The position numbers were made by a program, and so were the translations under genes. Shown in pieces: positions 1 to 33,900 of a DNA stretch of 33,900 bases (position 1 is its first letter; every line of letters begins with the position of its first letter). The notes beneath the pieces are model-generated. The model worked only from the letters and a program-made list of their open reading frames with translations. It ran no database searches and had not been told where the DNA came from. This DNA is from Methanobacteriota archaeon (GTDB lineage Archaea > Thermoplasmatota > Poseidoniia > Poseidoniales > Poseidoniaceae), in contig PAOW01000004.1 in the NCBI GenBank assembly GCA_002710015.1, forward strand, positions 1-33,900. The letters run 5' to 3'.

Positions 1-1
1 C

Positions 2-1120
2 GAGCATGGTAGAGTTGATACTGTGTATCGTGAGTTTCAAATGCCAGCAAGGGCATGTATTTCTAGGTTTGGTAAAGAAAATGTAAGCCAAAAGATGCTC
101 AAAAAGGCTAAAGAAAGTCCTTTTGAGTTTGTAACAATATGTCATGCTACGTTTTTTAGAGATGAATACGACACAACCAAATTTAACGCAGAAAACAAAC
201 CTATTGCCTCTATTTACTTTGACGCTGAGGAACAAATTATATTAAGCGAAAGTGGTTTTGATGATTTCCCTTATATGTGTCCTAGATTTCTAAAAAGTAG
301 TTTTGAAATAGGCTATGGCAGAAGTGTGGCAATGGTTAGTTTGCCAGACATACAAATGCTTTCTGCTATGTCACAAACAACAATCAAGGCGGCACAAAAG
401 CAAGTTGACCCACCTTTGCTTGTTCCTGATGATGGCTTTATGTTACCAATACGGACAGTCCCAGGGGGATTAAATTTTTATCGTAGTGGTACAAGAGACA
501 GACTTGAGCCATTAAACATAGGTGCAAACAATCCTCTAGGTCTAAATATGGAAGAGCAAAGACGTAATGCAATACGTAGTGCTTTTTATGTAGACCAGCT
601 TATTTTGTCACAAAGTCCAGCCATGACTGCAACTGAGGTTATGCAAAGGACAGAAGAAAAAATGAGGATACTTGGTCCTGTTTTGGGAAGATTACAAGCA
701 GAATTGTTGCAACCATTGATAACAAGAGCCTTTAACATACTTGCAAAGAACGAGTTATTTCCACCAGCACCAGAATTTTTGACAGAAAACGACATAGAAA
801 TAGAATACGTAAGTCCTTTGGCAAAGGCACAAAGGTCAACAGACGTACAAAGTCTATTGCGTTTGGTAGAATTGACACAACCTTTGGCACAAATAGACCC
901 AACTGTAATGGATTATTTGGACATGGATGGTCTTGCTAAACATCTTATCAAGGTTTTGGCGATACCAGCAGTGGCTATAAAGAGTGATGAAGAGGTTATG
1001 GTGCTACGTCAACAAAGGCAAGAGGCACAACAACAAGCCATGGAACAAGCACAAGAGCAACAAGGACTAGAGGCATTAGGTAAATCTGCACCAGTTTTAC
1101 AAGCCATGGGTACTGAGTGA
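2..1120 (+). CDS. Portal / head-to-tail connecting protein, 5'-truncated by window start
   Basis: Open frame continues upstream of the listed start (EHGRVDTVYREF...). FDDFPYMCPRF, PDIQMLSAMSQTTIKAAQKQVDPPLLVPDDG and SPAMTATEVMQRTEEKMRILGPVLGRLQAELL are typical of podovirus head-tail connectors. Confidence 0.93.
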   Translation, partial: EHGRVDTVYREFQMPARACISRFGKENVSQKMLKKAKESPFEFVTICHATFFRDEYDTTKFNAENKPIASIYFDAEEQIILSESGFDDFPYMCPRFLKSSFEIGYGRSVAMVSLPDIQMLSAMSQTTIKAAQKQVDPPLLVPDDGFMLPIRTVPGGLNFYRSGTRDRLEPLNIGANNPLGLNMEEQRRNAIRSAFYVDQLILSQSPAMTATEVMQRTEEKMRILGPVLGRLQAELLQPLITRAFNILAKNELFPPAPEFLTENDIEIEYVSPLAKAQRSTDVQSLLRLVELTQPLAQIDPTVMDYLDMDGLAKHLIKVLAIPAVAIKSDEEVMVLRQQRQEAQQQAMEQAQEQQGLEALGKSAPVLQAMGTE

Positions 1121-1377
1121 TAGCAAAAATGGATTTAGCACAATTACAAGACATAAAACGTCTATATAAAAGGGTTTTTTCAACAGATGATGGCATAAAA
1201 GTCCTTGAAGATATGAAACAAAGGTTTTTCTTTGATAAGTCAACATTTAGCAACCAACCACATGAAATTGCTTACAATGAGGGGCAAAGGACAGTGGTTA
1301 TGTTTTTAGAAAACATGATGACTGACATTGAAAAAGTAGAGCAAATGAAACAACAACAGGAGGCATTAAATGAATGA
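1117..1377 (+). CDS. Small phage protein between portal and scaffold
   Basis: 86-aa ORF overlapping portal stop by 4 nt, collinear with head genes. Confidence 0.7.
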   Translation: MIAKMDLAQLQDIKRLYKRVFSTDDGIKVLEDMKQRFFFDKSTFSNQPHEIAYNEGQRTVVMFLENMMTDIEKVEQMKQQQEALNE

Positions 1378-2251
1378 AGTTGCTGAGGCGATAACCCCAC
1401 AAGAGAGTGGACAAGCTAACGACCAAGGGCAAGAAACAATTACACCAACACAAACACAACCTACAAATGATGCAGGTGGTTATAATTGGAAAAATGATAT
1501 ACCCGAAGAGTTAAAAGGCACACCATCACTTGATACCATTGAAGATGTACCAAGTCTTATAAAAGGGTATGTACATGCACAAAGAATGGTGGGGGCTGAT
1601 AAAGTTGCGTTGTTAGGAAAACATGCAACAGATGACGAATACAATGATTTTTACAAAAAGATTGGTAGACCTGATGAGCCTAACCAATATCAATATGAAA
1701 TAGATGAAAACGCAACAGTGCCAGACGAAACTGTTACTGGCATGTCTAATGTTTTTCACAAAGCTGGTTTGACCCAAAGACAAGCAAACTTTCTAATGAA
1801 TGAATTTATAGAAAGTGGCATGGGTAGTAACCCTATGTTGCAACCTGCGGATGAAAAGCAAATTTTAGCAAATAGACAAGCAAGTATGGATGCTTTGCAA
1901 AAAGAATGGGGCAATGGTTACAATGATAACCTTGCTATTGCTAATTCTGTTATGATGGAGTTTGGAAACATAGAATTACGAGAACAAACACAAAGTGATG
2001 GTTCTAAACTAGGTGATAACCCTGACATTATTAGATTATTGGCTAATGTTGGCACTTTTATTAGAGAAAGAGTTAGTGAGGACAAGTTAGCTGGTACAAA
2101 AATGGTTGGTGGAATGACTGTTGATGAGGCTAGGGGTAAACTAGGTGAATTAAAAAGACCTGATTCACCATTTTGGGATGCAAAACATCCTGAACATAAA
2201 TGGTATGTAGAAGAGGCTTTTAGACTCCAAGAAACAGTAGATGGAAATTAA
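1370..2251 (+). CDS. Scaffolding protein (putative)
   Basis: Position between portal and capsid; acidic/Gln-rich N-terminus; YVHAQRMVGADKVALLGKHATDDEYNDFYKKIGRPDEPNQY motif common to podovirus scaffolds. Confidence 0.8.
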   Translation: MNEVAEAITPQESGQANDQGQETITPTQTQPTNDAGGYNWKNDIPEELKGTPSLDTIEDVPSLIKGYVHAQRMVGADKVALLGKHATDDEYNDFYKKIGRPDEPNQYQYEIDENATVPDETVTGMSNVFHKAGLTQRQANFLMNEFIESGMGSNPMLQPADEKQILANRQASMDALQKEWGNGYNDNLAIANSVMMEFGNIELREQTQSDGSKLGDNPDIIRLLANVGTFIRERVSEDKLAGTKMVGGMTVDEARGKLGELKRPDSPFWDAKHPEHKWYVEEAFRLQETVDGN

Positions 2252-2253
2252 TT

Positions 2254-2433
2254 GTGGACACAAAGGATAAAATTGATATAAGATTAGAAATACTTAGGCT
2301 TTGTATGGAAAGTTCTAGTTTGAAAGTACAAGAAAATCCATTACAAAAAGCTGAGGAACTATTTGAGTGGGTTATGCAACCAAGTCAACACAAGCCTAAA
2401 AAAAAGGTCGTTGATGAGGTCATAAGCACTTAA
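2254..2433 (+). CDS. Small hypothetical protein (59 aa), GTG start
   Basis: GTG-initiated ORF 3 nt after scaffold stop: VDTKDKIDIRLEILRLCMESSSLKVQENPLQKAEELFEWVMQPSQHKPKKKVVDEVIST. Not in the ORF track. Confidence 0.6.
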   Translation: MDTKDKIDIRLEILRLCMESSSLKVQENPLQKAEELFEWVMQPSQHKPKKKVVDEVIST

Positions 2434-2548
2434 AACAAATTGGATAAGCATTTTTGCCCCCGTTTGACAACGTAAAAGTCATGGGGTTCTTCGCATGGGG
2501 CGAGGGTAGACCATAAAAATCTAACTTTTTTTTATGGAGAGAGCAAAA

Positions 2549-3412
2549 ATGAGTGTTCAAATCACAACAAGTTTTGTAAACCAATTCTCTAGTAACGTAG
2601 CCTTGTTGTCACAACAAAAAGGTTCGATACTTAGAGCTGCGGTATCAGAGGAAAGTGTCAACGGAGAAAAGGCATTTTTCGACCAAGTTGGTGCATCTGC
2701 TGCGGTCAAAAGGACTAGCAGACATGGTGACACACCATTAGTAGAAACACCACATTCACGTAGGCAAGTGACCCTTGATACGTATGAGTGGGGCGACCTG
2801 ATTGATGATAGCGATAAGGTCAGAATGTTAATCGACCCGACCAGTACATATGCTCAAGCTGCGGCTGCGGCTATTGGTAGGTCAATGGATGATGCAATTA
2901 TTGCTGCGGCTACTGGAACTGCTTTTACAGGTTCTAGTGGTGCAACATCAACTGCACTACCTGCGGGTCAACAAATCGCTGGTGGTTCTGCAAATCTAAC
3001 GATTGCTAAACTGATTGAGGCTAAAAAGATTTTAGACCTTAATAGTGTAGACCCATCAATACCACGACACATTGTAGTAAGTCCTGACCAAATTGAGTCA
3101 CTATTGGGAACAACACAAGTAACCAGCAGTGATTTCAACACAGTCCGTGCCTTAACAACTGGTGAGATTAATACGTTCATGGGATTCACGTTCCATGTTT
3201 CAAATCGTCTTGCAAAAAGTGGTAATGACAGAACATGCTTTGCATGGGCTGAACAGGGCATAAAGCTAGGTGTTGGTAAAGACACTATGGCAAGAATTGA
3301 CGAAAGACCTGACAAATCTTATTCCACACAAGTTTTCTATTGTGCCACATTCGGTGCAACCAGAATGGAAGAAGATATGGTAGTATCAATCGTTTGTGAT
3401 GAATCAGCTTAA
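2549..3412 (+). CDS. Major capsid protein
   Basis: MSVQITTSFVNQFSSNVALLSQQKGSILRAAV...SRRQVTLDTYEWGDLIDDSDKVRMLIDPTSTYAQAAAAAIGRSMDDAIIAAATG; phage capsid family signature. Start at MSVQ preferred (ggagagagc RBS). Confidence 0.92.
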   Translation: MSVQITTSFVNQFSSNVALLSQQKGSILRAAVSEESVNGEKAFFDQVGASAAVKRTSRHGDTPLVETPHSRRQVTLDTYEWGDLIDDSDKVRMLIDPTSTYAQAAAAAIGRSMDDAIIAAATGTAFTGSSGATSTALPAGQQIAGGSANLTIAKLIEAKKILDLNSVDPSIPRHIVVSPDQIESLLGTTQVTSSDFNTVRALTTGEINTFMGFTFHVSNRLAKSGNDRTCFAWAEQGIKLGVGKDTMARIDERPDKSYSTQVFYCATFGATRMEEDMVVSIVCDESA

Positions 3413-3429
3413 TAAGGGAGATATGAAAA

Positions 3430-3909
3430 ATGGCAACAGTTTATTCAACGGCTTATAATTCAATCTACCAAGCGGTTCCGTCCTCTTTAGCGAGAGCAAA
3501 CGAAATTGGTGGTAGAGTAAGAGTAGCTTATGGAGTTTACGAGGCAAGTAGCTTGGCTAGTGGTGACGTAATCAATATGTTTAGATTACCTCAAGGTGCT
3601 AGGATTATAGAGGGTAGCTTGTCACATGATGCTCTAGGCTCATCAACAACCCTAGCAGTAGGACATGCGGCTTACACTAATAGTGGTGGAACGGCAGTAG
3701 GTGCTGACGGAACACACTTTAAGGCGGCTGCGGCTTCTACAAGTGCGACAGGTAGTGTTGCAGTAGCAAACACACTTGCTTTAGGTAAGTTTGAGTTGGT
3801 TGACCTTGACCAAGAGGTTAAAGACAACGGCTTTGACGTTACCGTGAGTATGGGCGGTGCTGCTGGTACTGGAACGATTGCATTAGTCATGTACTATGTA
3901 GTTGACTAG
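3430..3909 (+). CDS. Structural protein next to capsid (decoration/head protein candidate)
   Basis: 159-aa Ala/Gly/Thr-rich ORF directly after the capsid gene. Confidence 0.65.
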   Translation: MATVYSTAYNSIYQAVPSSLARANEIGGRVRVAYGVYEASSLASGDVINMFRLPQGARIIEGSLSHDALGSSTTLAVGHAAYTNSGGTAVGADGTHFKAAAASTSATGSVAVANTLALGKFELVDLDQEVKDNGFDVTVSMGGAAGTGTIALVMYYVVD

Positions 3910-3942
3910 ATTAGTGGGGGCAAATGCCCCCCTAATTTTTTA
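3910..3942 (+). terminator. Rho-independent terminator after capsid module
   Basis: ATTAGTGGGGGC-AAAT-GCCCCCCTAAT followed by TTTTTT. Confidence 0.88.
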
Positions 3943-3956
3943 AAAAAGAGGTTTAT

Positions 3957-6020
3957 ATGGCTACTATTGATTTAGGAAAAATTAAATTCACTTGGCGAGG
4001 TGCGTTTAGTACAAGCAACACGTATGAGGCTGATGATGTCGTATCTCATAGTGGTTCAAGTTGGATTTACGTAAATGCGACAAGTAAAACTGGCACAAAT
4101 GCTGGTAGTCCATCTAATTCAAATACAACGCATTGGAATTTGATGGCTGATGGAACAAGTCCATTAACGACTGCTGGTGACGTTATAACCCATGATGGGT
4201 CTAATAGTATAAGGTTGCCCGTAGGTAGTGTTGGACAATCGCTACAAGTAACAAGTTCAAATACATTAGGTTACTCAAACCAAAAAGGTTTTGAGGGCAT
4301 AGACGTACTAGACAGTAATGTGCCTTTGTATGCTAACACAACGAACACCACAATAGGTGGTACAGATGGTAAACGACCATGGTTAGCAAGATATAATGGT
4401 AAATCAGGTGCTAACGCAGATTGGATACCACAAGACCCGTTTGCAAACCCGCATTGTAGTCCTGTCAAAAGGCAACATGACGAACTAATAAGTACACAAA
4501 CTTGTTTGTTCTTTCTAAATTCAAACCATGAACTAATGAAGTCAGGTTATATGCACCATGGTATTGGTGTTTTTACAAATACAAACTACCTTGACCAAGT
4601 GAATATGGTTGGCAATTTGTCTATGGAAAATGGGGGCATGGCAAATGACGAAAAGTTTGTAAGGTTCTGGTATTGTGGTGGCTCTCTTTACATGTTGACA
4701 AACAAAGGTAATGTTTGGGTAGCAGGTGAAAATAGTGGTAGCCAATTAGGTTTAGGTCATACAACTGATGTATTCCAATTAGTCAGAAACCCTTACCTTG
4801 GTCCTGATGCTACTAATAATGGTGTTACTTGCGAGGTGTCTTGTATCGTTGTAAATGATGCTAGGGGTTATCAAGGTTATGGTAATACACACGCATTTTT
4901 CATCTTACATGATGGTCGTGTTATGGCTTGTGGATGGGGTGGTAGTGGTTCGCATGGTCTAGGTAATACAAGTGCCTTTAGTGTTCCAACCATTGTTTCT
5001 GGTTTAACAAACATTGTTATGATGAGTGCTGGTTATGATAGCACCTACGCAGTAGATTCCTCTGGTAATGCTTACCATACTGGAACAGATAGGTCAGGTT
5101 CATCATCATTGGGTAGTGCAAGAACATCTTTTGCACAAATGACGGCAGTGCAAAATTGTGAACAAATAATTAATGGCACAACCTACTATTACAATGGTGG
5201 TGTTGATGCTACTAGTTTTTACATTAATACAACTGGCGATTTGTTTGGAATAGGCAACGCGGCTAATGGTCAGCTTGGGCAAGGCACTACAACAGATAGT
5301 TCTACTTGGGTACAAATTGGTGGTAGTGAAAACTTTAGTGCAGTACAAACTGCTGGTAATGCCTCAACAATGAGTATTGTAGCATGGTTAGGTAACTCAA
5401 ATGGGCAAGACGGTCCGGGCGACATGTACACTTACACCATAGCTAGTAATGTTGGTATGCCCTTTAGAACATTTGGTTACAATGGTCAAGGTCAACAAGC
5501 AGTAGGTGATACAACTGCAAATAGTTCTGTTAGAACACCTACTACTCAAACTTTTGGCGATTACCATAATACTGTTACAAGTAGTGCTGATGGTACTGTA
5601 AGTAGAACACCATTGACATTCCCCTCTGCAAACATGATTGCATGTTTTCCATTTAGAACGAGTGGCTATAACAACGCTGGATGGTGGGGTATAGATACAC
5701 AAGGTCGATTGTGGGTTTGGGGTTATTTGGCACAAGCCTACGAGTATCGTAATGCTACTGGTGCTGTAAGTATTACAAAACCATTTTTGTACCCTGCACC
5801 AATGCAACACACATTAACTGGTCAGACAGAATGGTGGTTGGGTGATAGCGACCAAAAGTTTGTAGAAATACTTTCATTTGGACATTATTACAATGGCTAT
5901 TGGACACACATAGCTAGGACAACCAAAGGTGAAATATGGATGATTGGAAATAATCTTTATTACCAACATGGTACAACCCAAAATATACACCACCATTTTT
6001 GGCACAAAAGAAACCCATAG
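3957..6020 (+). CDS. RCC1-like beta-propeller virion/adhesin protein
   Basis: Repeated RCC1-type blades (GNVWVAGENSGSQLGLGHTTDVFQ; GRVMACGWGGSGSHGLGNTSAFSVPT; GDLFGIGNAANGQLGQGTTTDSS; GRLWVWG). N-terminal FTWRGAFSTSNTYEADDVVSHSGSSWIYV resembles carbohydrate-binding modules of tail fibres. Confidence 0.8.
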   Translation: MATIDLGKIKFTWRGAFSTSNTYEADDVVSHSGSSWIYVNATSKTGTNAGSPSNSNTTHWNLMADGTSPLTTAGDVITHDGSNSIRLPVGSVGQSLQVTSSNTLGYSNQKGFEGIDVLDSNVPLYANTTNTTIGGTDGKRPWLARYNGKSGANADWIPQDPFANPHCSPVKRQHDELISTQTCLFFLNSNHELMKSGYMHHGIGVFTNTNYLDQVNMVGNLSMENGGMANDEKFVRFWYCGGSLYMLTNKGNVWVAGENSGSQLGLGHTTDVFQLVRNPYLGPDATNNGVTCEVSCIVVNDARGYQGYGNTHAFFILHDGRVMACGWGGSGSHGLGNTSAFSVPTIVSGLTNIVMMSAGYDSTYAVDSSGNAYHTGTDRSGSSSLGSARTSFAQMTAVQNCEQIINGTTYYYNGGVDATSFYINTTGDLFGIGNAANGQLGQGTTTDSSTWVQIGGSENFSAVQTAGNASTMSIVAWLGNSNGQDGPGDMYTYTIASNVGMPFRTFGYNGQGQQAVGDTTANSSVRTPTTQTFGDYHNTVTSSADGTVSRTPLTFPSANMIACFPFRTSGYNNAGWWGIDTQGRLWVWGYLAQAYEYRNATGAVSITKPFLYPAPMQHTLTGQTEWWLGDSDQKFVEILSFGHYYNGYWTHIARTTKGEIWMIGNNLYYQHGTTQNIHHHFWHKRNP

Positions 6021-6028
6021 GAGTAAGT

Positions 6029-6442
6029 ATGACATATACACCACATTTAGCGAGAAAGTTGTACAAAACGACTTTATCTATGGATGATATTAAACATCCT
6101 AACGAATTGCCCTCACCAGAGGGTGCTGGCAAAGACCAAGACTGGTGCAAACCAGTTGTATGGCACATGGTTGATGGCAGTGTTTATGTTACTTTTTGGG
6201 ATGATTACCTTACTGCTTATAACAAAGATAATGGTGACAAATTTACTATTGCAAGTAGTTCTGATGCTACCAAGGTAAGAGCATTGTATGACGAAACTAT
6301 AAGGACAGAATACAATCATATGGTAACAGCAAAATATACAACTGCTGAATTAGCTGTTCCTACTGATGACATGAAAACAGACATGACTGCAATGTTGAAA
6401 GACATAACTGACATATATGATGCAATGGTTATTATTAAATAA
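6029..6442 (+). CDS. Hypothetical protein (possible partner of the upstream propeller protein)
   Basis: ORF overlapping or adjacent to RCC1 gene end; start at MTYTPHL behind aggagtaag RBS. Confidence 0.6.
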   Translation: MTYTPHLARKLYKTTLSMDDIKHPNELPSPEGAGKDQDWCKPVVWHMVDGSVYVTFWDDYLTAYNKDNGDKFTIASSSDATKVRALYDETIRTEYNHMVTAKYTTAELAVPTDDMKTDMTAMLKDITDIYDAMVIIK

Positions 6443-6453
6443 GGTGGTAATAT

Positions 6454-7047
6454 ATGGCAACAAGTGCGGTAGATATTTGCAACAGTGCATTAAACATAAT
6501 AGGTGCAAGTAATATAATATCTTTAGATGAAGATTCTAAAGCTGGAAGAATATGTAAACAAAGATACCCTAATGTGAGGGATAGTGTTTTTCGTAGTCAC
6601 CCATGGAATTGTTTGATTAATAGAATACAACTGACGGCAAACACCTCATCACCTACTTTCGAGTTTCAATACCAATACGATTTACCTGCTGACCCATTTT
6701 GTTTACGTGTTATTAAATTAGAATTTTTAGAAACAGTTTATAGGATTGAGGGTAGAAAATTACTTACAAACGAAAGCCAGCTAAAATTAATTTATGTTGG
6801 AAGAAATGAAAATGTAAGTGACTACGACATGTTGCTAAGTGAAAGCATAGCTGCGGCTATGGCTAGTGACTTGGCTTACCCTTTGGTTGGCTCTAATACT
6901 CTTGCTCAACAAATGTATGATATGTACCAAAGAAAACTTAGTGAGGCTAGGTTTGTAGACTCTACTGAGGGTACACCAGCACAAACTGAAAACTTACAAC
7001 AAGCGGGGCAAGTCCAAGCAGATTACTTTCTATTGTCGAGGTTTTAA
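6454..7047 (+). CDS. Tail tubular protein A-like
   Basis: SAVDICNSALNIIGASNIISLDEDSKAGRICKQRYPNVRDSVFRSHPWNCLINRIQL; position before the large tail protein. Confidence 0.88.
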   Translation: MATSAVDICNSALNIIGASNIISLDEDSKAGRICKQRYPNVRDSVFRSHPWNCLINRIQLTANTSSPTFEFQYQYDLPADPFCLRVIKLEFLETVYRIEGRKLLTNESQLKLIYVGRNENVSDYDMLLSESIAAAMASDLAYPLVGSNTLAQQMYDMYQRKLSEARFVDSTEGTPAQTENLQQAGQVQADYFLLSRF

Positions 7048-7050
7048 AAT

Positions 7051-9576
7051 ATGGCTAAAGCAAGTCCAGCTTTTCACAATTTTACTGCTGGTGAGTTATC
7101 GCCAAGACTTGAGGGTAGAACTGACGTAAGTAAGTATTTCAATGGATGCTCTACACTTAGTAATTTTGTTGTACATCCTCATGGTGGTGCTAGTCGTAGG
7201 AGTGGCACTATATTTGTTACAGAGGTTAAAAACAGTTCGCAAAATACAAGACTTATACCATTTGAGTTTAGTGTTACACAAACTTACATCCTAGAATTTG
7301 GTAACCAATATTTTAGAATTATAAAAGATGGTGGTTTAGTCATTGCCTCTACTAAAACTGCTAGTGGCATGACTAAAGCAAATCCAGTTGTTGTAACAAG
7401 TGTTGCTCATGGATTTAGTGATGGCGACAACGTAAGAATTAAAAACACTGTTGGCATGACTGATGTTAATAATAAAGAGTTTGTTATAGCTAACGTAACA
7501 ACAGACACATTTGAGTTACAAGGTATAGATGGCACAAACTTTGGAACATACACTAGTGGTGGAACATTAGAAAAAGTTGCAGAGGTAACTACACCATATT
7601 TAGAAAACGAGTTAGACAGAATTAAATTTACTCAAAGTGCTGATATTATGTATTTAGCACATCCATCTCATCCAGTACAAAAAATTGCAAGAACAAGCCA
7701 TAGCGATTGGTCAATAAACCAAGTCGATTTTAGGCGAGGTCCTGTTATGGATGACAACGATAATGATGACACATTAACTGCAAGTGGTAGAACTGGCACA
7801 GTAACAATTAACGCAAGTGCAGATACGTTTGTAAGTACTGATATAGGTAGATTAATAAAACTACATGATGGGTTTGTGCAAATTACTGTTTTTACAAATG
7901 CGACAACTGTACAAGGGGTTGTAAAGGAAAATGAGGATAGACGAGCAGAGTTAATGCCCTCTTATTCTGCTAATACAATACAATTCTTTGAGGGTGACCC
8001 TAGTGGCAGTAATTTAGAACACAACGACAGAATTGTAGACACTGCGGCTAAGTTTGTAGAAGAGGGTTTTGAGGCTGGTATGAAAGTTACCATAGCTGGT
8101 GCTAGTTCCGCAACAAACAACAAAACTGATGCCTTAATAGTTAGTGTTACACAAGATACAATATTGTTTGCACCTAGTGTAGATTTAGTAAATGGTGCAG
8201 TAGGTCCTGCTATAACTATTACTGGTAACCTTGATGCTGACAATAGATTTGCCTTGGGGTCATTTAGTGCTACTACAGGCTACCCTACTTGCATTAGTTT
8301 TTTTGAAGAAAGACTTGTTTTCGCAGGAACAAATGAACAACCACAAACAATATTTTTTAGTGTGGCTGGTGATTTTGAGGACTTTAAGGATGGTATTTTA
8401 TCAAGTAGTGCATTAAATTACACGATAGGTAGTAACCAAGTAAACGTCATAAGATATTTATCTGCTGGTCGTGCTTTGTTAGTGGGAACGACAGGGGGTG
8501 AGTTCTCAGTTTCATCAACTGATGATGCACCAATTTCCCCCACCAATACTGTTATTAGACGACAAAGTAACTATGGTAGTGCTGACATACAACCTGTGAG
8601 TGTTGGCAACGTAACTTTGTTTGTGCAAAGAGCAAAACGTAAATTACGTGAATTAGTATTTGATTTTAATACTGACTCTTATTCTGCACCTGATATGACC
8701 ATTTTAGCAGAACATATTACTGAAAGTGGTATTAGAACCATTACGTATCAGCAAGAGCCTGACAACGTAGTATGGTGCGTTCTCAACAATGGCAAGTTAT
8801 GTGGCATGACTTATAGAAGAGAGGAAGAGGTTGTTGCATGGCATAACCATGACATAGCTGGTACTTTTACTGGTGTTCATGCTCTTAACTCACCTACATC
8901 ACAAACATACAATTATGGCATTGTAGAAAGTGTAGCAGTATTGCCAAGCGAGTTAGATGAAGATGATTTATATATTATTGTTAAAAGAACAATAGGTGGT
9001 GAAACAAAACGATTTATTGAAAGATTTAACTTTTTTGATTTTGGGTCAAACATACTTGATGCGTACTTTGTGGATAGTGGTTTGACATACTTTGGTAGTC
9101 CTACAGTTTCATTAAGTGGATTATTGCACTTAGAGGGTCAAGTGGTAGACATAATAGCTGATGGCTCTGCTCATCCACAAAAGACAGTTACTAATGGTGC
9201 AGTTACTTTAGACAGGTCAAGTACAAACGTACACATTGGTCTTAAATTTGACAGTGTTCTAAAAACCATGAGGGTTGACGCTGGTGGTACTGAGGGTACA
9301 AGCCAAGCGAAAAATAAACGGATACATGACGTTACTGTAAGATTTTTTAGGAGTGTAGGTGCTTTGGTTGGTAGCGACCCTACTAACTTAGACAGAATAC
9401 CTTTTAGGTCTAGTGCAGATTTAATGGACAAAGCAGTTGCGTTATTTACTGGAGACAAAGACATAGAGTTTAGGGGTGGTTATGATAGCGACGGGTTTAT
9501 AACCATAAAACAAGACCAAGCATTACCCCTAACAGTATTGGCTTTATATCCAAGGTTACAAACATTTGACAGGTAA
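7051..9576 (+). CDS. Tail tubular protein B-like
   Basis: FHNFTAGELSPRLEGRTDVSKYFNGCSTLSNFVVHPHGGASRRSGTIFV typical N-terminus of the tail tube B/stabilisation family. Confidence 0.9.
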   Translation: MAKASPAFHNFTAGELSPRLEGRTDVSKYFNGCSTLSNFVVHPHGGASRRSGTIFVTEVKNSSQNTRLIPFEFSVTQTYILEFGNQYFRIIKDGGLVIASTKTASGMTKANPVVVTSVAHGFSDGDNVRIKNTVGMTDVNNKEFVIANVTTDTFELQGIDGTNFGTYTSGGTLEKVAEVTTPYLENELDRIKFTQSADIMYLAHPSHPVQKIARTSHSDWSINQVDFRRGPVMDDNDNDDTLTASGRTGTVTINASADTFVSTDIGRLIKLHDGFVQITVFTNATTVQGVVKENEDRRAELMPSYSANTIQFFEGDPSGSNLEHNDRIVDTAAKFVEEGFEAGMKVTIAGASSATNNKTDALIVSVTQDTILFAPSVDLVNGAVGPAITITGNLDADNRFALGSFSATTGYPTCISFFEERLVFAGTNEQPQTIFFSVAGDFEDFKDGILSSSALNYTIGSNQVNVIRYLSAGRALLVGTTGGEFSVSSTDDAPISPTNTVIRRQSNYGSADIQPVSVGNVTLFVQRAKRKLRELVFDFNTDSYSAPDMTILAEHITESGIRTITYQQEPDNVVWCVLNNGKLCGMTYRREEEVVAWHNHDIAGTFTGVHALNSPTSQTYNYGIVESVAVLPSELDEDDLYIIVKRTIGGETKRFIERFNFFDFGSNILDAYFVDSGLTYFGSPTVSLSGLLHLEGQVVDIIADGSAHPQKTVTNGAVTLDRSSTNVHIGLKFDSVLKTMRVDAGGTEGTSQAKNKRIHDVTVRFFRSVGALVGSDPTNLDRIPFRSSADLMDKAVALFTGDKDIEFRGGYDSDGFITIKQDQALPLTVLALYPRLQTFDR

Positions 9577-9578
9577 AT

Positions 9579-10016
9579 ATGAGATACATTGATTACATAA
9601 AAGAACATGCTGAAGAGATTATGGAATATGGCATGAATAAAAATTATCCACCTAGCCTTATAGGTAAATTGTACAATCCTGAAAAATTTGAAAACCAAGG
9701 ATGGAGTTACACACTTATAGACAAAGGTTATCCAATATTTTGTGGTGGTATACATCCATTGTGGGAGGGTACTGGAGAGGTTTGGTTTTTTGGTAGTAAA
9801 AGGCTAAATGACCATCCAATAAAATATATTAAGTCTTTTAAGAAAAAGGCATTGGAGCAAATTGAAGAACACAACATTATTAGATTACAAGCACCTATAA
9901 GAATGGAATTTGAGGTAGCTAGGCGATTCGCACAATGGTGGGGATTAAAAGAAGAGGGTATTATGAAAAAATACTACAAAGGGCATGACTACGTTATGAT
10001 GGGATGGGTTAGGTAA
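9579..10016 (+). CDS. GNAT-like phage protein / internal virion protein A position
   Basis: 145 aa; GEVWFFGSKRLNDHPIKYIKSFKKKALEQIEEHNIIRLQAPIRMEFEVARRFAQWWGLKEEGIMKKYYKGHDYVMMGWVR matches the degenerate GNAT-type protein often found after tail tube B. Confidence 0.65.
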   Translation: MRYIDYIKEHAEEIMEYGMNKNYPPSLIGKLYNPEKFENQGWSYTLIDKGYPIFCGGIHPLWEGTGEVWFFGSKRLNDHPIKYIKSFKKKALEQIEEHNIIRLQAPIRMEFEVARRFAQWWGLKEEGIMKKYYKGHDYVMMGWVR

Positions 10017-10523
10017 ATGTCAGCAACAATGGCTTATATGGGGTTATCAGCCCTAACTGGTATAATGAAAGCGAGAGCTGGTTATAAGAGTGGTATGCTT
10101 AAAGCTGCGGCTCATCAATTCAACGCAGAAATATCTAATAGAAATTATCAATTTAGTCTTGTTGAAAGCCAACAACGTAAATTTTTAGATGATTTGCAAA
10201 TAAAGAAATTTATTAAAGAACAAAAGCAAATCCTAGACAATATAGATATGGCAAATCGTAGCAATGGTTGGATTGCTAGTACTGGTACACCATTAAAAGT
10301 AGCCATGGCAAGTGCTATGGATATGGATGAAGAGGTAGCCATTGCAAAATACAATAGCCAAGTCGCACAACAAAAAATAGAGCAACAAGGGTTGCAAGAT
10401 AAATTACAAGGCAGTTTACAAAGTATGTATGCCTCAAACCAAAGAAGTGCGGCTAGGACTGGCTTTACAACATCTTTGTTAGGAACTGCAACCAACATAG
10501 CAATGATTAAGGCATATGGATAA
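10017..10523 (+). CDS. Internal virion protein (T7 gp14-like position)
   Basis: Hydrophobic N- and C-termini, Gln-rich helix, syntenic with T7-like ejection proteins. Confidence 0.65.
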   Translation: MSATMAYMGLSALTGIMKARAGYKSGMLKAAAHQFNAEISNRNYQFSLVESQQRKFLDDLQIKKFIKEQKQILDNIDMANRSNGWIASTGTPLKVAMASAMDMDEEVAIAKYNSQVAQQKIEQQGLQDKLQGSLQSMYASNQRSAARTGFTTSLLGTATNIAMIKAYG

Positions 10524-10525
10524 TT

Positions 10526-12469
10526 ATGAAAGTACCAATTTACAAAACACAGGGAACTAGAACATCTGAAAGTGGTGGAATACGTTTTAACGTATCTGCT
10601 AATCCATCAGGGTTTAGTATCGCTGCTGATGCTGAGGCAAATTTGTATGGTCAATTGGAAACTACATTTACCAAACTTTTAGAACAAGAAACTAAAGTAC
10701 AAAGAGAGGGTGAATTAACAAAAGCACAAAACTCTTACAACGCAATTAATCAAAAGGATGAGGCTGACACGTTGTTACAATCTCCTAACAAAATGAGCAA
10801 TTTTTATAGGTTGAGAGAGTTAAGCAATTACCAAACAGCCGTGACTGGAATTAAAGACAAAGTAGTTAAAAAAAGGTTTGATTCGTGGAGGTCATCACAA
10901 CTGACTGACACAAAAGGCAGAATATTTAAACAACAAAGAGTAAAAATTATAGATGGTGCAAAAACCGAACAACTGGCATTGGCTGACCAATTTATCACCA
11001 AAATGACTAACGCAAAGGTAGGTAGCCTTGATTATTTAAAGGCACAAGATGGTTTATTTAGACCTTTGCAAGAGGTTACAAATCAAGATGGCACTAAAAC
11101 CATGGTAGGTGGAGTTATACCTATGATGGTCAATATGGGTCTTATGAGTAATGAAGAGGCTTATAAATTTACTAAAAAAGCACGTAGTAAAGTGGCAGAA
11201 AATAAAGTGAGGATGTTATTTAACGATTACAACCAAAATGATGATTATGCTGGTTTACGTGCATTAACAATGAAAATACAAGACCCTAATGATGGAGATT
11301 TTAAGTATCTTACCAATGAGGCAAGGACAGAATTAGCTAAAAAATCCATTATGTTGAGTGAGCAAATACAAAAACAAGTTATATCAAATGATGCTAAGAA
11401 AACTGCAAATGAGATAAAAGTATTAAAAAATAATCAGCTCAAAAATTTTACTGAGATGATGACAACAATACAAAAAGCTACACTCAATGAAGAAACAGAC
11501 GCAGACAACAGTGGTACTCCTATGCCTACTGCAAACGAGTTGTTAGACATGTTAAGTGCTAAAAAGATTGATGTTGCACAATACAACACTCTAAGCAGTG
11601 CAATCATGGGTGACAACGCACCACGCAACAATCCAACTGTGATAGTAAATTTTACAAATGAGTTGCAAAACGCTGATACACCCCAAGCAGTCGATAATAT
11701 TCTAAAAAAATATTCTCATAAAATAGGGCAAAAGGGTGGTCTTAAATTAGAAACTTGGAATGGTTTTATGGCTCAAGAACAAGCCTACAAACAAAAAACA
11801 CCTTTTGCTATAAAACAAAAAAGGTTTTTAAGTGTTTTAAAAGGGTCAATAGGTGAGGACAAGGAAACAAATATTTTTACAAAAGAGGCTGAAAATCCTG
11901 AAAGGGATGAAAGAATGGCAAGAGCCATTAACCAATATATTGAATTAACAATGGATGAGAAAAACCCATTAGACCCTGAAATAGCATTTAATGTTGTTTT
12001 AAATAATTACAAAAACGCAATAAAAACTGGTTTTAATACAACAATGATTAGTGAGCAAATTTTAAATAAAATGAATTTGCCAACTGATTTTGTGCCTAAT
12101 GATATTATGAAATGGGATGCACAAAAATTTAATATGGCAAGGAGGCTTATTAAAAATGCACCAAATAGAACAGTTGGTAACAAACACTCAGGTAATTTTA
12201 AAGATGGCAATGTTGCAAGTGGTCAAGATGGTTTTACAGCGATTGGCAAAGCAATAGAATTAAGAAAACTTAATATTATTGAGGCACATGTTAAAGAACA
12301 AGTAAGGCTATCAGAAATAGCTAAGAAAAAAGCCAAAGACAACAAAATGACGGAAGAAAACCCTGACACTGAAAATGATGGTAACATATTTACAGATAGC
12401 TTTGATTGGGTAAGAAACAAATTTATGGGTGAAGAAGATTTAAGTAAAAGAGAAAAGACAAGGCAGTAG
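10526..12469 (+). CDS. Internal virion protein (T7 gp15-like position)
   Basis: 647-aa helical ORF in the ejection-protein cluster. Confidence 0.65.
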   Translation: MKVPIYKTQGTRTSESGGIRFNVSANPSGFSIAADAEANLYGQLETTFTKLLEQETKVQREGELTKAQNSYNAINQKDEADTLLQSPNKMSNFYRLRELSNYQTAVTGIKDKVVKKRFDSWRSSQLTDTKGRIFKQQRVKIIDGAKTEQLALADQFITKMTNAKVGSLDYLKAQDGLFRPLQEVTNQDGTKTMVGGVIPMMVNMGLMSNEEAYKFTKKARSKVAENKVRMLFNDYNQNDDYAGLRALTMKIQDPNDGDFKYLTNEARTELAKKSIMLSEQIQKQVISNDAKKTANEIKVLKNNQLKNFTEMMTTIQKATLNEETDADNSGTPMPTANELLDMLSAKKIDVAQYNTLSSAIMGDNAPRNNPTVIVNFTNELQNADTPQAVDNILKKYSHKIGQKGGLKLETWNGFMAQEQAYKQKTPFAIKQKRFLSVLKGSIGEDKETNIFTKEAENPERDERMARAINQYIELTMDEKNPLDPEIAFNVVLNNYKNAIKTGFNTTMISEQILNKMNLPTDFVPNDIMKWDAQKFNMARRLIKNAPNRTVGNKHSGNFKDGNVASGQDGFTAIGKAIELRKLNIIEAHVKEQVRLSEIAKKKAKDNKMTEENPDTENDGNIFTDSFDWVRNKFMGEEDLSKREKTRQ

Positions 12470-12477
12470 GACAATTT

Positions 12478-14097
12478 ATGAGTGACAATACTACATATGG
12501 AACAGAAACAACGTGGTTAGATGATTTAAGCACAGAAACAGCTATACAAAACATGGCTTATTCTAATGAGATGCAAGAAATCGCTAATTCTGGTGTTCCA
12601 CAAGATGCTCATTATCTTGTTAGTCAAAATGCACCAGCAGTCACAAACGACAATGAACACGAAAACCATTTAGACGAAAGTGGTCTAATGGAGAACGCAG
12701 ATTGGGTAAATGCTAGTAAGATACTTTACAAGTATTTTGAAAGTTCTGATGGCATGAAAAGAAATAGGGCTGAAAACATTATTGACGCTGAGGCAATGGG
12801 TTATAAACAACCTCTTGATGGTATGGGTGGAAGATATGGTGATGAATTTAAACCCCTAGAGATACCAATGCAAAACATAACAAACCAATCAAGGTCTAAA
12901 GGCACACCTATGAGTGATAGAGATTACGCTGAATGGGGTTTAGAATTTATGGGTATGTTTAATTGGAATTTAGCAAACATGGGTTTGCGTACTGCACAAT
13001 TAGGTCTTGGTGATACAAGTGCAAAGGCTACTCCATATGGCGACCCTGCGTTAGCTATGTATGTAGCAATGGATATGTATGACAAATTGCCTAATTGGAC
13101 TTGGAATGGAACTAAAAGGGCATTTAAAGGGGTTTTAAGCGACCCCTCAACGTATGTAGGACTAAGTACGTTAGGATTAGGGTTTGTAGGCAAAGGGGCT
13201 GTTAAAAAAGCCTCTAAAAGCCAAATAAAGCAATTTCTAAAAAAGTCAGTAGCCTCACCATCAGCCATAGTTGCTTACGAGGGTGGACTTTATGCAGGTG
13301 GTGACAATGCTTTTAGACAAAGTGTAAAGCTATTATCTGACACACAACGTGAGTTTGACTATGGTAGCTTTGGTCAAAGTGTAGTTTTAGGCATGACTTT
13401 TGGTGGTGCTATATCAGTAGGTGCAAATAACTTATATAGAATACTACCAACTGAAAGAGCCATAAAAAATGTTTACAAAACTGCTGGTGAGGCACAAAAC
13501 AATTTAGTTAATTTTCTAAAAAATAGCATGGAATCAACTGAGGTTGTAGGTGATACCTCACGATTTGGTGTAACAAACCCAGAAATAAAAGGCATTGAAA
13601 GAACAAGAGAAAAGGTTGCAGAGAAAGGCATACCAGCAAAAGAGGTAAAAACTAGGGTAAAAGACGTAGTTAGAGCTGGTGTTATAATCGACAATCCTAA
13701 AGAAAGTGACGATATTGTAGCCTTAATAGGTAAAGAATACAAAATACTAGAGGATGGTTGGGAGGCATATGGTGGTGGCTACTTTGACAGAAAGGTTGTA
13801 GTTGAAACTCCTGAGGGTAATTTAGCAGAAATACAGTTTTGGTCAAAAGGCATAGCAAGAGTAAAAGAAAGTATGCACGAGATATACGCTGAGACTAGAA
13901 AAATTGAGCCACTTGTAAAACAAGGTACGGCAACACAAGAGCAAGTTACAAAATATAATGAATTATTGGTTAAAAGTGATAATATAGCGGTAGAGGCATT
14001 AGTAAGCGATATGGCTGGTTGGAAAGATTTATATGTACAAATGGGTATGAATGTTGAGCCATACTTACAATTAGCACAAAGTGGTGGTGCAACATGA
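12478..14097 (+). CDS. Internal virion/polyvalent protein with C-terminal RelA/SpoT-like domain (putative)
   Basis: VVRAGVIIDNPKESDDIVALIGKEYKILEDGWEAYGGGYFDRKVVVETPEGNLAEIQFWSKGIARVKESMHEIYAETRKI resembles RelA/SpoT nucleotidyltransferase topology (gY.D.kv.v..p.g...EIQ....). Confidence 0.6.
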   Translation: MSDNTTYGTETTWLDDLSTETAIQNMAYSNEMQEIANSGVPQDAHYLVSQNAPAVTNDNEHENHLDESGLMENADWVNASKILYKYFESSDGMKRNRAENIIDAEAMGYKQPLDGMGGRYGDEFKPLEIPMQNITNQSRSKGTPMSDRDYAEWGLEFMGMFNWNLANMGLRTAQLGLGDTSAKATPYGDPALAMYVAMDMYDKLPNWTWNGTKRAFKGVLSDPSTYVGLSTLGLGFVGKGAVKKASKSQIKQFLKKSVASPSAIVAYEGGLYAGGDNAFRQSVKLLSDTQREFDYGSFGQSVVLGMTFGGAISVGANNLYRILPTERAIKNVYKTAGEAQNNLVNFLKNSMESTEVVGDTSRFGVTNPEIKGIERTREKVAEKGIPAKEVKTRVKDVVRAGVIIDNPKESDDIVALIGKEYKILEDGWEAYGGGYFDRKVVVETPEGNLAEIQFWSKGIARVKESMHEIYAETRKIEPLVKQGTATQEQVTKYNELLVKSDNIAVEALVSDMAGWKDLYVQMGMNVEPYLQLAQSGGAT

Positions 14098-17000
14098 GTA
14101 TACCTAAGAATGAGCCAAATAAATTTGATGTAAATGATGGTCAAGGCGACTTTTTTAAAGACAATAGTTACACCAATAATCAAGATGTAAACGCACAACC
14201 ATCTTATGAATTACCAAAAGGTGAGTTTAGTGTATATGGTGAAACTGTAAACCCTGACCATGAATTAGTGCAATTAGCATTTAATGGTAAATTTACTCAA
14301 CAAGTAGGCAAATTATTAGGGTTTGATTCTTGGAGTGTTTTAGGTAAATCCCAAGAAATAATATCTGAAAAGAAAAAAATACTTAATCAAGGTGTTGATG
14401 AGCAAAAGGTTGTTGCTGACAAAATTGTACTAGACAATAATTGGAATAGCTACATTGACCAACCTGAGGGTAGTAGCACCATCAATCTAAATGAAATTGA
14501 TGTAGATGCAAACAACATATACCACCAAGACAGTAGCAAAATACTACTAAACGATATTAAGACAAGTGGTGGTCAAAAACGACAACCTATTAGTTTGTTA
14601 CAATTGCCTAATGGTAGATACCAAATACTTGATGGCGAAAATATTGTTAATTTAGGTAACAAAAATAATTGGGAAAACGTACCAGCAAGAGTTTTTACAA
14701 GCCAAAAAGAATACAATAAATACAAAAAACTTACGGGTGCTAAAGGTAATGACGAGTTAGATTTTGAGCATTTTGACTCCCAAATTATTAGCAAAATAAA
14801 TAATGACAAAACAGTAAACAATGCTGGTTCTGGCTTGGCAAATAACAAGGGTGTTGTTGACCAAGTAGATGGCTCTGCTACTACAACAGAGTTCTTAAAG
14901 AAAGCTGAGAGTGATAGAAAATTTTATAGTGTTGGTGGTGATGTAAAAAATGGCAAAAACATATTTGGCGAAAATATGTTTAGTAATGCTGAGGCTGAAA
15001 ACATTGCAGTAGGAATAAAACAAAAAGTTCAAGTAAAGCCTGATGAAGAGGGCAACCTTATTGATTTTAGAGCCTATGGTTTAGATGGGGGCAAACCTAA
15101 TCCACAAGACCAAAAAATACCAGACGAAAATTCTGTTTATTTTGCCATGAACGAAATAAGTAAAAATGGCAATTACAAAGAAAGAATTAATGAGGGCAAT
15201 AGAGCAAAAGTTACGCAAGAGGCAACAATAAAACTTGCTAACTTGATTGGCATAGACCCAGAAAAGCTAAAAAAGACCATACAAGGTAGGCATAGTGGTG
15301 GTGTAATTGTTGGTGACCAAATGGGTTTAGCCGAAACAATGTTGGCGGCTAGGCAATTACTAGTAAACGAAACAGCGTTATTAGACAAATTGGCGGCTAA
15401 AGCCATCAATGGTACTGACGCTGACAAGTTAGCATTTAAGACACAATTAGAGTTAGTTGCTCAATTACAAGCACATATTAAAGGCTCTCAAACTGAAATT
15501 GCACGAGCCTTGGCACAATTTAAGATACCAACACGTAGTGCAGATGGCACAAATCCTCTTGCAAGTGAGGATATATCACAAATTCTATCTGAGCATGGTG
15601 GTAGTGATGGAATTAGCGATACGGCTAAAATGTACCTACAAGCTGGTGACACTAAGAATAGGATGAATTTTGCAAGAGAGGTTAGCAAGTATAAGAAAAT
15701 TGGTGATGCACTTTATGAAAGTTGGATAAATATATTGTTATCCTCACCAGTAACCCACATTAAAAACGTAAGTGGTGCTTTTTTACAAATATTCGCACAT
15801 TCTATTGAAACAGCCGTACAAGTAGGGGTTAATCGCACTGGCATGATGCTAGGTGGTAGTGATAGTGGTGTTAGATTTAGTGACGTAAATGCTCAAGTAT
15901 TTGGCATAATGATGAGTTTGCAAGATGCGTGGAAAGCTGCGGGTAATGGTCTTAAATATGGCGACAAAGTTATAGCTGGTAGTAAATTAGACAATGGGGG
16001 CAAGGTTTATAGAGAAAAAGCCTTTAGTATGGAGGGAACAGGAGGTTTTGCTACTGCTGTAAATGGATTAGGTAGGGTAATGACCTTGGACAGAATCCCA
16101 ACAAGAGCATTAGAATGGGAAGATAATTTTTTTAAAACCATGGCTTCAAGGCAATTTATTTATGAACAAGCCATGAGAACTGGTAGAAATAAAGGTTTAG
16201 AGGGTGATGCTTTAGCAAGTCATATTGCTGAGTTTGTTACTAATCCACCACCAGATGTTTTAAAAGGTAGTGATGCACATGCAAGATATGTGACGTTACA
16301 AACTGATTTAGACCAAGTGGGTAAAAATTTAGCTGGTATTAGAAATAACGCATTAATGAGGTATTTTGTACCTTTTTTCAAAACACCATACAATGCAACC
16401 AAATATGCCTTAATAGAGAGGTCATTTTTATCCTCATGGAGTAGCACATACAAACAAGCAAAAATTAGGGCTGAAAGTCCTAATGCTACAATGGATGATA
16501 AAATACAATTTCAAAAAATGAGAACAAAAATGCACATGGGTAATGCTACGGCAATGACCATTGGTTTTTTGACTGCTCAAGGATTGGTTACTGGAGCAGG
16601 TCCTACTGACCCTGATTTACGTAAATCGCTTATTAGGACTGGTTGGAAACCTTATAGTATTAAGGTTGGCGACAGTTATTATAGTTACCAAGGTGCTGAA
16701 CCTTTTGCGAGTATATTAGGTTTGGCTGCGGATGCCTCAGAAACTATGTTTGATGGCAGTTTACCTGAGGGTGAAGATGATAAGTTAGCTATGGCTATGA
16801 TGGTCATGTTGAGTAACCAAGTTACTGACAAAACATTTATGCAAGGCTTTAGTCAATTAGTAAGCACTATAAGTGACCCACAAAGATATGGTGGGGGCAT
16901 GGTAGAAAGTTATATAAGGTCATTAGTACCTAGAGTGTTTGCGTTAGGTGAAAAGATACAAGACCCAAGTGTAAGATATGCTAGGGGATTGGTAGATAAT

Positions 17001-17633
17001 CTAAAATCACAAGTTCCTTGGTTATCTAACGATTTAGAACCAAGACGTAACGTATGGGGCATGAAAATTATGGTAGGTGACACATTTGGACCTGCTGTTT
17101 TAAGTCCTATTTACGTAAGTCATTTAGGTGAAAATTATAGGAATGACACTGGTACTGCATACATGCCAGATAGAGGAAAACGTGCATATGCTTTGGATGT
17201 AGAGTTTGTAGACCGAGACAATGGTATATGGTGGTCGCCAAAACCTCATGCTGAAACAATAAGTCATCCAACTGCAGGTGCAATAGAATTAGGCGATAAA
17301 GAAATAAGTGTTTTTCATCAAGTTAGTGGCATGTTTCTAATAGAAGAATTAGAAAATGCTATGAAAACTGACGAATACAAAATACTTAAACAACAATTCC
17401 TAGCAAGTGATAGAAAATCTGACCTTGTAAAAGATAAATTATATTCGTTGCTTGATTTGGCACAATTACAAGCCAAAAGAAGAGCAACAGAATGGATGTT
17501 TACAAATGACGAATCGCCATTTAAAGACCAATTAAACTTAGACATTGATAAGATAATTGAAGAAAAAAATATGGAAAATGAGGTTTTTAAGAAAGATTTT
17601 AAAAACATACAAATGAAAGGTACATTTAACTAA
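14094..17633 (+). CDS. Large internal virion / ejection protein with N-terminal ParB/sulfiredoxin-like segment
   Basis: 1179 aa; KRQPISLLQLPNGRYQILDGENIVNLGNKNNWENVPARVF is ParB/Srx-like; C-terminal half has LYESWINILLSSPVTHIKNVSGAF typical of large marine podovirus ejection proteins. Confidence 0.75.
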   Translation: MSIPKNEPNKFDVNDGQGDFFKDNSYTNNQDVNAQPSYELPKGEFSVYGETVNPDHELVQLAFNGKFTQQVGKLLGFDSWSVLGKSQEIISEKKKILNQGVDEQKVVADKIVLDNNWNSYIDQPEGSSTINLNEIDVDANNIYHQDSSKILLNDIKTSGGQKRQPISLLQLPNGRYQILDGENIVNLGNKNNWENVPARVFTSQKEYNKYKKLTGAKGNDELDFEHFDSQIISKINNDKTVNNAGSGLANNKGVVDQVDGSATTTEFLKKAESDRKFYSVGGDVKNGKNIFGENMFSNAEAENIAVGIKQKVQVKPDEEGNLIDFRAYGLDGGKPNPQDQKIPDENSVYFAMNEISKNGNYKERINEGNRAKVTQEATIKLANLIGIDPEKLKKTIQGRHSGGVIVGDQMGLAETMLAARQLLVNETALLDKLAAKAINGTDADKLAFKTQLELVAQLQAHIKGSQTEIARALAQFKIPTRSADGTNPLASEDISQILSEHGGSDGISDTAKMYLQAGDTKNRMNFAREVSKYKKIGDALYESWINILLSSPVTHIKNVSGAFLQIFAHSIETAVQVGVNRTGMMLGGSDSGVRFSDVNAQVFGIMMSLQDAWKAAGNGLKYGDKVIAGSKLDNGGKVYREKAFSMEGTGGFATAVNGLGRVMTLDRIPTRALEWEDNFFKTMASRQFIYEQAMRTGRNKGLEGDALASHIAEFVTNPPPDVLKGSDAHARYVTLQTDLDQVGKNLAGIRNNALMRYFVPFFKTPYNATKYALIERSFLSSWSSTYKQAKIRAESPNATMDDKIQFQKMRTKMHMGNATAMTIGFLTAQGLVTGAGPTDPDLRKSLIRTGWKPYSIKVGDSYYSYQGAEPFASILGLAADASETMFDGSLPEGEDDKLAMAMMVMLSNQVTDKTFMQGFSQLVSTISDPQRYGGGMVESYIRSLVPRVFALGEKIQDPSVRYARGLVDNLKSQVPWLSNDLEPRRNVWGMKIMVGDTFGPAVLSPIYVSHLGENYRNDTGTAYMPDRGKRAYALDVEFVDRDNGIWWSPKPHAETISHPTAGAIELGDKEISVFHQVSGMFLIEELENAMKTDEYKILKQQFLASDRKSDLVKDKLYSLLDLAQLQAKRRATEWMFTNDESPFKDQLNLDIDKIIEEKNMENEVFKKDFKNIQMKGTFN

Positions 17634-17644
17634 AAGGAGTCATT

Positions 17645-18658
17645 ATGACAGTATCAACCACCTTAAATAAAGTAAGTGCTAACGGAGATGGTAGCACCCA
17701 TATATTTAACTACACATTTAAGATTTTTGCTGACACAGATTTACAAGTCATTGTTAGGTCAAGCACTGGTGTAGAAACTACACAACAATTGAATGTTAAT
17801 TATGTTGTTACTGGTGCTAATAGTGACAGTGGTGGTACGGTTTTATTTAAATTTAACACTGGTAATACAAGTGATATAAATTACGCAACTGCAGATAGTA
17901 GACCACCATCAGGTAGTACTGTAACAATCACACGTATTGTGCCACTTACACAAGTTACAGATTACGTGGCAAATGACCCTTTTCCTGCTGATGCCCATGA
18001 GACTGCTTTAGACAGATTGACCTTTATTGTACAACAAATACAAGAGGAATTAGACAGATGTATTAAAGCTAGTCCTACCAATACTATTAATTCTACTGCT
18101 TTTACTGTTGGTGTGAGTGATAGAGCAGATAGATTATTTGGATTTGATGCACAAGGTGAGTTAACAGTTTCTACACAAGCAAGTGACGTAGCAAATGCAC
18201 AACAAAATGCAAGTAACGCTGCGGCTAGTAATACTAGTGCTGGCAATCATAAAGATGATGCACAAAAATTAGCAACAAACGCTGTTGATACACAATTTAC
18301 TTTAACAGATGGAACGACTGGTTTTAGTGCCTTACATTATTTTACAAAATCTAGTCAAATAGCCACAAACCTTAATCTACCTACAATTACAAATAGTGAC
18401 GCTGGTAAATTTTTAAGAGTGAATAGTGGATTAACTGGTTATGAGTTTATTAGTCCACCTAGTGAAAACGCAGTATTTTATGGTTTGAAAAAAGATGAGG
18501 CTGGAACGGCTACTTATGGAAAACTAAGGCAAGATAATAGTGTAGTTGGTGGTGGTGGAACGTACACATTAAGTGATTACACCAGTTACTTTTTTGCAAC
18601 TGCTGGTGTTGGTTTTAATGTAAATGCAAGTGGTCATCTTACTATAACAACACCATAA
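17645..18658 (+). CDS. Tail fibre protein with T7 gp17-like N-terminal domain
   Basis: MTVSTTLNKVSANGDGSTHIFNYTFKIFADTDLQVIVRSSTGVETTQQLNVNYVVTGAN...GSTVTITRIVPLTQVTDYVANDPFPADAHETALDRLTFIVQQIQEELDR. Confidence 0.92.
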   Translation: MTVSTTLNKVSANGDGSTHIFNYTFKIFADTDLQVIVRSSTGVETTQQLNVNYVVTGANSDSGGTVLFKFNTGNTSDINYATADSRPPSGSTVTITRIVPLTQVTDYVANDPFPADAHETALDRLTFIVQQIQEELDRCIKASPTNTINSTAFTVGVSDRADRLFGFDAQGELTVSTQASDVANAQQNASNAAASNTSAGNHKDDAQKLATNAVDTQFTLTDGTTGFSALHYFTKSSQIATNLNLPTITNSDAGKFLRVNSGLTGYEFISPPSENAVFYGLKKDEAGTATYGKLRQDNSVVGGGGTYTLSDYTSYFFATAGVGFNVNASGHLTITTP

Positions 18659-18667
18659 AGGAGATAA

Positions 18668-19135
18668 ATGGTCGTAGCAGAAACATTAGCGGGTATAGCA
18701 CTTGTAAAGTCAGCAACAGAGGCAATAAAAGGAGCAATAGGGACTGCACAAGATGTCACCAGTTTAGCCAAAGATATAGACAGGCTATTTGAGGGTGAAA
18801 AGCAAATACAAGCAGATAGAAGAAAAGCACACGACCCATTAAGCATGAAAAGTGTTGCAGAGGAGACTATAAATTACAAATTGGCACAAGAACAAATGGA
18901 TGACATGCGACAATTAATAGACCATAGATTTGGGTTTGGAACATGGCAAGGTATAGTAGCTGAACGAGCAAGAAGAATACAAGAGGCTAAAGAATTAGCT
19001 AAACAAGAGGCAAGACGTAAACAAAAGAAACAAGATGAGATTGTTGAGGCAACACTAATATTTTTTGGCATTTTAATAGGATTGGCTGTTTTAGTATCAG
19101 CCATAATTTTTACATTAAGGGCAACAGATGGATAA
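18668..19135 (+). CDS. Hypothetical protein with C-terminal transmembrane helix
   Basis: 155 aa; TLIFFGILIGLAVLVSAIIFTL. Confidence 0.7.
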   Translation: MVVAETLAGIALVKSATEAIKGAIGTAQDVTSLAKDIDRLFEGEKQIQADRRKAHDPLSMKSVAEETINYKLAQEQMDDMRQLIDHRFGFGTWQGIVAERARRIQEAKELAKQEARRKQKKQDEIVEATLIFFGILIGLAVLVSAIIFTLRATDG

Positions 19136-19337
19136 ACCAAAAGAAAAACCAGTAGCAATATCAATAAAAGAAAATTCTTTTGAATTGATTTTACGCATAC
19201 TTGGTAACGAGTTTGTAGCAATCAAAATAGGCTCTACTAATTTTAGTGGTAAATTAATCGCTGGTGGTGTTTTGTTACTCTTTTTTACTTTTGTTATTAT
19301 GGAGTTGTTTGGATTACATGATTTACTAAAGGGATGA
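19128..19337 (+). CDS. Small membrane protein
   Basis: 69 aa; single hydrophobic segment (LIAGGVLLLFFTFVIMELFGL); overlaps both neighbours. Confidence 0.65.
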   Translation: MDKPKEKPVAISIKENSFELILRILGNEFVAIKIGSTNFSGKLIAGGVLLLFFTFVIMELFGLHDLLKG

Positions 19338-19702
19338 TGGGTATTGTATATGCAAGGGTTATGGAAATGACAAAATATGAATTTGAAAAAGGGAGTGAAA
19401 TAGCAAAAAGCCTAGATACTAATGGTGACAAAATTATTACTGACAAAGAATTTTTAATGAAAGAACGTATGATTTTTTTAGAAAATGAGGACAAGAAACA
19501 AGACCAACAAAGGTATCTAGTTTGGTTTAGTGCATTAAGTGTTACGATATTTATTGTTGTTCTAATGACACCTATTATACCAGTAGAAAGAATTAGTCAC
19601 CTAAGTGGCATAGCTGAAATATGGGTTATTAGCAACATGGGAGTGATAGGCAGTTTTATAGGTTTTACACAAATAGCAAAACGAAAAAATATGGAAAAAT
19701 AA
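19334..19702 (+). CDS. Membrane protein with a single EF-hand-like loop
   Basis: DTNGDKIITDKEF calcium-binding-loop-like motif (19415..19453) plus hydrophobic segments YLVWFSALSVTIFIVVLMTPII and IWVISNMGVIGSFIGFTQI. Confidence 0.65.
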   Translation: MMGIVYARVMEMTKYEFEKGSEIAKSLDTNGDKIITDKEFLMKERMIFLENEDKKQDQQRYLVWFSALSVTIFIVVLMTPIIPVERISHLSGIAEIWVISNMGVIGSFIGFTQIAKRKNMEK

Positions 19703-19724
19703 TAATTTATGATAAGGTATATGT

Positions 19725-20129
19725 ATGTGGAATTTATTAATTAGTCCGTTAGCAAATTTAGCTGGCACTTATCTACAAGGTAAAGTAGACGAAAAAAAAG
19801 CCAATAGTGAGGTAAAGGTTGCCCTAGCAAAAGCTAAAGCAACTGTTTACACAAAAGAGGCTACTAGTCAAATGCTCAATGAAGAGAGTTTGACTAATCA
19901 AATGGCAGGGTCATGGAAAGACGAGTTCTGGACTCTAATTTTTGGCTCAATACTACTAGCTTGTTTCTTGCCCTTTTCACAAGAATATGTGAAAGAGGGT
20001 TTTATTTTTTTAAATGAACATTGCCCACCATGGTTTCAAAATTGTCTTTATATAAGTATAGGGGCAAGTTTTGGGTATCGTTTTGGTAAGCAAGGTTTAC
20101 AAATGATTAACAAAAGAGGGAGTAAATAA
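19725..20129 (+). CDS. Holin-like protein (3TM GTA/phage holin type)
   Basis: LISPLANLAGTYLQGKVDEKKANSEVKVALAKAKA...AGSWKDEFWTLIFGSILLACFLPF...SIGASFGYRFGKQGLQ. Confidence 0.75.
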   Translation: MWNLLISPLANLAGTYLQGKVDEKKANSEVKVALAKAKATVYTKEATSQMLNEESLTNQMAGSWKDEFWTLIFGSILLACFLPFSQEYVKEGFIFLNEHCPPWFQNCLYISIGASFGYRFGKQGLQMINKRGSK

Positions 20130-20255
20130 ATGGCATATGGTAAAAAAATGATGACAAAGAAAAAGCCTATGAATGGTGCGTTGAAAGGTAAACAAAAGAC
20201 GTTGCCAGCATTTTTGAAAAAAAAAATTATAAAAGCTAAGAAAAAGAAAAAGTAA
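20130..20255 (+). CDS. Very basic small protein (41 aa)
   Basis: MAYGKKMMTKKKPMNGALKGKQKTLPAFLKKKIIKAKKKKK; stop overlaps next ATG. Below ORF-track cutoff. Confidence 0.55.
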   Translation: MAYGKKMMTKKKPMNGALKGKQKTLPAFLKKKIIKAKKKKK

Positions 20256-20488
20256 TGGCAAAAAAGCCTAGAAATTATCGCAAGGAATATGACACTTACC
20301 ATGGTAAGCCAAGTCAAATTAAAAGGCGAAATAGTCGTAACGCGGCTAGACGTAAGTTAAAAAACGTCAAGGGTATCAAGGGTAAAGATGTACACCATAA
20401 AGATGGTAACCCACGTAATAACAAAAGGTCTAACCTTGCAGTAGTTTCTAAGAGTTACAATAGGTCAAGAAATAAAAAGAAAAAGTAA
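20255..20488 (+). CDS. HNH endonuclease-like small protein
   Basis: KGKDVHHKDGNPRNNKRSNLAVVSKSYNRSRNKKKK: HHxDGNxxNN..NL HNH core. Confidence 0.75.
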   Translation: MAKKPRNYRKEYDTYHGKPSQIKRRNSRNAARRKLKNVKGIKGKDVHHKDGNPRNNKRSNLAVVSKSYNRSRNKKKK

Positions 20489-20489
20489 T

Positions 20490-20948
20490 ATGTTTAATTT
20501 ATCAGACAGAAGTTTATCTAGGCTTGAGGGTGTAAATGACGATTTAGTTAAGGTCGTTAAATATGCCATAGAGGTAACAACAGTAGATTTTGGTGTTATT
20601 TGTGGTATGAGGACAATAGAAGAACAAGAGGAATTGTTTAAGAGTGGTGCTAGTCAAACCATGAAAAGCAAACATCTTGAGGGTAATGCAGTCGATTTGA
20701 TGGCATACATAAATGGTAGAGGCACTTGGGAGTTAAATGTTTATGATGAGGTAGCTGAGGCTATGCGATTAAGTGCCATAGAGCATGACATACCAATTAG
20801 ATGGGGTGCATGTTGGAATGTTAGAGACTTGAGGGATTGGGATGATAGCATGGAAAACGCAATGAATCATTACATTGATACTAGACGTAGTGAGGGTAGG
20901 CGACCATTTATAGATGCACCACATTTTGAGTTAATGGATGGCGACTAA
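20490..20948 (+). CDS. M15-family D-Ala-D-Ala carboxypeptidase-type endolysin
   Basis: GVICGMRTIEEQEELFKSGASQTMKSKHLEGNAVDLMAY ... DAPHFEL: SxHxxGxAVD and PHFE zinc ligands. Confidence 0.88.
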   Translation: MFNLSDRSLSRLEGVNDDLVKVVKYAIEVTTVDFGVICGMRTIEEQEELFKSGASQTMKSKHLEGNAVDLMAYINGRGTWELNVYDEVAEAMRLSAIEHDIPIRWGACWNVRDLRDWDDSMENAMNHYIDTRRSEGRRPFIDAPHFELMDGD

Positions 20949-21198
20949 ACGAAAAAAGAAACAAGTTAATTTAAGTGTTGGTAGAGGTGAAAAACTACCT
21001 GCAAGTCGTGGTGGTGGATTAACAGCTAAAGGTAGAGCAAAATATAATAGGGCAACAGGGAGCAAATTAAAGGCACCTGTTACAGGTAAAGTAAAAAAAG
21101 GTAGCAAGGCGGCTAAACGCAGAAAGTCCTTTTGTGCAAGGTCTAGGGGATGGACAGGAGTGCGTGGCAAGGCGGCTAGGAAAAGGTGGAAGTGTTAA
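20938..21198 (+). CDS. Basic DUF6321-like protein common in marine phages
   Basis: QVNLSVGRGEKLPASRGGGLTAKGRAKYNRATGSKLKAPVTG...RRKSFCARSRGWTGVRGKAARKRWKC. Confidence 0.75.
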   Translation: MATKRKKKQVNLSVGRGEKLPASRGGGLTAKGRAKYNRATGSKLKAPVTGKVKKGSKAAKRRKSFCARSRGWTGVRGKAARKRWKC

Positions 21199-21199
21199 T

Positions 21200-21361
21200 A
21201 TGAAAGCAGACGAAGTTTTAAGATTATTAGAAAAGCATGAGGAAGAGTGTAATAGACGTTATACGAAAATAGAAAAGTCATTAGATTCGTTAGATTATAA
21301 ATTATGGGGATTAGCAATATTAATTATTGGTACAGTTTTTTTACCAAAGGTGTTATTATGA
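21200..21361 (+). CDS. Small coiled-coil/TM protein (53 aa)
   Basis: MKADEVLRLLEKHEEECNRRYTKIEKSLDSLDYKLWGLAILIIGTVFLPKVLL; internal start within listed ORF 21134..21361. Confidence 0.6.
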   Translation: MKADEVLRLLEKHEEECNRRYTKIEKSLDSLDYKLWGLAILIIGTVFLPKVLL

Positions 21362-21429
21362 AAAATGAAATACTAATAGTTTTAGGTATTTGGGGATGGT
21401 CATTTATAGGAGGTTTTTTGTATGGCTAA
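21358..21429 (+). CDS. 23-aa single-TM peptide (putative)
   Basis: MKNEILIVLGIWGWSFIGGFLYG; ATGA overlap with upstream stop and overlap with downstream ATG. Confidence 0.4.
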   Translation: MKNEILIVLGIWGWSFIGGFLYG

Positions 21430-21568
21430 AAGAGGACTATATGCAAACATAAATGCAAGAAAGAAAAAAGGGATAAGCAGAAGTAAGAAAAAATCTACTA
21501 TATCCCCTAAAGCATACGCAAATATGAAAGCTGGTTTTCCAAAGAAGAAGAAAAAGAAAAAGGCTTAA
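21422..21568 (+). CDS. Basic RGLYANI-type small phage protein (48 aa)
   Basis: MAKRGLYANINARKKKGISRSKKKSTISPKAYANMKAGFPKKKKKKKA; resembles small proteins recurrent in marine phages. Confidence 0.6.
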   Translation: MAKRGLYANINARKKKGISRSKKKSTISPKAYANMKAGFPKKKKKKKA

Positions 21569-21879
21569 AACTCTATTTTCTTTTCAAAATCTACAAAGAC
21601 TACATTTGATTGTGGATTGTCTTTGTATACGTTTACCCATTCCTCAGCACCATCCCATACGTTGTGCTTTTCCCATGTATCCACGGCAACATTCATAAAA
21701 CTTTCTTTTTCTTTTGGGTTTTTGTCACCAAATATAATATCTGCGTAAGCACATATTTCACTTGGATGACCTGAATACATCCCTAACATTTCTGCAATAA
21801 CTAAAGTTTGTTTAAAATTAAGTGGGGAAACTTTGCCCCACTTTTCACTTAATGTTTTCCAAGATTGTTTCATTGTCAC
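21565..21879 (-). CDS. Hypothetical protein
   Basis: 104-aa ORF in minus-strand operon behind promoter at 22882..22910. Confidence 0.6.
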   Translation of the reverse strand: MTMKQSWKTLSEKWGKVSPLNFKQTLVIAEMLGMYSGHPSEICAYADIIFGDKNPKEKESFMNVAVDTWEKHNVWDGAEEWVNVYKDNPQSNVVFVDFEKKIEF

Positions 21880-21881
21880 TC

Positions 21882-22094
21882 CTAATCTAAATCATCTAAG
21901 TTAGTTGTTAATTGATATTGACCAAGCAAAAACGTACCATGGTCAAATTCTACATTGTATAATGGTGTTCCATCATCTTTTGTATGGACACTTTTAATTA
22001 CACCATGACAAGCATGGACAATGTTTTTTTCTTTATCTAATCCAAAAACATTGTCACCTACCTTGTATGGGGCAAAAGATTTATTTTTAAGCAT
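21882..22094 (-). CDS. Hypothetical protein, SH3/KOW-like pattern
   Basis: MLKNKSFAPYKVGDNVFGLDKEKNIVHACHGVIKSVHTKDDGTPLYNVEFDHGTFLLGQYQL; start chosen by AAGG upstream of ATG. Confidence 0.55.
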   Translation of the reverse strand: MLKNKSFAPYKVGDNVFGLDKEKNIVHACHGVIKSVHTKDDGTPLYNVEFDHGTFLLGQYQLTTNLDDLD

Positions 22095-22126
22095 AATAAT
22101 CCTTTTCATTCTTTTGGTTAAACGCA

Positions 22127-22507
22127 CTAGTCAAGCCTACCCATGGCATATGCCTTAATGCCATTGTCATTAAGGACTTTGGCAAAAGCATTAGCATAGG
22201 CATTTTTTCTTTCGTAGCTTTGTCCAAAGCCACTTACCCATATGGTGTATCCACCATAGTAAGAGTCTTTCCTACCTATTCCCATGCTTTTTAACCAAGT
22301 AATAAACTTGCCTCTTGCTGGTTTAATGTTTACCCAAGCAAAACCACAAACTCCATCATTGACGAAGTACATAGGCTTTTTCGGGTCAATATCGTCACCA
22401 AGTGGTGTAGTAGGACTACCTACGACCATTGGTGTAGGTAAGGCATCATTGCCAGCTTTTACACCAGCCAAATCTGCTTTTACGTAGAGGTCATTGAAAT
22501 CAACCAT
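22127..22507 (-). CDS. Hypothetical phage protein
   Basis: MVDFNDLYVKADLAGVKAGNDALPTPMVVG...; aaaaggagctgat RBS upstream. Confidence 0.7.
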   Translation of the reverse strand: MVDFNDLYVKADLAGVKAGNDALPTPMVVGSPTTPLGDDIDPKKPMYFVNDGVCGFAWVNIKPARGKFITWLKSMGIGRKDSYYGGYTIWVSGFGQSYERKNAYANAFAKVLNDNGIKAYAMGRLD

Positions 22508-22536
22508 ATCAGCTCCTTTTCTGTTAGTGATTAACA

Positions 22537-22719
22537 TTAGTCTATAAACTCATATATTGTTTTACCAATTACCTTGGTTTTAATGTTGTCTCTTTTGTAA
22601 ATGTCAAACCACTTTTCAAAGTAATTTTCTAACTCTTTAAAAGTGGCAAAAGTTTTTTTGACCAATTTACCCTCTTTAAGAACAACTGCTTTTTTTGGTA
22701 ATGTCGTCATTTTTTTCAT
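22537..22719 (-). CDS. Hypothetical protein (60 aa)
   Basis: ATG overlaps stop of the preceding minus-strand ORF. Confidence 0.5.
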   Translation of the reverse strand: MKKMTTLPKKAVVLKEGKLVKKTFATFKELENYFEKWFDIYKRDNIKTKVIGKTIYEFID

Positions 22720-22862
22720 TATAAACTTTCCAAAACTTTTTTTACTTTCGCAATTTCTTCACTAAATTGTTTTATCCAAAAATGTTGTTTGTTTTTTTGT
22801 GCGATTTTTAAATTATGCTCCATGGCTTTAATTCTATTTTTTAAATGTTTTTTCATGGTCAT
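22719..22862 (-). CDS. Hypothetical protein (47 aa), first gene of minus operon
   Basis: MTMKKHLKNRIKAMEHNLKIAQKNKQHFWIKQFSEEIAKVKKVLESL behind GTAAGGAGAAAAA leader; too short for ORF track. Confidence 0.5.
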   Translation of the reverse strand: MTMKKHLKNRIKAMEHNLKIAQKNKQHFWIKQFSEEIAKVKKVLESL

Positions 22863-22881
22863 TTTTTCTCCTTACAGTACT

Positions 22882-22910
22882 AATATAATGCTATTGTCTT
22901 AATAAGTCAA
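22882..22910 (-). promoter_or_regulatory. Early promoter P1 (leftward)
   Basis: Reverse strand TTGACT-17 nt-TATATT; GAC repeat in spacer. Confidence 0.85.
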
Positions 22911-22989
22911 TAGGTAAAGCAAAATAAATTTTATTTGGCTTGAGCATTGAATTACGAGGTGAGTGATAGAAATTTTTTTAAATTAGCTA

Positions 22990-23018
22990 TTGACATATAT
23001 GGACACACATGCTATATT
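22990..23018 (+). promoter_or_regulatory. Early promoter P2 (rightward)
   Basis: TTGACA-17 nt-TATATT; GGACA in spacer; GTGGAAAGAGAGGT leader follows. Confidence 0.9.
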
Positions 23019-23050
23019 ATATATGTAACGTGGAAAGAGAGGTGACAAAT

Positions 23051-23623
23051 ATGACTCCAAAAATTGTCAAAACTTTCAATCACAATGATGGTGGTCGAGA
23101 GAAATATTTTAAAGGCACTACAGGTGATTGCGTAACACGAGCAATCGCAATAGCTAGTGGCTTGGACTACAAAAAAGTCTATGACGATTTATTTGCTTTG
23201 AACAAAGAGTACGTCAAAACAAGTAATGACAAAGTAGCAAAAGCTATTAGAAAACGTGCTAATGGCTATAGTCCTAGAGATGGTATGTTTAAAGACGTTT
23301 ACCATAAATATATTTTAGGACTTGGTTTTAAGTGGATACCTACCATGACTATTGGTAGTGGTTGTAAAGTCCACTTGCACCATAGTGAGTTGCCAAAAGG
23401 TACGTTAATAGCGAGGGTAAGTAGACACCTTTGTGCTGTTATTGATGGTTGTATAAACGACACGTATGATTGCTCAAGAGGGGGCAAAAGATGTGTCTAT
23501 GGCTACTACCTCAAAGAGCCTAAAGACGTAAGCGATTCAATAAAGACATATGAGGATTTATTGAAAGCATGGGCTGGGGTTGGTTGTCCAGTTGCAAAAA
23601 ATCTGAAAGGTAAATTAGCATGA
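23051..23623 (+). CDS. Papain/C39-like cysteine peptidase fold protein (putative)
   Basis: TTGDCVTRAIAIASGLDYKKVYDDLF (Cys region), SRHLCAVIDGCINDTYDCSRGGKRCVYGYY (His + Asn/Asp region). Confidence 0.65.
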   Translation: MTPKIVKTFNHNDGGREKYFKGTTGDCVTRAIAIASGLDYKKVYDDLFALNKEYVKTSNDKVAKAIRKRANGYSPRDGMFKDVYHKYILGLGFKWIPTMTIGSGCKVHLHHSELPKGTLIARVSRHLCAVIDGCINDTYDCSRGGKRCVYGYYLKEPKDVSDSIKTYEDLLKAWAGVGCPVAKNLKGKLA

Positions 23624-24282
23624 ATACAATAAAGCACCTTACAGGACCTGACCTTTGTAAAGAGTTGAAACAACATATCTTTACATTGGACAGTGGTATA
23701 AAAATGCTCCACCACAAGTTTGTGGTGGGCATGTATTTTGATGACCCACTTAGCAATGACCACAACAATAAATTGTTAGAGGGTAAAACAAAAAACGATA
23801 CTATTTATCGTGAGAAAAAAGATGCAGTGCATTTTGTTTTTAACCATGAACGTGCTTATCGTTTTCAAGCATTAGAAGAAATTGCCCATGACGTAGATTA
23901 CTGGAAAACCAAAAAGAAAGATTATTGGAAATTGGTTGGTGACGTTTGGGTAGACCAAGAAAACATTTATGAAAACCTAGATGGTTGGCATGACATATTG
24001 TTTCATGGCGATTACAACGATACTCCCAATGCTAGTCATGGCATGATGGATGAGAGTGATAGAAAATTTTACAAAAGCCTACCTAGTGAATTTATGATAT
24101 ATCGAGGTGGTGTAGACCAATATGCTTACTCTTGGACTTTGGACAAAGAGAAAGCAAAGTGGTTTGCGAATCGTTATAAAAATGACTACGAGGTTTTTGA
24201 GAAAAAAGCTAAAAAGAAAAATGTGATTGCATACAACAATAGTCGTGGAGAGAAAGAAATTATATACGATTATTTTGCTTGA
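23620..24282 (+). CDS. Putative ADP-ribosyltransferase-like protein
   Basis: FMIYRGG...YSWTLDKEKAKWFANRY...NVIAYNNSRGEKEIIYDYF: R-S-E class ART pattern. Confidence 0.65.
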   Translation: MNTIKHLTGPDLCKELKQHIFTLDSGIKMLHHKFVVGMYFDDPLSNDHNNKLLEGKTKNDTIYREKKDAVHFVFNHERAYRFQALEEIAHDVDYWKTKKKDYWKLVGDVWVDQENIYENLDGWHDILFHGDYNDTPNASHGMMDESDRKFYKSLPSEFMIYRGGVDQYAYSWTLDKEKAKWFANRYKNDYEVFEKKAKKKNVIAYNNSRGEKEIIYDYFA

Positions 24283-24328
24283 TTGATAAAAGCAAAAGAC
24301 TATAATGACAGGTACGTTTGGTTATGGT

Positions 24329-24373
24329 GTCAGCCTTAACCTCACTTTCCACAAATTTGAAATTAAGGCTGAC
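24329..24373 (+). ncRNA. Long intergenic hairpin (terminator or regulatory RNA)
   Basis: Perfect 11-bp inverted repeat GTCAGCCTTAA ... TTAAGGCTGAC with 23-nt loop, followed by a T-rich stretch. Confidence 0.7.
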
Positions 24374-24408
24374 TTTGTTTTTTCTCCTTACGTAGATTAA
24401 CATTGTTG

Positions 24409-24456
24409 AATGGGGTTGGTGGTTATTTCCTTTTCTTGCCAACCTCATTTTTTTTG
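24409..24456 (+). terminator. Rho-independent terminator
   Basis: AATGGGGTTGG...CCAACCTCATT (one G-T) followed by a T run. Confidence 0.75.
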
Positions 24457-24466
24457 TATTTACCTA

Positions 24467-24495
24467 TTGACTTAAAGCGACACATGTATTATATT
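24467..24495 (+). promoter_or_regulatory. Early promoter P3
   Basis: TTGACT-17-TATATT; spacer contains CGACAC; GTGGAAAGAGAGGT leader. Confidence 0.88.
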
Positions 24496-24519
24496 AGTAG
24501 TGTGGAAAGAGAGGTAAAT

Positions 24520-24804
24520 ATGAAAATCACAAAAAATACCAAACAAGTGTCTAACCTAAATGACTTAGGTTTATCTAAAAAAGAAATTGCAATTATGAAC
24601 GAAACTGCAAAAATCTACGAAAAGAATTGTGGACAATGTGGTGGTGATGGTGTTTGGAAAGCAGGACCAATCACCAATGGTGTCCCTGCTAGGGTTGGCA
24701 CATGTTATGGTTGCCAAGGTAAAGGTTACCAAACCTACAGCGACAAAAAAAGAAACGAGACATATTGGAATTACAACTGGAACAGATATGGGGGGTTAAC
24801 TTAA
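24520..24804 (+). CDS. Small zinc-finger protein with DnaJ-type CxxCxGxG motifs
   Basis: CGQCGGDG ... CYGCQGKG; true start MKITKN behind leader RBS, not 24403. Confidence 0.75.
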   Translation: MKITKNTKQVSNLNDLGLSKKEIAIMNETAKIYEKNCGQCGGDGVWKAGPITNGVPARVGTCYGCQGKGYQTYSDKKRNETYWNYNWNRYGGLT

Positions 24805-24980
24805 TGACACAATATTACGTAGGCTATGGCACTCAAAACAAGGGTGTCATCTCTACTGAGAACCAGTGGAAAGTTTTAAACAAGGGTAAAAAACCCACAA
24901 AGGCACAAATGAAAATGTTGCAAATAGAAAAAATGCCAAAAAACTTTGTGTACTACAAGCCATCTGTAAAGATGGCTTAA
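24804..24980 (+). CDS. Hypothetical protein (58 aa)
   Basis: MTQYYVGYGTQNKGVISTENQWKVLNKGKKPTKAQMKML...; overlaps upstream stop. Confidence 0.6.
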   Translation: MTQYYVGYGTQNKGVISTENQWKVLNKGKKPTKAQMKMLQIEKMPKNFVYYKPSVKMA

Positions 24981-25000
24981 ACTTTATAGAAAGGAAAAAT

Positions 25001-25183
25001 ATGAATAATTATAATTTAAATTTTAAAGGGTTGGACAAATCAACAATCGAATCAATTAAACTTGAATTGGCTATACAAGATAAGTTAGGCAAGTTTGAAT
25101 TTAGAAATAAATTTATATCATCAGGGTTTTTGAGTAGAAACAAATTTGGTCAAGTTACTTATAGACCAGCGATATATAAATAG
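25001..25183 (+). CDS. Hypothetical protein (60 aa)
   Basis: RBS gaaaggaaaaat upstream of ATG; ends just before promoter P4. Confidence 0.55.
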   Translation: MNNYNLNFKGLDKSTIESIKLELAIQDKLGKFEFRNKFISSGFLSRNKFGQVTYRPAIYK

Positions 25184-25186
25184 GGG

Positions 25187-25215
25187 TTGACTTATTACGA
25201 CAATGTTACTATATT
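25187..25215 (+). promoter_or_regulatory. Early promoter P4
   Basis: TTGACT-17-TATATT; CGACA in spacer; GTAAGGAAAGCGAGGT leader. Confidence 0.88.
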
Positions 25216-25243
25216 ATGAATGTAAGGAAAGCGAGGTAAAAAA

Positions 25244-25663
25244 ATGAATAATTTATCTAAACCAAAAGCCAACAATGTAATTAGCCTAGTCGAAAAGATT
25301 GCTGAGAAACAAGGCAATAAATTTATCAACCTTGATGCAACAAGTTTCAAAGAACACATGGATAAACTTGTTGACAATATCTACAAGGACTATGACGAAT
25401 GGTGCGACAAAGCAAACATTACTCATGGTAGAGGTAAAAAGAAATATGTTTGGAAGATGGGTAAAAAATACGTAAAGGTAGACATGATAGATGGTCAAAC
25501 TAGTGTTTGGGGTTTTGTTGTTGCAACACACAATGACAACAAATTTAAGTTTGGCGACATTTTGTTAGCTGCGGGTTACAACAAACCAGCAAGGAACAAA
25601 GCAAGAGGTAACATATTTACTGAATACAATATTAGGTGGACAGGTCCATTGTACCTTATCTAA
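25244..25663 (+). CDS. Hypothetical phage protein
   Basis: 139 aa; GDILLAAGYNKPARNKARGNIF...GPLYL resembles a family seen in marine phages. Confidence 0.65.
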   Translation: MNNLSKPKANNVISLVEKIAEKQGNKFINLDATSFKEHMDKLVDNIYKDYDEWCDKANITHGRGKKKYVWKMGKKYVKVDMIDGQTSVWGFVVATHNDNKFKFGDILLAAGYNKPARNKARGNIFTEYNIRWTGPLYLI

Positions 25664-25671
25664 AACCAACC

Positions 25672-25700
25672 AAGGTGGTGTTTATGCACCACCTTTTTTT
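25672..25700 (+). terminator. Rho-independent terminator
   Basis: AAGGTGGTG-TTTATG-CACCACCTT + TTTTT. Confidence 0.9.
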
Positions 25701-25711
25701 TATGCAAAATT

Positions 25712-26371
25712 ATGGAAATATTACAAATACAAAAAGACGAAACTACTGAGTGGTTAAAAAATTTACATTACGCAAAAAGATTACCTGCCTCTATAAGTTA
25801 TGCTTTTGGCATATACGAAAACAAAATTTTAAAAGGCATTATTACGTATGGGTCACCTAGTGGTAGAGAGTTAGCACAAATGATTTGTGGTGACGATTTT
25901 ATGCACGAGGTTTTAGAATTAAATAGGCTTGTGTTGTTAGACAATAAAAAAAACCAAGCTAGTTTTTTAATAGCAAATAGCATGAAATTATTACCCAAGC
26001 CAAAGATAGTTGTGACATACGCTGACACAAACATGAATCATCATGGGTTTGTTTATCAAGCATGTAACTTTATTTATACGGGTCTAAGTAAGCCAAGGGC
26101 AAAGTTTTTTGCACCTAATGGTACTGAGATAGCTGAACGCACTTTAAGTGAGTGGCAAGGCTTTAATACACGACAAGAGACATTAAAAAAGTATAATATA
26201 CGTGTAGAGAGACAAGAGGGTAAACATAGGTATGTTTATTTTGTTACGACAAAGACAATGAAAAAAGAAAGAATGAAACATTTTAAGTTAGACAATTTGC
26301 CTTACCCAAAAGGTGACAACCAAGTATATGACGTAGATTACAAACCAAATGTACAAGGGTTGTTATTTTGA
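25712..26371 (+). CDS. Mom-like DNA (adenine) modification protein
   Basis: NLHYAKRLPASISYAFGIYENKILKGIITYGSPSGRELA...VLELNRLVLLDNKKNQASFLIANSMKLL...VVTYADTNMNHHGFVYQACNFIYTG: GNAT-type Mom family pattern. Confidence 0.75.
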   Translation: MEILQIQKDETTEWLKNLHYAKRLPASISYAFGIYENKILKGIITYGSPSGRELAQMICGDDFMHEVLELNRLVLLDNKKNQASFLIANSMKLLPKPKIVVTYADTNMNHHGFVYQACNFIYTGLSKPRAKFFAPNGTEIAERTLSEWQGFNTRQETLKKYNIRVERQEGKHRYVYFVTTKTMKKERMKHFKLDNLPYPKGDNQVYDVDYKPNVQGLLF

Positions 26372-26532
26372 AATTGTGTAGTAGATGCAAAGTTGAGTTA
26401 CGTGAGGTATGGAAGAAAACCATTAAGAAAAAATTACTAGCTTATAAATGTGACATATGTAAAGGCGAGGAATATTGGGAAGATTTGATATTAGAAGATG
26501 AAAAAAAAGAGAACGAAAAGAAACAAGATTGA
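26368..26532 (+). CDS. Zinc-ribbon micro-protein, TTG start (putative)
   Basis: LKLCSRCKVELREVWKKTIKKKLLAYKCDICKGEEYWEDLILEDEKKENEKKQD; TTG overlaps Mom stop TGA; CxxC...CxxC. Confidence 0.5.
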   Translation: MKLCSRCKVELREVWKKTIKKKLLAYKCDICKGEEYWEDLILEDEKKENEKKQD

Positions 26533-26797
26533 CGTAGCATTTTTAAATGACGTTCCAAAAATTATTAAAGAACGTGGTAAAACCTATGGTGATATAAAAA
26601 AAAATCACCAAGACATAGCTAAAGGTTGGGAAGTGATACTAGATAAAGACAAAATAGAACCATACCAAGTTGCTATGTGTTTAGATTGGTTAAAGACTGT
26701 ACGACTAATAGAAACACCTGACCACTTGGATAGTTTGAAAGATAAGGTAGGTTACGTGATTACACACAAAAATTGTTTAGATGACAAAGATACCTAA
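26498..26797 (+). CDS. DUF6378-like phage protein
   Basis: RGKTYGDIKKNHQDIAKGWEVIL...EPYQVAMCLDWLKTVRLIETPDHLDSLKDKVGYV. Confidence 0.7.
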   Translation: MKKKRTKRNKIDVAFLNDVPKIIKERGKTYGDIKKNHQDIAKGWEVILDKDKIEPYQVAMCLDWLKTVRLIETPDHLDSLKDKVGYVITHKNCLDDKDT

Positions 26798-26996
26798 AAG
26801 ATGGCTTGATTGGTTGGACTTGTTAAAGGTAGAACACCCACCAACATACCAAGCATTTATGGATTTAAAGCGAATCAATGCAGAAGAATTTTATAAAATG
26901 ATGGATGACATAATTAAATTAAATGATTATGGCATAGAGCCAACACCACAAAAGTCGCAGAAAACCAAGGATAATTCACAGTTAAATTTATTTTAA
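26781..26996 (+). CDS. Hypothetical protein ending in beta-clamp-binding-like motif
   Basis: 71 aa; C-terminus ...KTKDNSQLNLF. Confidence 0.65.
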   Translation: MTKIPKRWLDWLDLLKVEHPPTYQAFMDLKRINAEEFYKMMDDIIKLNDYGIEPTPQKSQKTKDNSQLNLF

Positions 26997-27015
26997 CTTT
27001 TTTTTGATTTAGGGG

Positions 27016-27044
27016 TTGACGTTTTACGACACATACCCTATATT
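27016..27044 (+). promoter_or_regulatory. Early promoter P5
   Basis: TTGACG-17-TATATT; CGACAC in spacer; GTAAGGAGAAAAAAAG follows. Confidence 0.87.
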
Positions 27045-27099
27045 AATAATGTAAGGAGAAAAAAAGATGGCAAAAAAAGTTGAGTATGGTTGACGAAGA

Positions 27100-27220
27100 A
27101 TTGGGAACTGCCCCCCAGCCTTGGTCTTTGGCAAGGGTAACGAAATAGGGCAATAGTTCTAGTGTAATTGACTGCTCTTGTGGGAGTGTTGCTACAATGG
27201 TCGCCACTCCCCAAGAGACG
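27100..27220 (+). ncRNA. Candidate structured RNA / 5' leader of DUF2958 gene
   Basis: Two hairpin domains: GAACTGCCC(27105-27113)/GGGC-aat-AGTTC(27148-27159) enclosing CCTTG/CAAGG; and CTCTTG-t-GGGAGTG(27175-27188)/CACTCCCCAAGAG(27205-27217). GC-rich, lies between a promoter and the next start codon. Confidence 0.65.
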
Positions 27221-27242
27221 GATTTTCAAAGAAAGGGAAAAA

Positions 27243-27530
27243 ATGAAATTATTAACCAAAGCATTAGAAAAAAAGTTGTTAGACAATGCCACTAAAAAAG
27301 ATGGTGTTGCCTACGTTAAATGGTTTAACCCTACTGGCATTGGCACTTGGTACGTAAGTGAGATGGATAAGAATGGGGTTTGTTATGGCTTGGCATGTAT
27401 GCACGAGAAAGAGTTTGGATACTTTGCCAAAGGCGAATTAGAGGCATTAAAATTGCCTTTTGGGTTAGGAATCGAGAGAGATACTTGGTTTGACCCAACA
27501 CCATTAGAAAAATGTAAGGAGTTAGCATGA
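27243..27530 (+). CDS. DUF2958-like protein
   Basis: MKLLTKALEKKLLDN...VKWFNPTGIGTWYVSEMDKNGVCYGLACMHEKEFGYFAKGELEALKLPFGLGIERDTWFDPTPL. Confidence 0.8.
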   Translation: MKLLTKALEKKLLDNATKKDGVAYVKWFNPTGIGTWYVSEMDKNGVCYGLACMHEKEFGYFAKGELEALKLPFGLGIERDTWFDPTPLEKCKELA

Positions 27531-27709
27531 ATATAATAAACTTTTTAACTGACATGGGAGTTGACGTAGTTACGTTTACTGATGACGAAAATGGTAAAGA
27601 AAAAGTAACAACCTTTAAAGGTAAGTCAGCCCATCCTAAAAAGGATGAGCCTGAGTACGAGGTTGATGAGTTTGACTTTAATTCTACTAGTAGTCCTATT
27701 CACTACTAA
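27527..27709 (+). CDS. Hypothetical acidic protein (60 aa)
   Basis: ATG overlaps upstream TGA; ends 1 nt before a convergent gene. Confidence 0.6.
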   Translation: MNIINFLTDMGVDVVTFTDDENGKEKVTTFKGKSAHPKKDEPEYEVDEFDFNSTSSPIHY

Positions 27710-28150
27710 TTACAAATCATCCCAATTGACCCCATCTTTGGATGGGGTTTTTTCTATGGGGTCAGGAACATCCATTGGTGGCTCATTATACTCCATAGGC
27801 TCTTCACCCATTGGTGGTGGCTCATTGCTCACTTGACTAGGCTTATTACAAAACAATCTCCACCTAGCAACCAAGGGATAATCTTTAATATCTGCACCTT
27901 GTCTTTCTTGTACTTGTAAACTTATCTCCACCTTATTGTTTTCTATTAACGTGGTTATTTCGTCTATCACCGCTTGTTGGTCACGATTCATTGGCATAGG
28001 TCTATTGGTTGAGTTATCCCAACCATTGTCAATTTGCATCCATGCACTAAGACGATATTCAGTTTCCATCTCTTCACCATACTCTTTTGGCATGGCTTTT
28101 AATATTTTTTGTTTGGCATTACCAAACGTAGGTTTATTACCTTGAGGCAT
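27710..28150 (-). CDS. Putative single-stranded DNA-binding protein
   Basis: Pro-rich acidic C-terminal tail ending DGVNWDDL (SSB-like tail), operon with annealing protein-like and nuclease genes. Confidence 0.5.
   Translation of the reverse strand: MPQGNKPTFGNAKQKILKAMPKEYGEEMETEYRLSAWMQIDNGWDNSTNRPMPMNRDQQAVIDEITTLIENNKVEISLQVQERQGADIKDYPLVARWRLFCNKPSQVSNEPPPMGEEPMEYNEPPMDVPDPIEKTPSKDGVNWDDL
27729..27753 (+). terminator. Rho-independent terminator, inside 3' end of the convergent CDS
   Basis: ACCCCATC-TTTG-GATGGGGT followed by TTTTT. Confidence 0.88.
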
Positions 28151-28153
28151 AAT

Positions 28154-28798
28154 TTAGTTCTCCTTATTTGCGTATATTTCATCCCAATTTGATTTTACTT
28201 TGTCCAACAAATCGTTGAACCCAAGTTTTTTCATCTCAGCTAGTTTAGGCTTGTTGCCCTCAAACCAACCAAAAAGTTGTTGCCTAGTCTTTTGTGGCAA
28301 TGTTCTTAACTCACCATCAACCCAATTTTCCCAATACTCTCTTGGTGTTTGTGATGGGTTACTTTGTGGTGGTTTATTATTCTTTTTTAAATCTTCTTCA
28401 GGATTTGCAAATTCCTCTTGGCTATAAACATGACCATGCAAACCTAATAGTTTTAGTATAACCCTGTCCTTGGCACGTTTTTCAGCCATGGCAAAAGGGT
28501 ATTGTTGTTTGTTGTTGCCACGGTCTATGTTGATGGGCATAGCCTCACCAATAGTCCATTCCTCTTTTTCTTTCCAATAACCTTTGACTAACATGACACA
28601 AATGCGTTTTTCAGCGTCATGCTCAATAATTACTGGATTGTCAAATTTGATGTTTTGGAATGAGGCTACCTTTTCAAGTGCCTTATGGTACATCACCCAT
28701 GTTCCATGACAATTCCAAAGAGCTGTCTTAGAATCTATACCAACATCTTTGCAAGTTTGTTGCACAAGTATTGGTATGTCGTGTTTCATATTATTCAT
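28154..28798 (-). CDS. Putative ssDNA-annealing/recombination protein (ERF/Rad52-type candidate)
   Basis: GNNKQQYPFAMAEKRAKDRVILKLLGLHGHVYSQEEFAN motif; gene neighbourhood. Confidence 0.5.
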   Translation of the reverse strand: MNNMKHDIPILVQQTCKDVGIDSKTALWNCHGTWVMYHKALEKVASFQNIKFDNPVIIEHDAEKRICVMLVKGYWKEKEEWTIGEAMPINIDRGNNKQQYPFAMAEKRAKDRVILKLLGLHGHVYSQEEFANPEEDLKKNNKPPQSNPSQTPREYWENWVDGELRTLPQKTRQQLFGWFEGNKPKLAEMKKLGFNDLLDKVKSNWDEIYANKEN

Positions 28799-28810
28799 AA
28801 CTTTCCTTTT

Positions 28811-28978
28811 CTAAAAATGATTGACCCACAAAAATACACAAAACATGTAAAGACCTACTAAAAATAAAAGAGGCATCATGGGTTTTAGACGTTGTAACCA
28901 CCTTACCCAAAAAGGCTTGATGGTTGGCATACGATAAATAGCATTAGAATATTTAAACATTAGCTTTGGCTTTTTCAT
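28811..28978 (-). CDS. Small membrane protein
   Basis: MKKPKLMFKYSNAIYRMPTIKPFWVRWLQRLKPMMPLLFLVGLYMFCVFLWVNHF; gaggaaag RBS; overlaps end of nuclease gene. Confidence 0.55.
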   Translation of the reverse strand: MKKPKLMFKYSNAIYRMPTIKPFWVRWLQRLKPMMPLLFLVGLYMFCVFLWVNHF

Positions 28979-29927
28979 AACTTTCCTCAAAAACTGTTTT
29001 AGCATGTTTTAAAACACTAGGTGGCTCTTGCCAACAAAGTGCATCCCATTGAGGATAGACAAGTTCAAATAATTCGCTTGTGCTTGGTGCTAACCTTAAC
29101 ATTCGTTCTGTTATTTGATTGTATTTGGATATTTGATTTGCAATATCTATGAGATTATCGTGCTTTAATTCATCACAATTATCTTGATTGTATATTACAT
29201 AATCTTGGTCATTAACGTATAACAACCATGGTGGTTGATTACCATTGAGTGCATATGCACCAGCCATTTGCCATACGTGGCTTACCTCAAACATACCAAT
29301 AGATTTAGGTAGACTTGCACTACTAAAGCCAGTCTTTGACCTACTATTTTTTCTCATCCATTTTGTTTTGAGTTCGCCTTTTCTATTGTAATCAGGCTTG
29401 GTAAAATAGGGGAGTATGTTGTTAGGCAATGGTTTGTAAATATCAGTTTCACCAATTACTTTGTTTTCTTTTGCAGTTGCCTCTTGTATTCCCATGATTG
29501 CATTTTTGGTAGTGGCTACTATTGTGTCCTTTAACATGTGCCATTTTTCTTTATCTTCACCACCATCCCATTCACGAGGGTCATAATTTTCGTAGGCACT
29601 TAACATCTCTTCAAATGTTTTACTTTCGTCAGCATTTTTAATTAATACTTTGTCACAAGCCTCTTGCACTAAACGACCACTAAGCATGGCACAATTGTCT
29701 TGACCATTCGTTTGGGGGTTTAGGTCGTCTAGGATAGTTTTTGCCCACTCACGAGCCTTTAAATCGCTATTATCGTGGGTATCCTTAATTATTTCCCATG
29801 CCTTGTTAAGTTGTGGTCTAACATAGCACTTATCAAATATAATTTTTGCACGGTCTTTACTCTTTGGATTGGAGTGATGCCCGTAGCCGTGCCGTATTGC
29901 CCACTCTTCTAATATCATGTCTACCAT
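28953..29927 (-). CDS. PD-(D/E)XK exonuclease (RecB/Cas4-like)
   Basis: VIGETDIYKPLPN ... GELKTKW ... HVWQMAGAYAL: GxxD, ExK and downstream Q motif. Confidence 0.75.
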   Translation of the reverse strand: MVDMILEEWAIRHGYGHHSNPKSKDRAKIIFDKCYVRPQLNKAWEIIKDTHDNSDLKAREWAKTILDDLNPQTNGQDNCAMLSGRLVQEACDKVLIKNADESKTFEEMLSAYENYDPREWDGGEDKEKWHMLKDTIVATTKNAIMGIQEATAKENKVIGETDIYKPLPNNILPYFTKPDYNRKGELKTKWMRKNSRSKTGFSSASLPKSIGMFEVSHVWQMAGAYALNGNQPPWLLYVNDQDYVIYNQDNCDELKHDNLIDIANQISKYNQITERMLRLAPSTSELFELVYPQWDALCWQEPPSVLKHAKTVFEESYEKAKANV

Positions 29928-30045
29928 TTAATTCCTCATTCCTTATCTTAAAACATTGCTTACACATAAGTTGTTGGCGACTTGCTAACTCACCAACATT
30001 ACAAAACCTACAAATTAGCTTGGTCGAGTTCACCCTTGTATTCAT
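29857..30045 (-). CDS. Small zinc-ribbon protein
   Basis: LICRFCNVGELASRQQLMCKQCFKIRN: two CxxC pairs. Confidence 0.6.
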   Translation of the reverse strand: MNTRVNSTKLICRFCNVGELASRQQLMCKQCFKIRNEELNGRHDIRRVGNTARLRASLQSKE

Positions 30046-30244
30046 AGTTTGCGTACCTTACTTTGTTTCCAAACCTGTCTTTTGATGTTTCCATATGCGT
30101 AACAATGTCATATTTTTCACGTAATACTAATATGATTGCACTTAGTCTCATGCTACCATATTGCTTGTAAGCATCAACTGGTGTTATAAATTTATGTTTC
30201 TTTAAGTGGCTCAAAACCTTGAATGTTTTTGTATCGAGTTTCAT
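30008..30244 (-). CDS. Winged-helix/HTH regulator (HTH_39-like)
   Basis: FKVLSHLKKHKFITPVDAYKQYGSMRLSAIILVLREKYDIVTHM. Confidence 0.7.
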   Translation of the reverse strand: MKLDTKTFKVLSHLKKHKFITPVDAYKQYGSMRLSAIILVLREKYDIVTHMETSKDRFGNKVRYANYEYKGELDQANL

Positions 30245-30276
30245 AATGTGTCCTTTTTGGTTATGGTTTACATTAA

Positions 30277-30305
30277 CATATAATGCTATTGACTTATTGT
30301 GTCAA
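30277..30305 (-). promoter_or_regulatory. Divergent promoter P6r
   Basis: Reverse strand TTGACA-17-TATATG. Confidence 0.7.
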
Positions 30306-30317
30306 GTGTCTTATATA
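30289..30317 (+). promoter_or_regulatory. Divergent promoter P6f
   Basis: TTGACT-17-TATATA; overlaps P6r. Confidence 0.8.
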
Positions 30318-30349
30318 GATAACATTAGAAACACACAAAAGGTATAGTT

Positions 30350-30559
30350 ATGACGTTAAATGAATGGCGATTAAAAAGGTCTTATTCATATCGCAAGTTA
30401 GCCAAGATTCTAGGGGCTGGTGGTGCTACTACAATACGTAGATGGTGCTTACCCAAGGAACACCCACAAAGTCTTGTGCCTAGTCAAAAATACATGACCA
30501 TGATTGTTGATATTAGTAATGGCGAGGTCATGCCAAACGACTTTTACATAACAAGATGA
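30350..30559 (+). CDS. HTH transcriptional regulator (Cro/XRE-like)
   Basis: MTLNEWRLKRSYSYRKLAKILGAGGATTIRRWC...VMPNDFY. Confidence 0.75.
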   Translation: MTLNEWRLKRSYSYRKLAKILGAGGATTIRRWCLPKEHPQSLVPSQKYMTMIVDISNGEVMPNDFYITR

Positions 30560-30894
30560 AAAATGAGGAACGATTACAAACCCAAGTGGTCGAGTATCTA
30601 AAGTATGCCTTGCCAAAGGATAGTTTTTTTCACCACTCACCTAACGAGGGTAGGCGACACGTTAACTTTATGGTCAAGCTAAAGAAAATGGGGTTTAAAG
30701 CTGGTTTTCCTGATATAGTAATATGGGTAAAGGGTAAGCCAACCTTGTTTATTGAGTTAAAGGTGGGAAAGAATAAACTTACACAAAACCAAATTGATGT
30801 AAGAGATACTTTGTTGTCTTTAGGTCACAAGTATTGTGTGGCTTACAATTTGATTGACGTAGATAATTTTTTGAAAAAAGAGTTGACAACATGA
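30556..30894 (+). CDS. VRR-NUC domain nuclease
   Basis: HHSPNEGRRHVNFMVKLKKMGFKAGFPDIVIWVKGKPTLFIELKVGKNKLTQNQ. Confidence 0.88.
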   Translation: MKNEERLQTQVVEYLKYALPKDSFFHHSPNEGRRHVNFMVKLKKMGFKAGFPDIVIWVKGKPTLFIELKVGKNKLTQNQIDVRDTLLSLGHKYCVAYNLIDVDNFLKKELTT

Positions 30895-30911
30895 GTGATG
30901 ATAAAGATAAT
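30883..30911 (+). promoter_or_regulatory. Candidate promoter ahead of the packaging/late genes
   Basis: TTGACA-17-GATAAT, followed by TCGAGTTTACTCGA palindrome. Confidence 0.55.
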
Positions 30912-31229
30912 CGAGTTTACTCGACAAGCACTGCAAAGCATAGCAAAGCTACTAGCAATGCAGATAGCACTGCATTAAATTTACTGAGAATAAATAATAT
31001 AATAAATAGCACTGCTAAGAACACAAACTTTCGCTATAAAAAACGTGTGAGTGATAGCAAATTTGACCCTGTGAGAGAGTTAGAACGTAGGGTATTAGAT
31101 AAACTTAGACCAATGTATAGTTGGGAAAATTTTAAAGAATTAATGATTGCTATAAATTCATTGACTAACTTTGAAAAAATGGAATATCTACGCAAGTTAG
31201 AAATTAACTTGAAAAACATGAATAAATAA
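30891..31229 (+). CDS. Hypothetical protein
   Basis: 112 aa; ATGA overlap with VRR-NUC gene. Confidence 0.6.
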   Translation: MSDDKDNRVYSTSTAKHSKATSNADSTALNLLRINNIINSTAKNTNFRYKKRVSDSKFDPVRELERRVLDKLRPMYSWENFKELMIAINSLTNFEKMEYLRKLEINLKNMNK

Positions 31230-31264
31230 TCTAACTTTGATTACGTAAAGGGTGTTAGGAAAGT

Positions 31265-31293
31265 TAATTAAGATTTTCGCCTTAATTTTTAGT
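31265..31293 (+). terminator. Weak AT-rich terminator-like hairpin
   Basis: AATTAAG-attttcgc-CTTAATT + TTT. Confidence 0.45.
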
Positions 31294-31343
31294 ACACTTT
31301 AGGTAATCCTCCCCTTATGCCCTTTACACTTAGAGGGTATTGT

Positions 31344-31757
31344 ATGGCAAGAAAACCAAGAATAACAAAAGCACAAATGACACATATTTGTGACTTACTT
31401 TGTGATGGCAAAAGCCTAACCTCAATTTGTGACAATGATTCCACGTTACCTAGCTGGAGAACCTTTTTACGTCATGTTAAAGAGGATGAAACTGCTTATG
31501 AGCAATATAGAACTGCACGTACTTTACAATGTGAGGTGATGAGGGATGCTATAATTGATTTGGTAGAGAAACCATTGCCAACTGACCCTAAGTTAGCAAT
31601 GGCTGAGGTACAAAGACGTAGGCTAGAGGCTGACCATAAAGACAAGCATATTCGCCAAATGCAACCAAGTGGACTTAGAAACAAGCCAGAAGATACACAA
31701 AATGGTAGTGGAAAGGTCACTTTAATTTGGGGCAATGCTCATGTCGAAACAACGTAA
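31344..31757 (+). CDS. terS: Terminase small subunit
   Basis: ARKPRITKAQMTHICDLLCDGKSLTSICDNDSTLPSWRTFLRHVKEDETAYEQYRTARTLQCEVMRDAIIDLV; upstream of TerL. Confidence 0.82.
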   Translation: MARKPRITKAQMTHICDLLCDGKSLTSICDNDSTLPSWRTFLRHVKEDETAYEQYRTARTLQCEVMRDAIIDLVEKPLPTDPKLAMAEVQRRRLEADHKDKHIRQMQPSGLRNKPEDTQNGSGKVTLIWGNAHVETT

Positions 31758-32079
31758 GTCATTGATATTAAAAGATTGTGTAGCTAAGAATGTGTGTGAG
31801 TTAAGGCAAAGTGTCAGCAATCACGCACACGAGGATGACAATGCTAATGATACGCACAATCACTTGCAAAATTACATAATAGATATTATGCGACAAACAG
31901 AATGTAATAAAAACAATGACTTAGCTTTTACCAAGGCAAAAACTATCACGTATGCGACCCCACCGTACGTTTTTTTTCGCAAAGTGACCGACCCCCCGTA
32001 CCCCCCAAAACTGGTCGCACCCTCTATAACGCATAATAGACTTGTGAGAGTGTCTAACCCACATTGTGAGTGTTCATAG
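31741..32079 (+). CDS. Hypothetical protein between terS and terL
   Basis: ORF overlapping both neighbours; 3' third lies in a C-rich tract, so coding status uncertain. Confidence 0.4.
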   Translation: MSKQRKSLILKDCVAKNVCELRQSVSNHAHEDDNANDTHNHLQNYIIDIMRQTECNKNNDLAFTKAKTITYATPPYVFFRKVTDPPYPPKLVAPSITHNRLVRVSNPHCECS

Positions 32080-33386
32080 TGCAAATAGAGATTCCCTACA
32101 CTCCACGACCCTTACAAGCCGAGTTACATGAGGCTTTGGACAAACATAGATGGGCAGTGGTCGTTTGTCATAGAAGATTTGGTAAAACAGTTATGGCGAT
32201 AAACCATTTGTTACGTCATGCAGTTCTTTGTGAAAAACCAAATCCAAGAGTTTCGTATATTGCACCCACGTTTACACAAGCCAAACGTATTGCTTTTGAT
32301 TATTTAAAAGTTTTCGCAGAAAAAATACCAATGGTACGTTTTCACGAAACTGAATTAAGGTGCGATTTGCCTAATGGTGGTCGTATCCAATTGCTAGGGG
32401 CAGAAAATCCATCAAGCCTACGAGGTATTTATTTAGATTATTGTGTACTTGATGAAAGTGCAGATATGCCCGAAAGCCTTTTTCCTGAGGTAATAAGACC
32501 AGCTTTGGCAGATAGGAAAGGGGGTGCATTGTTTATTGGAACACCAAGAGGGCAAAATAGTTTTTATGATTTATACGAAAGTGCAAAAGCTACAGAGGGT
32601 TGGTACACAAAAACATTTAAGGCAAGTGAAACAAAAATTTTAGATGATGAAGAGTTAAATGCTAGTAAGAGCATGATGACAAAAGACCAATACGACCAAG
32701 AATTTGAATGTAGTTGGGTTGCTAACGTGGCTGGTAGTATCTATGGCAAGTACCTAGCAACAGCCATGGAAGAGGGTAGAATTACAAAAGTGCCTTACGA
32801 AAGAGGTGCAAAAGTCGATACATTTTGGGATTTGGGTATAGGGGATAGTACCGCGATAATTTTTGCACAAAAGATTGGTAGAGCAATCCATATTATTGAT
32901 TATTTTGAGGCAAGGGGTGAGGGTCTTGATTTTTATGCTAAAATATTGCAAAATAAGAGTTATTTGTACGATTCTCACTATGCACCACACGATATTGATG
33001 TAAGAGAGTTGGGTACAGGCAAGAGTAGAAGAGAAATAGCATGGGAGTTAGGCATAAATTTTAGGGTTGTACCTAAACTACCCATAGAGGATGGAATACA
33101 TGCTGGTCAAATTACGTTATCACGTTGTTGGTTTGATAAAGAAAACACGAAACCTCTTTTGGAGTGCCTACGACAATATCACAGGGCATATAATGAACGT
33201 CTTAGGTCGTTTCACAAAAAACCAGTCCACGACTGGTCAAGCCACGGTGCAGATGCGTTTAGATACCTTGCAACAGGAATACGAGAAACAAAAACGTGGC
33301 AAGAAAAAGCACCCCAAAGGATTGCAGAAAGCACGTATGACCCGTTCAACCAACAAGGGGAAAAAGAAATAGGAGTAGTTTTATGA
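32079..33386 (+). CDS. terL: Terminase large subunit
   Basis: Walker A-like HRRFGKT, Walker B YCVLDE, FIGTPRG, FWDLGIGDSTAI nuclease motif; GTG start at 32079 (or 32070). Confidence 0.93.
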   Translation: MQIEIPYTPRPLQAELHEALDKHRWAVVVCHRRFGKTVMAINHLLRHAVLCEKPNPRVSYIAPTFTQAKRIAFDYLKVFAEKIPMVRFHETELRCDLPNGGRIQLLGAENPSSLRGIYLDYCVLDESADMPESLFPEVIRPALADRKGGALFIGTPRGQNSFYDLYESAKATEGWYTKTFKASETKILDDEELNASKSMMTKDQYDQEFECSWVANVAGSIYGKYLATAMEEGRITKVPYERGAKVDTFWDLGIGDSTAIIFAQKIGRAIHIIDYFEARGEGLDFYAKILQNKSYLYDSHYAPHDIDVRELGTGKSRREIAWELGINFRVVPKLPIEDGIHAGQITLSRCWFDKENTKPLLECLRQYHRAYNERLRSFHKKPVHDWSSHGADAFRYLATGIRETKTWQEKAPQRIAESTYDPFNQQGEKEIGVVL

Positions 33387-33652
33387 GTTTTTTACGACCC
33401 AAGGTAACAGTAAATCCACCTGAAATACCACCACCACCACCCGCAGTGCCAATGAAACCTGTTACTCCAAAGGCGGCGACTGAGGTTGAGAAAAAAAGAA
33501 CTGATAAAAAACGTGTAGCTACTGAGGATACCATTTTGACAGGTCCTAAAGGGGTTTTAGAAGAAGCTCCATTGTCTTTTGCAAGTCTTATGAGTACGGC
33601 TGACATGAAAAAGATGGAAAATTTTTTAACAAATGGTAAAACGAAATATTAA
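33383..33652 (+). CDS. Small proline-rich protein preceding portal
   Basis: MSFLRPKVTVNPPEIPPPPPAVPMKP...; position between TerL and portal. Confidence 0.7.
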   Translation: MSFLRPKVTVNPPEIPPPPPAVPMKPVTPKAATEVEKKRTDKKRVATEDTILTGPKGVLEEAPLSFASLMSTADMKKMENFLTNGKTKY

Positions 33653-33664
33653 GGGAGTGTAAAT

Positions 33665-33900
33665 ATGCCAACTGAAACAACCGCAGAAGACCAACAAAAT
33701 ATTGCTACGCAAAACACCAATAGAAAAGTCCAAACAAATCTAAAAATGACAGATGAGGAGTTGGATACTATTGGTACAACCAATGTAACTCAACAAAATG
33801 CAAAGTCATTGACGGATGAGATGAGGAACAACAAACCTAATTACTCAGGTCCTTTTGGTGTTCCTACCCCTGTTACGGGTGCAATGAACGTAATGGCTAA
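33665..33900 (+). CDS. Hypothetical protein, truncated at window end
   Basis: MPTETTAEDQQNIATQNTNRKVQTNLKMTDEELDTIGTTNVTQ... open to the window edge. Confidence 0.6.
   Translation, partial: MPTETTAEDQQNIATQNTNRKVQTNLKMTDEELDTIGTTNVTQQNAKSLTDEMRNNKPNYSGPFGVPTPVTGAMNVMA

Follow-up and report, generated by a model that had tools for sequence, protein, structure and literature searches.

Few phage tools that consist of RNA only are known, namely put, Racr and packaging RNA. The put elements of phage HK022 (putL and putR) lie behind early promoters, where tandem stem-loops with bulges and non-canonical pairs form a two-hairpin RNA that binds RNA polymerase directly and acts as an antiterminator needing no dedicated phage protein (PMC9378689). 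Each is ~70 nt long and binds the beta' zinc-binding domain of the polymerase. The nut sites of phage lambda, consisting of a single-stranded boxA and a boxB hairpin behind it and paired with an N-type protein encoded by the phage, likewise place a hairpin in an early leader. Racr anti-CRISPR RNAs are phage-encoded small RNAs. GOLLD and other orphan RNAs from phages and marine metagenomes are structured and non-coding, were found by sequence comparison, and long went without an assigned function.

Here, we describe a leader RNA from a 33.9-kb contig (the whole stretch of DNA that was analysed, referred to as the window), which belongs to a tailed phage: Pfam identifies head-tail connector and capsid genes, and the terminase shares 56% identity with that of the Pelagibacter phages HTVC024P and Skadi. 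The contig was binned into a bacterial assembly, presumably from a marine alphaproteobacterium. The leader occupies ~190 nt between an early promoter (27016-27044) and the start of a DUF2958 gene at 27243. It is an exception, since the other early promoters of this phage reach their genes after short untranslated leaders. We judge the chances slightly better than even that this region encodes a new two-domain phage RNA, that is, an early-transcribed and transferable module that is not specific to DUF2958 and whose tip docks a shared partner. Its features are given below, together with their occurrence in a sister phage (L033), a further relative of similar synteny (L003) and three contigs of a more distant marine phage (L036, L037 and L038).

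27016-27044, plus strand: early sigma-70-type promoter, TTGACG-17-TATATT, of a type repeated in the window, L003 and L033
27067-27093, plus strand: 8-codon mini-ORF M(A/G)KKVEYG* (in the window MAKKVEYG*) with an AAGGAG Shine-Dalgarno sequence; putative coding role
27079-27083 with 27090-27094, plus strand: small hairpin overlapping the mini-ORF
27086-27148, plus strand: second short ORF, overlapping the first
27100-27163, plus strand: stem 1 domain, with an identical fold predicted from each sequence alone
27100-27106 with 27157-27163, 27109-27113 with 27148-27152, 27114-27116 with 27135-27137, and 27118-27120 with 27130-27132, plus strand: helices of stem 1
27172-27221, plus strand: hairpin 2, whose long stem has a single bulged T in the window; AUUUU comes next
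27188-27206, plus strand: conserved tip of hairpin 2, GUUGCUACAAUGGUCGCCA (19 nt), exact in L033, L036, L037 and L038
27243-27530, plus strand: DUF2958 gene (PF11171, E 9.8e-15), downstream of the leader and outside the RNA, given for context

The -35 box of the promoter at 27016-27044 overlaps a near-palindrome, TTGACGTnnnACGACA. Early promoters with this overlap, extended to TTGACGTnnnACGACA(A), form a family with members at 22910 (minus strand) and at 22990, 24467, 25187 and 27016 (plus strand) of the window, with further members at 34, 1257, 4090 and 4917 of L003. The near-palindrome looks like a shared operator of the early promoters, for which a winged-helix gene (30008-30244, minus strand) and a small gene (30350-30559, plus strand) are candidate regulators. 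A long imperfect hairpin (GTCAGCCTTAA...TTAAGGCTGAC, 24325-24375) separates the end of a gene from the promoter at 24467; it has no T run and is among the most stable stretches of the window. A Mom-family DNA-modification gene (PF25680) is located at 25712-26371; the matching place in L033 (2851-4020) holds a 389-residue ORF that, by eye, looks like a fusion of an ATPase with an acetyltransferase-like domain. The early operon behind the leader is short, with two genes before an intrinsic terminator called by the terminator scan (27728-27749), which lies between convergent operons.

Three-frame translation, codon scores and comparison with L033 revealed no clear protein frame in the leader. The best frame scores -0.04, whereas no stretch of known genes falls below 0.01; it is interrupted in both phages (a stop codon in the window, an indel frameshift in L033), and gave chance matches only when searched by tblastn against phages. 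This bears out the original prediction of a ~190-nt leader without a convincing frame. Two mini-ORFs had also been proposed: MAKKVEYG lies exactly where it was placed (27067-27093), and the second starts at 27086, not at 27085. It is possible that a short peptide is made from either. A 31-nt block overlapping the first (27072-27102) is identical between the window and L033. For the DUF2958 gene, tblastn found only distant genes; its closest DNA match, in Marine virus AG-345-A17 (L024), starts at the gene itself, without the leader.

Relative to shuffled sequences, the full 192 nt are not unusually stable (z -0.5). Hairpin 2 reaches z -3.9 to -5.6 (at z -3.9, 0 of 200 shuffles were as stable) and ranks second among the 6769 60-nt windows on the plus strand, the sole more stable one looking like an intrinsic terminator. 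Its stem (27175-27188 with 27205-27217), with a bulge at T27181 and a 16-nt loop, agrees with the 13-bp hairpin that had been proposed, and is longer by C-U-G/C-G-G (27172-27174 with 27219-27221). The tip folds as GU-U-GC-U-AC-[AAUG]-GU-C-GC-C-A and is likely to be a recognition element. Local GC content peaks at 0.46, compared with mostly 0.25-0.40 nearby, as had been claimed, save for a few nearby stretches at 0.43-0.44. Stem 1 has its core at 27110-27113 with 27148-27151, and its outer helix has two possible registers, GAACU/AGUUC or AUUGGGA/UUCUAGU. Both are intact; the first of these belonged to the bulged stem as originally drawn.

The fragment L033 (4.3 kb) was found by scanning viral contigs for the early promoter and has the same gene neighbourhood as the window. 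Its leader is 88% identical to that of the window, including promoter, mini-ORF, stem 1 and hairpin 2, and the similarity runs from the promoter to GATTTT just past hairpin 2, where it stops, so that the Shine-Dalgarno sequence of the next gene falls outside the conserved block. That gene, visible in its first codons only, starts with MTKEVKTLKELGMS and is not DUF2958. Folding the window alone, L033 alone or both together predicts the same structure. The stem 1 domain differs by 12 substitutions that break no pairs and compensate three: 27111-27150 (C-G to A-U), 27118-27132 (G-C to C-G) and 27120-27130 (C-G to U-A). With 12 substitutions placed at random on the structure predicted from the window alone, both results were obtained in 4 of 100,000 trials (P ~4e-5); in a weaker control, where the 3' letters were dealt out between both sequences, 53 of 500 shuffles reached the observed covariation, the limit of what a pair of sequences can show. 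The consensus energy of stem 1 in the two sequences has a z of -5.3 against column shuffles; because stem 1 alone is no more stable than shuffles (z -0.17 to -0.07), it becomes significant only by the comparison with L033. We regard its covariation, as read from this alignment, as real but thin. The helix that covaries is GCC/GGC (27118-27120 with 27130-27132; CCU/AGG in L033), and the inner CCTTG/CAAGG helix of the original prediction is not kept, losing one pair in L033. In hairpin 2, an extension pair changes from U-G in the window to U-A in L033, the stem survives the indels (the window has its extra T on the 5' arm, L033 on the 3' arm), and the loop is invariant.

Certainty is limited by the number of sequences, as the leader is available at full length from the window and L033 only, plus one further phage group with the tip. 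The relative L003 has no leader, and a real gene (MTKKETINVF...) stands right behind its corresponding promoter. The leader is also absent from the known pelagiphage relatives HTVC024P and Skadi-4. Model searches of the order, class and phylum genomes returned the window and no further copies, and scanning for parts of the stems as exact patterns yielded either no match or GC-rich ones attributable to chance.

The further phage group came from a scan for 17 nt of the hairpin 2 tip itself, which besides L033 matched three contigs of another, more distant marine phage (L036, L037 and L038). All three contain GUUGCUACAAUGGUCGCCA exactly, folded as in the window but within a different, complementary lower stem, in which CUCAGG/CCUGAG replaces CUCUUG/CAAGAG. 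Bacterial contigs holding the same 17-mer numbered 17, as expected by chance, and none of them has the tip fold; when flanks were shuffled, 2% formed a closing stem as long as that of L038, as did 2 of these 17 contigs. The tip belongs to an intergenic block of ~265 nt, found on the minus strand of L036 (about 6030-6310) and in L038 (about 525-795). Between these contigs the block differs by one substitution and one 25-nt hairpin-forming indel, and the genes next to it differ at roughly 10-30% of positions. The block, for which Rfam gave no match, probably encodes a larger non-coding RNA with the tip motif inside it. A covariance model built from the window and L033 only finds L038 over its full length, upstream stem included (E 4e-4), and L038, which shows the two-hairpin arrangement, is its best non-member in 230 kb. 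A match of model R1 to another contig, L011 (E 0.04), was set aside as chance, since the second half of this match departs from the tip. In G318, a homologue of L038, the RNA shares its strand with a long series of leftward genes. Several genes, one of them 73% identical in DNA, are common to the second phage and the window phage, so overlapping hosts are plausible. From the 19-nt identity, the stem, the position and the conservation of the block, taken together, we consider the link between the two phages very probably real.

Comparison with 4227 Rfam models (gathering threshold and E-value mode) gave chance-level matches only, no tRNA or tmRNA was detected in the region, and no published sequence strings matching the element were found. 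The structured RNA of the original prediction is thus supported by covariation, by the orthologous leader of L033 and by absence from Rfam; the findings that had been named as speaking against it (absent covariation, a protein frame in relatives, an Rfam match) were looked for, and none refuted it. Of the classes that had been suggested, an independent phage ncRNA fits better than a riboswitch, as does, beyond them, a generic early-leader element. A metabolite riboswitch or gene-specific cis-regulator was rejected, with no conserved gene association, no called terminator and the Shine-Dalgarno sequence outside the block. With a different gene behind the leader in L033 and no conserved expression platform detected, a gene-specific riboswitch is unlikely. 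Nor is a DUF2958-specific regulator supported: the next gene differs in L033, conservation ends before its ribosome-binding site, and no strong terminator comes after hairpin 2, which the scan that called 27728-27749 did not call. Mimicry of 16S rRNA was considered for the tip, because 16S presumably holds GUGCUACAAUGG. The tip fold does not fit what we take to be the corresponding 16S helix, and, with up to 2 mismatches allowed, no 16S match recurs in the host family; the source assembly holds no 16S. We retain this idea as a lead only.

How such an RNA might work can be read in several ways. Were we to pick a single mode, it would be a leader that, like HK022 put or lambda nut, acts on the polymerase transcribing it or on the early message; a trans-acting RNA, released from the transcript, comes close behind in likelihood, and an ordinary attenuator follows. 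A trans-acting small RNA, cut off or partly terminated after hairpin 2 and 125-175 nt long, may titrate a host protein or pair with host RNA. This possibility, somewhat doubtful by itself, is consistent with the gene behind the leader not being kept in L033, with conservation that stops just past hairpin 2, where AUUUU follows the extended stem, and with the L036/L038 block, which lies between small genes and is better conserved than they are. However, a four-U tail after an A is weak and was not called by the terminator scan, and L036 and L038 have no U tract there. A little less probable still is an ordinary cis leader of the next gene, in which the mini-ORF would work together with stem 1 as a translation-coupled attenuator, or hairpin 2 would stabilise or gate the message. 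The mini-ORF is well placed, with its Shine-Dalgarno sequence, in both the window and L033; a ribosome halted at 27093 would sit over the outer strand of stem 1 (27100-27106), and hairpin 2 lies 25 nt upstream of the next start codon. Against this reading, L033 has a different next gene whose Shine-Dalgarno sequence is outside the conserved block, inspection by eye shows no conserved alternative pairing (that of CAAGGG with CUCUUG weakens in L033), and the phage's other early promoters have short untranslated leaders.

The remaining explanations are considerably weaker. A DNA-level element, with the hairpin formed in single-stranded DNA (e.g. as a site for primase or replication initiation, or as a packaging signal), is improbable: its location in the early region would suit, and the other strand also folds into a hairpin, albeit less well (-22.4 versus -26.1), but the element is directly behind a promoter, on the transcribed strand, and several of its pairs, which vary from G-U to A-U or from U-G to U-A, are G-U on that strand and would be A-C mismatches on the other. 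That the leader is what remains of a decayed gene, or intergenic filler in which a hairpin arose by chance, could be imagined from the real gene that L003 has in this place; 88% identity to L033, compensated substitutions, structure-preserving indels and an invariant tip largely refute it, leaving it very improbable. The tip and a type II-C tracrRNA anti-repeat, as we take it to read, have GUUGCUACAAU in common. An RNA anti-CRISPR or tracrRNA mimic would, like the Racrs, be a phage-encoded RNA (PMC10651486). We nevertheless consider it the least probable explanation of all, as Cas1 was found in 0 of 167 host-family genomes (controls were positive in 9 of 14) and the tip motif, at up to 2 mismatches, is not above the reversed control in the host family; the rest of the assembly does not contain it, even with 3 mismatches allowed. 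Since the host family lacks both motif and Cas1, a CRISPR-repeat mimic is unlikely, and a Racr or solitary CRISPR repeat was rejected, no host CRISPR repeat or Cas1 having been found in that family. In a search for Cas9 domains, the controls gave no signal.

The two-domain RNA that we favour stands closest to put. In the window and in L033, two tandem stem-loops lie near an early promoter, in sense to early transcription. The likeness concerns the described architecture, and the leader RNA is longer (~125 nt) and comes with a mini-ORF. Because the operon behind the leader has only two genes, an antiterminator would be little needed in the window, while it would be sensible in the second phage, where the RNA is on the strand of a long leftward gene run. 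As to nut, UGCUCUU at 27173-27179 resembles boxA, but this string is inside a hairpin stem, whereas the boxA of lambda nut is single-stranded, and L036 and L038 do not have it. Compared with GOLLD, the leader RNA is much smaller, and it has no Rfam match.

In our preferred reading, a structured RNA of about 125-175 nt, comprising the stem 1 domain and hairpin 2, would form at the 5' end of an early transcript started at the promoter seen in the sequence, and would function as RNA. It probably docks a partner, because its shape is kept by matched mutations in L033 and its tip recurs letter for letter elsewhere. The invariant tip may be the docking site for a protein or RNA that is common to the hosts or carried by the phage, and via this tip the leader would act on host machinery early in infection. 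More tentatively, these may be members of a new class of early-leader RNAs, common to different marine phages, that capture a host factor via GUUGCUACAAUGGUCGCCA without a dedicated phage protein, as put does. Kept across different marine phages, the tip provides a short, defined bait for the partner, and covariance models R1 and R2, derived from the module, allow larger marine collections to be searched. If true, the finding would show ocean phages acting on their hosts at the RNA level.
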